Source: Oscillospiraceae bacterium (GTDB lineage: Bacteria > Bacillota > Clostridia > Oscillospirales > CAG-272). Taken from it: a stretch of DNA of 64,000 bases. The position numbers and the translations under genes are program-made. A model generated the notes under the pieces. It did no database searches. It worked only from the letters and a program-made list of their open reading frames with translations, and was not told the DNA's origin. Shown here one piece after another: positions 1 through 64,000 of this stretch. Location of the stretch: assembly GCA_015063535.1 (NCBI GenBank), contig SVTY01000004.1, positions 62,001 through 126,000 on the forward strand. Reading direction: 5' to 3'. Positions within the stretch are counted from its first letter, which is position 1. Every line of letters begins with the position of its first letter.

Positions 1-2
1 CC

Positions 3-230
3 CGCAATGAGCGGGAGATGGATCGTCTGCTGGAGGCATTCCTGGCAAGCGCAGAGACGCTCAGCGCCGAACAGCTCAAGGCTCTGCTGAAAAAATTCGG
101 CGAGCTTCAGCTGATGGACGTGGGTAAGGTCGCCGTGGTGATGGGAACGCTCTACGATAAGCAAGCGCTGATCGCCAAGGAAGCCACTGCCAGAGTGGAG
201 CTTGCCGAGCTGAAATTCGAGGAGCTGTGA
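3..230 (+). CDS. putative phage terminase small subunit, C-terminal part (5' end outside window)
   Basis: Frame is open to the window start (..RNEREMDRLLEAFLASAETLSAEQLKALLKKFG); immediately precedes TerL; VMGTLYDKQALIAKE resembles small terminase C-termini. Confidence 0.5.
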   Translation, partial: RNEREMDRLLEAFLASAETLSAEQLKALLKKFGELQLMDVGKVAVVMGTLYDKQALIAKEATARVELAELKFEEL

Positions 231-2032
231 TGGCACTGACGTTGGAAGAGATCGTTGCCAAGCGGAAGGATCGATGGGAGAGCCTGCGGGATATCGAATA
301 CGACCGACGGCTGACCCGTGCGGCAGTAAAGGAAATTCTGCAAAATAAGGAGCTTCGGGATATCGTTACCCGCAAGCCCTATCTGCTCATTGAGGTTGCC
401 TTCAGCGTGGTGGATAAGGAAAAGCATACGGTACCGTTTTTTCTCAACGAGGTACAACGGGATTTTCTTGCCGAGCTGGAGCAAAGAGGGACGGACAAGC
501 CGTACTTTATCCTGAAGGGACGGCAACAGGGCTTTACCACTCTGATCACCGCCATACAGCTTGCCTGTTCGGTGGTACAAAAGAATTTTTCGGGCTTTAC
601 GATTGCCCATCGGAGGGACAGCACCAAGGCGATCTTCAATGACAGGGCGCGGGTGGTGTATCAACGCCTGCCCGATCAGCTGAAGCCACATGAGAAATAC
701 AATTCGGCGGACGAGCTGTTCTTCGACCGTCTCAATTCCTCATGGCGGGTCGAGACGGCATCGGAGGATGTGGCAAGAGGGATGACCCTGAATTTCGTCC
801 ACCTGTCCGAGGCGGCATTTTACAGCTGTGATTTTTCCCTCTTGCAGGCATCGGTGGGTGAGGCGGCGGCAGCGGGAGCGGCGGTGATCTACGAAACGAC
901 GGCGAACGGCTTCAACCATGCCAAGGAGCTGTGGGATAGCGGCGCCTGTCATACGCTGTTTTACGGCTGGTGGCGGACGGCGGAATACCGCAGACAAGAT
1001 GCGCCTCCTGCCGAGGCGGTCGATGGGTGGCTTGCCGAGAGACTGCGGCTTCTTGCCGAGCGGGGGCTGGATGAGGCGCAACGGAATTGGTATGCGCACA
1101 AGTACGCCTCGTATCTCGATAAAAGTCTGATACGGCAGGAATATCCCTGTACGCCGGAGGAAGCCTTCCTTTCGGGCGGAGAGTGTATTTTCGACAAGGA
1201 GGCGATCCAGTCTTGGCTTCTGCGGCTGGAGCAAAAGCCGAAGGGGCGGACGGGATATTTTACTTACAAGAAAACGGGCAGGGAGATCCGCAATTCGGCG
1301 GGCGAGACGGTGGATGTGGAATGGAGCCTGACCGATATCGCCTTTGTTGAGGACAAAAACGGATATATCACCCTGCATGAGGAGCCCCGTATCAAGAAAA
1401 ACGGAGAGGGGCAGACGGTCGCACTGGCACCGTATACCCTTGGCGGCGATACGGCGGGGAGCGGTACCGACTATTTTACGGGCAAGGTGGTGTGCAGTCT
1501 CGACCGCAAAACGGCGGCAACGCTCCGTAAGCAACGGATGGATGAGGATCTGTATGCCGAGCAGATGTACTGTCTCGGCAAGTACTACCACGATGCCCTC
1601 ATCGGAATCGAGACCAATTACAGCCGTCAGCCCACCCGCCTGCTGGCATCGGTCTACCGCTATCCCCATCTGTATCTGAGGGAGCGGTTAGATCGGCTGT
1701 GCGAAACAGTAGAGCAGGTACCTGGCTTTGAGACGACCGCCAAAACAAAGCCCGTCATTATCGGGGAATTGGTCGCCGAAATGCGGGAGGATGTAACCCT
1801 TGAGTGTGACAGGGAGACCCTGAAGGAAATGACGGTCTTTGTCAAGAAGGACAACGGCCGCATGGAGGCGGTTCAGGGCATGCACGACGATCTTGTGATG
1901 GCGCTTGCCATTGCGCATTTTATCGGAACGCAGCAGAGACGGACATGGATCCCCGCCGATACGGGAGAGAAGGATTTTATTACCCGCAATTTCTCGGAAG
2001 ACGGCGACTCGGATGCCTTTATTACGTGGTAA
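230..2032 (+). CDS. phage terminase large subunit
   Basis: ATPase-like FILKGRQQGFTTLITA, nuclease-like GGDTAGSGTDYFTG; position before portal. Confidence 0.9.
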   Translation: MALTLEEIVAKRKDRWESLRDIEYDRRLTRAAVKEILQNKELRDIVTRKPYLLIEVAFSVVDKEKHTVPFFLNEVQRDFLAELEQRGTDKPYFILKGRQQGFTTLITAIQLACSVVQKNFSGFTIAHRRDSTKAIFNDRARVVYQRLPDQLKPHEKYNSADELFFDRLNSSWRVETASEDVARGMTLNFVHLSEAAFYSCDFSLLQASVGEAAAAGAAVIYETTANGFNHAKELWDSGACHTLFYGWWRTAEYRRQDAPPAEAVDGWLAERLRLLAERGLDEAQRNWYAHKYASYLDKSLIRQEYPCTPEEAFLSGGECIFDKEAIQSWLLRLEQKPKGRTGYFTYKKTGREIRNSAGETVDVEWSLTDIAFVEDKNGYITLHEEPRIKKNGEGQTVALAPYTLGGDTAGSGTDYFTGKVVCSLDRKTAATLRKQRMDEDLYAEQMYCLGKYYHDALIGIETNYSRQPTRLLASVYRYPHLYLRERLDRLCETVEQVPGFETTAKTKPVIIGELVAEMREDVTLECDRETLKEMTVFVKKDNGRMEAVQGMHDDLVMALAIAHFIGTQQRRTWIPADTGEKDFITRNFSEDGDSDAFITW

Positions 2033-2052
2033 AACAGGAAGCAGGAGAGGAT

Positions 2053-2247
2053 ATGAGAAGAAAAAAGCGGATCGAGCTGTTGGAGGAGAGGGTCAGTGAG
2101 CTGGAGGTCCTTTTGGATGAGCTGGACGAACGCATCGACCGATTGAAGCAACAGCCGAACAAAGAAGAAGGAGCCAAGGGAGAGGGCGTGTCTACCTCCC
2201 GACTGCTCAGCGAATGGCTCAACGGAGAGGAGGGAGCTCATGGATGA
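2053..2247 (+). CDS. small coiled-coil phage protein
   Basis: MRRKKRIELLEERVSELEVLLDELDERIDRLKQQ; upstream SD; overlaps portal start. Confidence 0.55.
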   Translation: MRRKKRIELLEERVSELEVLLDELDERIDRLKQQPNKEEGAKGEGVSTSRLLSEWLNGEEGAHG

Positions 2248-4153
2248 AAGACAGGTCACGCAGCTGTGGGAGGATTATGAGAACGGTCTGAAGTATCAGA
2301 GTGCCATGGGGCTGGGGAGCAAGCTACCGCAGTTCGTGCGCTTCTATGAGGGGGATCAGTGGCCGCCTCCCACCAAGAATACCAAGAATCTGCCGCGCCC
2401 CGTGATCAATCTGATCAAAATGATCTGCCGCTCCAAAAAGAGCGCCATTCTGTCTACGCCCGTGAAACTGGTCTACACGGCAGAGGACGAAAACGCCGAC
2501 ACGGAACGCTTCAATCGGTTTGCCGAGTATATCGGCAAGGAGCTGGGGCAGGAGGGGCTTGACAAGCAAGCCATCCATGACGGCGTTATCAAAGGCTCTT
2601 ACTTCTATCACTACTACTGGGATGCCGAGGCAAGAGGAAAGGACGGTGCGCGGGAGGGCGCCTTGCGGGGCGAGATCATCGACCCGCTGAATATCTTTTT
2701 TGCCAATCCCAAGGAACGGGACGAGCAAAAGCAGAAATGGATCCTCATCCGTTCGAGAGAGGAGGTTTCCTCTGTACGGAAAAGCATGGACGAGGGACTG
2801 GATGCCGAATCGATCTGTGCCGATGAATCCGAGGAGCGATACGGTGCCGTGGAGCAGGAAGGGGACAAGCTGTGTACCGTTCTGACTAAGTATTTCCGTC
2901 GGGACGGAGAGGTCTTTTGCGAAAAAGCGACCCGCTATGCGGTAGTCAACCGTCCCTTTCCCATCGCACCCGATATCGAGGCGGCATGGCGGGAGCTGGA
3001 CGGAGAGGATGCTCCCAACAACAGCCTGCCCGACACTCCGAAAAAGCCCTCTGTGCGGACAGAAACGCTCAAGGCCCCTTTGTATCCCATTGTGGCGGGA
3101 AGCTATGAGCCGAGAAACAATTCGATCTATGGGCTTGGTGAGGTCGAGGGGCTGATCCCCAATCAGAAATCGGTCAATTTTCTGTTTGCCATGTCTCTGC
3201 TCAATGCACAGGAGACGGCGTGGGGCAAATATGTCGTGCATCCGCAGGCACTGGGCGAGCAGGTCATTACCAACGAGCCGGGACAGGTGCTGGTGGATCA
3301 CAGCAAGACGGGAAGCGGCATCCGCAAGATGACCGAGCAGACCATGCAATCCTTTCCCATTCAGCTGGCAGATACGCTGACGCAGATGACACGATCGGTC
3401 ACGGGAGCAGGGGAGATCATGACGGGAGAGACCGTGGGAGGCAATCTGTCGGGCGCCGCCATCGCCCAGCTTCAGGCACAGGCGAGGATCCCTACCGAGG
3501 AGCTGAAGGAAGCCTTTTGGCTGGTGAAGGAAAAGCAGGGGAAGGTCTTGGCGCAGTTCTTCAAGCTGTTCTATCAAAATAAGCGGTTCAGCTACACGGT
3601 AGAGGCACCGATCGAACACCAAGAGGCGGGTGATGTATCGCCCGCCCCGGGAACCGATCCGGGAGCGGTCAGACAGAGCGATGTCTTTCACGGTGCCGAG
3701 TATTTGGGTACCGAGTTTGATGTGGTGGTGGAGACGACGGGCGGAACCAAGTCGGGCGCCGCAGGGGATATTACCGTGCTGGACGCCCTCTTTGCCAAGG
3801 GCGCCATAACCCTGAAGACCTATCTGAATGCCTACCCCAAGGATGCGCTGTCCAATAAGACCGAGCTGATGCGGGGGATCGAGGCGCAGGAGCAGGAGGC
3901 TCTTCGTCAGCTGACGGCACAGAATGAACAGCTGACCGAGCAGAATCGGCAATATGTGGCACTGATCGAAAAGCAGAATGAGAGCGTGGAGGATGTCAAC
4001 CGCATTATTCGGGAAAATATGGAGCTGAAGGAGCTTCTGGCACGCCTCAGAGCAGAGGCAGAGGATAAGATCCGAGCGGGCAATACCGCACTGATGCAGA
4101 CCACAGCCGATGCACGAGAATTTGCTCAGACATTGGTAGCGAGACAGCAATGA
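2240..4153 (+). CDS. phage portal protein (podovirus/P22-like)
   Basis: 637 aa, RFYEGDQW, position between terminase and scaffold/coat. Confidence 0.85.
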   Translation: MDERQVTQLWEDYENGLKYQSAMGLGSKLPQFVRFYEGDQWPPPTKNTKNLPRPVINLIKMICRSKKSAILSTPVKLVYTAEDENADTERFNRFAEYIGKELGQEGLDKQAIHDGVIKGSYFYHYYWDAEARGKDGAREGALRGEIIDPLNIFFANPKERDEQKQKWILIRSREEVSSVRKSMDEGLDAESICADESEERYGAVEQEGDKLCTVLTKYFRRDGEVFCEKATRYAVVNRPFPIAPDIEAAWRELDGEDAPNNSLPDTPKKPSVRTETLKAPLYPIVAGSYEPRNNSIYGLGEVEGLIPNQKSVNFLFAMSLLNAQETAWGKYVVHPQALGEQVITNEPGQVLVDHSKTGSGIRKMTEQTMQSFPIQLADTLTQMTRSVTGAGEIMTGETVGGNLSGAAIAQLQAQARIPTEELKEAFWLVKEKQGKVLAQFFKLFYQNKRFSYTVEAPIEHQEAGDVSPAPGTDPGAVRQSDVFHGAEYLGTEFDVVVETTGGTKSGAAGDITVLDALFAKGAITLKTYLNAYPKDALSNKTELMRGIEAQEQEALRQLTAQNEQLTEQNRQYVALIEKQNESVEDVNRIIRENMELKELLARLRAEAEDKIRAGNTALMQTTADAREFAQTLVARQQ

Positions 4154-4170
4154 TAAAGTTTTTGAAGGTT

Positions 4171-4226
4171 CTCAGGAAACGTTTTTCAAAAAGGTTCCTG
4201 AGCGGGGATCGGGGCAGCGCCCCGAT
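4171..4226 (+). promoter_or_regulatory. two consecutive stem-loops between portal and scaffold genes
   Basis: CTCAGGAAAC...GTTCCTGAG (4171-4202) and ATCGGGGC-AGC-GCCCCGAT (4208-4226). Confidence 0.5.
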
Positions 4227-4277
4227 TCATACATACTACGCAGGAAGAGCGCAAAAATCCGAGAAAGGAAGAGTTCA

Positions 4278-5093
4278 ATGGAGAACGAAACAATGACAGC
4301 GCAAACAAGCGACCTCTCCGAGGGGAGAGGCATCGTGGGAAACGAGGTCGCTGACGTTTCCAAGCAAGCGGAAGGAGAAGAGGCAGAAGCTGTCTTTTCC
4401 GAGACCAATCCTCCCGAATCGGGAGAAAAACAGCCCCAAAGTGCTGCGACCAATGCCGAATATGCGCAGCGGCGTCGGGCGGCGGAGCAAAGACGGGCAG
4501 AGCGAGAGCAGCAGACTCTTGACAGAGAGCGTCGGGCGGCAAGGGAAGCCGCTATCCTTGAGGTATTGGATCATATCAATCCCTATACCGGTGAGGAGAT
4601 GAAGGATGCTCGGGACATTGAAGAGTATCTGACCATGAAGGAGATCGACCGAGGCGGAGGTGATCCGCTTGGCGACTTTTCCAGATTTCAGAAGAAACGT
4701 CAGCGAGAGCAGGAACGTACCGAGGAAGAGGAGCGAAAGCAGGCAGAATGGTACCGTACCGACAGGGAACGGTTTTTGACCAAATACCCGGAGGTAGACA
4801 TAGAGGAGCTGATCGGGGATGAGGCGTTCCGATCCTTTGCCGAAGGCAAAACGGGAGAGCGACCCTTGACAGAGATCTATGAGGGCTATCTGTCCTTGCT
4901 TGAGGGACGGGACCGACAGGCCCGTCACATGGCGGCACATATGCTCGCCAACAAGAAAGCCTCCCCGGGCGCCCTGTCCCATTCCAACGGCGGAGAGAAC
5001 GAATTCTTTTCGGCGGAGGATGTGCGGAAAATGAGCGCAGGGGATGTACACAAAAACTACGATAAGATCATGAGATCTATGAAAAACTGGTAA
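4278..5093 (+). CDS. putative phage scaffolding protein
   Basis: Charged, E/R-rich helical 271 aa between portal and coat. Confidence 0.65.
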   Translation: MENETMTAQTSDLSEGRGIVGNEVADVSKQAEGEEAEAVFSETNPPESGEKQPQSAATNAEYAQRRRAAEQRRAEREQQTLDRERRAAREAAILEVLDHINPYTGEEMKDARDIEEYLTMKEIDRGGGDPLGDFSRFQKKRQREQERTEEEERKQAEWYRTDRERFLTKYPEVDIEELIGDEAFRSFAEGKTGERPLTEIYEGYLSLLEGRDRQARHMAAHMLANKKASPGALSHSNGGENEFFSAEDVRKMSAGDVHKNYDKIMRSMKNW

Positions 5094-5111
5094 ACAGGAA
5101 AGGAGAAACGA

Positions 5112-5972
5112 ATGTCATATGCGAATTTTATTCCGACCGTTTGGTCGGAGGCGATCCAGAGAGAGCTGGAGCGCAAGAGAGTTTATGTAGAGGATTGCAA
5201 CCGCTCCTTTGAGGGAGCGATCAAGCAGAAGGGAGATACCGTCCGCATTCTCGGTGTGGGCAAGCCTACGATCAAGTCCATTCTGAAGAAGAATGCATCG
5301 GGAGACATCGACGGACCTGAAGAGGTGGAGGATACCTCTGTGAGCCTGACGGTCGATCAGATCCGCTATTTCAACTATATGGTGGGAGACATCGACAAGG
5401 CGCAGTCGGCAGGCGGCGTGATGGAGGCACTGAACAAGGAATCCGCCGAAGGGCTTGCCAATGAGGAGGATACCTATGTATCGGGTCTCATTCTCGGCTC
5501 GGAGGTCAAGAAGCTGCACACGGCACCGAAAAAGATCGTGGTCGGTACGGCGGGTGAGGGTGAGATCAACGTCCTGCACGTCATCGACAATGCGCTGGAG
5601 GCACTGTATGAGCAGGATGTCAACCCCAACAGCACCATCGTGCTGACGGTCTCCCCCCGATTTTACACCCGCTTCAAGCAGGCGTATACCGACAAGGACA
5701 CCGACAACAGTGAGATCATGAAGAACGGCCGTGTGGCACGGTACGGCAACGCCATCATCAAGATGTCCAACAACGTTGCCCGTTCGGACAGCGGAGCGGT
5801 CGATAATCTGATGATCCGCACCCAGCGTGCCATTGCCTTTGCCAATGCTATCGCTCATGTGGAGCCCTACCGTCCCGAACGGAAATTTGCCGATGCGGTC
5901 AAGGGCTATGAGCTGTTCGGTGCGAAGATCGTTCGCCCCAAGGAGCTGCTCAACATCAACGTGACCTATTGA
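5112..5972 (+). CDS. phage major capsid (coat) protein
   Basis: MSYANFIPTVWSEAIQRELERKRVYVEDCNRSFEGAIKQKGDTVRI; P22 coat-like N-terminus; position after scaffold. Confidence 0.85.
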   Translation: MSYANFIPTVWSEAIQRELERKRVYVEDCNRSFEGAIKQKGDTVRILGVGKPTIKSILKKNASGDIDGPEEVEDTSVSLTVDQIRYFNYMVGDIDKAQSAGGVMEALNKESAEGLANEEDTYVSGLILGSEVKKLHTAPKKIVVGTAGEGEINVLHVIDNALEALYEQDVNPNSTIVLTVSPRFYTRFKQAYTDKDTDNSEIMKNGRVARYGNAIIKMSNNVARSDSGAVDNLMIRTQRAIAFANAIAHVEPYRPERKFADAVKGYELFGAKIVRPKELLNINVTY

Positions 5973-5999
5973 CGGCACGCAAAGAAAGGAGAATGAATC

Positions 6000-6362
6000 A
6001 TGGCAAGAACTGTATTGACTGTCCGTGAATTGGACGCAAGAAATACCTTTTGCTCTTCCTTTACCGCCCTGACACAGGCGGTGGATGCGGCAAACGGTGC
6101 AGAGTTTGAAATGGAGGGACAGGACGATAAGCACCTGATCCTGATACAGAATGCCGCTACCTCCGCAAAGACGGTGACCGTCAAGGCGGGCAACGGCTTG
6201 CAGGGCGTGTGCGATCTGTCCTGCGAGGTGGCTGCAAGCGGATACACCTGTGTAACGTTGGAGTCGGGGCGGTTTAAGAATGTCACCGGCGACGACAAGG
6301 GCAAGGTCATCCTCACGGGTACCGATGCCAATATCAAAGTAGCAGTATTCAAGCTGCCGTAA
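6000..6362 (+). CDS. phage structural protein, possible capsid decoration protein
   Basis: Small beta-rich ORF immediately after coat, good SD. Confidence 0.45.
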   Translation: MARTVLTVRELDARNTFCSSFTALTQAVDAANGAEFEMEGQDDKHLILIQNAATSAKTVTVKAGNGLQGVCDLSCEVAASGYTCVTLESGRFKNVTGDDKGKVILTGTDANIKVAVFKLP

Positions 6363-6370
6363 AAACGAAG

Positions 6371-6409
6371 GGACTGTTGCTTCGAATCGGATGCGACAGT
6401 CCCTTTTTG
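6371..6409 (+). terminator. intrinsic terminator within structural operon
   Basis: GGGACTGTTGC...GCGACAGTCCC followed by TTTTT. Confidence 0.75.
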
Positions 6410-6425
6410 CAAAAAAGGAGAACAT

Positions 6426-7067
6426 ATGAAACTTGGCGAGATCAAGCTGGAAGCATTGAAGCTGATGTGGACGAACTACAATGAGGATATCGGGATCGAG
6501 CAGCTACCCGATCTGATGGGAAGCGAGCGGTACGGAGATTATCTGGTCGCCATGAGCGGTTCGCTCAGCCGTTGCTTTGCCGATCTGGAGGCAAGGGGGA
6601 TCCTGCCGGTGAAGAGCTTTGCTCTTGCGGCTCCCTTGCGGGAGGAAAAGGGAAGGACGGCGGCGTACGATCTGAAGGAGCTGATCGGAGACTATCTGTC
6701 CTTCGAGCGGCTGATCTATGAAACGGAGGGAGACTCCTATGAGGATACGGAGATAGGAGCACAAATAGAGGAGGATATCCTGCGTCTGCCTTGGTTTGAC
6801 GGCGAAAAAGAGGGGTATCGGGTGATCTACCGTCCCCGCCTGCCTCACATATTTCCGTATACGAACGACGAGACCGAGCTGCCGATCCCCGACAGGATCG
6901 CCGCTTTTATCCCCTATTGGATCAAGGGAGAGCTGTATCGGGAGGAGGAGCCGAATGAAGCGGGGGAGGCGAGAAACTGGTATGAGGCACAGATGAGTGC
7001 CGTGGCATCCGTATCCTCCCGACGGCAGGGAAGCGTACGGTCGGTCTATTCCATGACGGAGGTATAA
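6426..7067 (+). CDS. putative phage head-tail connector/tail accessory protein
   Basis: 213 aa, synteny after coat genes. Confidence 0.45.
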   Translation: MKLGEIKLEALKLMWTNYNEDIGIEQLPDLMGSERYGDYLVAMSGSLSRCFADLEARGILPVKSFALAAPLREEKGRTAAYDLKELIGDYLSFERLIYETEGDSYEDTEIGAQIEEDILRLPWFDGEKEGYRVIYRPRLPHIFPYTNDETELPIPDRIAAFIPYWIKGELYREEEPNEAGEARNWYEAQMSAVASVSSRRQGSVRSVYSMTEV

Positions 7068-7068
7068 T

Positions 7069-9729
7069 ATGAGGGCAAATACGAATCTGACCCTTCGGGA
7101 TCGCAGTACGCTGACCCTTGGCGGCTTTACGGGACTTGACGTCACCTCTGCGCCCACCGAGGTCTCTCCCGAACGGGCGACCGATGCGGTCAATATGATC
7201 TATGAGAACGGAAGCATTCGAAAGCGAAAGGGATGGAGGCAGAAGCAGGATGTTTCTACCTTCCATGATTGGGTCTATAGAGATACGATCCGATCATTTT
7301 ATTCTTACCGAAACGGAAACTATCAGGAGATCTTGATTCAGATAGGGGGATATTTGCTGTATCACGAGGGAGCTGTCGGTACTGGCGAACACTCAGCATA
7401 TTATATCGGCACGACACCGGCGCAGTTTTTTCAAAAGGATGGCAAGTGCTATATCGTGACAGGTGTTGAATATTTGGTATACGGAAGCTGGGATGAGGGA
7501 AAGACCTATGAGCTGAAAAAGGTGTCTGATGTTGCTTATGTGCCGACGACGACTACGGGAATCGGATACAAGGAATTAGTGGCAAAGGAAACGGAAGACG
7601 GACAGAAAATAGCGGTATGGGAAGAGGTGGGAAAGCCCGAACTATGGGAAGCAACGAATTTATTAACACGCCGTCGAAAAAATCTATTGAACGGTTCGCA
7701 GCTTGTCAGCGATCGGTGGACATTGGATGCAGCGATAGAAAAAAACAGTATCGTTGATATAAACATCGAAGAAATCGTGGGAACAAATATCAACTCTATT
7801 TTTTATCAGAATGATTTTAAGACGTACGAGCCTGCAGTGGGTGAAAGTGCGACATCTGATGAGAGGGTCTATCTGAACGAGCAGACCGAGGGAGAACTTG
7901 AGCAAGGAGCTTATAGAGGAAAGATCCTCAACTGGGGTAAAGATGCTTCGGATACGAATATATTAATTGGTGCGCAGATCATGTTGAATTATGCGTTCCC
8001 ATCGAACAAAGGCTATCCCAACATCACTGTCGAATTTAACGCCGCAAGCCTGTCGGATGAGGATCCGGCGGATAAGATAAGAGGCTGTACCTTCGGCGTG
8101 CTGTTCGGTGTGAACGGCGGAAGCGATCGCCTGTTCCTCAGCGGCAATCCCAAGTATCCCAATACCGTCTTTTATTCCGCCTCCGATGATTTTACCTATT
8201 TCTGCGATAACCAGTATTTTTCGGTGGGAGATGAGAGTGCGGCGATCACAGGCTTTGTTCGGGTTGCGGATGGAACACTGGCGGTGCTGAAGGAGGAAAG
8301 CGATCGGGATGCGGCGATCTTCTATGTGACGGGAACGCAGCAAAGCTTCTTTGATTCGAAGGGAAACTTGGAAAAAACCTATGCGATATTTACCGTATCC
8401 AACGGCGGTGCGGGAGAGGGCAATCTGCATCCGTATGCCACGGCAAATCTGGCGGGAGACGGCTTGCTGCTGTCCCGAAACGGTGTGTTTGCCATCGTTC
8501 CCAACCAAAGCGGTTCCACAAATGTACGGCATGTGAAGGAACGGAGCTACTCGATCAATCGCAGACTGCTTGATGAAGATCTGTCGGGTGCTGTCGGGAT
8601 GGTATACAACAACCGATATTATCTGAGTGTGGGCGGTCATTGCTACGTTGCCGATGCCGGACACAAATATTACCGAAGCGGAAACGACATGGATCAGAGC
8701 TTCAATTATGAGTGGTGGTATTGGGAGAATGTTCCCGCAACGTCATGGTCGGTCATCGACGGCGTGCTTTGGTTCGGTACCGCAGACGGACGGCTGTGCG
8801 CCTTTGATACCGAGGAATTTTTTGATACGACCGAGCATTCCATGCAATTCGGAGAAATTACGTGGGATGGAGGGGATCGCACGAAGCTGATCTACGGCTG
8901 GTCCGTACAGGATCACATCTGCGAGGGAGATTGGATTCGCCTTTTGCCGGAATGCGGTATGCTTGCCGTGATAGCGGAAGCGATCGCTCCCGTGGAGGAT
9001 ACTGTATCGTGGTATGTAACCGATGAAGAGACCTGTGATCGGTTACGGGAAGGAATGCAGCTGATCGCAGGAAATTATGATGCCGGACAACACCTGACAG
9101 ACAAAACGCCGGTTATGGTGACCGATGTGGATCGGGGTGCCTGTAGGTTTCGACTGGACCGAGTGCCGGATGCAGGCGCATATGATACGGGTACCAACGA
9201 GGGAAGCTTTTGCTTGTTTTTTGAGCTGCATAACCGTCCCTTGCTCATTGTCGATGTGGACGAAAAGACCCAATCCTTTTCTCTGAAGGAAACGCAGAGC
9301 GGAGAGATATTGCGACTATCCATTGAAGGAAACGGGTTGATGGATGGATGCTTCTATCATCACAATCCCATCGAAGCCCGATGGATCACCCCGTATTTTG
9401 ATATGGGAAACGTTCTGTACGGAAAGACCCTGCTTCGTCTTTCGGTGACAGCGAAGGAGGGAAGCGGTCGGTTTCTGTTCGGTTATGAGACCAAGGGAAC
9501 GGCGGCAAGCTACGCCATGCAGGGGATCGAATCCTTTACATGGGAGAACTTTTCCTTTGAAAGGCTCAGCTTTGCCAATACCTTTGCTTCCTCCTATACA
9601 CTGAGGGCAAAGAGCCGCAATTTCAATCTGATCCGATTCTGTTTCCGATCGGACACGGCGGAGGACATGCTGCCCGGCACGCTTACCGCCTTATATAAAA
9701 TCAATAAAATGAACAGAGGAGTGAGATAA
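7069..9729 (+). CDS. phage tail/head-completion structural protein
   Basis: 886 aa; N-terminus DVTSAPTEVSPERATDAVNMIYENGSIRKRKGW typical of podoviral tail-tube/stabilization proteins. Confidence 0.5.
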   Translation: MRANTNLTLRDRSTLTLGGFTGLDVTSAPTEVSPERATDAVNMIYENGSIRKRKGWRQKQDVSTFHDWVYRDTIRSFYSYRNGNYQEILIQIGGYLLYHEGAVGTGEHSAYYIGTTPAQFFQKDGKCYIVTGVEYLVYGSWDEGKTYELKKVSDVAYVPTTTTGIGYKELVAKETEDGQKIAVWEEVGKPELWEATNLLTRRRKNLLNGSQLVSDRWTLDAAIEKNSIVDINIEEIVGTNINSIFYQNDFKTYEPAVGESATSDERVYLNEQTEGELEQGAYRGKILNWGKDASDTNILIGAQIMLNYAFPSNKGYPNITVEFNAASLSDEDPADKIRGCTFGVLFGVNGGSDRLFLSGNPKYPNTVFYSASDDFTYFCDNQYFSVGDESAAITGFVRVADGTLAVLKEESDRDAAIFYVTGTQQSFFDSKGNLEKTYAIFTVSNGGAGEGNLHPYATANLAGDGLLLSRNGVFAIVPNQSGSTNVRHVKERSYSINRRLLDEDLSGAVGMVYNNRYYLSVGGHCYVADAGHKYYRSGNDMDQSFNYEWWYWENVPATSWSVIDGVLWFGTADGRLCAFDTEEFFDTTEHSMQFGEITWDGGDRTKLIYGWSVQDHICEGDWIRLLPECGMLAVIAEAIAPVEDTVSWYVTDEETCDRLREGMQLIAGNYDAGQHLTDKTPVMVTDVDRGACRFRLDRVPDAGAYDTGTNEGSFCLFFELHNRPLLIVDVDEKTQSFSLKETQSGEILRLSIEGNGLMDGCFYHHNPIEARWITPYFDMGNVLYGKTLLRLSVTAKEGSGRFLFGYETKGTAASYAMQGIESFTWENFSFERLSFANTFASSYTLRAKSRNFNLIRFCFRSDTAEDMLPGTLTALYKINKMNRGVR

Positions 9730-11963
9730 TGAGTATAGAAAAACGGGTGGCGCCGATCAGCGAAGAGACACGGTATGCCATCAAACGGAAATCGGCATAC
9801 GCCTTACCTTCCAATCCGAGTGAGCGTGGCATGAGTGCCGAAGAGATCAAAAAAGCCTTTTATGCACCGGTGACCGAGACGGCAGCCTCGGTGCTCTCGG
9901 AACTGGATCGTGTGGTAGCCGAGACCAATGAGGTTTTTGAGGAGGCACAGGGCGACCGTGCGGATAAGCTGGCGGAAGCCAAACAATATACCGATGAAAG
10001 AGAAGCGGCGGTACGGAGCTATGCGGATGCGGAAAACGCAAAGCAGGATGATGTGACCGCACAATTGGCGCAGGAGCTGGGGCAAACGCAGGGGGAGGTA
10101 GGCGAGCACGGCGAACGTCTGAACACGGCGGAACAGATTCTGTCCAATACCGTTCTTCCCGGAATGGATTCCTTGGAGGAACGGAAGGCGGAGAAGATCA
10201 GCCCTACGACAGCGGGAGAGCTGGTTCATACGGGAAGTGCCCGCATTACGGGGCCCACCGTGCTGTCGGATACGACGGTAGAGGGAACACTGTCCAATGT
10301 CCGTCTGGATACCGCCTATGGAGAGATCGAGCAAAGCAAGCTGGATATCCTTCAGCTACGTGCCGAGCTGTCGGGAAAGGGAAGGATCTTCTCCCTGCCG
10401 GACTTTTCTTCGCTGATCAATTTTCTTCAGTACGGCGGAAAGGATACGGCACAGATCTTTCTGATGGAGAACGGAACGGCGGTGTATTATACTGCCTCGG
10501 ATCTCAAAACGGGAGATGTGATCTATATCAAGGAGGTCAACGTGCCAGACGTGTGGTGGATCGCCACCGATTCGGAGGAGGGGGCGTATTCCTACACCTA
10601 TAACGGGACAGACCATGTATTGATAGGGAGGAGCGAATACGGCGGTGCGATCGTTGGTCAGGTGCAGCCCTTGGAGACCGATTATATGGTGATCGAGCAG
10701 CATGCCACCTCGGCTTCGCTCTCGGCGCAGCAGGCGGCAAGCCGTGCATCGGAAGCCGCCACTTCCGCAGGACAGGCGGCAGGGTATGCGGCAGAAGCGA
10801 AGGAAGAAAAAGAAGGAGCCAAGACGTGGGCGGAGGTAGCTGAGCAGGCAGCGGCGGAAGCCAAAGGCTTTGCCGAGACAGCAGCGACCCATGTCCTTGC
10901 GGCAGAAGAGCAGTCTGCTTTGTCTGCCGAAGCCGCCGAGCGTGCGACGGCAGAGGCAGATCGGGCGCAGAGCATCGTCGAGGTATCCAATGAGCACTTA
11001 CGCCAAGAATTGGAGCCGAGAGTGGATCGCAATACCAAACGGATCACCAATTTGGAGCAGGGCTTGACGCCCGATCCCTTCCTGACCGATTTTTCTGTTG
11101 CTTATGTGAAGGATGTCCCCGCCAATGCTTTGCCGTATGCGGAGGTGACGAAAGTGGGGGGGATGACTCATAAAAGTAAAAATTTATGTATTCCAAATAA
11201 ATTGGTTCAAAAACAAAATGGCTATATATTTATGACCAATGAGGACGGGTCGATAACCGTTACAGGTTCAGCTACCGAGGCAAAACAAGTCGTAGTAGAT
11301 ATGGCACTTGCTGTTAATGCTGGCACTCGTACAAGTATTGAATTAGAGGCAGGAGTGAAATATTCGATACAATGTACAAGACCATCTAATTCACCACAAG
11401 GTATAGCTGAAAAAATTGTGTATACGGACGAGGAAGGTGGAATTTGTTGGGGATGGAGCGGACAGGATATTAGCCGTCCACGAAAAATAGATAAACTTTA
11501 TATGCAGTTTACACCTGTGGTAGGACAAACGGATGTCTGCGGAACCTATAAAATCATGATTAACGAAGGCGATACCAATCTGCCTTATGAGCCGTATTTT
11601 GAGGGACTACGAAATGCAACAGTGACAGAAATAAGTAGCAAAAATGTGAATCAAGAAGAAATCAAAAAAGTGGTGATCTCCACAGAAATTCAGTTGCTTG
11701 CCGGCTACGGTGAAAGCAACCCTGACAATGCGGAGGAATATAACTACATTGACTTTGAAAAGCAGAAATTCGTTGCTTACGGGTATATCGTGGACGGAGC
11801 ATGGGTTGCTTTTGATACGGTGAAGGAGACAGATATTTCCGACATTCTGTCGGCTGACAATCTCATTGAAGTCGAAGCCGGCGGAACCGTGACGATGATC
11901 AATGAATACGGCTTGCCTGTGCCGAGTGAAATTACATATATGCTGAAGGAGGAGAGCGAATGA
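9729..11963 (+). CDS. phage tail fibre / receptor-binding protein
   Basis: 744 aa with Ala-rich coiled coil (ASRASEAATSAGQAAGYAAEAKEE) and distal module ending GTYKIMINEGDTNLPYEPYFEGLRNATVTEI. Confidence 0.7.
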   Translation: MSIEKRVAPISEETRYAIKRKSAYALPSNPSERGMSAEEIKKAFYAPVTETAASVLSELDRVVAETNEVFEEAQGDRADKLAEAKQYTDEREAAVRSYADAENAKQDDVTAQLAQELGQTQGEVGEHGERLNTAEQILSNTVLPGMDSLEERKAEKISPTTAGELVHTGSARITGPTVLSDTTVEGTLSNVRLDTAYGEIEQSKLDILQLRAELSGKGRIFSLPDFSSLINFLQYGGKDTAQIFLMENGTAVYYTASDLKTGDVIYIKEVNVPDVWWIATDSEEGAYSYTYNGTDHVLIGRSEYGGAIVGQVQPLETDYMVIEQHATSASLSAQQAASRASEAATSAGQAAGYAAEAKEEKEGAKTWAEVAEQAAAEAKGFAETAATHVLAAEEQSALSAEAAERATAEADRAQSIVEVSNEHLRQELEPRVDRNTKRITNLEQGLTPDPFLTDFSVAYVKDVPANALPYAEVTKVGGMTHKSKNLCIPNKLVQKQNGYIFMTNEDGSITVTGSATEAKQVVVDMALAVNAGTRTSIELEAGVKYSIQCTRPSNSPQGIAEKIVYTDEEGGICWGWSGQDISRPRKIDKLYMQFTPVVGQTDVCGTYKIMINEGDTNLPYEPYFEGLRNATVTEISSKNVNQEEIKKVVISTEIQLLAGYGESNPDNAEEYNYIDFEKQKFVAYGYIVDGAWVAFDTVKETDISDILSADNLIEVEAGGTVTMINEYGLPVPSEITYMLKEESE

Positions 11964-12187
11964 AGCACCTGAGATTGGCAAAAAAGATCAAGGAGCAAAG
12001 CCCCGATGCTTGGGACAAGCTCTATGAGGGGCAGATCATTGAACGTATCCGGGCAAGATATACCGTCAATCAGGAGCTTGCCATTCTGCGTCAACGGGAC
12101 ACAAAGCCCGAGGAGTTTGCGGCATACAACGCCTATGTGGAGCAGTGTAAAGCCGAAGTAAAAAAAGAAATGGAGGTATACTCATGA
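11960..12187 (+). CDS. small phage protein of unknown function
   Basis: ATGA overlap with tail fibre gene; 75 aa. Confidence 0.5.
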   Translation: MKHLRLAKKIKEQSPDAWDKLYEGQIIERIRARYTVNQELAILRQRDTKPEEFAAYNAYVEQCKAEVKKEMEVYS

Positions 12188-12792
12188 AACGAATCGTATG
12201 GCTATTCACCCTATGTATGGCACTTCTTTTGTGCTGTATCTCGGTCGGAGCGGAGGAGATGCCGCCTGTGACCGAGATCACAGACGTTGAAACAGAGCCG
12301 AGCGAAGATTTGCCGACCGAACAAACCGAAGCCGAGCAGGCACTGTCCGCCGATCCCGTGGATTGGCAAACCTACATAGAGGAGGAGCTGCTGCCTCTGA
12401 TCACCATGGTGCTGACGGTCATTGCGGGCATTTATGTGGCGATCTCTCCGATCCTTGCCAAGATCAAAAAGGCATCGGAGAAATTCAAGAGTGCCACTGA
12501 GGACGTCAATACAGCAACGGGAACGGTGAAGAGCAACGAAAAAAAGATCGGCGAGCTGGAGGAGGTGCTTTCCCGAAAGATTGAGCAGATGGAGCAGGAG
12601 AGTGCCGCCAACCGAAAGACCATGCTGGAGATCGAGCAGATGCTTCGGCTGGGCCTTGGCAACATGAATGAGCTTGTCATGAAAGGGTGCGCCCGTTCCA
12701 TCGTACAGATCGGACAGGATATTGAAGAAACACTGGGTACCGTTGATACGGTTACCCCGCAGGAGGAGACCGATCATGAAGCAAAAGGTTAA
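12184..12792 (+). CDS. phage membrane protein with signal peptide, TM and coiled coil
   Basis: MKRIVWLFTLCMALLLCCISVGAEE; ITMVLTVIAGIYVAISPILA TM. Confidence 0.55.
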   Translation: MKRIVWLFTLCMALLLCCISVGAEEMPPVTEITDVETEPSEDLPTEQTEAEQALSADPVDWQTYIEEELLPLITMVLTVIAGIYVAISPILAKIKKASEKFKSATEDVNTATGTVKSNEKKIGELEEVLSRKIEQMEQESAANRKTMLEIEQMLRLGLGNMNELVMKGCARSIVQIGQDIEETLGTVDTVTPQEETDHEAKG

Positions 12793-13156
12793 CTATGCAC
12801 TGATGTCGGTGTTGGGCTTCCTTGTATTGATCGCCCCTATGCTGACGGTGGTGATCCTGAACTGGGAGGAATATACCGCTCACAGCTACGGCGGAACGAT
12901 CAAGCTGACGGCAGGCGGCGTGATGGCGGCGGTCTTTCTCTTTCTTATGGTTCTCGGCAAGCTGAAGATGCCTCGCGGGATCATCATAGCGGGAGTAATC
13001 TTCGGCTTTGCTTGGCTGTTGGAATCCATCCTTCAGGATCTGAAGCTTTTGTCCGGCATGTTTTTGTTGGGGGAAACTCTGTACTATATCTTTTTCCAAA
13101 CGATCCTGAAGCGCATGCGGGATCAGCTCAAGGAAGGAGCGCCGAAGAATGAATGA
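12776..13156 (+). CDS. phage multi-TM membrane protein
   Basis: MKQKVNYALMSVLGFLVLIAPMLTVVIL; overlaps neighbours as in an operon. Confidence 0.5.
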   Translation: MKQKVNYALMSVLGFLVLIAPMLTVVILNWEEYTAHSYGGTIKLTAGGVMAAVFLFLMVLGKLKMPRGIIIAGVIFGFAWLLESILQDLKLLSGMFLLGETLYYIFFQTILKRMRDQLKEGAPKNE

Positions 13157-14030
13157 AAAGCTCAAGGATTTTTTAAAGAACAGCACCGGGTACGGCATCA
13201 TTCTGCTGATCTCTCTCGGATATATCGCCACGGCATTCATTACCGTGGAAAAATCGGGTAAGAGCATCGGGCGGATCATTGCCGACGGGATCGTGATCTT
13301 CCTTATCGGGATCATGATCAACCGTGCCTATGAGCTACAGGGTATGTCCGAGGGAGACAGAGACAGCCGAGTGCAGACAGCGCTCGATCGGCATGTGGAA
13401 GCGGTGGACGAGGTGGCACCCTATATTGACCGTCTTGACACATGGTGCGACAAAAAGAACCGTGAGGCGATGCGGACTCAGCGGGTACGGATCCTTGCCG
13501 AGCGGGGGATGCGGTATACCGATTATTTCGACGAGGACGGCATGAGCAAGGAGTTTTCGATCAATGAAGCACACCTGAAGAATCGCCACATGCGAAAGCT
13601 TGAGGTCAAACGTATTCGGTGTTACTATAAAGCGCTCTCTCTGCGTCTCACACCGCTGACCTCTGTGGCACTCATCAGCGAAGGCGATCGCTTTTGGGAC
13701 CCCTATTATCTCGGCCGCTCCAAGCCCGAATACGCCAAGGAATCGGGCAGGAGCGACGTGATCACGAAGATCATTTTATCCATCCTGTTCGGATATTTCG
13801 GCATCGCTCTGATCGCCGATTGGAGCATTGCCACCTTGATCTGGAAGACCTTGCAGGTGGCGGTGTTCGTTGTGATGGGAACCTTGAAGAAAACAAGATC
13901 CTATCAATTTGTCACCGAGGAATATCGGGGCAGGATCATGAAAAAAACCAACATTCTGCGGATGTTCATGAACGATATGGGCATGACATCTGCTACGGAA
14001 ACAAAAAACAGAAAAGGAGAATCGGAATGA
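13149..14030 (+). CDS. phage membrane protein of unknown function
   Basis: N-terminal TM pair and a second TM region; 293 aa. Confidence 0.5.
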   Translation: MNEKLKDFLKNSTGYGIILLISLGYIATAFITVEKSGKSIGRIIADGIVIFLIGIMINRAYELQGMSEGDRDSRVQTALDRHVEAVDEVAPYIDRLDTWCDKKNREAMRTQRVRILAERGMRYTDYFDEDGMSKEFSINEAHLKNRHMRKLEVKRIRCYYKALSLRLTPLTSVALISEGDRFWDPYYLGRSKPEYAKESGRSDVITKIILSILFGYFGIALIADWSIATLIWKTLQVAVFVVMGTLKKTRSYQFVTEEYRGRIMKKTNILRMFMNDMGMTSATETKNRKGESE

Positions 14031-14977
14031 CGAACAAAGATCTGGATCAATATATCAGCACCAATAACGGATACAGCCAACAGAAGAAGCTGATGGATCA
14101 ACAGCGTGCGGCAGCTAACAGAAATTTGGAGGTACAGAAAAAGCAGGAGCAGCAGGCGGCGGCGATCCAACATCAGAAGCTGATGAAGTATCTGCCCGAA
14201 TACCAGAAGTCCATGGGGCTGAAGGGAAACGGCATGTCCGAGACAGCGCTCTTGGATGCCAACGCCCGTTACCGTTCCGAGCAGGGACGGATCCATTCGG
14301 AGTATTCCTCACGGCAGGATGCCGTTAATGAGCAATATCGGCAGAATCTGTTGGATCTTTACGCACGGGCTGGGGCAGAACAGGAGCAGGACAGAGAGGA
14401 GCTGTACAATAAGGCAAAGGATGCTATTACGAATTGGCAAGGAAGCTCGGAGGAGCTGACAAAGTACGTCGATAGCTTGGCAGGTCAGTTGGATGATAAC
14501 GATTATGCCATTTTGAAAGATGTGTATACCGGCGTGAACAAGGCAATCATCCAAGCGAACAACGATAAAGAAAAAGAGGATGCTATATTGGCAATTCAAA
14601 CGGATGATTTGGGAGGTAAAGAGATTAGTAATTCAATCCCGACAGAATATTCCAATGGAAAAAATTTCGTAATTAAGTTTGACGGTAAACCATACAAGGT
14701 ACAGATCGACACAGAGGTTTCCGACAAAAATGCGAAAATAGCTGCTACCAATTCCAATATTTCTGAAGGAGAAGTGTTTGTTTACGATGGAAAACTGTAT
14801 TTAAAAGGACCTAACGACGCAATTTACAGCATAGAAAGCCGGTTTTGGGATAGCGGAACAACTAACGACTATTACAACTTGGCTTCTAAATTTAAGAAAA
14901 AAGAGAATACTCCCACTACCACGGATCGGGAAGGCGATTTTTCTGTCGGTACACAAAATTTTCCCACCAGTTTGTAA
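14027..14977 (+). CDS. phage protein, possible ejection/internal virion protein
   Basis: Start reassigned to MTNKDLDQYISTNNG (SD AAAAGGAGAATCGG); Gln-rich helical N-terminus. Confidence 0.45.
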   Translation: MTNKDLDQYISTNNGYSQQKKLMDQQRAAANRNLEVQKKQEQQAAAIQHQKLMKYLPEYQKSMGLKGNGMSETALLDANARYRSEQGRIHSEYSSRQDAVNEQYRQNLLDLYARAGAEQEQDREELYNKAKDAITNWQGSSEELTKYVDSLAGQLDDNDYAILKDVYTGVNKAIIQANNDKEKEDAILAIQTDDLGGKEISNSIPTEYSNGKNFVIKFDGKPYKVQIDTEVSDKNAKIAATNSNISEGEVFVYDGKLYLKGPNDAIYSIESRFWDSGTTNDYYNLASKFKKKENTPTTTDREGDFSVGTQNFPTSL

Positions 14978-15005
14978 GATAAGGTAAACAAAAAAGGAGA
15001 AAAGC

Positions 15006-18000
15006 ATGGCATATAAAACACGGCAACAGATCTATCAAGAAAATCTGGCAAGGAGAGCCGGATATCTGAAATCTCCCGCGCAGCGCAGAGCCGAAGCGCA
15101 GGAGCGTCTCAGAGCGGCGCAAGCCGCCAAGCAGGCACAGGCGCAGGAGGTGGAGACAAAGATCAAGGCGGCATCTGAAAATGTCAATCCGATCTGGCGA
15201 ACCTTATCAACGGTAAATCGTGTTCATGGCAAGGTCGCCACGGGTGCGTTGGGGGCGATCGAGGGCTTGGTCGATACGGTGATCGGCATCGGCGGAGCGA
15301 TCGGCGGTGTCTTTGACGACGACATTCAAGAGGGGGCGCAGAAGATCATCGCCTACAACGCCACCGAGGAATGGGTGGGCAAGCACATCGACGAGCTGAC
15401 CAAATATTCCTATACCGAAGGAAACAAGGTCGGCGAGATCATCGAGGGCGTGGCATCGGGCGTGGGTCAGATGCTTCCCACTGTGGCGGCGGCAGCCATT
15501 ACGGGCGGCGGCTCGTTGGCAACCACAGCGGCAACCAAAGCCGTCAGCCTTGGCGTCACGGCAACCAGTGCCGCAGGCAATGCCATGCAGGATGCCTACA
15601 ACGAAGGCGCCGACTACTATCAGGGTCTTGCCTACGGCGCCACCAGCGGTGCTTTGGAGGCGGTCACCGAAAAGCTCTCGGGCGGAACCATCGGAAGGAT
15701 CACAGGCGTGGGCAAGGGCTTTGCCGATGATGCACTGAAGAACGTGGGCAAAACGGGCATTGCCCGCATTGCCAAGGAAGCCGTCGGCGAGGGCGTGGAG
15801 GAAATGATCACCGAAGCGGCAAGCCCTGCCCTGAAGAGCATTTACAAGGGAAGAGAGGGGCTTCGGGAATACGGCACGCTCGAATTTTACGGACAGGTGG
15901 GAGAAGCGGGCCTTGTGGGTGCTCTGACCTCCGTGGCATTCGGACAGACGGTCGGCAGAGCCACTCTGCGGGGCGGCAATGCGGACATCAACGAAGCATT
16001 GGAATCCATCCGAGAGATCGACCAAAAGACCGACAAGCGGATCATCACCTCCGATCTGACCGAGCGGGATATGGAAAGCATATCCCGGGCAAAGGGAGAA
16101 AACTATCGGAATATCGAGCAGGTGCTGAAGAAGATGGACGGCGAAAAGCGGGCGAAGATGATGACCCGCTACGGCTTTGACGGTATGTTCGATTCCGATG
16201 GCACGCTGAGAGCTGATTTTGCCGCCTCCAACGGCTTTTCGGTATCGGATGGGAAAGTGGTCGCCAACACGCAGAACCGTGTCACAGAGGCAAATTTACG
16301 CTATGTGGCACCGTCTCTGCGGAACAACCGCACCCGCATTGCCGAGGACTTGGCGGCGATCAATGAACGCCGCAGCGAGGGAAGCGCTCCTGTTGCGGTG
16401 TTCGGCGGTACGCTGTCCGCCGAGGGCGAGCAGGCATACAGCCGCTTGAAGGCGGCTGTGGCGAAGCTGAACCGCAAGGCGAACAGCCGTATCAATGTCA
16501 CCGTCGTTACCGCCAACCCCGATTTCCAAGGCGTCTCCGTGCAAAAAAATAACATCTACATTGCTGCAGATGTGTTGGAAAACACCGCCCTTGCTGAACA
16601 GCTTGCCAAGCAAGTCGAGCAGACGGAGCAAACCGAGCAAGACACAGCTCTTGACAATTTCGCCGAGGTGAGGTATAATAGAAAAAGCGATACCGAAGAT
16701 TTATATACCGCTACGGATGCTTTTGTAAAAGAGGTTCACTATGTGGACAGGCATTCCTTCGCACGAAGTCTTGCCAATAAAACCTCCGATATCCAAGAGG
16801 GCGAAACCAAGAATTTACATATTTATTGTGCTAAGAATATTTATGTATTTGAAGCAGTCGGATACATGCAGGGTACGATGATTTTTTCGGTAAGTACGGA
16901 TGCAAAAAAACAAAAAGAAAAAGAGAGAGGGAGATTTTATTATGGCACTGACCGAAACCGAAAAGAAACTGATTTTGGAGCTGGCAGAAACCGTATTGAG
17001 CGAGGACGATCAAATCACTACACTGACAGTTTTGCAAACAGAGGAACAGAGAAAGCAAATGATTCGCTTCTTGCAGGAGAATCCCAACGCAACAGAGCAG
17101 GAGATTTTGAAAGAAGAAGTGAGGCTAATCAAGATACACGGGAAGAAGTAGATAGAATTGTTCATGAACTTCGGAAAAAATATGGAGAGGATTCAGCGCA
17201 AACAAATAAAATAAGAGATACCGCCGACCGAATTAACGGCCTTGAGCGCCCCAAACCAAACGAGGGTTACGCTCTAACAAACGGTATCTCTGATGATAGT
17301 ATATCAGATTCTTCCGAAAAAGTCAATACCGATTCGAAAAAAATTTCACATACCCCTATCAACACCGACCACGCCGTGAAAACGCTGATCCACGAAACGA
17401 CCCACTTTGAAGAGGGAACGCCCGAATATTACGAGTTCATTCGTTTCCTTGCCGAGGATGAAAGTCTGATCGAGGAAACGATCCAAATGCTTACCGAAGA
17501 AAAGACAGGGTATGGCTTTACCAAGGAGCAGGCGAGTGTCGCCATGCAGAAGTTCGAAAACGGCGAGAAGCTCACCGAGGCGGAGCGGGAATTTATTTCC
17601 GAGCTAAACGCCCACGCCTCCGAGAAGCTGCTGGGCGGCAGTCAGGCGTTCATTGAAAAGTTAATACGGGGCGACAGCACACTGGCAGAGAGGGTGCTGG
17701 GCCGCATCACCGACGCTAAGGCGGCATTGGAGAGCCACCGTTCCCCCACCGCCCGAGGGCAGTATCTGCGCCTGAAGCGTGCGGAGCAACTCTATATGAA
17801 AGCCATTTCCGCCGCCGGTATGGGGTACTACAATGGTAAGATTACGGTGAGGGAAGAAGAGGAGCAGAAACAGTACAATAGAAAAACTCAGATAGATGAT
17901 CGGTTACAAATAGAAGTTTTGCGATCTATTGGCAGAAAGAGTATCAATGATTTTACATCGGAGGATATTCAAAAGACAGAATATTGGGCGAGAAAGTTCT

Positions 18001-21000
18001 ATGCGGAGCTTGGAACAAAATCGCCATTTTTCCGTGCGCAGTTTGGTGATTGGAGAGCACATGATGCGACACCCATTCAATTGATACCGATCACCACTAT
18101 CAACGTAGAAAATGCTCTTTCGAATATGCCAACAGGAATCTTTTCAAATAATGATGCTGGCTGGAATATTTCTGTTGGTAGTCTTGGGAAAAATGATACC
18201 GTCAGCCATTCAGGCAGAGAAAAGATTTCTGTAAAAATGCTTTCGGAAATCAAAAAAATTATTGAAAGTGCTGTCCTTCTCGATACCGAAGTATCTGTAA
18301 AGGATAGTTCTAAAAAACACAATGAAACTGCTTTTATGCATAAGCTTTATGCTCCTGTTGTCTACAACGGACAGCACTACATTGCAAAAGTAACAGTTGA
18401 AGAGTATGGAAGCAATGAATCAAGCAAGCGTTTTTACAACCTTCGAGGCATAAAAATAGACCTTGCCGGCGGTACCCCGAATGCAAAAGCATCCTACGGC
18501 ACAGTGCCAAACACAAGGTCTATAAATAGTATAGCAGACCTGTTTGCCTTTGTCAAGGAGTATGATAAAAAATTTTCTCCCAAGCCTGTCAATAAAATGC
18601 TTTTGAATGTAGATGGAACACCCAAGGTGATGTATCATCAGACGGAAGAGAGATTCGATGGTTATAATCCTGATATCAAATTTTCCCGAAAAGAAACTGC
18701 GGAAACCGATTTCTTGGCAGAGGCGAAACGTTCCAACGAGAAAGTCACGATGACCAAAGGACAGTTGGAAAAGCAACGTGCCAATCTGTATGGCGAAAAA
18801 GTATTTAGCAAAAAGGATGTTGCCGAAGCGGTGAACGACATTGAAATTTTGGAGAAAATCGGAAAGAACATTGCCGATCGGAAAAGACCTGAGCTTGAGG
18901 CACAGCTGGCGCAAGCGAAAACACAAAAAGAAAAAAGGGCAATTGAAACAAGAATAAAATACTTAGAGCAAAATGCGATTGCTGAAATGCGGAACAGATT
19001 GACTGACCATTTGTGGACGGGCTTCAACCAAAGACGAGATTCGCAAGCATATGAAAACTACGCCGAGATCATGTATAAAAAAATACATGCCGAATTTATG
19101 AGCGAAACAAACCATGATATGGATACCGATGAAGTTTGGGAGATGGACAGGCAGATCGGACAGGCATTGCGGACGATCATCAAGTCCGGCAAGCTTTCCA
19201 AATATGAAACCAAAATGCTGGAAACAACGGCGGCATATTGGCGAGATCAATACAGGCAAGGTCAGGAACGCACCAAGCTTCTCGGTACGCTGATGAATCA
19301 AACGCAGAAGCTCAAGGAGCTGAAATCGGGAGCCTTTCTGAATGCCTCCGTGTACAAAAGCGACGTGTTCAAGTCCACCGTCGAACAGCTATCACGGATC
19401 AATTATCGGGGCAATCTGAATGTCATGGGTACTCGGAAGCTCATTGCCGATCTGCTTGACTGGTATCAAAGCGATAATCCAATGCTTGGATATGTGGACG
19501 AAGCGAACACCGGCTATTTCCGACAGGAAGTGGCGGATGCCATGCGGATGATCGCCGAGGGCGATAAGGGCTTGAGCAATCAGGAGTTGCAGATGCTCGG
19601 TGAGGTGATCCTGCCGCATTGCATATTCATTGTGGAAAATTTCAACAAGGTCTACCGAGAGGGCAAATACATCGAAGCCATGCCCTTGGCAAAAATGTAC
19701 GTCAAGAAGCTGCAAGCCATGAAGCATCGAAAGGACGGCTTGACCAAAAAGTATCTGCGTACCTTTGGCGATCCCGCCTCTCTGATGCGTTATGCCGACG
19801 GCTATGACCCGAACGGATTCTTTACGCAAACCTTTGAGGAGCTCCGAGAGGGAGCGATCGGCGCCTCCGTGACAGAGAGGGAGCTGTTGCGGGAATTTGA
19901 AGCCTTCCTCCATGGAAAAGGGAAGGGGGACTATCGCAAGCATCTGGAAAAGGATACCGTCACCTATCTCGGCAAAGAGATGTCTGTCCGCCATGCCATC
20001 TGCCTGTATATGACACACAAGCGAAAGCAGGCGGTAAAGGGATTGTGCCTGTCAGGGATCGAATTGGAGATTGACGGCAATCGTGTGCGCCTGCCGGCAT
20101 TGATCGCAGAGGATGGAAAAAAGCATTCTGCGCAAGAAATGCAGGCAACGGTGGATGCCTCCGCTGCGAAACTGCTTGAACAGTTCTCGGAGCAGGACAA
20201 GAAGCTGATCGAGATCATGGAAAAAAGCTTTGCTCGGAGCTCGACTTTAAAAGAAAATACCGATAGGAAGCGTTTTGGATTTTCCAACGTGTTAAAGAGT
20301 GGCTATTATTTCCCAATACGTCGGGCAAACGTAGCGCATAATGTGGACGAGAGCTTTTTTGCAGAGGTCGACCGTGTGACGCATCTCGGATTTAATAAAG
20401 ATACCGTGCAGGGAGCGGCGGGAGCTTTGCTGATCGAACCGATCGACACAGTATTTACCCGCCACATGAGAGGAATTGCTATGTATGCGAACTTGGCGAT
20501 TCCTACCGACAATTTCAACCGCTTGCTGAACTTGAACACGGAAAGCAATCACAATCTGCCGATCAGTGTTCTTTCCGAGATTCAAAGCACAGCCGTAAGC
20601 ACAGAAATGTTCAAATACCTCAAGGAGCTCAAAGAGAGCATTGAAGGGGTCAACCGCTCCGAACAGAGTGCCAAGTGGTTCAACCGTGCTGTCGGTCATA
20701 TTCGCAGCGGCTTTGCCAAGTTCCAGCTCGGCGCCAATGCGAAGGTGCTCATCACCCAAACATCTTCTTTATTTGCCGCAACAAGTGTGCTGGACTATGA
20801 TTGTGTCGTCAAGGGACTTGCGATCCAAAACGCCTATGCCGAGGTCGATACATACTGTCCGCTTGCCATGGTGAGAAATTCGGATAATACCGTTGCGCTG
20901 GCGCAGGGTGTTTTGGATAAGACGGGGAAGGTCGGAGATATCATCATGAAGCCGATTGGTGCTGTCGATCGCTTGGTGGTTACCCGCTTATTCGGTGCTT

Positions 21001-22475
21001 GCCAATATCAGATCGAAAAGAACGGCGGTGCCAAGGTCGGAACGGTGGAAAACAAGCAAGCCGCCGGAGAACTGTTGAAAAAGGTGATTTTGGAAACCCA
21101 GCAGAATGCCTTGGCAACCGAACGCTCGGCGGCAATGCGGAGCAGCAATGAGCTGTTGCGATCACTCCCCATGTTCACGGCGGATGCTATGAAGGTATTT
21201 GGTCGTGTTCTCGATTCGTTCGGAGAGGTCAAAACACTCCGTGCGCTGTTGAAGAATCCGAACATATCCGAGTCAGAGAGAGATGCCGTGCGCAAGCGTC
21301 TGAAAGAAGCTGAGCGGAACCTGAGAAAATCGGTCGGCGCATTGATGACAAACGCCTTGTATATGGCACTGATCGCATATTTCTTTCAATGGCTGTACCG
21401 AAAAAACAAGGACGAGGAGCCGGAGGAGCAGGTATTGGCTGTGGCGTTGGATTTTGTGGGAAATATGATCGGCGGCTTGCCGATCCTCAACGATGTGTAT
21501 TCCTACTTTACCGACGGATATGAGGTGAGCAATTTCTTTTACAGTGCGCTGAACGATACGCTGGAGGGTGCAAACGCCCTCAAGGAGCTGGCAATGGCGG
21601 CGGCATCGGGAGAGGAGATATCCAAGCAGGATATCGCATCGAGTGCCCGCAAAGCGATCTATGCCGCCTGTCAGCTCTTGGGACTCCCCGTGAGAAATGC
21701 CTACAATCTGACGGCAGGAATCATCGGACATCTTTCTCCGTCTGCCGGCTATTGGCTGGATGACCTCTTTTACAAGCAAAGCTACCGTTCCGATCTGAAG
21801 GAAGCCATCGAAAACGAGGATGAAAAAATGATCGCCACGATCGCAGGACTTCTGACCGATGCGAATATCGGCGGACAAAGCAAGACCGTTCGTGCGGAGG
21901 TCAGCGGCTTGGTCGCAAAGGGATATACGGGCGTTCTGCCCCGAAGCCTTGGCGACACCGTGACCTATGACGGAGAGCAGATCGAGCTGACAAAAGCGCA
22001 GAAAAAACGATTCAGGGCGATCTATGACATTGCCGATGAGAGCGTTGAGACGCTGGTGACGCTGTCCTTGTATCGGGAGGCGGAGGATTCCGTCAAAGCC
22101 AAGGCGATTCGCTGGATCTATGACACTTACTATTTTTTGGCGATGTCGGATGTGCTGGGGATCGAAAGCAGTAAAAATGTTCTGCTTGCGGAAGCCATCG
22201 ACATAGAGAAGCTGGCGATTATCCTCTGTACCGCCCGAAGCATTGAGGCGGACAAGGATCGCTCCGGCAAGTCGATCCAAGGATCGAGAAAGAAAAAGAT
22301 CATTGCCTATATTGAATCCATGCGGCTTTCCGCCGCACAAAAACACATTGTCCTCGGTAGCTTGGGATACAAGCAGACACAGGGAAGGGATAAGGTACAG
22401 GCGTATATCAACACACTGAATCTGACTGCCGACGAGAAAAAAGAGCTGTTGAAATACAGCGGATACGCAGCGTAA
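15006..22475 (+). CDS. large phage polyvalent protein (2489 aa): membrane-active N-terminus, HExxH metallopeptidase, LPD-type modules, truncated ART-like segment, C-terminal TM domain
   Basis: LIHETTHFEEGTPEYYE (17391-17405 = HETTH); GTKSPFFRAQFGDWRA...NISVGSLGKNDTVSHSG...AFMHKLYAPVVYNGQHYIAKVTVEEY resembles large-polyvalent-protein-associated domains; KVMYHQTEERFDGYNPDIKFSRK. Confidence 0.8.
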   Translation: MAYKTRQQIYQENLARRAGYLKSPAQRRAEAQERLRAAQAAKQAQAQEVETKIKAASENVNPIWRTLSTVNRVHGKVATGALGAIEGLVDTVIGIGGAIGGVFDDDIQEGAQKIIAYNATEEWVGKHIDELTKYSYTEGNKVGEIIEGVASGVGQMLPTVAAAAITGGGSLATTAATKAVSLGVTATSAAGNAMQDAYNEGADYYQGLAYGATSGALEAVTEKLSGGTIGRITGVGKGFADDALKNVGKTGIARIAKEAVGEGVEEMITEAASPALKSIYKGREGLREYGTLEFYGQVGEAGLVGALTSVAFGQTVGRATLRGGNADINEALESIREIDQKTDKRIITSDLTERDMESISRAKGENYRNIEQVLKKMDGEKRAKMMTRYGFDGMFDSDGTLRADFAASNGFSVSDGKVVANTQNRVTEANLRYVAPSLRNNRTRIAEDLAAINERRSEGSAPVAVFGGTLSAEGEQAYSRLKAAVAKLNRKANSRINVTVVTANPDFQGVSVQKNNIYIAADVLENTALAEQLAKQVEQTEQTEQDTALDNFAEVRYNRKSDTEDLYTATDAFVKEVHYVDRHSFARSLANKTSDIQEGETKNLHIYCAKNIYVFEAVGYMQGTMIFSVSTDAKKQKEKERGRFYYGTDRNRKETDFGAGRNRIERGRSNHYTDSFANRGTEKANDSLLAGESQRNRAGDFERRSEANQDTREEVDRIVHELRKKYGEDSAQTNKIRDTADRINGLERPKPNEGYALTNGISDDSISDSSEKVNTDSKKISHTPINTDHAVKTLIHETTHFEEGTPEYYEFIRFLAEDESLIEETIQMLTEEKTGYGFTKEQASVAMQKFENGEKLTEAEREFISELNAHASEKLLGGSQAFIEKLIRGDSTLAERVLGRITDAKAALESHRSPTARGQYLRLKRAEQLYMKAISAAGMGYYNGKITVREEEEQKQYNRKTQIDDRLQIEVLRSIGRKSINDFTSEDIQKTEYWARKFYAELGTKSPFFRAQFGDWRAHDATPIQLIPITTINVENALSNMPTGIFSNNDAGWNISVGSLGKNDTVSHSGREKISVKMLSEIKKIIESAVLLDTEVSVKDSSKKHNETAFMHKLYAPVVYNGQHYIAKVTVEEYGSNESSKRFYNLRGIKIDLAGGTPNAKASYGTVPNTRSINSIADLFAFVKEYDKKFSPKPVNKMLLNVDGTPKVMYHQTEERFDGYNPDIKFSRKETAETDFLAEAKRSNEKVTMTKGQLEKQRANLYGEKVFSKKDVAEAVNDIEILEKIGKNIADRKRPELEAQLAQAKTQKEKRAIETRIKYLEQNAIAEMRNRLTDHLWTGFNQRRDSQAYENYAEIMYKKIHAEFMSETNHDMDTDEVWEMDRQIGQALRTIIKSGKLSKYETKMLETTAAYWRDQYRQGQERTKLLGTLMNQTQKLKELKSGAFLNASVYKSDVFKSTVEQLSRINYRGNLNVMGTRKLIADLLDWYQSDNPMLGYVDEANTGYFRQEVADAMRMIAEGDKGLSNQELQMLGEVILPHCIFIVENFNKVYREGKYIEAMPLAKMYVKKLQAMKHRKDGLTKKYLRTFGDPASLMRYADGYDPNGFFTQTFEELREGAIGASVTERELLREFEAFLHGKGKGDYRKHLEKDTVTYLGKEMSVRHAICLYMTHKRKQAVKGLCLSGIELEIDGNRVRLPALIAEDGKKHSAQEMQATVDASAAKLLEQFSEQDKKLIEIMEKSFARSSTLKENTDRKRFGFSNVLKSGYYFPIRRANVAHNVDESFFAEVDRVTHLGFNKDTVQGAAGALLIEPIDTVFTRHMRGIAMYANLAIPTDNFNRLLNLNTESNHNLPISVLSEIQSTAVSTEMFKYLKELKESIEGVNRSEQSAKWFNRAVGHIRSGFAKFQLGANAKVLITQTSSLFAATSVLDYDCVVKGLAIQNAYAEVDTYCPLAMVRNSDNTVALAQGVLDKTGKVGDIIMKPIGAVDRLVVTRLFGACQYQIEKNGGAKVGTVENKQAAGELLKKVILETQQNALATERSAAMRSSNELLRSLPMFTADAMKVFGRVLDSFGEVKTLRALLKNPNISESERDAVRKRLKEAERNLRKSVGALMTNALYMALIAYFFQWLYRKNKDEEPEEQVLAVALDFVGNMIGGLPILNDVYSYFTDGYEVSNFFYSALNDTLEGANALKELAMAAASGEEISKQDIASSARKAIYAACQLLGLPVRNAYNLTAGIIGHLSPSAGYWLDDLFYKQSYRSDLKEAIENEDEKMIATIAGLLTDANIGGQSKTVRAEVSGLVAKGYTGVLPRSLGDTVTYDGEQIELTKAQKKRFRAIYDIADESVETLVTLSLYREAEDSVKAKAIRWIYDTYYFLAMSDVLGIESSKNVLLAEAIDIEKLAIILCTARSIEADKDRSGKSIQGSRKKKIIAYIESMRLSAAQKHIVLGSLGYKQTQGRDKVQAYINTLNLTADEKKELLKYSGYAA
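16651..16679 (+). promoter_or_regulatory. perfect consensus sigma70/A-type promoter inside polyvalent ORF
   Basis: TTGACA (16651-16656), 17-nt spacer, TATAAT (16674-16679). Confidence 0.5.
16942..17151 (+). CDS. overprinted small gene (69 aa) in +1 frame within polyvalent ORF
   Basis: SD-like AGAGAGGGAG then ATG; MALTETEKKLILELAETVLSEDDQITTLTVLQTEEQRKQMIRFLQENPNATEQEILKEEVRLIKIHGKK looks like a folded helical protein; host frame here is R/N/S-rich low complexity. Confidence 0.55.
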   Translation: MALTETEKKLILELAETVLSEDDQITTLTVLQTEEQRKQMIRFLQENPNATEQEILKEEVRLIKIHGKK

Positions 22476-22479
22476 AAAA

Positions 22480-22502
22480 GGGGGAACCGTTCAGGTTCCC
22501 CT
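22480..22502 (+). terminator. terminator after polyvalent gene
   Basis: GGGGAACC-GTTCA-GGTTCCCC hairpin. Confidence 0.65.
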
Positions 22503-22582
22503 CACTTTATCCTTGTAAATATACTATATGATATTGAATTGTGCGGAATTTTGCCGAATTGTACTTTTTTTCTCAAAATGTA

Positions 22583-22611
22583 TTGACAAATTCACACAGT
22601 GATGATATAAT
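22583..22611 (+). promoter_or_regulatory. consensus promoter for antitoxin RNA
   Basis: TTGACA (22583-22588) N17 TATAAT (22606-22611). Confidence 0.85.
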
Positions 22612-22617
22612 TAAAAA

Positions 22618-22700
22618 CAGAGGAGCACCGATGACGGTTGCTTCTCCAGTTAAGTTAAAATAACCGCCTTGGTTCGAAGCAGAGGCGGTTATTTCTTTTT
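22618..22700 (+). ncRNA. candidate type I antitoxin antisense RNA (~80 nt)
   Basis: Starts 7 nt after -10; ends at 12-bp perfect stem AAATAACCGCCT/AGGCGGTTATTT plus CTTTTT; antisense to 3' end of toxin transcript. Confidence 0.7.
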
Positions 22701-22772
22701 ATGATCGATGTATGTGAGTAGGGCAAGTATAAATCCTGCAATCAGGAACAACTGCTCGATCGTCAAGTACAT
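22689..22772 (-). CDS. type I toxin-like 27-aa membrane peptide (holin-like toxin family)
   Basis: MYLTIEQLFLIAGFILALLTYIDHKKK; SD GGGGAGGTG 7 nt upstream of ATG; promoter TTGACA N17 TATACT on minus strand at 22913-22885. Confidence 0.75.
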   Translation of the reverse strand: MYLTIEQLFLIAGFILALLTYIDHKKK

Positions 22773-22934
22773 TGGCATCACCTCCCCGTTTTGTCGGGAA
22801 GGCAAAAAGAAATCTGCGTTCCCGAGAATCGGGAAGCAACCGCCACCGAAATTTGGTGTCCCTCTGGGCATTACTGCCATTCATAGTATAACACAGTCAA
22901 GCGGATTTGTCAAGAGAAAACCGCACAAAAGGGA

Positions 22935-22955
22935 GGGGGAGCTTGAAGCTCCCCC
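22935..22955 (-). terminator. terminator of DUF6514-like gene
   Basis: GGGGGAGCTTGAAGCTCCCCC palindrome then TCCCTTTTG on minus strand. Confidence 0.6.
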
Positions 22956-22960
22956 TTGGG

Positions 22961-23254
22961 TCATACAGTTGGCACAGCACACTCGACCAGAAAATCTTCC
23001 AGTACATCGGGAAGTTGGTTCGGATCAAGCTGCTTTGCGGTGCAGAGGTCGGCAAGCCGTTCGATTTCCTCGAAGTCGGTGGAGACATCTGACACAAAGG
23101 CAATTTCTTCCTCGGTTGTTCGAACGCTGATGGCGTATGACACGTAGGTGCCAAGCTCGTCCGAGTGAAGTGTTTCCTGTACCGGGACATACCGGTAGTG
23201 CGGCGTGCGCCGGAAAACAAGGTTGGGGTGTGAAGAATTGTGTTGTTTGGACAT
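22961..23254 (-). CDS. DUF6514-like protein
   Basis: 97 aa; TYVSYAISVRTTEEEIAFVSDVSTDFEEIERLADLCTAKQLDPNQLPDVLEDFLVE. Confidence 0.6.
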   Translation of the reverse strand: MSKQHNSSHPNLVFRRTPHYRYVPVQETLHSDELGTYVSYAISVRTTEEEIAFVSDVSTDFEEIERLADLCTAKQLDPNQLPDVLEDFLVECAVPTV

Positions 23255-23335
23255 GAGTGGTCCCTCCTATAAAAATATATATTTGAGAACGCCTTGCGGC
23301 GCGGTCTCCATACTTAACAGCTATAAAAGAATAAA

Positions 23336-25102
23336 CCTGAAGGATTACCTATGATGATAGCTGTCGTGCTTTCTTCCAATATTCGGCGGATGATCCGAGA
23401 CCGTGTGCTGGTGCGAAAGCCGGTCGGGATCGAGGCGGCTGGTAGTATGGATCTGCTGTTCACCGACAAAACGGGTACACTTACCGAGGGAAAAATGAGT
23501 GTCGGGGGAATTGTATTGTCCGACGGAAGCCGCTATGATTCTTACCGTGCCTTGCAAAAAAACGCCAAGGAGATCGCTGAATTGTATGCTCGCTCCTGTC
23601 GGCTGAATACAGCCTCACAATGGTCGGAGGGGGCGGTTTTGGGCGGAAATGCTACCGACCGTGCCCTGTTGGAGTCGGTTTCGGCGGGAAAGGGAGAAAG
23701 GCTCCCTCTTGTCCGAGCCCGCATTCCTTTTGACAGCACAAAAAAATTTTCGGCAGTTTCGGTGGGAGACGGTCGGCTCACCTTGGTTAAGGGAGCCCCC
23801 GAGCGTTTGCTACCGCATCTGCGGTACGCCTACGATCGGGAGGGGCGGATCGGTTCCTTTTCCGGCTGTGCCTATGAGCTGATGAAGCAGGTCAATGCCA
23901 TGACCGCTTCCGGCGGACGGGTCATTTTTTTGGCAGAAGGCGATCATTTGCCGGATCAAGCCGGCTTTGGAGAGTTGACTTTTCTTTGTGCCGTGCTTTT
24001 ACAGGATCGGATCCGACCCGAAGCCAAGCGATCGGTCAGAGAGCTTCAGGGAGCGGGTGTTCGGGTGGTCATGATTACAGGAGACAATCGGGATACGGCA
24101 GGAAGCATTGCCAAGCAGTGCGGGATATTAGAGCACTCCACCGATCTGATCGTCACGGGAGAGGAGCTTGCCCATATGTCGGATGAGGAGCTGAAGCGAT
24201 GTCTTCCCAGACTTGCGGTCGTAGCTCGGGCACTGCCTACTGACAAGAGCCGATTGGTTCGGGTAGCGCAGGAAATGCAGCGTGTAGTGGGAATGACGGG
24301 AGACGGTATCAACGATGCCCCTGCCCTGAAGCGAGCCGATATCGGCTTTGCTATGGGAACGGGGACCCGTGTGGCACAGGATGCGGGGGATATTATCATT
24401 TTAGACAACAATCTGTCCTCCATTGCCCGTGCGGTATTGTATGGACGCAATATATTCAAAAGCATCCGTAAGTTCATCACCCTACAACTCACCATGAATT
24501 TTTGTGCTGTGGGTGTATCCATGATCGGACCCTTTGTGGGCATTGATGCGCCTGTGACGGTGGTGCAGATGCTGTGGATCAACATTATCATGGACACCTT
24601 GGGTGGCTTGGCATTTGCGGGGGAAGCACCTCTGCCGTCCTGCATGAAGGAAAAGCCGAAGCGGCGGGAGGAGCCGATCCTGAATCGTTACATGATCAAT
24701 CAGATCGTTCTGCTCGGCGGCTTTACCATCGGTTTGTATCTGACCTTTTTGCTCTCTCCCACCTTTACCGTTTTATTTCGGAATACCCCCGATCAGCTCT
24801 GTCTTCTGACTGCCTTTTTTGCCCTTTTTATTTTTACCTCCGTGTTCAATTGCTTCAATTGCCGAACCGACCGCTTGCGGCTTTTTGCGGGGATCGGCGG
24901 CAATCGTACCTTTTTGCTGATTATGATCTTGGTCTGTGCCGTTCAGCTTTTGTTCGTCTATTTGGGAGGCACGGTGCTTCGCACCATGCCTCTTACCGCC
25001 GACGAGCTGGGGTATACCTTATTGACGGCACTGTCGGTCTTTCCGGCAGAGCTTCTCCGCAAGCTCCTTTGGCGCATACGGGGAAAAAAGCAAGGTTTTT
25101 GA
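23336..25102 (+). pseudogene. P2-type Ca2+-transporting ATPase, 3' part only (interrupted at PEGLP; first in-frame ATG 23351)
   Basis: In-frame CCT GAA GGA TTA CCT ATG ATG = PEGLPMMIAVVLSSN; DKTGTLTEG, MTGDGINDAPALKRADIG; A-domain and TM1-3 missing. Confidence 0.85.
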
Positions 25103-25152
25103 CCTCCATGTTACGAAATTTCACCTTCCGTGTTACTTTTTTGCTTACTCCG

Positions 25153-25181
25153 TTGACAAAATCGAAAAAACATATTATAAT
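25153..25181 (+). promoter_or_regulatory. promoter of LRR lipoprotein gene
   Basis: TTGACA N17 TATAAT. Confidence 0.8.
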
Positions 25182-25213
25182 TATGGTAAGATCAAAAAAC
25201 GGAGGAAGCTTCA

Positions 25214-26236
25214 TTGAATTTCAAAACAGTTGGAAAATTGACAGGAGTCCTTCTGCTGGCACTGCTGTGTCTTGCTGGCTGTAACCGAATGGGGAAGGGC
25301 ACAGAGACCGAGGAGGAAACAGTCGTATATTATACGGTGACCTTTGATTCTCAAGGAGGAAGTGCGATTGACGCCGTACAGGTTCAGGGGGATCTGGTGA
25401 TGTCAGTGCCGGCAGAGCCGAAGCGAGAGGGCTATCTGTTCGGCGGATGGCAGTATGAAGGAAGGATATGGGACTTTTCCTATGAGACCGTGGAGGGAGA
25501 TATGACCCTGACGGCAAAATGGATCGATCCCGCTACCGTGTTTATATATGAAACAGTGGAGGGCAGTGAGGATGATATTGTACTGACTGAGGTCAAAAAG
25601 ACCGAACTGACGAAGCTGGAGATCCCCAAAACGATCAGCGGAATGACGGTAGTTGCTATCGGAGACGGCGTGTTTGAAAAATTTACGTCGGAAACGGTGG
25701 CAAGCATCACCGTGCCCGAAACGGTCACCTCTGTGGGAGACCGTGCCTTTGCAGAGCTTGGCAGTGTGGAATTGGAGATCAAGGGAGCCTTGACCTCTGT
25801 CGGAGAGAGTGCGTTTCTCGGCTGTACGGGCTTAAAGCGGATCACGCTGGGTGAGGGCTTGACCGAGATTCCCGTGGAGGCGTTTGCCGATTGTACGGCA
25901 CTGAAGGAATTTGTGTTGCCCAAGAGCGTGACCGCCATTCGGGAAAATGCTTTGGAGGGCTGTACTTCGGTCGTCACGGTTTTGCTGTACAGCGGCGTGA
26001 CCGAGATCGAGGACAGTGCCTTTGATGATTGTACCGCACTCAAAACCGTCCTGTATGGCGGCAGTGAAGAACAGCTTGACGAATTGCTGGACGGAACACA
26101 GATTGCGGGTAAAAACGAGGCGTTTGAGGAAGCGGTATTTTTGCTGTATTCCGAGCAAAAGCCAACTGAAAAGACTGCCTATGACGGATATTGGCATTGG
26201 AATGAGAACGGAAAGGTCACCAAGTGGAGCACTTGA
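25214..26236 (+). CDS. lipoprotein with InlB B-repeat and BspA-like LRR_5 repeats
   Basis: Lipobox LLALLCLAGC; YTVTFDSQGGSAIDAV...GWQYEGR; repeats CTGLKRITLGEGLTEIPVEAFADCTAL. Confidence 0.8.
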   Translation: MNFKTVGKLTGVLLLALLCLAGCNRMGKGTETEEETVVYYTVTFDSQGGSAIDAVQVQGDLVMSVPAEPKREGYLFGGWQYEGRIWDFSYETVEGDMTLTAKWIDPATVFIYETVEGSEDDIVLTEVKKTELTKLEIPKTISGMTVVAIGDGVFEKFTSETVASITVPETVTSVGDRAFAELGSVELEIKGALTSVGESAFLGCTGLKRITLGEGLTEIPVEAFADCTALKEFVLPKSVTAIRENALEGCTSVVTVLLYSGVTEIEDSAFDDCTALKTVLYGGSEEQLDELLDGTQIAGKNEAFEEAVFLLYSEQKPTEKTAYDGYWHWNENGKVTKWST

Positions 26237-26259
26237 AATGAAGCAGGAGAGAGCAAATC

Positions 26260-27435
26260 ATGAGTAAAACGTGTAAAAAAACGGCATGCGCCAAAAAGAC
26301 CTCCATCGGAGGTCAGGCGTTGATCGAAGGAATTATGATGCGGGGTCCCAAAAAGACCGCCATGGCGGTACGGAACCCCGAGGGAGAGATCGTCCTTGAA
26401 CAATGGGAAACCAAATCGGTAACAAAGGCGAAGATCACCAAGCTTCCGATCATCCGAGGGGTTTTTGGATTTATCAACTCGATGGTGTTCGGCTATAAGT
26501 GCCTGATGCGGTCGGCAGAAATTGCGGGGCTGGAGGATGCGATTGCAGAGGACGAAAAAAAAGCCCCTGCCAAGCAGGAGCCGAAAGAGAACACGACCCA
26601 ACAGATACAGGCAGAGGTTGCCGAGACGGTGGAGGAGCCACCTGCTTCCGAAGCGATATCGGATGAGACAAACGGAGAAGAGGTGCCGATGACGGAGACC
26701 GTGCCAGAACAGAAAGTGGATGCAACCGAGAAAAAAGAGAGCTCGGCACTGATGACGGGGGTTATGATCGTCGCCACGGTGCTCGGTGTTGCCTTGGCGG
26801 TGGGGCTGTTTATTATGCTTCCCACCTTTCTGTACGGCTTGCTGGAGCGGTGGCTGCCCTTCCTGTCTCCCGACAATGCCGCCTTGGATTCTCTGCTCAA
26901 ATCGGTCTTTGAGGGCATTTTGAAAATTGCGATCTTAGTAGTTTATATGCTGCTTGTATCCCGCATGAAGGAGATCAAGCGAACCTTCCAGTATCACGGA
27001 GCAGAGCATAAGACGATCTTCTGTTATGAGCATGAAAAGGAGCTGACTGTGGAGAATGTTCGGAACGAACGGCGCTTCCATCCCAGATGCGGAACCTCCT
27101 TTTTGATCCTGATGCTATTGGTTGGCATCTTTGTGGGCTTCTTTATTGACCCTCTGTTTATTCTGATCGGCGGTGTCGAGCTTTTGGAAGCGGGTTGGGT
27201 GTATACGGCGATCCGTGCGGCGGTAAAGCTGTTGCTGTTGCCGCTGACCATGGGGCTTGGCTATGAGCTGATCAAGCTGGCAGGAAGACACGACAATCTG
27301 TTCACCCGTATTATTTCCGCTCCCGGTATGTGGTTACAGCATCTGACGGTGCTGGAGCCTACCGACGATATGATCGAATGCGCCATCACGGCATTCCGAG
27401 AGGTCATTCCCGAGGACGAGAGCGATCGGTATTAA
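26260..27435 (+). CDS. DUF1385 family protein (YqhQ-like)
   Basis: IGGQALIEGIMMRGPKK...YHGAEHKTIFCYEHEKELTVENVRNERRFHPRCGTSF. Confidence 0.9.
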   Translation: MSKTCKKTACAKKTSIGGQALIEGIMMRGPKKTAMAVRNPEGEIVLEQWETKSVTKAKITKLPIIRGVFGFINSMVFGYKCLMRSAEIAGLEDAIAEDEKKAPAKQEPKENTTQQIQAEVAETVEEPPASEAISDETNGEEVPMTETVPEQKVDATEKKESSALMTGVMIVATVLGVALAVGLFIMLPTFLYGLLERWLPFLSPDNAALDSLLKSVFEGILKIAILVVYMLLVSRMKEIKRTFQYHGAEHKTIFCYEHEKELTVENVRNERRFHPRCGTSFLILMLLVGIFVGFFIDPLFILIGGVELLEAGWVYTAIRAAVKLLLLPLTMGLGYELIKLAGRHDNLFTRIISAPGMWLQHLTVLEPTDDMIECAITAFREVIPEDESDRY

Positions 27436-27444
27436 AGACAAAAG

Positions 27445-27481
27445 AGCCGATGGCTTACAGATGTAAGCCATCGGCTCTTTT
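27445..27481. terminator. bidirectional terminator
   Basis: AAAGAGCCGATGGCTTACAGATGTAAGCCATCGGCTCTTTT between convergent genes. Confidence 0.85.
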
Positions 27482-27489
27482 GTATGGGA

Positions 27490-29649
27490 TCAGTGATCGA
27501 CGTGACCGTCGTCAGAATCCTCTTGCTTGGCTTCGTCCGAGGTGCCTTCGGGGGTGATTTCCTTCTCGGCTTGATCCGTTTGCTCGGAGGTGTCATCGGT
27601 GCCGGCAGATTCAACAGATTCGGCAGACCGTTCTGCCTCTTCCTGCTTTTTGCGCTCGGCAATTGCCTCCTGACGGCGACGTTCGTCATTTTCCTCACGG
27701 CTCTTCCGCTTCTTGGATTCGGTCATTTCCTCCAATTCCTCAAAGGTTGGATCACCGTTCATGGCGGCTTCGAACTGTTCGCCGTCCATGATCTCATTCT
27801 TCATCAGGAAATCAGCGACAAACTGCATCTTATCCCGATACTGGGTCAGAACAGCCTTTGCCCGCTCATACGCCTCAGTGATGATGGCATGGATCTCCTC
27901 ATCAATCTTGGCGGCGGTGGCATCGGAATAATCCTGCGAGCTGGAGAAATCCCGTCCGAGGAATACCTCACCCTGACCAGAGCCAAAGCAACGGGGTCCC
28001 AACACATCGCTCATACCGAGCTGTGTCACCATCTTCTTGGCAATATCGGTAGCACGTTGAATATCGTTGGAGGCACCGCCCGATACATCGCCGAATACCA
28101 GCTCCTCTGCGGCACGGCCGCCCAGCAGCATGGCGATCTTTTCCTTCATTTCTTCTTTATATACGCTGTATTTATCCTCCTTGGGGGGGTTCAGCGTATA
28201 TCCTAAGGCGTTGCCGCTGGGAATGATCGAGATCTGCTGTACGGGATCCATAGAGGGAAGAACATGAGCCAAAATCGCATGACCTGCTTCGTGAATGGCG
28301 GTCTTACGCATTTCTTCTTCCTTGCGGACACGGGTCTTTTTCTTCGGGCCTGCAATGATCTTGATATACGCGTCCTCAATATCCTCCATGCCGATCAGTG
28401 ACTTTTTCCGCCGTGCCGCCAAGAGAGATGCCTCGTTGAGCAGATTGGCAAGATCGGCACCCGTAAAGCCCGCCGTGGTCTTTGCCACACGGGACAGGTC
28501 TACAGTTTCCTCCAAGGGCTTGTTTTTGGAGTGAACCTTCAGAATTTCCTCTCTGCCCTTGATATCGGGGTAGTTGACCGTGATCTGACGGTCAAAGCGT
28601 CCGGGACGGAGCAGAGCGGGGTCGAGAATATCGGGACGGTTGGTTGCGGCAATGACGATGATACCGTCATGCGAGCCGAAGCCGTCCATTTCTACCAACA
28701 ACTGATTCAGTGTCTGTTCCCGCTCATCGTGACCGCCGCCCAGTCCTGCGCCTCTGTGGCGTCCCACGGCGTCGATCTCGTCAATAAAGATGATGGAAGC
28801 GGGAGCCTTACGGGCGTTTTCAAACAGGTCACGCACACGGGAGGCACCGACACCGACATACATTTCCACAAAATCTGAGCCGGAGATGGAGAAGAAGGGA
28901 ACTCCCGCCTCTCCCGCAACCGCCTTGGCTAGCAGGGTCTTACCCGTACCGGGAGGGCCGACCAACAGAACACCGTGGGGGATCCGTGCACCCAGCTTGC
29001 AGAAGCGAGCGGGATCCTTCAGAAATTCCACGATCTCCTCCAGCTCCTCCTTTTCCTCGTCGGCACCTGCCACATCACGGAACAGCACCCGATCCTTGTT
29101 CATATCGGCGGTCTTGACCCGTGCCTTGCCGAAGTTCATCATCTTACCGGCACCGCCCTTGCCGCTTGCCGCTTGCTTGGCAATGACAATATAAAGCACC
29201 ACGATGATAACAATGACGATGATATACGGCAGGAATGCCACCCAAATGGGCGTGGTCGCCTCAGGCAGGATATCGCAATCTTCCAGATTGATATTTTGAT
29301 TGGTCTCGTAATATTTGCTGAACTCATCGGTGAAGTCGATATAGGTGGGAAGCTGGAAGCCGATGGTCTTAGTCGCCGTATCGGGAAGCAGAGCACCCTC
29401 CCCGTCAACAGGGAGCTTTCCGTTTTCGTCCAGCGTATAGACCTTCATGGTGATGTAATAGCTGTCATCTACCACAAAGTCGATCACCGCATCCTCTTGA
29501 AAATAGTGGACTACATCGCCATAGGTAATGATCTCTTCCTCCTCCGCCTGACGGAACATAAAGGACAGAGCCACAAAGATGGCGAGAATGAGTACAAAAT
29601 AAAAGATCAGAATTTTAAAATTACTTTTTTTCATCAGGTTCCTCCGCAA
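27490..29649 (-). CDS. ftsH: ATP-dependent zinc metalloprotease FtsH
   Basis: [52 protein letters not shown]. Confidence 0.97.
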
Positions 29650-29661
29650 AATAATAAGCGA

Positions 29662-30213
29662 TTAGCGACCGCCCCAAACCTCAGGCTTGAGGATCCCCAC
29701 AAAGGGAAGATTTCGGTATTTTTCGTTATAGTCCAAGCCGAATCCGACCACAAAACGATCGGGAATGACCGCACCGCAATAATCGGGTGTAAAGTCTACC
29801 GTGCGGCGGTCCGGTTTATCCAAGAGGGTACAGGTCTTAACGCTTGCTGCACCCCGCTCGGCAAGATAGCGGGTTAAATGAGACAGTGTTCTGCCGCTGT
29901 CCACAATATCCTCAATGATCAGAAAATCGACCTCGGCGAGATCGTCCCGCTTGATGTCCAAATGGATGTTGATGACACCCGAGGAGGTGGTTTTTGCTCC
30001 ATAGGAGGAGACCTTCATAAATTCGATCTCTGCCGGGAGCGTGATTTTCTTCATCAGCTCGGAGGTGAACATCAAGGAACCCTTGAGAATGCAGATCAAC
30101 ACCAGTTTTTTGTTGCTTTCTGCATAGTCACGGTTGATCTCGTCGGCAATTCGTGAGGTGATGCGGTCGATCTCCTCAGCGCTTACCAAAACGCTTTCAA
30201 TGTCTTGTATCAT
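29662..30213 (-). CDS. hpt: hypoxanthine phosphoribosyltransferase
   Basis: LVLICILKGSLMFTSELMKKI; LIIEDIVDSGRTLSHL. Confidence 0.95.
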   Translation of the reverse strand: MIQDIESVLVSAEEIDRITSRIADEINRDYAESNKKLVLICILKGSLMFTSELMKKITLPAEIEFMKVSSYGAKTTSSGVINIHLDIKRDDLAEVDFLIIEDIVDSGRTLSHLTRYLAERGAASVKTCTLLDKPDRRTVDFTPDYCGAVIPDRFVVGFGLDYNEKYRNLPFVGILKPEVWGGR

Positions 30214-30243
30214 ACTTGTTAGCCTTTCCTTTTTCTTTTTCGG

Positions 30244-31638
30244 TCATTCGCTTTTTTCGCGGAAAACGATCTGTACCGCAAGGACGGATGAATTTCCATG
30301 TGGCACACTACTGTCCCGTATTCCGATACAGGGAACGGCAACGATGCCGCAATCGTCACAGAATACGGGAAGCCGAGTGCGGAGCGAAAGAGGGATCTTT
30401 TTTTCGCACATCAGCTTTTTGACACTCTTGTGCATTCCGCTCATTTTGATTCGGTCACCTGCCATTCGATTCCGAACGAACAGATTCCCCTCTATTGTAG
30501 CAGAATCAAGAGACATCCGTATTGAATTTTTGTAAATATTTTTCGTTTTATGTGAAGATTCTATGATAATTTCGCAGTTGGTCTGTGAAATCACCGTTTT
30601 CTCCTCCGTCAAAGGAACAGAATAGGGAATCGGCTCCCACTGCTCGGCGGCGTTCCGAAACGCCAGCCAACCGTCCTCGATCACCGCTTCGATGCCGTGA
30701 GGCAAGGAAAGGCGGGAATGGGGAACCGCTTGCTCGGACAGACGGCACAGCGCCAAAACATGAGTGTCCTCCAAGGCACCTCCACCCGAGATCTCCCGAT
30801 ACAGGGACATCAGCGCCCGATGAACGATGGCGTCGGGAGAGCCGTTCAGCTTTTCGATCTCCAGCGCATTCCCCCTTCGCAGCTCCTCCAAGAACATGGT
30901 CGCCATGCTGTCCAAACACAGCGCATCCGAACGAAGATGTCTTGACAGACGTGCGGCGCTTTGCGCCGCCTTTGGCTGAATGGCACGCAGAGCGGGAAGA
31001 ACCTCGGCACGGAGACGGTTGCGGGTATAGTCGGTATCGGTATTGGTGCTGTCGGTTACATAAGACAGACCGTATTTTTTACAATAGGAAAGAATGTCCT
31101 CACGGGTCAGAGACAGAATGGGGCGAACCAATACGCCTCCCTCACAGGTGCGTGTGACGGGGATCCCGCAAATTCCGTTGAGCCCGCTGCCCCGAAGCAA
31201 ATGGAACAGCATCGTTTCCAAATTATCCTCGGCATTATGCGCCGTAGCCAGCAGAGGAATCCTATGCTGTTGCATGATCTCGTCAAAAAATCGGTAACGA
31301 ACGGCTCTTGCCGTGGTCTCAATGCTCTCGCCGCTCTCCTTTGCCAGCTTGGGAACCTCTGCATGAAGAACAAAAAGGCGAATGCCCAAGCCATCGGCAA
31401 CCGTGCGGCAAAATTCCTCATCCCGATCGGCTTCTGCTCCCCGAATGCCATGGTTTACGTGAGCGGCATAGAGTTCTGCTCCGTGCCGATGGGCATATCC
31501 GCAAAGCATATGGAGCAAAGCGGTGGAATCGGGGCCGCCCGAATAGGCGACCAAAAGGGGAGAGGTCTCGGACAGTCCCGTCAGTGTAGCGGGAGAAACA
31601 AAGCCCGCTGGGAGCGAAGAAGGAAACAACTCATTCAT
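30244..31638 (-). CDS. tilS: tRNA(Ile)-lysidine synthase
   Basis: LLVAYSGGPDSTALLHML; DNLETMLFHLLRGSGLNGICGI. Confidence 0.95.
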   Translation of the reverse strand: MNELFPSSLPAGFVSPATLTGLSETSPLLVAYSGGPDSTALLHMLCGYAHRHGAELYAAHVNHGIRGAEADRDEEFCRTVADGLGIRLFVLHAEVPKLAKESGESIETTARAVRYRFFDEIMQQHRIPLLATAHNAEDNLETMLFHLLRGSGLNGICGIPVTRTCEGGVLVRPILSLTREDILSYCKKYGLSYVTDSTNTDTDYTRNRLRAEVLPALRAIQPKAAQSAARLSRHLRSDALCLDSMATMFLEELRRGNALEIEKLNGSPDAIVHRALMSLYREISGGGALEDTHVLALCRLSEQAVPHSRLSLPHGIEAVIEDGWLAFRNAAEQWEPIPYSVPLTEEKTVISQTNCEIIIESSHKTKNIYKNSIRMSLDSATIEGNLFVRNRMAGDRIKMSGMHKSVKKLMCEKKIPLSLRTRLPVFCDDCGIVAVPCIGIRDSSVPHGNSSVLAVQIVFREKSE

Positions 31639-31644
31639 GAACAG

Positions 31645-32979
31645 CTATTCCTCTATGTTGGTTTCAATAGAGCGGAACTTGGTATACCGTCCGATCCATC
31701 CTACCTTTACGGTACCTTGGGAGCCGTGACGGTTTTTGGCGATGATGATCTCGGCAATATTTCCTTCCTCATTGCGGGCATCAGCATCGTAATATTCATC
31801 ACGGTACAGGAAGATGACCGTATCCGCATCCTGCTCGATAGAACCCGATTCACGCAGGTCGGACAGCATAGGACGCTTGTCGGTTCGGCTTTCGGGACCG
31901 CGGGAGAGCTGAGAACAGCAAATGATCGGAACATTCAGCTCCTTTGCCATGATCTTCAGTCCGCGGGAGATTTCCGCTACCTCCTGCACACGGTTGTCGG
32001 TGCGGCGATCGCTCTGCATCAGCTGAAGGTAGTCGATCACGACCAGCCCTAAGTTTTGGATGCGGCGCAGCTTTCCCTTCATGCCCGAAACAGTGATGCC
32101 GGAGGTGTCGTCGATGAGCATATTACAGCCTGCCAGCTTGGTGGTAGCCCCCGCAATATCCTCCCACTGCTTGTTATCCAGCTTTCCCGTGCGCAGGGCA
32201 TAGCTGTCTACCATTGCCTCACTGGAGATCACACGGGTGACCAATTGCTCGGCAGACATTTCCAAGGAGAAAATACAGACATTTTTGCCGGTCTGCAACG
32301 CCACATTGGTGGCGATATTCAGACAGAAGGAGGTCTTTCCCATACCGGGACGTGCACCCACCAAAATGAGGTCAGAGTTTCCCATCCCGGCAAGCACGTT
32401 GTCAATACCCGAAAAGCCGGTCTTGGTTCCTTGTGCGGAGGAGCCTTCCTCTGCCAGTGTATGCAGATTGCTGTACACATTCCCAATTACCTCCCGAATA
32501 TGGCGGAAGCTCTTGGTATCCCGCCCTTGGGCAATATCGAAAATGGTAGCGGAGGCGTAGTCGATCAGCTCCTCTGTGGAGCCCTCCTCACTGTATGCCT
32601 TCTCCGAAATATCGGTACAGGCACCGATCAGCTGACGCAAACGGCTTTTACTCTTGACAATGGCAGCGTAGTCCTTGACGTTCAGCGCATTGGAGACCGA
32701 CCGATACAGAGAACGGATGTAATCCTCTCCCCCCGATTTGCTGTAGATGCCCTTGGTGACCAGCATATCGATCAGCGTGACCACATCGATCTCCTTGTTG
32801 ATGAGAAAAAGCTCCTGCATGGCGGTGAAGATCTGGGTATGCTCGCTCAGATAAAAATCCGAGGGAGCGATCAGCTCGGTGATATCGCTCAGTGCTTCCG
32901 GATCCACCAAGATCGAACCCAAAAGCGATTGCTCGGCGATCAGTGAAAAGGGAAGCTTCCTTGTAAGTTCGTCATTCAT
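31645..32979 (-). CDS. dnaB: replicative DNA helicase
   Basis: LPFSLIAEQSLLGSILVDPEAL; VGARPGMGKTSFCLNIA. Confidence 0.97.
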   Translation of the reverse strand: MNDELTRKLPFSLIAEQSLLGSILVDPEALSDITELIAPSDFYLSEHTQIFTAMQELFLINKEIDVVTLIDMLVTKGIYSKSGGEDYIRSLYRSVSNALNVKDYAAIVKSKSRLRQLIGACTDISEKAYSEEGSTEELIDYASATIFDIAQGRDTKSFRHIREVIGNVYSNLHTLAEEGSSAQGTKTGFSGIDNVLAGMGNSDLILVGARPGMGKTSFCLNIATNVALQTGKNVCIFSLEMSAEQLVTRVISSEAMVDSYALRTGKLDNKQWEDIAGATTKLAGCNMLIDDTSGITVSGMKGKLRRIQNLGLVVIDYLQLMQSDRRTDNRVQEVAEISRGLKIMAKELNVPIICCSQLSRGPESRTDKRPMLSDLRESGSIEQDADTVIFLYRDEYYDADARNEEGNIAEIIIAKNRHGSQGTVKVGWIGRYTKFRSIETNIEE

Positions 32980-33024
32980 GACAGTTGAGTTTCCTTTCCT
33001 TTTATGGTTTTTCGGAAATCAGGA

Positions 33025-33474
33025 TCATTCCTTGCCGCATACCTCAATTTGGATCTTTCCCACCACATCGGTAAACAAACGCACCTCGGCAGAAAAGGTA
33101 CCGAAGGACTTGATGGGGGTGGCAAGCGTGATCTTTCGCTTGTCGATCTCAATATTGTGTTCCTTTTTCAAGGTCTCGGCGATCTCCTTGGAGGTAACCG
33201 ATCCGTACAAACGCTTGTCGGGACCTGCGGCATAAACGAATTTTACTACAATGGATTCCAGACGCTTGGCGATATCCTGTGCGTTCTGCTTCTCAACCTC
33301 CAGCTTGTGCGCTTTGGAGGCTTCCTTGTTCTTTACCTCATTCATAGCTTTGGAGTCGGCGATGATTGCCAGCTTCTTGGGAAGAAGGAAGTTGCGTGCG
33401 TATCCGTCGGATACCTCTACGACCTGATCTTTCTTTCCCTGTCCCTTTACATCGGCTGTTAAAATTACTTTCAT
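33025..33474 (-). CDS. rplI: 50S ribosomal protein L9
   Basis: [36 protein letters not shown]. Confidence 0.97.
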
Positions 33475-33522
33475 GGATATTTTTCCTTTCTTGCAGCCGC
33501 AATTCTGTGCGGCAGTGGTTTT

Positions 33523-35592
33523 CTAATTTTTTTCTTCAAAATACGTGTCGATGGCTTGCAGAAGCATTTGCTCCGCTTCCTTCAGCTCACTTTCGGTAAT
33601 GGCGGCACCCGCCACGTCAAAGTGTCCGCCTCCTCCGATCTTTTCCAAGATCAATTGTACATTGATGCTTCCGTCGGAGCGTGCCGAGATGTGTACGACA
33701 TTGCCCATGCGGATCAGCGCAAAGGCGGCATGAACATTGCGGACGGTCAACAGCTTATCCGCCGCCTTTGCTGCGGCGATTCGTCCGCTGCCGCTTTCGC
33801 CGCCCTCAATAGAGGTAATGGCGATCCGCTCCCGATAGATCTTTGCCTCGGAGCCAAACTGCGCCTCTGCCCGATAATCCTCAAACGCCTCTTCAAAAAA
33901 GGTTCTGGCGTATTCGGGGCTGGCACCTGCGCCTCGCAGATACAAGGCAGCCGCAAAGGTACGGGTACCCACGGTACGGGTAAAGTTTTTGGTATCGACC
34001 ATGATTCCCGCCATCATCAGATTTGCCTCCTCCTTGCGGAGAACACCCGCCGGCAGACTCTGCTCCAAAATTTCGGAGATCAGCTCACAGGCAGAGGAGG
34101 CGGAGGGGTCGATATAGGTCAGCTGAGGCTCATTCTCAAACTCTTCTTTTTTGATATGGTGGTCAATGACTGCTGTTTTAAAGGAGTGATCGGCAATTTC
34201 GGGAGCCTCCAAAATCGAGAAGTTGTTGGCATCTACGATGATCAACAGGGTTCCAAAGGAGCTTTCTCCCAACCCCACAACGCCATCCACAAACATGCTT
34301 TTATAATCGTCAAGCTCACAAAGACGTCCCGTGCAGGCACGAAAGTTATCGCATTCGGTATCAGTGACCACTTTTACATCCACGCCCAGATGCAGACAAA
34401 GAGCTGCAATTCCCACGCAAGCTCCGATAGAGTCAAAGTCGGGATTGCTGTGCCCCATAACGATGACATTGGAGGAGCCGGAGATCATGGAGCAAAGACG
34501 ACCCGCAATAATACGGGAATGTCCCCGTGTTCGCTTTTGCTGACTTTTTGTTCGTCCGCCGAAATAGTCGTTTCCTTTTTCATTTTTTAGCACCACCTGG
34601 TCACCGCCCCGCTGTAGAGCCATATCCAAAGCGACCAAGGCATCCCGCTCCCGACCCGCCAAGGTGTCGGAGGTGGTGGCAATTCCCATGGAGACCGTGA
34701 CGGGCATATTGTCCTCGCCGATCCGAACCTCTCGAATGGTATCCAAGATCTCAAATTTGTTTTTGATACAGGTGGACAGCATCTGACGGGTGAACAGAAG
34801 CACATATTTATTGCGGTCGTATTCCCGAAGAACTCCGCCCATGGAGGCTGCCCATTCCTTTAGAATGGTCTCCACTTGATGCGCTTCGGACTGATAGCTG
34901 ACCTGAACGTACTGGGCGATCTCCTCCAGATTGTCCAAAACGATATATCCGATGGCGGTTAGCTCATCGTGGTATCGTTCCGAGATCTCGGTCAGCTCGG
35001 TAACATCCCGAAATACCAGCATATAATAAGGCTTTCCTTTGGATTGCAAGGGGTGGCAGTCCACCTGATACAGCCCGTTGCCAAGATGTGCGACCAAGGG
35101 CTTTGGTACGGCACTCGACTGTTCCTGCGCAGGATCCTCCTCTGCGGCAGGGAGAAAGGAAACAGCGGTATCCACGATCTTTTCCATGGAATGTCCGCAG
35201 AGTGTGGCGATATCGGTATTAAATACAGATTCCTGTAGGTCTGCTGCTTGCCGCATAGCAGCATTGACGGTCACGATCTTCCCTGTTTCCGTGACGACGG
35301 CGTAGGGAACCCTCAGATGATTTCGAAAGGCATAGATCACGCTGTGATTTTGTTCCTCAGAGGCATCCGATTCGATCTTGTATTGCTTGATCTGACGGCT
35401 GCTGAAGCCCCGAATAATCAGCGCAAGCAGACCGTACAGCACGATCATGGTCAATCCGACGATGGCAGGATCGGCGCCGGTGTAGGTACAGATCGCCACG
35501 TGGATCGCCAAAGCAAGGATCGCAAAGAGTACATACAGACGGGAGGAAAGCGACTCCGAGCGTCGGAACAGATCCGAATTTTTGTTGGACAT
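33523..35592 (-). CDS. gdpP: c-di-AMP phosphodiesterase, DHH family (GdpP)
   Basis: 2 TM, PAS, degenerate GGDEF, DHH/DHHA1 (VMGHSNPDFDSIGACVG; IIVDANNFS; AVIDHHIKK); gene order with rplI-dnaB. Confidence 0.9.
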   Translation of the reverse strand: MSNKNSDLFRRSESLSSRLYVLFAILALAIHVAICTYTGADPAIVGLTMIVLYGLLALIIRGFSSRQIKQYKIESDASEEQNHSVIYAFRNHLRVPYAVVTETGKIVTVNAAMRQAADLQESVFNTDIATLCGHSMEKIVDTAVSFLPAAEEDPAQEQSSAVPKPLVAHLGNGLYQVDCHPLQSKGKPYYMLVFRDVTELTEISERYHDELTAIGYIVLDNLEEIAQYVQVSYQSEAHQVETILKEWAASMGGVLREYDRNKYVLLFTRQMLSTCIKNKFEILDTIREVRIGEDNMPVTVSMGIATTSDTLAGRERDALVALDMALQRGGDQVVLKNEKGNDYFGGRTKSQQKRTRGHSRIIAGRLCSMISGSSNVIVMGHSNPDFDSIGACVGIAALCLHLGVDVKVVTDTECDNFRACTGRLCELDDYKSMFVDGVVGLGESSFGTLLIIVDANNFSILEAPEIADHSFKTAVIDHHIKKEEFENEPQLTYIDPSASSACELISEILEQSLPAGVLRKEEANLMMAGIMVDTKNFTRTVGTRTFAAALYLRGAGASPEYARTFFEEAFEDYRAEAQFGSEAKIYRERIAITSIEGGESGSGRIAAAKAADKLLTVRNVHAAFALIRMGNVVHISARSDGSINVQLILEKIGGGGHFDVAGAAITESELKEAEQMLLQAIDTYFEEKN

Positions 35593-35634
35593 AATGAGTC
35601 ATCCTTTCATAACTTGATACAAGACATGATCCGA

Positions 35635-36834
35635 TCAGGTCTTTTTTTGGGCAAGATAGCGGCGGATGCTTCCCACAAGGATCACCGTAGCACCAAAGGC
35701 GGCGATGAGCGGAAGCATGAGCGTTGGAATAGTAACGGTCAACAACAGGATCAACAAGTATAAGATCACCGACAGGCATGAGGGGGCACGGGTCAGCAAA
35801 AGTGTCTGAATGGCGATCCAAGCGGTGACCAGCATACCGGGAACCAAGCAAAGACAAAGGTTCCCCGCAACGGTACCGTACAGTGCGGTTTTTTCGGAGG
35901 CAAGCATCCAAGAGAGAAAGAGTGCCAAAAAATACACAATGGCAGAGAGCCAGCTCATGTCAAAGGACATCATGCGTGCGGCTTTCTGAGGAGGCAGACC
36001 TACCGCCAAAGCGACCCGCATGACGGCGGTGTGCAGGATCCAACCGAACAGACAGCAAAGCACCACCGGCAGGGCGGGGAGATAATTGATCACCGTGTTG
36101 ACGGTCTGCTCAGCATAGCTTACGGAATCTATATTGTGACTCACCGTTTCTCCAATCTGCTCCAAAGAGGCACTCAGTGCCCCGATGGCACCCAACCGAA
36201 CTTCTTCGATCAGCTCCTTTAGGATAGACAGATTCAAGTTGCCGTACAAACGGAGGATCCCCACCGCTAAGGAAATGGCAATGACACCGCCCAAGATCAG
36301 AGCGATCCGACAGATCGAAGACACTCTTGCCTGTTCCTTCTGAAGCAAATATGCCGTGACCCACCCGCAGGGGAAGGAGATCAGACAAAGTGCCGCCGAA
36401 AAGGGAGAGTGCAGGATGCCGAAGGAAAGTCCGTATGCGGCAAGGGGTAGAAGAAAGAGCCAAAAGGCGGGCTTGCAAAGAAAAAGCTTGGCAAGTGCGC
36501 TGACCGAGGTAATGAGTGCCCCCAGCAAAGCCGCAAGAAGCGGACTGTCAAACAAAAAGGCAACGACAAGCAAGGTCAGCGTATGTCCCAGTGCGGCGGA
36601 AAAGGAGCCGAGCATCCGTGTCTGCGCCGCAATGCTGAGCAAAAGAACTGTTCCCGCACACACGAAACGAACAAGCTCGGACATCGGTAACAGGGGAAGA
36701 ACGGGAAGAAAGACCGATCCCGCTATATAAAATAAACAGAGCAGCAGAAGATCTGCCGCCGAAAGTCGGATCTCCTTGTAGTCGAATACAGCTTGTTCTG
36801 CATCGGTCGCAGAAAATGAGTGGGCTTGTTTCAC
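35635..36834 (-). CDS. DUF2232 membrane protein (YybS-like)
   Basis: Multi-TM; conserved order yybS-gdpP-rplI-dnaB. Confidence 0.75.
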   Translation of the reverse strand: MKQAHSFSATDAEQAVFDYKEIRLSAADLLLLCLFYIAGSVFLPVLPLLPMSELVRFVCAGTVLLLSIAAQTRMLGSFSAALGHTLTLLVVAFLFDSPLLAALLGALITSVSALAKLFLCKPAFWLFLLPLAAYGLSFGILHSPFSAALCLISFPCGWVTAYLLQKEQARVSSICRIALILGGVIAISLAVGILRLYGNLNLSILKELIEEVRLGAIGALSASLEQIGETVSHNIDSVSYAEQTVNTVINYLPALPVVLCCLFGWILHTAVMRVALAVGLPPQKAARMMSFDMSWLSAIVYFLALFLSWMLASEKTALYGTVAGNLCLCLVPGMLVTAWIAIQTLLLTRAPSCLSVILYLLILLLTVTIPTLMLPLIAAFGATVILVGSIRRYLAQKKT

Positions 36835-36856
36835 GGTTACCTCATAAGCATATGCA

Positions 36857-36914
36857 CATGCCGAAATCGGGCATCTCCAAGATCTCTTGGAGAGCGAATT
36901 TCGGCATGCCGAAA
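36857..36914 (-). promoter_or_regulatory. palindromic leader element of DUF2232-gdpP-rplI-dnaB operon
   Basis: CATGCCGAAAT...TCTCCAAGA TC TCTTGGAGA...ATTTCGGCATG hairpin plus 16-bp palindrome TTTCGGCATGCCGAAA; lies between the TTTACA N17 TATAAT promoter (minus strand) and the ATG. Confidence 0.6.
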
Positions 36915-37093
36915 ATGGGAATTATTACCCTATTATATAATTATACCATAAAAAGCTCTCTTTGTAAACAGGAAAACAGAATTTTTCAAACTTTTTCCTC
37001 ATTCTTTTCGGAACAAAAACAGGTGTTTGCCGCTGCCTGATCAAAAAGAATGAGGAAATCATGAAAAAATTTCAAAAAAATATAAAAAAGCCC

Positions 37094-37122
37094 TTGCAAT
37101 CCGTTAAAAAGTGTGATATAAT
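37094..37122 (+). promoter_or_regulatory. promoter of rimP-nusA-infB operon
   Basis: TTGCAA N17 TATAAT. Confidence 0.75.
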
Positions 37123-37135
37123 ATCATGGACGATG

Positions 37136-37161
37136 AGAGTGGGTTTGAAAGAACCCACTCT
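37136..37161 (+). ncRNA. leader stem-loop upstream of rimP (possible rimP-leader motif)
   Basis: AGAGTGGGTT TGAAAG AACCCACTCT 10-bp stem directly after TSS. Confidence 0.5.
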
Positions 37162-37204
37162 TACTTGTTAATTTTTGCCGACAAGACTCGGCACGGAGGT
37201 ACAA

Positions 37205-37672
37205 ATGGCAAAGGGCATGAGTGTTGCCGAAACGGTCAGAGGCTTGGCAGAGCCTATCGCCGAGTCGATCGGCTGTTGGCTTTGGGATGTGGAATATGTC
37301 AAGGAGGGTGCCAGACGGATCCTGCGGATCACCATTGATTCGGAGGAGGGCGTAACCATCGACGATTGCGAACGGATGCACCGTGCGATCGACCCCGTTT
37401 TGGATGAAGCAGATCCCATCGAGGAGCAATATTATCTGGAGGTCTCCTCCCCCGGCATCGAACGGGAGCTGAAAACCGAGGAGCATATTCTCGCCTGTGA
37501 GGGGTGGGATGTAGAGGTGCGGCTGTATGCTCCCTTGAACGGCTCCAAGCTGTTTCGGGGTGTGCTGATGGAGCCCGCCGAGAACGGAGATATCCGCATC
37601 GAGGCATCGGGAGCGGTGATGACCTTCCCCCGCAATACGGTTGCCAAGCTGCAAACCTACTTTGAATTATAA
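37205..37672 (+). CDS. rimP: ribosome maturation factor RimP
   Basis: LWDVEYVKEGARRILRITID...YYLEVSSPGIERELK; SD GGAGG before MAKGMS. Confidence 0.93.
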   Translation: MAKGMSVAETVRGLAEPIAESIGCWLWDVEYVKEGARRILRITIDSEEGVTIDDCERMHRAIDPVLDEADPIEEQYYLEVSSPGIERELKTEEHILACEGWDVEVRLYAPLNGSKLFRGVLMEPAENGDIRIEASGAVMTFPRNTVAKLQTYFEL

Positions 37673-37713
37673 TTTTTGTCAAACATGAAAAACATAAAGG
37701 ATGGATGCTTAAA

Positions 37714-38739
37714 ATGAACAAGGAATTTTTTGTTGCTTTGGATCTTTTGGAAAAGGAAAAGGGAATACCCAAGGAATATATGCTGGAGAAGATCGAAGCG
37801 GCGTTGCTTTCCGCTGTGAAAAAGGAATACGGAGCCAATACGCTGATGCGCGTGGTCATTGACCCCGTCAAGGAGGATGTCAGGGTGTACCAGCAAAAGG
37901 AAGTGGTTGAGGAGGTCACCAATCCCCAGTGTCAGATCTCGTTGGAGGATGCCAAGGCGATCAGCAAGCGGAATACCTTGGGAAAAATGGTAGAGACCGA
38001 ATTAAAGACCAAAAATTTCAGACGTCTGAGTGCCGCCGCCGCCAAGTCCGTGATCATTCAGGGCATTCGCGAGGGCGAGCGCAAGGTCATGCAGGAGGCG
38101 TATGAGAGCAAGCGGGAGGAGATCATTACCGCTACCGTCAGCAAGGTGGATTCTGTCACGGGCAACGTGATACTGGAGACCGACAACGGCCGTGCCGTGT
38201 TGCTGAAGGGCGAGCAGATCCCCGGTGAATATTTCTATGTCGGTCAGAAGGTCAAGGTCTTTGTGATGGAAGTCAATAAAGAGAGCAAGGGACCGCTTGT
38301 TACACTGTCTCGGATCCACCCCGGACTGGTTCGTCGGATGTTTGAGCTGGAGGTTCCCGAGATTCAGGACGGTATCGTGCTGGTTAAGGGTGTTTCCCGT
38401 GAGGCAGGCTCCCGAACCAAGATCGCCGTATGGTCGAGAGATGAGGATGTGGATGCCGTCGGTGCCTGCATCGGAAATCACGGCATGCGTATTTCCGGTA
38501 TTGTAGAGGAGCTTGGCGGAGAGAAGATCGACATCGTCAAGTATAGCGAGGTTCCCGAGGAGTTTGTCGCCGCCGCCTTGGCTCCCGCCGAGGTCAGATC
38601 GGTCACCTTTACCGCCGAGCGTGCCTGCCGTGTCGTTGTGGATGCGGATCAGCTTTCCTTGGCGATCGGCAAAGAGGGACAAAACGCCCGTCTTGCCGCA
38701 CGGCTGACCGGAATGAAGATCGACATCAAATCCGAATAA
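37714..38739 (+). CDS. nusA: transcription termination factor NusA
   Basis: S1/KH architecture; VGACIGNHGMRISGIVEELGGEKIDIVKYS. Confidence 0.96.
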   Translation: MNKEFFVALDLLEKEKGIPKEYMLEKIEAALLSAVKKEYGANTLMRVVIDPVKEDVRVYQQKEVVEEVTNPQCQISLEDAKAISKRNTLGKMVETELKTKNFRRLSAAAAKSVIIQGIREGERKVMQEAYESKREEIITATVSKVDSVTGNVILETDNGRAVLLKGEQIPGEYFYVGQKVKVFVMEVNKESKGPLVTLSRIHPGLVRRMFELEVPEIQDGIVLVKGVSREAGSRTKIAVWSRDEDVDAVGACIGNHGMRISGIVEELGGEKIDIVKYSEVPEEFVAAALAPAEVRSVTFTAERACRVVVDADQLSLAIGKEGQNARLAARLTGMKIDIKSE

Positions 38740-38758
38740 TGCCTCAAGGGAGGAAGGT

Positions 38759-39037
38759 ATGCAACCGCAAAAGGTAAGAAAGATTCCGCAACGGCAGTGC
38801 CTTGGATGTAACGAGCACAAGCCAAAAAAGGAGCTTCTTCGGGTGGTGAGAAGTCCCGAGGGAGAGATCTCCTTGGATTTCACGGGCAAAAAATCGGGAA
38901 GAGGCGCATACATCTGCCCCGATCTTCGTTGCCTGAAAAAAGCGAGAAAATCCCGTCGGATCGACCGCAGTCTGGATTGCACGGTTCCCGATGAGGTGTA
39001 CGATCAAATGGAAAGCGAGCTTGCCGCACATGAATGA
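38759..39037 (+). CDS. rnpM: YlxR/RnpM family protein (DUF448)
   Basis: KIPQRQCLGCNEHKPKKELLRVVRSPEGEISLDFTGKKSGRGAYIC. Confidence 0.92.
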   Translation: MQPQKVRKIPQRQCLGCNEHKPKKELLRVVRSPEGEISLDFTGKKSGRGAYICPDLRCLKKARKSRRIDRSLDCTVPDEVYDQMESELAAHE

Positions 39038-39362
39038 AGCAGAGAGCGGCAACGAAAAAAAACTGCTTGCCTCCTTGGGACTTTGTGTTCGGGCGGGCAA
39101 GGTGATCTTCGGGGTTCCGATGATCTGCGAGGCGATGCGTCGAGGCGGAGCGGGTACTCCCGTTACCGTGTTTGAGGCATCGGACACCTCGGAAAATACA
39201 AAAAAACGAATCCGTGATAAATGCAGTTATTACGGAATCAAGCACATCACGCTCCGCATCGACGGTACGGTTCTTGCGGCGGCGTTGGGAAAAAGCGCAT
39301 CCCTTGGTGCCGTTGCCGTAACGGATCGACGGATGAGCGACATGGTAGAACAATATCTTTGA
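39030..39362 (+). CDS. ylxQ: ribosomal L7Ae-like protein YlxQ
   Basis: LLASLGLCVRAGKVIFGVPMICEAMRRG; operon position. Confidence 0.88.
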   Translation: MNEAESGNEKKLLASLGLCVRAGKVIFGVPMICEAMRRGGAGTPVTVFEASDTSENTKKRIRDKCSYYGIKHITLRIDGTVLAAALGKSASLGAVAVTDRRMSDMVEQYL

Positions 39363-39451
39363 GTACGGATCGCTGTGACAGTCCGAGCTCAAACCTTTAA
39401 AACCAATCGAAAGGAAGTCCTTCGCCGACCACGGAGGACACGGTATGAAGT

Positions 39452-42319
39452 ATGGCAGCAAATCAAGTATCCAATTCGCTATTAAAGGTGACGCAGTTTG
39501 CCAAGGATCTGAATATGAAAACAAAGGATGTTGTGGCGATCTTGGAGGAAAAGGGGGTTGCGGTCAAATCGCAAAAGCCCATGGATCCGAGTGAGTTCGA
39601 GCTGTTGTTTGAAGCACTGACCAAAGCGAATCAGATCACCAATATCGAAGACTATCTGGATGGGGTGACCTATATTCCGTCCAAGAAAAAGGCGGCAAGC
39701 ACCGCAAAGGCTGCCAAAACGGAAGCATCGGCAGAGGAAGCAAAAGAGGCAAAGGGTGAAGCGACTCCTTCGGAAACGGCTGAGCCCAAGGAGACCGTAG
39801 CTCCGACCGCCAAGGAGGAAACACCTGCTCCCGTTCAGAAACAGGAAACAAAGAGCGAGCCGACAGAGAAGAAGGAAACGCCCAAACAGGCAGAAAAGCG
39901 TGAGCCTGCGGTGAAAAAGAACGATGCGCCTTCTGCGGCGGTAAGTAAAGCACAGACGGCTCCCAGACCTCAAGGGACAGATATAAAAGTCCAAGAAACC
40001 GGTGTGCGGAGTGGCGATCGCCCTGCGCAAAACGGCTTCCGCCAAGGACAAAAGGACGGATATGCCCCCCGTCAGGGTAGCTATGACAGAGGGACGACGA
40101 GACCCGAAACAAGAGGAGCGCAGTCGGGCGGCTTCGGTCAAAAGCCACAGAATGACCGCTTCTCCAATCCCTTCGGCGGACAGCAGAGACCCATGGGCGG
40201 GTCGCAAAGACCGCAGGGACAAGGACAAAAGAACGACCGCTTCGGCGGCGGACAGTTCCGTGATAAGGACGAAGGAGGACGCAGAGGGCCCGTTACCTCC
40301 TTTAAGCCTCAGGTCATCGTCCGCAGTCAGACTGCCAAGGGCGACGAGGCACCCAAGCAGAGAGGGGCTACCCGTGTGGTGGATATGCGGGCAGGAACGG
40401 TGGATCTTTCCAAGTACGATGAGCGCTTGGATACCTTTATTCCCGATTCTGTCGGCGATGTCCGAGGCGGCAACCAAAAGGTAAAAAAGCAGGCGGGCAA
40501 CCGTCCGATGCCGAATGGTAAAAACAATAAGCTCAATAAGGGTAAAAAGAGCACCCAGCCCGTAACCAAGGCACCCACCAGCGTAACACTTCCCGAGGAG
40601 ATCATGGTCAGCGATCTGGCTTCCCGCCTGAAGGTTACGGCGGCAGAGGTCGTCAAGCGTCTCATGATGCTCGGTATGATGGTGACCGTCAATCAGACGG
40701 TGGACTATGATACGGCGGCGATCGTTGCCGAGGAAATGGGCATTTCGGCTACCAAGGAGGTGGTCGTCACCATTGAGGAACGCCTGTTTGAGGAAGAAGA
40801 GGACAGCGAGGAGAACCTGATCCCCAGAGCGCCCGTTGTCTGTGTCATGGGTCACGTTGACCACGGAAAGACCTCCATTTTGGATGCCATTCGTCATACC
40901 CGAGTTACTTCGGGCGAGGCAGGCGGTATCACTCAGCATATCGGCGCATACCGTGTGAAGGTCAACGGACAGGATATTACCTTCTTGGATACCCCCGGAC
41001 ATGAAGCCTTTACCGCAATGCGTGCCAGAGGTGCGCAGGCGACCGATATTGCCATCCTTGTAGTGGCGGCGGATGACGGCATTATGCCGCAGACCATCGA
41101 AGCCATCAACCACGCCAAGGCGGCAGGCATTGACATCGTGGTCGCTATCAATAAAATGGATAAACCCACCGCCAACCCCGATCAGGTCAAGCAGGAGCTG
41201 ACCAAGTACGACTTGGTTCCCGAGGAATGGGGCGGAGACGTGATCTGCGTTCCCGTATCGGCACTGACGGGTCAGGGAATCGACGATCTGTTGGAAAACG
41301 TCTTGCTGGTTGCCGAGGTCAAGGAACTGAAGGCAAATCCCAAGCGCCGTGCCAAGGGTATCGTCATTGAGGCAAAGCTGGATCGTGGCAGAGGTCCCGT
41401 GGCAACGGTGCTGGTTCAGAACGGTACGTTGCATAACGGAGATATCGTAATTGCGGGAACATCGGTCGGACGTGTCCGTGCCATGACCGACGATAAGGGC
41501 AGAAATCTGAAGGACGCAGGGCCTTCGGTTCCTGTGGAGATCATCGGTCTTGCCGAGGTTCCTTCCTCAGGCGATGAGTTCAATGCCGTAGAGGATGAAA
41601 GAATGGCAAGAACTCTTGCCGATCAGAGACGTGAAACGGCAAAGGAAGAGGTGTTCAAGGCAAATGCCAGAGCCAACCTCAACGACCTGTTCGCTCAGAT
41701 CTCTGAGGGTGTCAAGGAGCTTAATATCATCGTCAAGGCAGACGTGGGCGGCTCTGCCGAGGCTGTCAAGCAGTCTTTGGAAAAGATCTCCAACGAGGAG
41801 GTCAAGGTTCGCGTCATCCATGCGGCGGCAGGCGGTATCCGAGAGGGAGACGTTATGCTGGCGGCGGCATCCAATGCCATCATCGTCGGATTCAACGTCC
41901 GTCCCGATAAGGGTGCCATCGACAGTGCCGAGCGGCAGAACGTGGAAATTCGTACCTACCGTGTCATCTACGATTGTATCAACGAGATCACCGATGCCAT
42001 GAAGGGTATGCTTGCGCCCGAATATCGGGAGAATCTGCTGGGACACGCTGAGGTCAGACAGACCATCCATGTACCCAATGTGGGAACCATTGCCGGTTCT
42101 TACGTTCAGGACGGTAAGGTGGCACGCTCCGCAATGATCCGTGTCGTTCGTGACGGAATCGTGATCTTTGAGGATAAGATCTCCTCCTTGAAGCGATTCA
42201 AGGACGATGCCAAGGAAGTGGCACAGGGCTACGAATGCGGTATCGGTTTGGAACGCTTCAACGATATCAAGGTAGGCGATATTCTCGAAGCCTATGTGAT
42301 GGAAGAGATCGAACGGTAA
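39452..42319 (+). CDS. infB: translation initiation factor IF-2
   Basis: [40 protein letters not shown]. Confidence 0.98.
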
Positions 42320-42335
42320 TACGAAACCAAAATAA

Positions 42336-42374
42336 AAAGGGAAAAATTTCGAAACGAAATTTTTCCCTTTTTCT
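42336..42374. terminator. bidirectional terminator after infB
   Basis: AAAAGGGAAAAATTTCGAAACGAAATTTTTCCCTTTTT. Confidence 0.85.
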
Positions 42375-42376
42375 GT

Positions 42377-42577
42377 TCAGTTGCTCCGTCCTACCAGATA
42401 ATCCAATGTCACATGGTAATAATCCGCCAGTTGGATCGCCGCCCATAACGGCAATTCTCGCTCACCCCGCTCATAGCGTTGATAAACCGTCAGTTGCATG
42501 TGCAACAGTGCCGCAATCTCCTTTTGTGTTTTGTCATGATCTTCCCGTAGGTCACGCACTCTTTGATAAACAAACAT
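42377..42577 (-). CDS. small XRE-family HTH regulator
   Basis: MFVYQRVRDLREDHDKTQKEIAALLHMQLTVYQRYERGERELPLWAAIQLADYYHVTLDYLVGRSN. Confidence 0.9.
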   Translation of the reverse strand: MFVYQRVRDLREDHDKTQKEIAALLHMQLTVYQRYERGERELPLWAAIQLADYYHVTLDYLVGRSN

Positions 42578-42657
42578 AACTTTTTCCTGCTTTGTTTTCT
42601 TTTGGTCCTTTTCTTTTTTAAAAGAAAAGGACATCCCATCCATTCTTTCTAATTTTT

Positions 42658-43344
42658 CTAACTTAAGATCTCCTCAATCAACCTCTGCGACTGCACGGCG
42701 GCACGGCGGCACAGCTCGGGATAGTCCATGCTTCCCGCCTTGTCATCCGCATTGTCCGAGATACAGCGGACAACAACAAAGGGGATCTGATTTACATAGC
42801 AGACATGACCGACAGCGGCGCCCTCCATTTCGCAGGCGACGGCATCAAAGGTCTCGTGAATATATTGCTTTTTTTGCGGATCGGCGATAAATTGATCGCC
42901 CGAGGCGATCACTCCTTGCACACAGGTCACGCCCAACTGCACAGCGGCACGGCAGACAAGATCGCAAAGCGCCTTATCGGCGGGGAGCTGAACGATATTG
43001 ATCCCCGAGATCAGTCCCACAGGGTCGCCCAAGGGAGAGGTGTCCATATCATGCTCCACCACGGCGGTGGATACGGCAACATTTAACAATCCCAATTCTT
43101 CGCAAAGGGTTCCCGCTACACCCGTGTTGATGATGCGTCCCACGCCGTAGCGCAGGATCATGGTCTGTGCGCAGAGGGCGGCAAAGACCTTTCCGATTCC
43201 GCATTGCGCCACGACGACCTCCTGCTTGCCGATATAGCCTCTGACAAATTCCACTCCGCTGACCGTTTCACAGATTGGCTCCTTGACCATTGCCTTCAGC
43301 GCATCGGTTTCGATCTGCATAGCACCGATAATTCCTGTAATCAT
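42658..43344 (-). CDS. mtnN: 5'-methylthioadenosine/S-adenosylhomocysteine nucleosidase
   Basis: MITGIIGAMQIETDALK...FDAVACEMEGAAVGHVCYVNQIPFVVVRCISDNAD. Confidence 0.95.
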   Translation of the reverse strand: MITGIIGAMQIETDALKAMVKEPICETVSGVEFVRGYIGKQEVVVAQCGIGKVFAALCAQTMILRYGVGRIINTGVAGTLCEELGLLNVAVSTAVVEHDMDTSPLGDPVGLISGINIVQLPADKALCDLVCRAAVQLGVTCVQGVIASGDQFIADPQKKQYIHETFDAVACEMEGAAVGHVCYVNQIPFVVVRCISDNADDKAGSMDYPELCRRAAVQSQRLIEEILS

Positions 43345-43357
43345 AGCTTCTCTCCTT

Positions 43358-45277
43358 TTATATTTCCTCATATAGCTCTAATAAACGCTCCTCTATGGCG
43401 TTTTTTCGGGTATCCAGCTCCGCCAAACGCACATAATCGGTGGCGGCATCTCCCACCATTTCCGTCTCAATGGCTTCCAATTCGTCCTCCAATTTTGCTG
43501 CCTCTGCCCGAAGCCGCTCCAAGCGGTTTCGTTGCTTGCGTGCCTCTGCCTGCTCCTGCTTGCTTTTCAGATATTGCTCCTTTTGAGATGAGGCTGTGGC
43601 AGGGACGGCTTCTGCTTCTGCCGTGACGGCGACACTTTGCCGTTGCCGTTCCCGACATAGCTCCTCATAGCCCTTACCCGCTTTTCCCACACGGATATCC
43701 GATATGCCACAGGAGGTGAAGTCCAGCAGGCGGGTCGCCAGCTTGTCGATAAAATATCGGTCGTGGGAGACTGCAATGACGGTTCCGTCAAACGCCGAAA
43801 GAGCCTCCTCCAATGCCTCCCGTGAGTCGATATCCAAGTGGTTGGTCGGCTCGTCCAGTACCAATAAATTCATATCGGACAGGATCAGCTTGGAAAGCGT
43901 CAGCCTTGCCCGTTCGCCGCCGCTCAGCTCTCCCACCGATTTGTACACATCCTCACCGAAAAAGCGGAACCGTGCCAAGGTGCTTCGGATCTCCAGCTCG
44001 GTCAGCAACGGATAGGCGTGCCAAAGCTCCTCCAAAACGGTGTTTTCAAGGGTCAGATTCTGGTTTTCCTGGTCGTAGTAGCCCACCGTCACGTTGTAAC
44101 CCGCTTCAATATATCCGTAAGAGGGGCTCAGCCTTCCCAACAACAGCTTCAATAGGGTGGATTTTCCGCATCCGTTGGGACCTGTCAGAAACAGCCGATC
44201 GCCTCGTTTTACCAAAAACGAAAGCCCCGAAAACAGCGGCTTGTCGGTATACCCGAAGCGGACATCCTTCACGGTCAGCACATCGTTTCCGCTGGTAATG
44301 GAGGAGGAAAACCGAATGCTGATGGGACGGAGCGCCTCCTTGGGGCGTTCCAGCTTCACCATTTTATCCAGCATCTTCTGTCGGCTTTCTGCGGCAATGA
44401 TGTTCTTCTCCCGATTCCATGCCCGCTGTTGAGCGATATATGCCTCCTGTCGGGCGATCTCCCTCTGCTGATTTTTATAATGCCGCTCCTCGATCTCCCG
44501 ATCGATCCGCCTTTGCTCCATGCTTTGGGTGTATCCGCCCCGATAGAGCTTGCCCCGTCGAAATTCGATGCAAAGGGTCTTGTTGGTGATGCGGTCAAGA
44601 AAATATCGGTCGTGGGAGATGACCAGCACGCACTTTTTATAGGAAGCCAAAAAGCTCTCCAGCCAAAGCAGCGTCTCCATATCCAAATGGTTGGTCGGCT
44701 CGTCCAGCATCAGAATATCGGGCTCCCGACAAAGCTCTCGGGAAAGCGCCAAACGGGTTCGCTGTCCGCCGCTCAGAGAAGAGAAGGGACGGAGTTGAGC
44801 TTCCTCGTCAAAGCCCATTCGCTTCAGTGTCGATGCGCAACGGCTCCGAAATTCCAAGCCGCCCCGCTCAATAAATGCTTCATTCAAGGCGGTAAATTCC
44901 GCCGCACAGGAGCTTTTTTGATCGGCAGCTTCGGCAAGCTCGGCCTCCAAAGCCTTCAGTCTTTCTTCCATTGCCAAAAGCTCGGGAAAGGCACGGAGCA
45001 TGATCTCCAAGGCGGTCGCCTCTCCGTCCTCCCCGTCCAAATGGCGCAGGGCATCATCCTGTCGAAGAATGCCGACCGTCTTGTTTTTTGAAATATAAAC
45101 GGCACCGCTGTCGGGCTCCTGTTCGCCGAGGATCATCCGAAACAGTGTGGATTTTCCGCATCCGTTGGCGCCGATGATCCCCAACCGATCTCCCTCATCC
45201 AGCGAAAAGGTCACATCCTCCAACAGAGGCTTGCTTCCGAAGGAAAGGGAAAGGTGATCTACAGTTAAACAAATCAT
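43358..45277 (-). CDS. ABC-F family ATPase
   Basis: Two Walker A (GANGCGKST, GPNGCGKST) and two LSGGxR(T/A)RL signatures, no TM. Confidence 0.93.
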   Translation of the reverse strand: MICLTVDHLSLSFGSKPLLEDVTFSLDEGDRLGIIGANGCGKSTLFRMILGEQEPDSGAVYISKNKTVGILRQDDALRHLDGEDGEATALEIMLRAFPELLAMEERLKALEAELAEAADQKSSCAAEFTALNEAFIERGGLEFRSRCASTLKRMGFDEEAQLRPFSSLSGGQRTRLALSRELCREPDILMLDEPTNHLDMETLLWLESFLASYKKCVLVISHDRYFLDRITNKTLCIEFRRGKLYRGGYTQSMEQRRIDREIEERHYKNQQREIARQEAYIAQQRAWNREKNIIAAESRQKMLDKMVKLERPKEALRPISIRFSSSITSGNDVLTVKDVRFGYTDKPLFSGLSFLVKRGDRLFLTGPNGCGKSTLLKLLLGRLSPSYGYIEAGYNVTVGYYDQENQNLTLENTVLEELWHAYPLLTELEIRSTLARFRFFGEDVYKSVGELSGGERARLTLSKLILSDMNLLVLDEPTNHLDIDSREALEEALSAFDGTVIAVSHDRYFIDKLATRLLDFTSCGISDIRVGKAGKGYEELCRERQRQSVAVTAEAEAVPATASSQKEQYLKSKQEQAEARKQRNRLERLRAEAAKLEDELEAIETEMVGDAATDYVRLAELDTRKNAIEERLLELYEEI

Positions 45278-45290
45278 ACCGATATCCTTA

Positions 45291-45893
45291 TTATAGCTTG
45301 ATCTTTACTTCTCGGGCAACGCCCAAAATGCGAGCCTCTCCCGATTCAAAATCGTCGGTGCTCAGACGGATCGGCTCATAGTCCTCATTTTCGGGAAACA
45401 GGTAAATGGCTTTTCCCGTGCGTCGAAAGCGCTTTACCGTTGCGCTGTCTCCGCCCACAAGACACGCCACGATCTCGCCGTCCTCCGCATACTGCTGCTT
45501 GTGAAAGAGAACCAAGGAGCCGTTTACCATACCGATGTTCTTCATGCTGTCGCCGCAGACCTTCAGATAGAAATATTCCTCCTCATTATCCACCTCGGCT
45601 TGCTCATAGCCCAACAGCGTTTCATTGGTAATGATGGGCGAGCCTGCACGGATCTCTCCGATGATGGGGAGCTTTTTCTTTGCCTTGGGGGCGGCTCTGT
45701 CGCCCACGCCCAACAGATCGTCCAGCGATATATCGAAATAGGCGGCGATCTTTCTCAGCTTTTCGGTTTTCGGGACCGAGCGACCGTTTTTCCAGTCGGT
45801 AAAGGTACTGGCGGGGATCCCTGTGGATTTTGCCACCCGATACACGGTGGTCTGTCTCTCTTTGAGTAATTGTTCGAAAATTTGAAAGCTCAT
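45291..45893 (-). CDS. XRE HTH + S24 (LexA/CI-type) self-cleaving repressor
   Basis: HTH VYRVAKSTGIPASTFTDWKNGRS; IRAGSPI Ala-Gly site; GDSM and SATVKRF Ser/Lys dyad. Confidence 0.9.
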   Translation of the reverse strand: MSFQIFEQLLKERQTTVYRVAKSTGIPASTFTDWKNGRSVPKTEKLRKIAAYFDISLDDLLGVGDRAAPKAKKKLPIIGEIRAGSPIITNETLLGYEQAEVDNEEEYFYLKVCGDSMKNIGMVNGSLVLFHKQQYAEDGEIVACLVGGDSATVKRFRRTGKAIYLFPENEDYEPIRLSTDDFESGEARILGVAREVKIKL

Positions 45894-45924
45894 GAGATAC
45901 CTCCTTGTGAAATACGACGAATAT

Positions 45925-46017
45925 TTCGAAAATCCGAAATAATACTTGACAACAGTTCGGAAATCCGATATAATAATAGCATAGTATTATTATATCTCAA
46001 AATTCTCGATTTGTCAA
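45925..46017. promoter_or_regulatory. overlapping divergent consensus promoters with operator repeats
   Basis: Plus: TTGACA 45946-45951 N17 TATAAT 45969-45974; minus: TTGACA 46017-46012 N17 TATAAT 45994-45989; operators TTCGAAAATCCGAAAT (45925) and TTCGGAAATCCGATAT (45956). Confidence 0.8.
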
Positions 46018-46088
46018 GGAATTTCGCAGAATTTATCAAAAGTGCGGCAAAGGGGAAGGGAGAGAGAGGGAGGTGAGAAGGAAAACGG

Positions 46089-46232
46089 ATGTGTGAGCTT
46101 TGCCAAAAAATACGCTGTCCTGCGGCGTGTCCGGGCTATGAGCCGTCGAAGCGGAGCCGTGGGAGGTCGCCGAGACGTAGCATCTGCCGATATAGACGAT
46201 GGCGGACGATAGACCGAACCAAAGAAAAATAA
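46089..46232 (+). CDS. CxxC-rich microprotein (47 aa)
   Basis: MCELCQKIRCPAACPGYEPSKRSRGRSPRRSICRYRRWRTIDRTKEK; upstream GGGAGGTGAGAAGG; not in supplied ORF track. Confidence 0.5.
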   Translation: MCELCQKIRCPAACPGYEPSKRSRGRSPRRSICRYRRWRTIDRTKEK

Positions 46233-46303
46233 GGAATGAAACGATACAGGAGACGATTCGAAGGAATCGGATCAAAGAAAGGGATACGCAAAGGAGGTGT
46301 GCT

Positions 46304-46711
46304 ATGCAAAAGGAATCGGTTTCTGAGACGGAAATCCGAATGATGGACAACTATTTAAAGGGATATTGCCTCAACCGCAGACTGTTGCGGCTGAATCGGT
46401 ATGAGCAAGAATATTTCGGTTGGCAAGCCACAGAGGAGGATCTTCCGGGGGAGGAGCCGCTGGCACGGGCGAGGATGTTTGAGATTCGTCATTTTATTAC
46501 GGACATGAACAACAGCACGGAAAAGCTATTGCTTTACTATCACTACATACGGGGCGAATCGGTGGAACGGTGCGGGGAGCTGTTGAATATTTCAAGGGCG
46601 GGGGCATACCGCCTCAAAAAGCGGGCGATCACCGCCGCCGTGCGGCACGCCAAGGAAAGCGAACGCCGAGTGCCGACAGAAGGGTCACAAAGCACCGAGG
46701 AAAGTGCATAA
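46304..46711 (+). CDS. sigma-70-like/ArpU-like transcriptional regulator
   Basis: SD AAAGGAGGT; YYHYIRGESVERCGELLNISRAGAYRLKKRAITAAVRHAK region-4-like HTH. Confidence 0.6.
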   Translation: MQKESVSETEIRMMDNYLKGYCLNRRLLRLNRYEQEYFGWQATEEDLPGEEPLARARMFEIRHFITDMNNSTEKLLLYYHYIRGESVERCGELLNISRAGAYRLKKRAITAAVRHAKESERRVPTEGSQSTEESA

Positions 46712-46767
46712 ACGTACAAAAGATAAAAAGCCCGCCACAGAGCGGTAGAGCCGAGTGGCGGGGAGCT

Positions 46768-47022
46768 TTATTGCATTTCAAGTGTTCCCAACAGCTCTTG
46801 GGGCTGTTGGTTCAGAACCTGACACAAGTACAGCAATTCAATATCGGTGATAAAGCGTTGCCCCGATTCCATACGCTGCACGGCGTTCTTATCCACATCC
46901 AAGCCTGCCAGCTGGAGACGGTCGGCAAGCTCCCGTTGGGAGATCTTCAGTTCGGTGCGGAATTGTTTGAGCTTGACACCGCAAATATTGTTTCGTCCGC
47001 TTGGGGTTTTGTTGATAAACAT
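46768..47022 (-). CDS. XRE-family HTH regulator
   Basis: LKQFRTELKISQRELADRLQLAGLDVDKNAVQRMESGQRFITDIELLYLCQVLN. Confidence 0.88.
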   Translation of the reverse strand: MFINKTPSGRNNICGVKLKQFRTELKISQRELADRLQLAGLDVDKNAVQRMESGQRFITDIELLYLCQVLNQQPQELLGTLEMQ

Positions 47023-47054
47023 GTTGATTCCTCCGATTTTTTGACATTCGGTGC

Positions 47055-47083
47055 TTGACAATGATATCATTATATAGTATAAT
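47055..47083 (+). promoter_or_regulatory. consensus promoter of BspA-like gene flanked by TGACAYTCRGTR repeats
   Basis: TTGACA N17 TATAAT; repeats at 47042-47053 and 47095-47106. Confidence 0.7.
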
Positions 47084-47147
47084 ATATCCATATATGACAC
47101 TCAGTAAATGTCAAAAATCAATTTAAGAAACAAGTGAGGTAATAAAA

Positions 47148-49850
47148 ATGAACTTTTGCCCGAACTGCGGTCAACCCATGCAAGGACGGTTTTGTCACAA
47201 CTGCGGCTTTGACAGTGAAAAAGAGAAGAAAAAAATGACCCTTCCCGAGCCAATACTTCGAATTTGGAAAAAGGTTAAGGCAAACTGGAAGGACTATGTT
47301 ACGATTGCCGTTACATGTGTGGCACTCCTTGCTTTTATAATTGCTTTGATCGTTGTTATTTCCAATAAATTCCGTTACAGGGTAGTAAAACAAATTACCT
47401 TCGATATGCAGAAGGAACAAGTGGAGGAGCTTTTGGGTGAGCCAGACGATATCTCCTCAGAGGAGGATACATGGTATTATTACGAAAAGAAATTCAACAA
47501 AAAATTTCAAAAGGCGGAGGCTCTGCTGAATTCCGAAAACGAATCCGATTGGGAAAAGGGATTGGTTTTGTACGATGAACTGATGACCAAATATGAATCC
47601 GAAGATTCTTTTGCCTGTATCATGGTTCGCTTCGGAACCGATGGCGTGATCGAGGTAATGCTGGACAAGGAGCATCATTATGTGGTGGATGAGGATTATT
47701 CCACCGAAGCAAAGGTATTGAAAAAAACCGAGCTGATGCTGGAATCCATTGAGTATAAGATACAGGTTGCCGCCGACGGAACCGAGCAGGGAACCCTTGC
47801 CACGAGTACAAGTAAGCTTGGCTACACGGCACGTTTTAAGGGTGGCAGCTATAGGATGAATTATACCCGTAATCCGAAATTTGAGCCGGATGAGAGTTAT
47901 ACCAATGTCACCGTGACATGGGAGGATGAGTGGAAAGAATATACTGCGACCAAATCGGCGACGGCAATATGTGATTATACGATAGAATCCGGCACGCTGG
48001 TTTCTTGGAAAAATCCACAGGGGGAGATCGTGATTCCCAACAAGGTTATACGGATCGGTGCAGAGGTATTTGAAAACTGTACGGAGATCACTAAAATTGT
48101 GATACCGCCGACGGTAACGGATATTGACTCAACTGCTTTTTCTGGATGTACCGGTATTACCGAAGCTATTATCCCTACGACCGCTATTAAATGTATTCCG
48201 AAGGATAATTTAAAATCGGTTACAATTAACGGTGGGAAAACAATTGATGGGGGTGCATTTGACGATTGTGTAAAATTGACGAGCATTACGATACTCAACA
48301 GCGTGACGAAAATTGGCGGTTATGCCTTTGACGGTTGTACAGGCTTGACGAGTATCACAATACCCGACAGCGTGACGGAAATTGGCAATGGTGCATTTAG
48401 AGATTGTACGAGTTTGACGAGTATCACGATACCCGACGGCGTGACGGAAATTGGCTACAATGCCTTTAGCGGTTGTACGGGCTTGACGAGTATCACGATA
48501 CCCGCTGGCGTGACAAAAATTGGCGAGCGTGCATTTTACGGTTGTACGAGCTTGACGAGTATCACGATACCCGACAGCGTGACGGAAATTAACTGGAGTG
48601 TATTTAGCGGTTGTACGAGCTTGACTAGTATCACGATACCTGACAGCGTGACGGAAATTGGCGAGTATGCATTTAGCGATTGTAAGGGCTTGACGAGTAT
48701 TACGATACCCGACAGCGTGACGTCAATTGGCGGTGGTGCATTTAGCGGTTGTACGAGTATTGTTGAAGCAACTATGCCCACCTCTGCCATTTCATCTGTT
48801 CCGAAAGATAATTTAACCTCGGTTACGATTAACGGTGGGGCATCAATTGGCGGTTTTGCCTTTAGCGGTTGTACGGGCTTGACGAGTATCACGATACCCG
48901 ACAGCGTGACGTCAATTGGCGATAGTGCATTTAGCGGTTGTACGGGCTTGACGAGTATTACGATACCCGACAGCGTGACGGAAATTGGCGGTTTTGCCTT
49001 TGACGGTTGTACAGGCTTGACGAGTATAACAATTCCCGATAGTGTGACGGAAATTGGCAATGGTGCATTTAGAGATTGTACGAGTTTGACGAGTATCACG
49101 ATACCCGACGGCGTGACGGAAATTGGCTACAATGCCTTTAGCGGTTGTACGGGCTTGACGAGTATTACGATACCCGACAGTGTGACGAGTATTGGTTCTT
49201 CTGCGTTCGAGGGTTGTACAAATCTTGTCTTTAATACATACGATAAAGCAAAGTATTTGGGAAATGAAACCAACCCTTATTTTGTACTGGTGAAAGCAAC
49301 CGATACCTCCATTACATCATGTACCATTCCTTCGAATATGAAGGTTATTTATGGTTCTGCATTTGAAGGTTGCACGAAATTGACGAGTATCACGATACCC
49401 GACAGCGTGACGGAAATTGGCAATGAAGCATTTAAATCTTGTAGGGGCTTGACGAGCATAACAATTCCCGACAGCGTGACGGAAATTGGCGGTTCTGCAT
49501 TTGAAGGCTGTACGGGCTTGACGAGTATTACGATACCCGACAGCGTGACGGAAATTGGCGGTTCTGCATTTGAAGGATGTACGGGTTTGACGAGTATTAC
49601 GATACCCGACAGCGTGACGGAAATTCTCAATAATGACTTTAACAGTTGTACGAACTTGATGAGTATTACCATACCCGCTGGCGTGACAAGAATTGGAAGT
49701 TGGGCATTTTACCATTGTACGAGATTGACGAGTATTACCTTCCAAGGAACAAAGGCACAGTGGAATGCTGTTTTTAAGGAACAATATTGGGATTCCCGGA
49801 CAGGCAACTATACCGTTCACTGTACCGACGGCGACATAGCAAAATCATAA
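47148..49850 (+). CDS. zinc-ribbon, single-TM protein with BspA-like LRR_5 repeat ectodomain
   Basis: CPNCGQPMQGRFCHNCG; TM VTIAVTCVALLAFIIALIVVI; SmpA-like DMQKEQVEELLGEPDDI; many CTGLTSITIPDSVTEIGGSAFEG units. Confidence 0.85.
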   Translation: MNFCPNCGQPMQGRFCHNCGFDSEKEKKKMTLPEPILRIWKKVKANWKDYVTIAVTCVALLAFIIALIVVISNKFRYRVVKQITFDMQKEQVEELLGEPDDISSEEDTWYYYEKKFNKKFQKAEALLNSENESDWEKGLVLYDELMTKYESEDSFACIMVRFGTDGVIEVMLDKEHHYVVDEDYSTEAKVLKKTELMLESIEYKIQVAADGTEQGTLATSTSKLGYTARFKGGSYRMNYTRNPKFEPDESYTNVTVTWEDEWKEYTATKSATAICDYTIESGTLVSWKNPQGEIVIPNKVIRIGAEVFENCTEITKIVIPPTVTDIDSTAFSGCTGITEAIIPTTAIKCIPKDNLKSVTINGGKTIDGGAFDDCVKLTSITILNSVTKIGGYAFDGCTGLTSITIPDSVTEIGNGAFRDCTSLTSITIPDGVTEIGYNAFSGCTGLTSITIPAGVTKIGERAFYGCTSLTSITIPDSVTEINWSVFSGCTSLTSITIPDSVTEIGEYAFSDCKGLTSITIPDSVTSIGGGAFSGCTSIVEATMPTSAISSVPKDNLTSVTINGGASIGGFAFSGCTGLTSITIPDSVTSIGDSAFSGCTGLTSITIPDSVTEIGGFAFDGCTGLTSITIPDSVTEIGNGAFRDCTSLTSITIPDGVTEIGYNAFSGCTGLTSITIPDSVTSIGSSAFEGCTNLVFNTYDKAKYLGNETNPYFVLVKATDTSITSCTIPSNMKVIYGSAFEGCTKLTSITIPDSVTEIGNEAFKSCRGLTSITIPDSVTEIGGSAFEGCTGLTSITIPDSVTEIGGSAFEGCTGLTSITIPDSVTEILNNDFNSCTNLMSITIPAGVTRIGSWAFYHCTRLTSITFQGTKAQWNAVFKEQYWDSRTGNYTVHCTDGDIAKS
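48270..49760 (+). repeat. tandem 69-bp coding repeats (23-aa LRR units)
   Basis: Near-identical gacgagtatYacgatacccgacagcgtgacggaaattggc units. Confidence 0.9.
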
Positions 49851-49894
49851 AATATTCCGCCCGACACATGCTTTTTTACGCAAATGAACGAAAA

Positions 49895-50153
49895 AAGCCT
49901 TCCCCAGCGGGGAGCATAGGTCGCAAGCGACCTTGTCGAATTTGCCGAAGGCAAATGTCGAGGGGACCACGAAGTGGGGGATGAGGAGAGCACCAAATGC
50001 AGGGTAGATTAAGGTGTTGGTATGCTTGTTTCTAAACAGAAAGATTCTTTCGAACTAAAATAAACGGTTCGATTCTGTATTTTCTTTTGTACCGCAGGCG
50101 ATCTCCTCATCCGCCTCACATCCGTTCGGCACCTTCCCCGCTGGGGAAGGCTT
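49895..50153. mobile_element. MITE-like non-coding repeat with terminal inverted repeats
   Basis: AAGCCTTCCCCAGCGGGGA (49895-49913) inverted at 50135-50153; nested GGATGAGGAGA/TCTCCTCATCC; internal hairpins GGTCGCAAGCGACC, TTTGCCGAAGGCAAA. Confidence 0.7.
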
Positions 50154-50220
50154 AGCATGTAAGTGCGAACATAATCCTTTTTCGATAGACTGTACCGCCC
50201 GACAAAATCGGGCGGATCTT

Positions 50221-50802
50221 TTATGTCAAGGTCATTCCCGTCGGGATCCTCTCGCCCCGCAAAAACGCTTGATAAGCGGCGTCGCCGAACCAGTCAAGGC
50301 GGGCGCCTTCGATGTGTAAAATCCGAAGGGAAGCGTAATTGTAGGTAGAGAGAGGGCGATCCAGTGCATCATCCGACTGGGCGCACACCAAAATATCGTT
50401 GTCGGTAAAGCCGCTGATGAGAAGCGTGTGATAGAAAACACCCTCCGCATTGGCAAGCTGAACCACATCCCCCCGTTCGATCTGCCGAGAGGTGCGGGCA
50501 TCGGTGGCGTAGGGCCCCACCTCTCCGTTGACCGCAACAAAATCGGGATTCCCCGTCAGAAAGCGAAACAGCTCATTGACCCCCGACCAAGCAGGCGCGC
50601 GGTCATCGGCAGAGCGGTAGTACCAGCCGAAGGTCGGCGTGTAATTCATCACGCCGCAGCCGGCAAAGAGACATTGAGAGACAAAATTGGTGCAGTTGCC
50701 CCCCTGTCCCGTAAAATCAATAAACAAGGGATTGCGGGAAAGCGCCCATGCTCTGGCGTATTCCACGGCTCGGTCACGGTTGTAGGGAATTTCGATCAAC
50801 AA
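50221..50802 (-). CDS. Amidase_6-like cysteine amidase, TTG start
   Basis: IPYNRDRAVEYARAWALSRNPLF...GGNCTNFVSQCLFAGCGVMNYTP...GWYY; SD AAGGAGG 8 nt upstream of TTG. Confidence 0.75.
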   Translation of the reverse strand: MLIEIPYNRDRAVEYARAWALSRNPLFIDFTGQGGNCTNFVSQCLFAGCGVMNYTPTFGWYYRSADDRAPAWSGVNELFRFLTGNPDFVAVNGEVGPYATDARTSRQIERGDVVQLANAEGVFYHTLLISGFTDNDILVCAQSDDALDRPLSTYNYASLRILHIEGARLDWFGDAAYQAFLRGERIPTGMTLT

Positions 50803-50937
50803 AACGGGTTCCTCCTTGCAAGATTCGTATTCCAGTATATGCGAAAAATGCGTGCGGTGCTTGCGCTTTGCTCCGACTTGTGGTATAATAGACATAGAAC
50901 CGAAACAGTCGATCAAGAAAGAACGGAGGACGGAGCA

Positions 50938-52071
50938 ATGAAATTGCTGCATACGGGAGACCTGCACTTGGACAGTGCCTTTTGCGGAACCGATTCCCTG
51001 CGGGCGGAGGACCGCCGAGAGGCACAGCGACAGGTGCTGATCCGAATTTTTGAATGTGCCGAACGGGAGGCATGCGACCTGATCCTGATTGCGGGAGATC
51101 TGTTTGACAGCGTGTGCGTAACACCCGAGACCGAGGAGCTGTGCCTGCGGCTCTTTCGTCGGTCTGCCTGTCCTGTCGTGATCGCCCCGGGCAACCATGA
51201 CCCCTATACAAAAGGCTCCTTTTACCGTCGGGAGGATCTGCCCGAGCAGGTGTACGTGTTCAATTCGCCCGAGGTGCAGTGCTTTGAATTTCCCGACCTT
51301 GGCGTACGGGTATTCGGCTATGCCTTCCTTTCCGCCGTTCTGCAAAAAAGTCCGTTGGCGGGAGTAGCGCCGCCCGAGGCGAACGGTATGCGGAATCTGC
51401 TGTGCGCCCATGCCGATCTGTCCGATCCGCTGTCCCGCTCCTGTCCCCTGACCGTGGGAGATATCGTTCGCTTCGGCATTGACTATGCCGCCTTGGGACA
51501 TATCCACAACCGGCGGCAGGAGGATTCCTTCGGCAATACCTGTATTCGCTATTGCGGCTTTGCCGAGGGGCGCAGCTTTGACGAGCTTGGCGACGGCGGC
51601 GTGCTGATCGTGACACTGGAGGAAGGACGGATGCCGTCAGTGGAGCGGCGGATCGTCTCCGAGCGTCGGTATGTGATCGCCGAGCTGGCGCTTGACGGAT
51701 GCGCCGAGGCGCAGGAGGTCAGACAGAAGCTTAGCGAGGCGATCTCCTCCATAGATGAGCCAAAGGGAACCAATCTGCGGCTGGAGCTTGTGGGTGCGGT
51801 GGACGCCGATTGCATCGGCGACCCCGAGACACTTTCCGCCGAGCTTCGGGGAGAGCTTGCCTCCTTGGAGCTTCGGAATATGACCGTTCCTACCGCCGAT
51901 GGCGCTTATCTTGCCAAGGATCCCACTCTAAGAGGGGCGTTTTATCGGGAACTGCTTCCCGGACTTGTGGATGCCGATCCTAAGGTGCGTGCCAAAGCGG
52001 CACTTGCTCTGCAGATCGGACTTGCCGCCATGGAAAACCGACGGATCCCCGGACAGCGGGATGAGGAATGA
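50938..52071 (+). CDS. SbcD/YhaO-like metallophosphoesterase exonuclease
   Basis: MKLLHTGDLHLDSAF...LILIAGDLFDS...VIAPGNHDP...YAALGHIHNRR. Confidence 0.9.
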   Translation: MKLLHTGDLHLDSAFCGTDSLRAEDRREAQRQVLIRIFECAEREACDLILIAGDLFDSVCVTPETEELCLRLFRRSACPVVIAPGNHDPYTKGSFYRREDLPEQVYVFNSPEVQCFEFPDLGVRVFGYAFLSAVLQKSPLAGVAPPEANGMRNLLCAHADLSDPLSRSCPLTVGDIVRFGIDYAALGHIHNRRQEDSFGNTCIRYCGFAEGRSFDELGDGGVLIVTLEEGRMPSVERRIVSERRYVIAELALDGCAEAQEVRQKLSEAISSIDEPKGTNLRLELVGAVDADCIGDPETLSAELRGELASLELRNMTVPTADGAYLAKDPTLRGAFYRELLPGLVDADPKVRAKAALALQIGLAAMENRRIPGQRDEE

Positions 52072-52081
52072 GGGGGACACG

Positions 52082-54340
52082 ATGAAGATATTGGAATTAC
52101 ACATCACCGAATTTGGGTGTCTGACCGACCGCCATCTGATCCCGGACGAGGGAATGAATCTGCTGGTGGGAGACAACGAAACGGGAAAAAGCACAGTCAT
52201 GCTGTTTATCAAATTCATGCTGTACGGTCTGCCCAAGCGGGGAACTCCCGAGCGGGAGCGGTCGGTCAGCCGTCTGGGACATCGGGCGGCGGGAAGCATG
52301 ACCGTCTCGCACGGCACAGAGACCTATCGGATCGAGCGAAGCTATTCCGACGGTGGACGGGGAAGCGACAAGCATACCGTGATCCGTATGAGAGACGGAG
52401 AGACCGTATTTGCGGGCGAGGAGCCTGGGCAGGCACTGCTGGGCGTACCGAGGGAGGTCTTTGAGAGCAGCTGCGGCATCGGACAGCTTCAGTGCGCCGG
52501 TATCGGTGGAAAGAAGGAAGCGGCGGCGATCCGCAATCTGCTGACCTCCGCCGATGAATCGGTGGATATCGAGCGGATCGAAAAACGCTTGGAGGCGATT
52601 CGGGTGCTGTATCGCCATAAACGGGGCGAGGGCGGCAGACTGAACGATCTGGACAGCCTGATCGCCGAGGAGCAGCAACGGCTGGAAAAGGCGATAGAGG
52701 GGCGACTGCGTATCGAAACACTGGAAGCCGATCTGCGTGCCAATGCCGCCAAGATCGAAGAAAAGGAACAACAATTGAAGCGAGCGGAGCTGTTGCTGAC
52801 CGAGATCCATAAGATCGAGGTTCTGCGTCGCTTTGATGCTTTGCGGCAAAACAGCGAGGAATGCGCGCATCTTCGAGCACAGACGGAGCGCCTGCGAAAG
52901 GAAACACTTCAAACGGAATATATGCCCGTGAGTGCCGATATAGCCCGTCTTACCATGCTTTCCGATAGCCTGAAGCGGGCAGAGACCGAGCAAGCAGAGG
53001 CGGAGGAAGCCTGCCGAACCTTGCAGACCTCTGCCGCATACAACGAGGAAGCGGCGGCTGTCGGCGAGCAGCTGGAGCGGTCGGGCGGTGTATTTGGGGT
53101 GCTTGACCCTCTGCGCCGTGCGCTTCGCCTTGCCAAGGTCGGTGCGGTGTCGGGACTGTGCGGCGTGGGCTTGCTGTTGGTGGCAGTCGGACTCATTTTT
53201 TTCTCGTACTATGTATTCATCGGCTTTGGCTTGGCGATCGTCGGAATTTTTTTGGCGAGCTTGGGATTGACACTGTCGCTTCGGGGACGGAAAACCGCCA
53301 AGCGCATTGCGGCAATGTTCAACCAAAGTGTGTTTGACCTTCCCGCATATTTGAATGCTTGTGCCGAGGCATGGCAAGCCAAACGAGAGGCTCAGACGAT
53401 GCTGACGGCGGCGCAGACCAAGGCGGACAGTGCCGCACAGCATGCGGCGCATCAGCAAGCGGCACTTCGTGCGGCACTGGATAAGACAGCACCCCGCACC
53501 GAAGCAACGGTAGAGGCAGGCTATGAGGAGGCCCGTCGTCTGGAAGCCTTTTTGTCGGAGTATGAGGCAGGGAAAAGCAAAGAAAAGACTCTGTCGGAGC
53601 TGGTGGAAAGCGATCGCCGCATCCTGTCGGTACACGACGAGGCGGCGTTGCGGGACAGTCTGACCATCAGCCCCGAGAAGATTTCCAGGGAAATGACCGA
53701 GCGGGCAGCACAGGAGAAGCAGTTCTACGGTGCTCAGCTTCAGACCTTGCGGATGCAGGAAAGCCGTTGGCGTACCGAATTGATCAATTGCCGTGTATCG
53801 ACACAGGAGCCGTTGGTACTGTCCGATCGGATCGCATCGCTGAAAAAGCAGAGAGAAGAGGGAGAGGCGTACTATGATGCGCTGATGACGGCAATGGAAG
53901 CCGTCCGCCGAGCGGGCGAGACGATGCGGGGCAATATTACGCCCGCCATCAGCCATCGGGCAAGCGAGCTGATGCGAACGATCAGCCAAGGAAAATATGC
54001 CGATCTGCGGATGAACGGAGAACTGGAACTCTCGCTGTTTGAGGAAGGCGGTCTGTCCTCCGATGCATCCACGCTCAGCGGCGGAACGAGAGATGCCGCC
54101 TATATTGCCTTACGGATCGCTCTGATGCAACAGCTGTTCGGAGAGGAAATGCCGCCTTTGTTGATGGACGAGACCCTTTGTCAGACCGATGACAGCCGTT
54201 CGGAGCGGATTCTATCCTTGCTGAACGAGTTGAGCCGACAGGGCTTGCAGGTGTTGCTTTTTACCTGTCACCGTCGGGAAGAGCAGATATGCAAAAAAAT
54301 GGGCATTTCTGTAAAATTACACAGATTTGACCGTTTTTGA
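52082..54340 (+). CDS. SbcC/YhaN-like ATPase
   Basis: MKILELHITEFGCLTDRHLIPDEGMNLLVGDNETGKST; C-terminal STLSGGTRDAAYIALRIALMQ...PPLLMDETL. Confidence 0.88.
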   Translation: MKILELHITEFGCLTDRHLIPDEGMNLLVGDNETGKSTVMLFIKFMLYGLPKRGTPERERSVSRLGHRAAGSMTVSHGTETYRIERSYSDGGRGSDKHTVIRMRDGETVFAGEEPGQALLGVPREVFESSCGIGQLQCAGIGGKKEAAAIRNLLTSADESVDIERIEKRLEAIRVLYRHKRGEGGRLNDLDSLIAEEQQRLEKAIEGRLRIETLEADLRANAAKIEEKEQQLKRAELLLTEIHKIEVLRRFDALRQNSEECAHLRAQTERLRKETLQTEYMPVSADIARLTMLSDSLKRAETEQAEAEEACRTLQTSAAYNEEAAAVGEQLERSGGVFGVLDPLRRALRLAKVGAVSGLCGVGLLLVAVGLIFFSYYVFIGFGLAIVGIFLASLGLTLSLRGRKTAKRIAAMFNQSVFDLPAYLNACAEAWQAKREAQTMLTAAQTKADSAAQHAAHQQAALRAALDKTAPRTEATVEAGYEEARRLEAFLSEYEAGKSKEKTLSELVESDRRILSVHDEAALRDSLTISPEKISREMTERAAQEKQFYGAQLQTLRMQESRWRTELINCRVSTQEPLVLSDRIASLKKQREEGEAYYDALMTAMEAVRRAGETMRGNITPAISHRASELMRTISQGKYADLRMNGELELSLFEEGGLSSDASTLSGGTRDAAYIALRIALMQQLFGEEMPPLLMDETLCQTDDSRSERILSLLNELSRQGLQVLLFTCHRREEQICKKMGISVKLHRFDRF

Positions 54341-54353
54341 AATGATTTTCTAA

Positions 54354-54390
54354 AAAATAGCCAAAAATTTTTTAAATCTTTGGCTATTTT
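54354..54390 (+). terminator. terminator after yhaN-like gene
   Basis: AAAATAGCCAAA...TTTGGCTATTTT. Confidence 0.75.
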
Positions 54391-54585
54391 GCTACTGGAA
54401 ATTTTTTTGAAAATATGATATAATATTATCCGGGAAACTATGGCTTCTCGGATAATGTTTTTTGTGGATATTATATAAGAGAAAAACTTCCCGAAAATGA
54501 ACATGACAACGTGTGGTTTACGCCGCAGAAATGTCTCTGACGGCAATTGCACGATATTTTTATGAGAAAACGGAGTACAAATCAA

Positions 54586-54876
54586 ATGACAGAAGAGGCA
54601 GTAGCAACAATCGAAACCAATGAAGAGTCGGCAAACGCCACAACGGCGGCACGTCCGGCGGATCGGTGCATTTTCCAGGGAGCAGACGGAAAGTGCGAAA
54701 AATTAAACAATACGGAGTGCAGAGAAGGGGGTTGCTCCTTCTTGGTGTTGCCGGGAGAGGAAGCAAGAAAGCAGGAGATCTGGGCAAAGCGCCTTTGCGG
54801 CTTGGATGAAGCAAAGCAGAAGGAGATCTCTAAGAAGTATTACGGCGGCGGAAGACCTTGGCGTTTGAATAAATAA
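54586..54876 (+). CDS. small Cys-containing protein of unknown function
   Basis: DRCIFQGADGKCEKLNNTECREGGCSFLVLPGEEARKQEIWAKRLC; upstream of CarD gene. Confidence 0.55.
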   Translation: MTEEAVATIETNEESANATTAARPADRCIFQGADGKCEKLNNTECREGGCSFLVLPGEEARKQEIWAKRLCGLDEAKQKEISKKYYGGGRPWRLNK

Positions 54877-54889
54877 GGACGGTGTAAGA

Positions 54890-55408
54890 ATGTTTGAAAT
54901 CGGAAGCTATGTGATCTACCGTGCAGAAGGTGTCTGTAAGATTTCCGATATCAGAAACGAGAGCTTCGGTGCAGTTGGCGGAGAGAGTCGGTACTATATT
55001 CTCTCGCCCTTGAACGACGAAAAATCCACGGTATTTGTACCGACGGACAACAACGCGCTTCTCGGCATGATGCGTCCGCTGATGTCTGCAGAGGAAATCT
55101 GCCGATTGGTCATGGAGTTGAAGAATGAGCGAATGGAGTGGATCCCCGAGAGCCGTGCCAGAAACACCAAATTCAAAGAGGTGCTTTCGTTAGGCGACAG
55201 ACGGGAGTTGATCGTTTTGGTCAACACAGTCCATGAACATATGGAGGAAGCGGTTAAGTGTGGGAAAAAGCCCACGGGAACTGATGAAAATGCCATTCGT
55301 CGGGCGATCAGACTGCTGTATGAGGAGTTTGCCGCCACCACAGATCTGAAAACAGAGGAGGACATCATTCCTTTGCTTCGGGGCGAGCTTTGCTTGCATA
55401 ATAAATAA
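54890..55408 (+). CDS. CarD family transcriptional regulator
   Basis: MFEIGSYVIYRAEGVCKISDIRNE...YYILSPLNDEKSTVFVPTDN. Confidence 0.88.
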   Translation: MFEIGSYVIYRAEGVCKISDIRNESFGAVGGESRYYILSPLNDEKSTVFVPTDNNALLGMMRPLMSAEEICRLVMELKNERMEWIPESRARNTKFKEVLSLGDRRELIVLVNTVHEHMEEAVKCGKKPTGTDENAIRRAIRLLYEEFAATTDLKTEEDIIPLLRGELCLHNK

Positions 55409-55417
55409 CAGAAAACA

Positions 55418-55446
55418 AAAACAGGATCATTGCGATCCTGTTTTTT
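55418..55446. terminator. terminator after CarD gene
   Basis: AAAACAGGATCATTGCGATCCTGTTTTTT. Confidence 0.8.
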
Positions 55447-55471
55447 GTTTTAATAAAGCCCGAAGTACAAA

Positions 55472-56629
55472 TCAATATCTGCCGTACTTTTGAATAGCAG
55501 CCATCACACAGCGCATGCTGGTAAGAAGCGAGCCGTTATTGATAGAGCCTGCCGTAGCAAGATTCAGTCCGCGGGCATCATTTTCCTTAGCTGCCTCGCA
55601 GTCCCGCTTGACCTCGGCAATGATGTCCGACTCCACATTTTTCATAAAGGTAAAGGGAGCAAGCTGACCCTCGATCTGCGTATGGGGCATATGCTTTCGG
55701 ATCTCCTGAACTGTTAGGGTCGGACCGAAATTACATGCTGTCAGATTGAAATCCGCAAGCAGAGGAAGCAAGTGGCCCATGGCAGAATCGGAATGCTGAT
55801 AGCGGAAATCCTCGGGATTCGGACAAGCAAAATCAAATACCCGTTTCAGTACAGGATACCCCGATGCACGGTACATATCGGGTGTGAGAAGATAGCAATC
55901 GTCATCAAAGAAACGAAAACGGTGTTGGAAGGTTTCGTATGTATTTCCCGATTCGGTGATAAACAGCTTGATGTAAGCCAGAATGACATCACCAATCACG
56001 TCGAAAAATTCGGAGAACAGCTCTTCATCGTCATAGTACAGATACGTAAGCTCCTCAATTCCGAAAACAGATGTTGCCAATGTCACGGGACCTCTGACTG
56101 CTTTGAACTGAGAAGGCCGTTGTCCGTATAGCTCATACGCTGCCTTACAACGCTCATCCCAATCCTTGGGCAATACGAATTTTCTGAATGCCTCGGGGTC
56201 GTTCGCCATTACACGGACAGAGGCAAGGAGCTTTTTTAACTCTTCTGGCTCCTTAACGGTTCCGTGGAGCCATGTTGTTTGTCCGTTAAATACATATTCA
56301 CCGCCAAACACCTCACCGATCATGCGATACTGGGGAATGGTTACCTTGGGTTGTTTTTCGGGGGGCAATGGCTTGTTTTCTTGAAGCAGAGGTCTTCCCA
56401 CGATTTTTTGTGCTTTTTCATTGTAACGACAGTTCAGCTCGTAGCGACGCTCAGGCGGCGTATATCCCCACGGTTCGCCTTCCTCCCCAAGCTCCGCAAA
56501 AACACACTCGTCACTCATACGAATACCGAGAGCCACCTGCGGTGCTTCCTTGGAAAAACAATTTTCCTTGTGAGCAAGCTCATCATCCTTCCAAAATTGA
56601 TCTGAATCTAAGTCTAACAGTTCCTGCAT
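55472..56629 (-). CDS. uroporphyrinogen decarboxylase (URO-D) family protein
   Basis: Start MQELLDLDSDQFW with SD AAAGGAGG; QFKAVRGPVTLATSVFG...QHSDSAMGHLLPLLADFNLTACNFGPTL. Confidence 0.7.
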   Translation of the reverse strand: MQELLDLDSDQFWKDDELAHKENCFSKEAPQVALGIRMSDECVFAELGEEGEPWGYTPPERRYELNCRYNEKAQKIVGRPLLQENKPLPPEKQPKVTIPQYRMIGEVFGGEYVFNGQTTWLHGTVKEPEELKKLLASVRVMANDPEAFRKFVLPKDWDERCKAAYELYGQRPSQFKAVRGPVTLATSVFGIEELTYLYYDDEELFSEFFDVIGDVILAYIKLFITESGNTYETFQHRFRFFDDDCYLLTPDMYRASGYPVLKRVFDFACPNPEDFRYQHSDSAMGHLLPLLADFNLTACNFGPTLTVQEIRKHMPHTQIEGQLAPFTFMKNVESDIIAEVKRDCEAAKENDARGLNLATAGSINNGSLLTSMRCVMAAIQKYGRY

Positions 56630-56691
56630 AAATTGATCCTCCTTTTTGATAATTGGAATACTTGAAATTCTTTTTAAACCGGCAAAAATTC

Positions 56692-57852
56692 TTACCAGTT
56701 TGTATCCCAACGTTTATTGTACATTGCTTCCGACTCATGCACCGAAGCAGACACATGCTTCGGTTGAGAGGTATGGATTCGTTTTTGCAGCTCCGCAAAA
56801 TATTCCGCATCGTCAAGGGGGAGAGAAATCGGACGACCCTGCCATGCAGACAGATAGGCGGCGTTCGAGAGCGTCAGCTCCTTCAGTGCTTCTTCTCCCG
56901 AAGCAACAAGAGGATCTCCGTAAAGGATCGCTCTTCCGAAATTCTCCAATACTCGGTGATGCCCCTGATAGGGTTCATCCTCCCATACGGTCGTCTCTAC
57001 CGACGGAGCAGATGAGTCCGAAGAGAAGCAATACTCTCGCTCATCCTTAGAAAGACGGTGCAGAGTCAAGGTCTTATGCTCCAGCAGAAGGGTTCCCTTG
57101 GTTCCCGTGATCTCCAAACGGTTGGTTCCGGGCAGATCACCGGTAGAGGTGATAAATACGCCGCTTGCCCCGTTTTCATAACGGGCAAGGATCGTTGCCT
57201 CATCCTCTACCTCAATAGGGTGAAATCGTCCGGTGTTGCATTGTGCGCTGATCTCCGTGGGCATGCCGCAAAGCCATTGCCACAGATCCAAATTGTGAGG
57301 TGCTTGATTCATCAAAACACCGCCACCCTCGCCCGCCCAAGTGGCTCGCCAGTTACCCGAATCGTAATATTCCTGTGTGCGATACCAGTTGGTAACGATC
57401 CAAACCGAGCGTTTTAACTCTCCCAGCTCTCCCGCCTCGATCAAATCCTTTGCCAACCGAAACAGCTTGTTCGTCCGTTGGTTGAACATCATCGCATATA
57501 TTTTTCCGCTTTTCTTAGAAGCTTCGACCGCTTTTCTTGCGTTCTCGCAATACACGCCAATCGGCTTTTCCGAGAGCACATGAAGCCCACAGGAAAAAGC
57601 TCGAAGAGCAAGTGTAGGATGGTCGTAGTGCGGAGTAGCGATGATGATCGCATCCAGTGTTTCGCTTTGAAGCATGGTATCAGCATCAGCGTACATGTGA
57701 ACGGTAGGGTAGAGCTGTCGAAGCTTCTCAATACGCTTGGGGTCGATGTCGCAAAGTGCAGAAAGCTTCAGAAGGGGAATTTTGTTTTCATAAATAGCGG
57801 TGGCATGGGCAAAACCGATATTGCCGACGCCGATGATTCCGACTCGTATCAT
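56692..57852 (-). CDS. Gfo/Idh/MocA family oxidoreductase 1
   Basis: RVGIIGVGNIGFAHA; LSEKPIGV; GGGVLMNQAPHNLDLWQWLCG. Confidence 0.92.
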   Translation of the reverse strand: MIRVGIIGVGNIGFAHATAIYENKIPLLKLSALCDIDPKRIEKLRQLYPTVHMYADADTMLQSETLDAIIIATPHYDHPTLALRAFSCGLHVLSEKPIGVYCENARKAVEASKKSGKIYAMMFNQRTNKLFRLAKDLIEAGELGELKRSVWIVTNWYRTQEYYDSGNWRATWAGEGGGVLMNQAPHNLDLWQWLCGMPTEISAQCNTGRFHPIEVEDEATILARYENGASGVFITSTGDLPGTNRLEITGTKGTLLLEHKTLTLHRLSKDEREYCFSSDSSAPSVETTVWEDEPYQGHHRVLENFGRAILYGDPLVASGEEALKELTLSNAAYLSAWQGRPISLPLDDAEYFAELQKRIHTSQPKHVSASVHESEAMYNKRWDTNW

Positions 57853-57856
57853 AGAG

Positions 57857-59041
57857 TTACGAGCCGAAGGTGCTGTTCATATCGGCGGCAACCGTAGTAG
57901 CAGCGGCAGCCTTACGGCGCGAGGTCGCAACTCGTTTCATCAGCTCGGTGCGGAACAGCTCATGGTCGAAGGAAGAGATGTCAATCATCTTGCCCGTCCA
58001 AGCGGACAAATGCATCGCATTGGAAAGGGTCAATCCGTTGATGCCTTCTCTGCCGTCTGCGACCAGCGGCTCGCCACGAAGGATATTGGCGGAAAATGCC
58101 CGAAGAACCCCCATGTGCTGAGTATTTTCTCCGTCGGTCTCTACGGCGATCTTTTCATAGCTCGGATGCCCGAAGGGCTCTTGATTGGTAGCGGAAAATT
58201 CGGGTTCTCCGATATCGGATCGCCACATGGTAAGGGTGGATTTCTTATCCTCAATTTCTGCGATCAGCTTTCCTTTTTCACAGGTGATCTCAAAGCGATT
58301 GGTACCGGGGGTATCGCCCGTGGTCGTGATAAAGGTACCTGTCGCACCGTTTTCGTATTCCACATAGGTGGTTACATCGTCCTCGACCTCAATATCATGC
58401 CATTTGCCGAAGTGCAGATGTGCCTCGACGGTCTTGGGCATGCCGCAGATCCACTGCCACAGATCGAGATTGTGAGGGCATTGATTCAGCAGAACGCCGC
58501 CGCCCTCGCCCGACCAGGTTGCACGCCAATCGCCCGAATCGTAATATGCTTGCGGACGGTACCAGTTGGTGATGATCCAGCTTGTACGTCGAATGGCACC
58601 CATCTCTCCGCTTTGAATGATCTCTCTCATTTTTCGGTAAATGCAGTTGGTACGTTGATTCATCATGATGGCGAAAACAACGCCGCACTCATTGGCAATA
58701 CGGTTCATTTCCAGAACCTGTGCCGTATACACGCCTGCCGGCTTTTCGATCATGACATGAATGCCGTGCTTCATTGCCTTAATAGCGTAGGTGGGGTGGT
58801 CATAGTGAGGAACGGCGACGAGTAAGGCATCGATCTTGCCGCTTTGGATCATTTCATCTCCATCGGAAAAATAGGAAACGTTCTCGCCAAACAATTCCTT
58901 TGCCCAATCCAAACGATCGGGTTTGATGTCACACACCGCCGTCAGTTGAATTTCAGGACACTCTCCGTTAAATAATTTTTGAGCATGGGAGGATCCCATG
59001 TTTCCCAATCCCAAAACACCGATTTTTACTTGCTTGCTCAT
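57857..59041 (-). CDS. Gfo/Idh/MocA family oxidoreductase 2
   Basis: KIGVLGLGNMGSSHA; IEKPAGV; GGGVLLNQCPHNLDLWQWICG. Confidence 0.92.
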   Translation of the reverse strand: MSKQVKIGVLGLGNMGSSHAQKLFNGECPEIQLTAVCDIKPDRLDWAKELFGENVSYFSDGDEMIQSGKIDALLVAVPHYDHPTYAIKAMKHGIHVMIEKPAGVYTAQVLEMNRIANECGVVFAIMMNQRTNCIYRKMREIIQSGEMGAIRRTSWIITNWYRPQAYYDSGDWRATWSGEGGGVLLNQCPHNLDLWQWICGMPKTVEAHLHFGKWHDIEVEDDVTTYVEYENGATGTFITTTGDTPGTNRFEITCEKGKLIAEIEDKKSTLTMWRSDIGEPEFSATNQEPFGHPSYEKIAVETDGENTQHMGVLRAFSANILRGEPLVADGREGINGLTLSNAMHLSAWTGKMIDISSFDHELFRTELMKRVATSRRKAAAATTVAADMNSTFGS

Positions 59042-59066
59042 TTTTGATCTCCTTATTCGTAAAAAA

Positions 59067-59840
59067 TTATTGCAGACCAAAAGAGGTCAGATATTGATAG
59101 CTTTCCTTCAAACAATCAAAGGGGTCTTTGTCATAGCAGTTATCCTGCTCAACAAGAAGATATTCTACACCGACGGACTCGGCAACCTTCAGGATCTTTT
59201 CAAAATTCAGATTGCCTTGTCCTACGGGTGCCATCCGTTGTTCTTTTTCCACAATGGCGAGATCCTTGAGGTGAATACATTCCACTCGTCCTACCAATTT
59301 TTTCAGATATTCGGACGGCTCCACTCCGCCGATCTGCGCCCAGTAGGTGTCATAAGTAATGCCCAACAGCTCGGGGGAGAAATCCTCCAGCATGCGGTCA
59401 AAGTACAGCATTCCGTTTGCACTTCTGGCAAATTCGATCTGATGATTGTGGTAAAAGAGCTTGTGTCCCTCTTGTCGGAATATCTTGGCTACGGGCAAGA
59501 AATTCTTGACGAATGTATCATAGCATTCGTCATCTATGCCCGAATTTCCTTCCTTGCGGGGCATGGCGCCGATGCCGATGTGCTTGCAATCGAATATATC
59601 GTGATTGCGGCATACCTGCACGGGGTCATCGAGGATTTCTTGCGGCTTGATATGGGTCAGAACGCAGGACAAGCCGTTCTTGTCCAGCTCTGCCTTCAGC
59701 CAATCTGCCTCATAAGCACATGTCCCCGATACTTGTACGGTGGTATAGCCGATATCGGCTATTTTTTTCAAGGCTTCGGAAAGACCTTCTAAGGTTTTGG
59801 TTGAACGGTGAACGGTATAAAGTTGTGCGCCGATTTTCAT
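59067..59840 (-). CDS. sugar phosphate isomerase/epimerase (AP_endonuc_2 TIM barrel) 1
   Basis: MKIGAQLYTVHRSTKTLEGLSEALKKIADIGYTTVQVSG; HNHQIEFA; LVEQDNC. Confidence 0.88.
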   Translation of the reverse strand: MKIGAQLYTVHRSTKTLEGLSEALKKIADIGYTTVQVSGTCAYEADWLKAELDKNGLSCVLTHIKPQEILDDPVQVCRNHDIFDCKHIGIGAMPRKEGNSGIDDECYDTFVKNFLPVAKIFRQEGHKLFYHNHQIEFARSANGMLYFDRMLEDFSPELLGITYDTYWAQIGGVEPSEYLKKLVGRVECIHLKDLAIVEKEQRMAPVGQGNLNFEKILKVAESVGVEYLLVEQDNCYDKDPFDCLKESYQYLTSFGLQ

Positions 59841-59858
59841 GATAGGGTCTCCTTTTTC

Positions 59859-60689
59859 TTACAAAATGATAGAATTGAGGGCGGCAACGGCGGCATCGAA
59901 GGACTCGTCGTTGTTTTTGTAAACAGTCAGACCGGGCTTGAGGGATTCACCGTTTTCCAGCTTATCCAGTCCCGTAAAGGCGTTCAGGTGCGGCTCTAAG
60001 GTCATGACCTCGCCGCCGCTGGCAAGATAATCCGCTATGATTTCGGGCAGATGTCCCTCGCCCTTGCCTGCGGGAACGACGACACCGTCAAACACGGCAT
60101 CCTTGATATGCAGATATTCCACATGTTCTTTGAGCATCGCCCAAGCATGGAGGGTATCTACGCCGCATTGAACGAAGTTTGCGGGGTCAAAGACAGAACG
60201 GATGCGGGGAAATTCCTTGTGGATCGTCAAGCAGATATCGGGAGTTTCTCCGAAAATGTGTTTTTCATTCTCATGACAGAGAACGACGGAATCGGGGGTG
60301 TTGTCGCAGAGGATACGCAGACGCTCGAAGACCTGTTCCTTTGTGGCTTCGGGGCTTTCCTCCGCTGTGGGGAAAAAGCTGAACATGCGAATGTGATGAC
60401 AGTTCAAAATATCAGCAAGCTCCACGATTCGTTTGTGGGCTTCCAGATGCTCTTGAAAGGGATCCGACAGCTTATGCTTGCCGATGGGGGAGCCCATGGA
60501 CCAGACCGAAATGCCCGCAGAATCCAATTGCTTCTTGACTTGACGGGCGGTGGTGTCGGAAATGTTGCTGATATTGACGCCGCCTACGCCTCGGATCTCC
60601 AGTTGTGTGATCCCGTTGCGCTTGAGAGCTTCGATCTGCCCTTGGACGGAGGATGATGCTTCGTCCGCAAATGCGCAAAGCTTTATCAT
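59859..60689 (-). CDS. sugar phosphate isomerase/epimerase (AP_endonuc_2 TIM barrel) 2
   Basis: KLCAFADEASSSVQGQIEALKRNGITQLEIRGVGGVNI; LCHENEK; VFDPANFVQCG; LHIKDA. Confidence 0.88.
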   Translation of the reverse strand: MIKLCAFADEASSSVQGQIEALKRNGITQLEIRGVGGVNISNISDTTARQVKKQLDSAGISVWSMGSPIGKHKLSDPFQEHLEAHKRIVELADILNCHHIRMFSFFPTAEESPEATKEQVFERLRILCDNTPDSVVLCHENEKHIFGETPDICLTIHKEFPRIRSVFDPANFVQCGVDTLHAWAMLKEHVEYLHIKDAVFDGVVVPAGKGEGHLPEIIADYLASGGEVMTLEPHLNAFTGLDKLENGESLKPGLTVYKNNDESFDAAVAALNSIIL

Positions 60690-60778
60690 ACGAGTCTCCT
60701 TTTTGTTCATAGAATAGTTTCAATTTGTTGATTGTTTTGTTATGGTTTGGTTATGGTTCTGTAACCGATCTTGGCAAA

Positions 60779-61609
60779 TTACACGCCCGAATAGGCAGAA
60801 AAACCGCCATCTACGGGGATGATCGTGCCGGTGACGAAGCCCGATGCCTCCTCGTCGCAGAGAAAGCGAAGAGTACCCAGTAATTCCTCGGGCTTTCCGA
60901 AGCGTCCCATGGGAGTGGCACGAAGAATTTTATCGGTTCGGGGTGTGGGAGTGCCGTCCTCACGGAACAGAAGGGCTTGGTTTTGCTTGGTGACAAAAAA
61001 GCCGGGGGCAATGGCATTGACCCGAATGCCCGCGCTTGCGAAATGAACCGCCAGCCACTGGGTAAAGTTGGAAACGGCGGCTTTTGCTCCGCTGTAAGCA
61101 GGGATCTTGGTCAAAGGACGGATGGCATTCATGGAGGAGACATTGATAATGCTTCCGTTCCGATGAAGCATATCGGGGGCAAAGACCTGTGTGGGGAGCA
61201 GAGCACCCATCAGATTCAGCTGAAATACGAAGTCAAAATCCTCTTTCTGAAGATTGAAGAAGGTCTTATACTCCTCGGTCAGCTCGTCGCCCTCCTCATA
61301 GGTCTCGTGCTGAGTGGTACAGCGGGGATGGTTTCCGCCCGCACCGTTGATGAGAATGTCGCAGGCACCCAGCTCCTTCAGAATGCGGGCATGAAGCTCC
61401 TCCAGACAGGAGCGATCCAGTACGTTGGCACGATAGGCTTTCGCCGTTCCGCCGTTTTCCCGAATGGAGACGGCGACCTGCTCGGCGGCTTCTTCATTTA
61501 AGTCCAGAAGGGCTACCTTGGCACCGTGCTTTGCCAGCTCCTTGGCAAAGGCGGAGCAGAGAACACCTCCGGCACCTGTAATAACGGCAACTTTGTTTTC
61601 GAATTGCAT
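60779..61609 (-). CDS. SDR oxidoreductase, probable D-mannonate oxidoreductase
   Basis: VAVITGAGGVLCSAFAKELAKHG...DILINGAGGNHP; next to uxuA. Confidence 0.82.
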   Translation of the reverse strand: MQFENKVAVITGAGGVLCSAFAKELAKHGAKVALLDLNEEAAEQVAVSIRENGGTAKAYRANVLDRSCLEELHARILKELGACDILINGAGGNHPRCTTQHETYEEGDELTEEYKTFFNLQKEDFDFVFQLNLMGALLPTQVFAPDMLHRNGSIINVSSMNAIRPLTKIPAYSGAKAAVSNFTQWLAVHFASAGIRVNAIAPGFFVTKQNQALLFREDGTPTPRTDKILRATPMGRFGKPEELLGTLRFLCDEEASGFVTGTIIPVDGGFSAYSGV

Positions 61610-61724
61610 CAGATGATCTCCTTAATTATTATATTTGTTTTTGCAAGGCGTTGCCCTGCACAGAGCTGTAAACAACTCACGTAAAATCTCTTTCAAATTG
61701 GATATGATATGATTTGTTGGGAAA

Positions 61725-62768
61725 TCAAAGTGTTTTTTCGATTCCCTCAAACAGTCCGACGATATAGGCGGCACCCAAGGCTCTGTCATACAGTCCGTAG
61801 CCGTACCGTCCCGTTTCTCCCCAGATCATGCGTCCGTGGTCTGGACGGACATAGCCGTCAAAGCCGCTTTCGACCAGTGCCTTGACAATGCCGTACATAT
61901 CCAAGGAGCCGCATTCGGTGGGATGGGCAACCTCATGGAATTGGCGATCGTCGGTTATCAAAATATTCCGCAGATGCAAGAAGTGGATACGGTCGGCATA
62001 TTTGCGAGCCATATGCACCAGATCGTTGTCACGGGAAGCACCCAAGGAGCCTGTACAGAAGGTCAGTCCGTTGGCAGGGGAATCCACAAGCTTCAGGAAA
62101 CGGTCATAGTGCTTCTCACAGGTGATGATACGGGGCAGACCGAACAGACCCCAAGGCGGATCGTCGGGGTGGATCGCCATGTTGACCCCTGCCTCCTCGG
62201 CAACGGGGATCACGGCGTGCAGGAAGCGGGACAGATTCTCCCACAGCTTCTCTTCGGTGACGGTGCTGTAAATATCCATCAGGCGGTTTAGCTCTGCCTT
62301 GGTATAGCTTTCATCCCAGCCCGGCAGAGAAAGCTCGCTCTTGGTGGGATCCATGGTTTGCAGGGCGACTTCGTCATAGGCAAGGGAATGGGAGCCGTCC
62401 GCATTTTTGTGCTCCAGCTCGCTTCGAAGCCAGTCGAACACGGGCATGAAATTGTAGCAGACACACTTGACGCCCTCGGCACCAAGGCGGCGGATATTTT
62501 CGCAGTAATTGGCGATCAGACGGTCGGCATTGGGTCCGCCGTATTTGATCTCCTCGGGAACGGGAACGCTTTCGACCACCTCGAAGGCAAGTCCCGCCTC
62601 CTCGGCTTTTTGCTTGATGGCTTGGATGCTTTCCACGCTCCAGATCTCTCCCGGCTTAAAGCTGTATACCGCCGAAACGATACCGCTCATGCGGGGGATC
62701 TGACGAATGTGAGACAGGGTAACGGGGTCATCGTCCCCGTACCAACGAAAGGTAAGCTTCATTGACAT
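61725..62768 (-). CDS. uxuA: mannonate dehydratase
   Basis: MKLTFRWYGDDDPVTLSHIRQIPRMSGIVSAVY; MAIHPDDPPWGLFGLPRIIT. Confidence 0.96.
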   Translation of the reverse strand: MSMKLTFRWYGDDDPVTLSHIRQIPRMSGIVSAVYSFKPGEIWSVESIQAIKQKAEEAGLAFEVVESVPVPEEIKYGGPNADRLIANYCENIRRLGAEGVKCVCYNFMPVFDWLRSELEHKNADGSHSLAYDEVALQTMDPTKSELSLPGWDESYTKAELNRLMDIYSTVTEEKLWENLSRFLHAVIPVAEEAGVNMAIHPDDPPWGLFGLPRIITCEKHYDRFLKLVDSPANGLTFCTGSLGASRDNDLVHMARKYADRIHFLHLRNILITDDRQFHEVAHPTECGSLDMYGIVKALVESGFDGYVRPDHGRMIWGETGRYGYGLYDRALGAAYIVGLFEGIEKTL

Positions 62769-64000
62769 TCTCCTATTCTTTTTTTAATATTTTGGTAGCA
62801 AATATTTTCGATCAATGTGGGCAACGCCGACGCATCCGGCACTTCGCCTCTCTCGTACAGCTCGGCAACAAAGGAGCAAAGCAGACGGCGGAAGAAATCA
62901 TGTCTCGGATAGGACAGGAAGCTGCGGCTGTCGGTCAGCATGCCGTAAAAGGCACCCAAATAACCGATGGAGCACAGGCTGTTGAGCGCTTGAACGATCC
63001 CGAAGCGGTGATCGTTGAACCACCATGCCGCTCCGAGCTTTACGCCACGGAAGCTGCCCGCAATGGAGGCGAGCTGGTCGTTCATGGACGGATTCAGCGA
63101 ATACAGGATGGTTTCGGGAAGACCGCCCGAACGGTCAATTCCGTCCAACACACGGATCAGATCGGCACCGTTTACAGTCTGTCCGATACAGTCACAGCCA
63201 CAGTCTGCGCCAAGGGTGGCGAACAAACCGCTGTTGGGGTTTCGATAGGCACCAAGATGGAGCTGCATCACCAGCCGATACTTACGGTACAGATTGCCAA
63301 GCTCCACGAACATTCTGCCAAGGAAGCCCATATATGCCTCACGGTCAACCGTCTCGCCTGCCAAGACTCGACGGAAGGTAGTGTCTGCCTCCTCACAATC
63401 GGCAATGCGATCGGGGAAATCGGTAATGCCTACGTCGGTGAATACGCATCCATGAGCCTTAAAGAAGCCGATCCGCCCTTCTACCGCCTCCAGCAGGGTG
63501 GAAAGGGAGGTGATCGTTACTCCCGATACCTTGCTCAGCTTTGCAATGTAATCGGTATATCCCGCCCGCATGATACAGAGCAGATTATCGGTGCGGAAGG
63601 AAGGGGTGACCTTTACGGGAAAGGAGGCATCCTCCGCCAGCAAACGGTGGTATTCCAAAGAGTCGCAGGGGTCATCGGTGGTGCCGATGAACTCCACGCC
63701 GAATTGTTGGATCAGCTTACGGGGGGACATCTTGGTCGTGCGGATGTATTCGCCTGCCCGCTCCCAGATCTCCTCCGCATTCTCTGCATTGATAGGGAGA
63801 TCGACATGAAAGCAGGTTTCAAGCTCTACCTGAGACCAAAGCGACAGGGGATTTCCCACTGCTCCCGACAACGCTGAGGCATATGCCAGAAATTTTTCCT
63901 TGTAGGAGGCGTTTCCCGTGATCCGCTCCTCCTCGATGCCCGCTCCGCGCATAAGCCGCCATTTGTAATGATCGCCGCCCAGCCAGATCTCGCCGATGTT
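62759..64000 (-). CDS. uxaC: glucuronate isomerase (N-terminus outside window)
   Basis: NIGEIWLGGDHYKWRLMRGAGIEEERITGNASYKEKF read to window edge; frame stays open. Confidence 0.95.
   Translation of the reverse strand, partial: NIGEIWLGGDHYKWRLMRGAGIEEERITGNASYKEKFLAYASALSGAVGNPLSLWSQVELETCFHVDLPINAENAEEIWERAGEYIRTTKMSPRKLIQQFGVEFIGTTDDPCDSLEYHRLLAEDASFPVKVTPSFRTDNLLCIMRAGYTDYIAKLSKVSGVTITSLSTLLEAVEGRIGFFKAHGCVFTDVGITDFPDRIADCEEADTTFRRVLAGETVDREAYMGFLGRMFVELGNLYRKYRLVMQLHLGAYRNPNSGLFATLGADCGCDCIGQTVNGADLIRVLDGIDRSGGLPETILYSLNPSMNDQLASIAGSFRGVKLGAAWWFNDHRFGIVQALNSLCSIGYLGAFYGMLTDSRSFLSYPRHDFFRRLLCSFVAELYERGEVPDASALPTLIENICYQNIKKRIGECQ

Follow-up and report, generated by a model that had tools for sequence, protein, structure and literature searches.

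Polyvalent proteins are widespread in phages, and we know of no explanation given so far for how a cell survives while making them. Nested genes occur in phages too, Rz1 lying within Rz in the +1 phase. The described systems that come closest to the locus reported here are the polyvalent proteins of phages and conjugative elements, for which cassette swapping has been suggested (Iyer et al. 2017, PMC5512222); the MuF polymorphic toxins of temperate phages, where a small ORF immediately downstream has been proposed as the immunity gene (Jamet et al. 2017, PMC5576092); and the lambda Rz/Rz1 spanins, in which a complete small phage gene is embedded in another frame of a larger gene (PMC6139136, PMC5295617). 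The window, by which we mean the whole stretch of 64,000 nucleotides that was analysed, carries a giant phage ORF with a small gene nested in its +1 frame (Table 1), and we are nearly certain that this nested gene is real and not a chance frame.

The window protein resembles polyvalent proteins in being a giant multidomain phage protein with a large polyvalent protein-associated domain (LPD), effector-like domains and linkers. It meets the criterion of a very large multidomain phage protein (2489 aa, in a provirus) and that of an LPD, with LPD3 at residues 1036–1144 (E = 6.7e-15; 55.7 bits against a Pfam cutoff of 27); it also matches PHROG 22978 (E = 6e-30). A HETTH motif follows just after the linker with a WLM match below the cutoff, and the region may be read from its sequence as a probable metallopeptidase-like domain. 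Given LPD3 and, more tentatively, the HExxH motif, we place the giant protein among the polyvalent proteins. No domain other than LPD3 exceeded the cutoff in the Pfam scan, which found no MuF domain; the gene lies far from the portal gene, and the N-terminal MuF criterion is not met. What the locus shares with the MuF toxins is a phage protein with a toxin domain (here only presumed) and a small ORF after it, but theirs is a C-terminal domain with the small ORF past the gene, whereas that of the window is nested out of frame within the ORF and repeated in relatives. The nested-gene criterion of Rz/Rz1, an entire gene in another frame with its own start signals, is met here, and the spanin criterion is not: Rz1 is a lipoprotein acting in lysis, whereas a soluble four-helix protein is predicted here, in the linker of an unrelated giant protein and in multiple copies. 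A term search of Iyer et al. (2017) found no overlapping or nested small gene, and in the open-access literature we found no report of antidotes nested in several copies in the linkers of giant proteins. The MuF toxins offer an analogy for an immunity ORF and Rz1 one for a nested phage gene; neither covers multi-copy antidotes nested in linkers.

Upstream of the giant ORF, the window has genes for a terminase, a P22-like portal, a major head protein, a structural protein, a tail fibre and a spanin. An IMG/VR contig identical to the window cassette (3300031555_010989) ends precisely with the giant ORF's stop codon (22475), and the next large gene (23351–25102) encodes a P-type cation ATPase; the giant gene is therefore probably the last gene of the provirus, with the boundary at about 22475.

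Table 1 Features of the giant ORF and its nested gene, in window coordinates
Feature	Position	Strand	Basis
Giant long-frame ORF, 2489-aa polyvalent-type phage protein	15006..22475	+	LPD3 match, PHROG 22978 match
Effector-like domain, type C, FAEVRY...FSVSTDAKKQKEKER, directly upstream of the nested gene	16659..16932	+	Long-frame sequence; position equals that of the other domain types
Shine-Dalgarno-like (SD-like) AGGGAG	16928..16933	+	8 nt before ATG 16942; comparable sites before most relatives
Small gene in the +1 phase of the long frame, encoding a four-helix protein of 69 aa	16942..17151 (stop included)	+	Homology, profile score, predicted fold
R/G/N/S/D/E-rich linker, the long-frame reading of the small-gene DNA	16944..17153	+	Long-frame translation
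HETTH (HExxH), probable metallopeptidase-like domain, long frame	17391..17405	+	Sequence; sub-threshold WLM match (E = 0.0054)
LPD3 (large polyvalent protein-associated domain 3)	18111..18437	+	Pfam match

The nested gene and its protein family

A preliminary description had proposed a 69-aa frame with an SD-like site inside the giant ORF, and its coordinates and sequences proved to be exactly as quoted. An alternative ATG farther upstream, at 16900, would give an 83-aa version; we favour 16942 because the family alignment supports it and 16900 has no SD. The length of the frame is in itself unremarkable, as six other same-strand ORFs of 60–119 aa lie within the 2489-aa ORF, and since frames of this size are not rare there, homology is needed to decide.

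Among phage and viral records, a single-sequence search with the 69 aa returned only the identical copy on the IMG/VR contig, and tblastn with the same sequence gave no matches in annotated phages; with other members as queries, tblastn against phages and plasmids gave nothing beyond one weak match (MT835870, E = 7), which was judged to be chance. When 392 genomes of the class were scanned, a frame of equal length with 40% identity (E = 4.4e-8; E-values of the genome searches are per genome) emerged in the goat-colon Clostridia MAG RGIG2094 (G018), with two further relatives 0.5 and 1 kb beyond it. A 4-row profile found nothing convincing over the phylum, a 6-row profile recovered relatives over the class, for a total of about 15 genomes, and a subtype B search led to a second viral contig (L057) with two copies in one 2756-aa ORF; IMG/VR scans with other subtypes found no further members. 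In leave-one-out profiles, accepted members score 19–95 bits, the weakest being G053 and G379 (19–21 bits), against at most 11.3 bits for shuffled versions; the window protein itself scores 54.8 bits, and none of 100 shuffles exceeds 9.0. The IMG/VR matches L024 and L025 were set aside as partial motif matches within longer proteins, as were the weak matches L046 and L048–L054 (except for named members), which are larger unrelated proteins, lack the long frame or, in L051, have a different frame arrangement.

The 69-aa protein is soluble and helical, without an evident signal or lipobox. AlphaFold2 with 18 relatives predicts four helices (mean pLDDT 89.9, pTM 0.76), and the best Foldseek match of this model is A0A8S5NB41 (TM 0.85/0.91, rmsd 1.1, 27% identity, probability 1.00, E 0.013), a 64-aa uncharacterised protein of Myoviridae sp. 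ctUX613 whose predicted fold is similar, but which is annotated as its own gene. There is no family for the small protein in Pfam, PHROGs, NCBIfam or PADLOC, the 69 aa match the Staphylococcal B domain and phrog_17627 below threshold only, and fold and sequence searches of the PDB gave no relatives. The small proteins are a previously undescribed family, spread over other genomes of the class and a viral contig. A lack of homologues or of a conserved start would have refuted the initial proposal; instead a family was found, with start and SD conserved.

Cassettes and the proposed role of the small protein

The domain that precedes each small gene is about 90 aa long and falls into at least four sequence types: A (G018b, G216), B (G018c, L057a/b, G126, G043, G277), C (window) and D (G048, G043). 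The type C domain has no family match, and as a single query it found no relatives but itself. Similarity between small proteins correlates with similarity between domains (Mantel r = 0.51, P = 0.0002), so small gene and domain travel as cassettes. There is one small gene per domain in the three-cassette G018 ORF and in the two-cassette L057 ORF, which meets the paired-gene criterion of toxin-immunity systems. Run alone, the type-B long-frame profile finds intact domains solely where the small gene is present; since this profile includes the overlap, the test is not fully independent. The small gene stays intact despite a broken or lost long frame in G080, G216 (two loci), G224 and G192, and the G066 copy is shortened. 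Judged from sequence, small genes that outlast the long frame would be the pattern expected of orphan immunity genes, and ordinary prophage decay is not excluded.

The model that we propose, as the most economical one, treats the region at 16.66–17.15 kb as a cassette of a phage polyvalent protein in which two frames code. The long frame would contribute an alpha/beta domain of some 90 aa that is effector-like and presumably harms a cell, and that a disordered linker then joins to the next domain. The small gene would occupy the +1 frame of this linker, with its SD inside the codons of the domain's last helix, and would be translated separately. Its product, soluble and built of four helices, would most likely bind the domain directly before it and neutralise it, so protecting the producing cell, whether a lysogen or a phage factory, during production of the giant protein and its export or injection. 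Overprinting would keep domain and antidote on one piece of DNA with the giant frame uninterrupted, so that cassettes could be duplicated and swapped. That an effector domain with a nested cognate antidote has been duplicated inside polyvalent proteins is, in our judgement, an evenly balanced proposition. The wider proposal, in which polyvalent proteins bear arrays of effector domains with antidotes overprinted in the joining linkers, forming dual-coding cassettes that are inseparable and can be shuffled within the giant frame, is more tentative and falls a little short of an even chance. The model builds on a real and conserved gene, on its phase, SD and predicted fold, and on its recurrence and co-inheritance with the domain; toxicity, binding, neutralisation and injection are all inferred. 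In sequence searches, no domain or small protein matched a known toxin, antitoxin or immunity family, so none can be filed in any known family, and the low-confidence model of the long-frame domain (pLDDT 54) has no PDB relative; none of the known toxin folds was recognised. Nor do small protein and domain consistently carry opposite charges. A point against an antidote is that a single family of small proteins accompanies at least four domain types that seem to differ, which would be unusual for specific immunity unless the domains hide a shared fold.

That last point suits the main rival better: the nested gene may be real and separately translated without neutralising the domain. Its product would then serve the giant protein as a chaperone or in packaging, or would act on its own in host takeover or as an anti-defence factor, with its gene hitchhiking in the linker. 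We regard this as unlikely, although a general partner would accommodate several domain types more readily than specific immunity, and the conservation, SD and fold evidence fit it equally. Such a partner does not account for the co-variation of small-protein and domain types or for the single small gene per domain in multi-cassette ORFs, and a packaging chaperone would be left without a client where small genes persist without the giant ORF.

Were the antidote model true, it would have several implications: (i) one nested, separately translated antidote per domain would explain how the producing cell survives; (ii) the small proteins would form a new family that tends to escape automatic annotation because the genes lie inside a long ORF; (iii) SD-preceded +1 frames beneath the linkers of giant phage proteins would become a search rule; and (iv) dual coding would be a modular, recurrent design that is directly testable and not a mere curiosity.

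Two side observations concern individual loci. At L026 (3089–3853), a REP/IS200-like transposase gene seems to cut short the first effector domain of the three-cassette ORF of the goat-colon MAG, with the small gene intact. In two genomes of one genus, different cassettes (L078, G043:C49, 10367–14781; L079, G071:C489, reverse complement, 1699–6199) occupy one chromosomal site just past the same pair of ABC transporter genes, and this looks like a polymorphic cassette site.

Constraint on the two frames and their recurrence

A further reading, which we consider improbable, is that an ordinary downstream gene was captured and the long frame through it is meaningless, the product of a recent accidental fusion or an assembly error. 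It can draw on the substitution data, which we also count in favour of the proposed antidote model. As the window cassette has no diverged close homologue (only the identical viral contig), the test rests on relatives, namely six type-B cassettes with intact long frames. In their upstream domain the differences at the three long-codon positions amount to 0.42, 0.33 and 0.56, and in the overlap those at the three small-codon positions to 0.35, 0.28 and 0.48; there the long-codon third position is the least variable, and the switch of phase occurs at the small start. The signature within the overlap is the small frame's only, that of purifying selection, and the long-frame linker is of low complexity. 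Moreover, when the same bases are translated in either frame, it is the small protein that shows the higher conservation, in 36 of 36 type-B pairs. The long frame of a type-B cassette is predicted, with low confidence, as alpha-beta-beta-beta-alpha, and pLDDT is about 30 through much of the overlap. Substitution phase, pairwise conservation and fold predictions together identify the small frame as the constrained partner in the overlap, upholding the asymmetry originally remarked on between a folded small protein and a disordered long-frame linker.

The recurrence of the overlap is difficult to reconcile with a meaningless long frame. In 14 overlaps at 11 loci (the window; G018, three in one ORF; the viral L057, two in one ORF; G126, G043 at two loci, G277, G053, G379, G048 and G071), the small gene comes after an effector-like domain and is always in the same phase as in the window, with the long frame open and the third frame closed. 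Synonymous codon shuffling predicts 0.9–3.2 long-frame stops per small gene, and none is observed in any of the 14; summing the single-gene probabilities, about one stop-free long frame would be expected. With local codon usage, the window gene has a probability of 0.03 of a stop-free long frame, and every other gene one below 0.003; the homologues are not independent, and we claim no product of probabilities. Taken alone, the stop-free long frame of the window is just mildly unusual (P = 0.03–0.06), and what makes its case is the same-phase recurrence in other genomes. Downstream, the giant ORFs continue over hundreds to thousands of codons. The long frame of G048, of G071 and of one G043 locus measures just 144–156 aa, yet it ends in 'YSLS'-like linker motifs, from which these look like pieces of polyvalent ORFs. 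The assemblies are metagenomic, and recurrence in independent contigs makes an artefact unlikely. The small frame is probably older than the long-frame extension, and we infer that the giant ORF was most likely extended through a small gene that lay downstream, a de novo origin of the small gene being the less likely course. The suggestion of overprinting or of a captured gene is thereby supported and refined, the window being one case of a recurrent cassette.

Inferred translation of the small gene

A programmed +1 frameshift out of the long frame, which would yield a shorter product with domain and small protein fused, can be rejected as very improbable. An A7 run does lie within the A-rich GCAAAAAAAC of the long frame (16902–16911), just upstream of the nested start, and the small frame of the window is open for 48 nt upstream of its ATG. 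An A run would, however, favour a −1 slip into the closed third frame, not into the small gene. In most relatives, an in-frame stop lies 3–48 nt upstream of the small start, at as little as 3 nt in G018b and in G126, so that a shift could hardly fit in between, although it is farther off in G277, G379, G224 and G192. Start codon and SD are retained: sites of the GGAGG, AGGGAG or AAGGAG type precede most small starts at normal spacing, that of the third G018 copy (a GTG) among them, with poor sites in G053, G216:C34 and G192. The SD sites and nearby upstream stops in most relatives argue, as far as signals in the DNA can, for independent initiation of the small gene. That the frame is open by chance and without significance, as the other 60–119-aa frames of the same ORF might suggest, is scarcely credible, being already refuted by homology, with 54.8 bits in the leave-one-out profile where compositional shuffles reach at most 11.3, a confident fold, and a conserved start and SD.

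Two weak resemblances to the family were also noted. In L051 (reverse complement, 623–1165), a stretch with weak resemblance to the family forms an in-frame fusion with an R/G-rich linker, and the neighbouring frame is also linker-like; possibly the roles of the frames are swapped. In L084 (reverse complement, 14386–14619), a second ORF of 78 aa (MQRQTEFEPYRDVL...) stands right after the G080 relative; its resemblance to the family is very weak (9.6 bits), and it is possibly a further divergent member.

Follow-up and report, generated by a model that had tools for sequence, protein, structure and literature searches.

A probable type I toxin-antitoxin module family of gut Clostridia with a predicted tail-gated toxin mRNA and a leader-mimic antitoxin

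Introduction

Knowledge of type I toxin-antitoxin mechanisms in Gram-positive bacteria rests on a few systems of B. subtilis, Enterococcus, Staphylococcus and Clostridioides. In par/fst (pAD1, Enterococcus), as at the locus described here, convergent toxin and antitoxin RNAs meet at a terminator common to both strands; in par/fst, however, it is to the toxin 5′ region that the antitoxin is complementary, through direct repeats. The B. subtilis pairs txpA/RatA and bsrE/SR5 resemble the locus described here in being convergent and overlapping at their 3′ ends, in lying on prophage-like elements, and in encoding small transmembrane (TM) toxins with the Shine-Dalgarno (SD) sequence held in a stem. 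No conformational change of the SD has been reported upon binding of RatA or SR5 (PMC6562991), while a change of SD structure is predicted here. For bsrG, which encodes an established type I toxin (PMC6562991), binding of the antitoxin SR4 is reported to change the SD region, which RatA binding is reported not to do (PMC6562991), and to lengthen the stem around the SD from 4 bp to 8 (PMC6562991, PMC4147584); SR4 makes contact with helix P1 in its 3′ part (PMC6562991, PMC7430163, PMC4147584). Long-distance 5′-3′ pairing combined with local SD-masking hairpins is also a likeness between our locus and aapA/IsoA of Helicobacter or hok/sok; in AapA3, the full-length mRNA is inert because of the long-distance helix and becomes active upon 3′ truncation (PMC6733600).

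Here, we analyze a window of 64,000 nucleotides from an Oscillospiraceae bacterium, in which an original prediction, made from the letters alone, had placed a type I locus of the txpA-ratA class at the right end of a prophage. The convergent type I architecture held, but the closest characterized system is bsrG/SR4 and not txpA/RatA, because RatA is reported to leave the SD region unchanged while SR4 changes it, and because bsrG mRNA has a 5′-3′ helix of the same kind. The locus shares with bsrG/SR4 a Hol_Tox peptide, a convergent antitoxin over the 3′ part of the mRNA, a long 5′-3′ helix and a prophage location. It differs in the length of the antitoxin, 180 nt there and about 85 nt here, in the position of the antisense terminator at the toxin stop codon, and in a leader switch of four segments, whose predicted effect is larger (5.4 vs. 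2 kcal/mol).

Results

A putative toxin gene and a convergent antisense RNA gene

Each predicted element was found in its place: the two promoters, the ORF of 27 aa, the stem around the SD, the antisense RNA together with its terminator, and the 5′-3′ complementarity (window coordinates below).

22885..22913, minus strand: toxin promoter TTGACA-N17-TATACT with an extended -10 (TG); read directly and by promoter scan
about 22878, minus strand: start of the toxin mRNA, inferred from the promoter
22867..22878, minus strand: 5′-terminal hairpin of the toxin mRNA, GGCAGUAAUGCC, 4 bp at this locus
22802-22781, minus strand: SD stem CCTTCCCG-ACAAAA-CGGGGAGG, read directly
22781..22787, minus strand: Shine-Dalgarno GGGGAGG, read directly
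22689..22772, minus strand: toxin ORF, 27 aa, MYLTIEQLFLIAGFILALLTYIDHKKK; by translation, with KKK-stop codons overlapping the antisense U-tract
22583..22611, plus strand: antitoxin promoter TTGACA-N17-TATAAT with an extended -10; read directly and by promoter scan
22619..22700, plus strand: antisense RNA (antitoxin), about 82-85 nt; covariance model R1 (82.5 bits) and alignment A1
22659..22700, plus strand: antisense terminator, an 11-bp stem AATAACCGCCT/AGGCGGTTATT followed by a U-tract; by conservation
22481..22501, minus strand: strong intrinsic terminator, an alternative 3′ end of the toxin mRNA; by terminator scan

The two promoters were the best of the region in the scan, with scores of 12/12 and 11/12, and shuffled sequences averaged 1.0 sites of at least 9/12. 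The leader of the toxin mRNA measures about 106 nt (about 105 nt in the original prediction), and 5′-terminal stems of at least 5 bp occur in 73% of the loci of the family described below, compared with 34% of shuffles.

The 27-aa peptide matches Pfam Hol_Tox (PF16935) at 19.6 bits (E 8e-4), below the gathering cut-off of 23.3 bits, and an NCBIfam search returned only a weak match to ComI (13.6 vs. 55 bits). The proposed likeness to holin-like toxins is also seen at homologous loci, where 24 of 51 peptides match Hol_Tox at E<=0.1, the best at 6e-8, and B. subtilis BsrG matches the same family at 34.5 bits, above the cut-off. Pfam provides a better link to BsrG than a direct hhalign comparison of the family peptides, which reached 14% probability. 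The peptide resembles a toxin of the Hol_Tox kind, predicted to be a single-helix membrane protein. Among the open-access papers searched, only two name Hol-Tox or PF16935, and both are, judged by their titles, surveys of phage or prophage genomes.

As anticipated, the plus-strand RNA would end in a terminator stem, of 11 bp rather than 12 bp. The conservation of this stem was reached in 0 of 500 shuffles, the opposite strand of the same DNA makes a weaker terminator, and the non-Watson-Crick pairs of the stem favor G-U on the antisense strand by 187 to 59. On this comparative sequence evidence, the stem is selected in the antisense RNA. The KKK, KKR or KKN end of the peptides corresponds to the antisense U-tract read backwards (AAAAAGAAATAA), so that the tail of the toxin, its stop codon and the terminator of the antitoxin are all encoded by the same stretch of DNA. 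The toxin mRNA had been proposed to end at the hairpin at 22647-22613: the hairpin is present, but it is a weak terminator with a weak T-run directly after it, and a stronger terminator lies downstream at 22501-22481, which leaves the 3′ end uncertain.

A long helix joins the two ends of the toxin mRNA

The original prediction had noted that a 10-nt segment near the 3′ end of the toxin mRNA is the exact complement of a leader segment. These segments (CGGTTGCTTC and GAAGCAACCG) are indeed present, but they are part of a much longer helix of about 27 bp, formed between the first ~45 nt of the toxin mRNA and its 3′ tail.

22855..22865, minus strand: helix 5′ strand a, AGAGGGACACC; pairs with 22619-22629, with one A-C mismatch at this locus
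22832..22848, minus strand: helix 5′ strand b, CGGUGGCGGUUGCUUCC; pairs with the tail at 22629-22644 and includes segment X (below)
22619..22645, minus strand: 3′ tail of the toxin mRNA, helix 3′ strand and target of the antitoxin 5′ region; by RNAduplex and alignment

The antitoxin is complementary to the 3′ part of the toxin mRNA, and its first 26 nt are a near-identical copy of the toxin-mRNA leader. The repeat is inverted, and the antitoxin 5′ region has the same sense as the leader, which it mimics, unlike in par/fst; at the window locus we did not find an antitoxin complementary to the 5′ leader through direct repeats.

At the window locus, the helix has an RNAduplex energy of -42 kcal/mol. 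Across loci, the mean energy is -46 kcal/mol with each mRNA's own tail, weakening to -36 when the tail comes from another locus and to -23 when it is shuffled; the same calculation for SPBc2 bsrG mRNA yields -41, compared with -25+-4 for shuffles. In an alignment of 50 related toxin mRNAs (A2), the consensus helix pairs GGAGAGCACC-(ATAAA)-CGGTGGCGGTTGCTTCC with GGAAGCAACCGTCATCG-GTGCTCTCC, with a conserved unpaired patch of 5-6 nt on the 5′ side only. Paired cells make up 92.3% of the helix, a value that falls to 35-61% when the alignment is slid by 1-3 columns. Both sides have changed in 18 of the 26 pairs, including 9 of the 10 family pairs of strand a, and cells with changes on both sides number 89, compared with 29+-4 in shuffles and reached in 0 of 500, a count not to be read as a probability since related loci are not independent.

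Where pairs depart from Watson-Crick, G-U exceeds A-C on the toxin strand by 226 to 54, with much of the excess supplied by two conserved G-U positions; this asymmetry argues that the helix was selected as RNA, within the toxin mRNA, and not as a DNA repeat. Comparison among the loci thus places the 5′-3′ helix under selection in the sense RNA. The existence of the helix further implies that the toxin mRNA reads through the terminator that it shares with the antisense RNA.

The tail is predicted to weaken SD sequestration

Among the leader segments, X and X2 are C-rich and resemble each other; their two G-rich partners are X′ and the SD itself. The segments below were defined by folding and covariation.

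within 22832..22848, minus strand: segment X (GCUUCCC), alternative partner of the SD
22819..22825, minus strand: segment X′ (UCGGGAA), pairing with X2 (anti-anti-SD) or with X
22795..22802, minus strand: segment X2, CCUUCCCG, anti-SD, pairing with the SD (the stem listed above) or with X′

In folds predicted without the tail, the SD pairs chiefly with X or X2 and is 94% paired on average, whereas with the tail X is withdrawn and X′ competes for X2. By thermodynamic folding, which leaves out co-transcriptional kinetics and pseudoknots, the SD opens at a mean cost of 10.9 kcal/mol when the tail is missing; a scrambled tail leaves this value at 10.9, and the full-length mRNA requires 5.5 (12.0 and 4.0 at the window locus). 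The cost is lower by more than 1 kcal/mol at full length in 71 of 75 loci and higher by more than 1 in none. In a subset of 41 loci, it is 10.8 kcal/mol when the whole antisense-covered region is removed and 7.0 with the tail of another locus. The SD is unpaired at 17% on average in the full-length fold, compared with 6% without the tail; since it is still mostly paired at full length, the predicted ON state is only a weaker lock. The X′:X2 pairing covaries, while X:SD and X2:SD covary weakly, less than the long helix and without positional specificity, as a slide by +1 pairs equally well. The helix is thus predicted to weaken SD sequestration, and the direction of the switch is itself a prediction of the folding model.

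For SPBc2 bsrG, removal of the tail raises the SD opening cost from 10.0 to 12.0, and deleting still more of the mRNA lowers it again. This agrees with the published effect of SR4, suggesting that the module family works, by prediction, like bsrG/SR4: there, antitoxin binding tightens SD sequestration, and here loss of the tail, and with it of the 5′-3′ helix, is computed to do so. The likeness does not extend to the RNA family as modeled in Rfam. The window locus scores 15.2 bits with BsrG RNA (RF01412), against a threshold of 55, and a scan of the host genome with the same model gave 0 matches, while the B. subtilis control was matched.

The best-known role of 5′-3′ pairing in type I toxin mRNAs is to hold the OFF state (PMC6733600), and the same module could be read in that way, with a full-length mRNA that is inert as in hok or AapA, activation by 3′ trimming, and an antitoxin whose action is confined to the trimmed mRNA or runs through RNase III. 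Either a standby site close to the 5′ end or the antitoxin might, in addition, be blocked by the long helix. We consider this unlikely, since the energy calculations take the opposite sign, the cost falling in 71/75 loci where a helix that masks the SD at full length should raise it, and since bsrG, the nearest relative, has the sign proposed for tail gating. In addition, the target of the antitoxin is the tail itself, so that a trimmed mRNA would lose much of the antitoxin site.

A further reading of the same module, in which the helix mainly protects against RNases, the antitoxin works through RNase III decay only and the SD effects are incidental, appears quite improbable. A 5′-terminal hairpin and a closed end would stabilize the mRNA, and the report on RatA already cited is in line with an antitoxin that spares the SD region; against this, the calculated SD effect is large, consistent over divergent loci and abolished by scrambled tails.

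The module recurs in gut Clostridia

Rfam models at the gathering threshold matched no family in the window, and a relaxed search gave sub-threshold matches only, among them BsrG at 15 bits. The search of other genomes that the original prediction had proposed was run with a covariance model of the antisense RNA (R1, built from 29 sequences), and the module was found in many gut Clostridia. R1 matched 132 of 398 genomes of the host's family (E<=0.001), 81 of 300 genomes of the order and 31 of 400 of the phylum (both E<=1e-4). Scanning named genomes for an exact pattern yielded 58 stretches, of which 56 are titled Clostridia, Oscillospiraceae, Ruminococcus or uncultured bacterium, mostly metagenome-assembled genomes from the gut of ruminants or other herbivores; the pattern matches in a Burkholderiales genome (L108) and in Chitinophaga (L154) have no R1 match and were set aside as chance. 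BLASTn against phage and plasmid records gave a single match, of 42 nt, in a Lactococcus phage.

Over 151 distinct loci, the layout of antisense promoter, toxin promoter, SD and short TM ORF ending at the antisense terminator is kept. The antisense promoter and the paired segments, which the original prediction expected homologues to retain, are both conserved. The antisense promoter scores 12/12 in 94 of the 151 loci and at least 11/12 in 122, compared with 5 of 735 control stretches; the 29 seeds of R1 had been chosen with a loose promoter requirement, the remaining loci without it. The toxin promoter reaches at least 11/12 in 67 of 99 loci (0 of 99 when shuffled) and has an extended -10 in 61 of 75. 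A suitable ORF with an SD was detected automatically in 105 of 151 loci. The peptides are diverse, with 25% mean column identity, and mostly share a hydrophobic segment and the KKK/KKR/KKN end.

Several variants were observed. At one place (L167:779-2450), a toxin-antitoxin module of 332 bp is present five times in tandem, and as many as 14 copies of the antisense RNA occur in other genomes of the order. One subfamily lacks a dedicated SD for the toxin start (MVTYEALF...); in most of its members, this start falls within an upstream ORF that is out of frame and has a strong SD, which suggests, by analogy with mok/hok, translational coupling.

1501-1586 (-), 1507-1589 (-), 1501-1587 (+), 1498-1580 (+), 1519-1603 (+), 1847-1929 (+): antisense-RNA matches of this subfamily, in L055, L047, L068, L059 and L049

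About a dozen of the 151 loci keep a near-perfect antisense promoter with no detectable toxin ORF or leader partner. From their sequences, such orphan antitoxins appear to be recurrent; they have a precedent in the orz-only loci of E. coli zor/orz, where an antitoxin RNA gene is likewise kept without a toxin (PMC11264685), the sequences being unrelated.

L048:1515-1604, L141:4994-5082, L182:1501-1582, L158:3625-3708: examples of orphan antisense RNA genes

Prophage setting and paralogues

The proposed prophage right end was confirmed by an attR core and by joining the flanks, which restores a continuous P-type ATPase frame of 904 codons.

23336..23343, no strand: attR core CCTGAAGG, the prophage right end inside the P-type ATPase gene; by flank joining

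The left half of the ATPase gene ends at 50.9 kb of contig C8 in ...GTTCCTGAAGG, and the right half begins at window position 23336 (CCTGAAGG). The insert measures 34.4 kb, carries a 470-aa serine recombinase at its left end and holds the toxin-antitoxin locus about 420 bp inside its right end. Between the locus and attR lies a DUF6514 gene (PF20124, E 3e-8; 22961-23254, minus strand), a possible prophage cargo gene. On the other side, a prophage protein of 2489 aa containing a "large polyvalent protein-associated" domain (PF18798 LPD3; 15006-22475, plus strand) ends 108 bp before the antitoxin promoter. Elsewhere in the window (47148-49850, plus strand), a protein has many leucine-rich repeats of the SIG..AF.GC..L..I.IP.SV type, whose near identity suggests a recent expansion.

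The host genome (1.67 Mb, 22 contigs) contains five antisense RNA genes of the family. Three accompany a complete toxin gene, in the window, at C10:118 kb and at C11:66 kb, the last encoding a different peptide (MEFVTWRDLIEIALLTFAILSVFYSKKR), and two are orphans, in which promoter and RNA persist and the toxin start is gone. One orphan (C8:51107-51191, equivalent to L208:2108-2192) lies at the prophage left end, beside the serine recombinase and about 10.9 kb left of the window; with the window locus at the right end, there is thus one antitoxin gene per prophage end, an arrangement that sets this orphan apart from the orz-only loci. Its promoter is perfect (TTGACAAATTCACACAGTGATGATATAAT) and identical to 22583-22611, and its predicted 5′-region duplex with the window toxin mRNA reaches -47.6 kcal/mol, compared with -67.1 for the cognate antitoxin. 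Identical copies of the orphan are present in the IMG/VR contigs L205 and L207.

The position at a prophage end, and the description of Hol_Tox as a "putative holin-like toxin", would also suit a peptide that serves as a lysis holin or other small membrane protein of the prophage, with the antisense RNA as a timing control rather than part of an addiction module. This is very unlikely: only three IMG/VR contigs matched the module, two of them carrying this same prophage end at 99.97-100% identity, most sampled loci are on bacterial contigs, and BsrG, from the common Pfam family, is an established type I toxin (PMC6562991). That the inverted repeat on either side of the locus is a DNA feature, the terminal repeats of a small mobile element with coincidental RNA readings, could account for a multicopy unit of about 260 bp whose ends are inverted complements, found in five genome places and in tandem arrays elsewhere, but this is hardly tenable and was rejected on the G-U:A-C asymmetry in the sense RNA, with the one-sided unpaired patch and the consensus promoters outside the repeats in almost all loci also against it.

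Discussion

The locus combines an ORF for a hydrophobic peptide, with SD and promoter, and an antisense gene whose own promoter and terminator are indicated by conservation, and it is very probably a type I toxin-antitoxin module. As a whole, it is probably best explained as a Hol_Tox (BsrG-like) type I module with a tail-gated toxin mRNA and a leader-mimic antitoxin; tail gating itself, which draws on folding models and on the analogy with bsrG, we regard as somewhat better than an even bet. According to this model, the minus-strand mRNA made at the right end of the serine-recombinase prophage would encode the 27-aa membrane peptide. As long as the tail is absent, in the nascent mRNA, or occupied by the antitoxin, X or X2 of the leader would pair strongly with the SD. 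Once the tail pairs with the leader, X would be withdrawn, X′ would compete for X2, and SD sequestration would weaken, making the toxin translatable. The antitoxin, through a 5′ end that resembles the leader, would capture the tail, so that the leader locks the SD again, and the duplex of antitoxin and tail would be a substrate for RNase III. By analogy with described systems, we infer toxicity, expression, RNase III decay and a role in prophage maintenance.

More tentatively, the loci could represent a large undescribed RNA family of Bacillota, in which the completed 3′ tail licenses translation and an antitoxin copied from the leader steals that tail. If so, tail-gated toxin mRNAs with leader-mimic antitoxins would be a general design, of which bsrG/SR4 is one member and which is opposite in sign to hok/AapA, and orphan leader-mimic RNAs of prophages and hosts would also be able to silence related modules in trans. 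To the few systems on which mechanisms have been worked out, our analysis adds a family sampled at more than 100 loci of uncultured gut Clostridia, together with a natural record of covariation in a toxin-mRNA fold, with which the sign of the 5′-3′ interaction becomes directly testable. The antitoxin-only copies, one of them at the other end of the prophage, raise the question of cross-silencing between resident and incoming modules.
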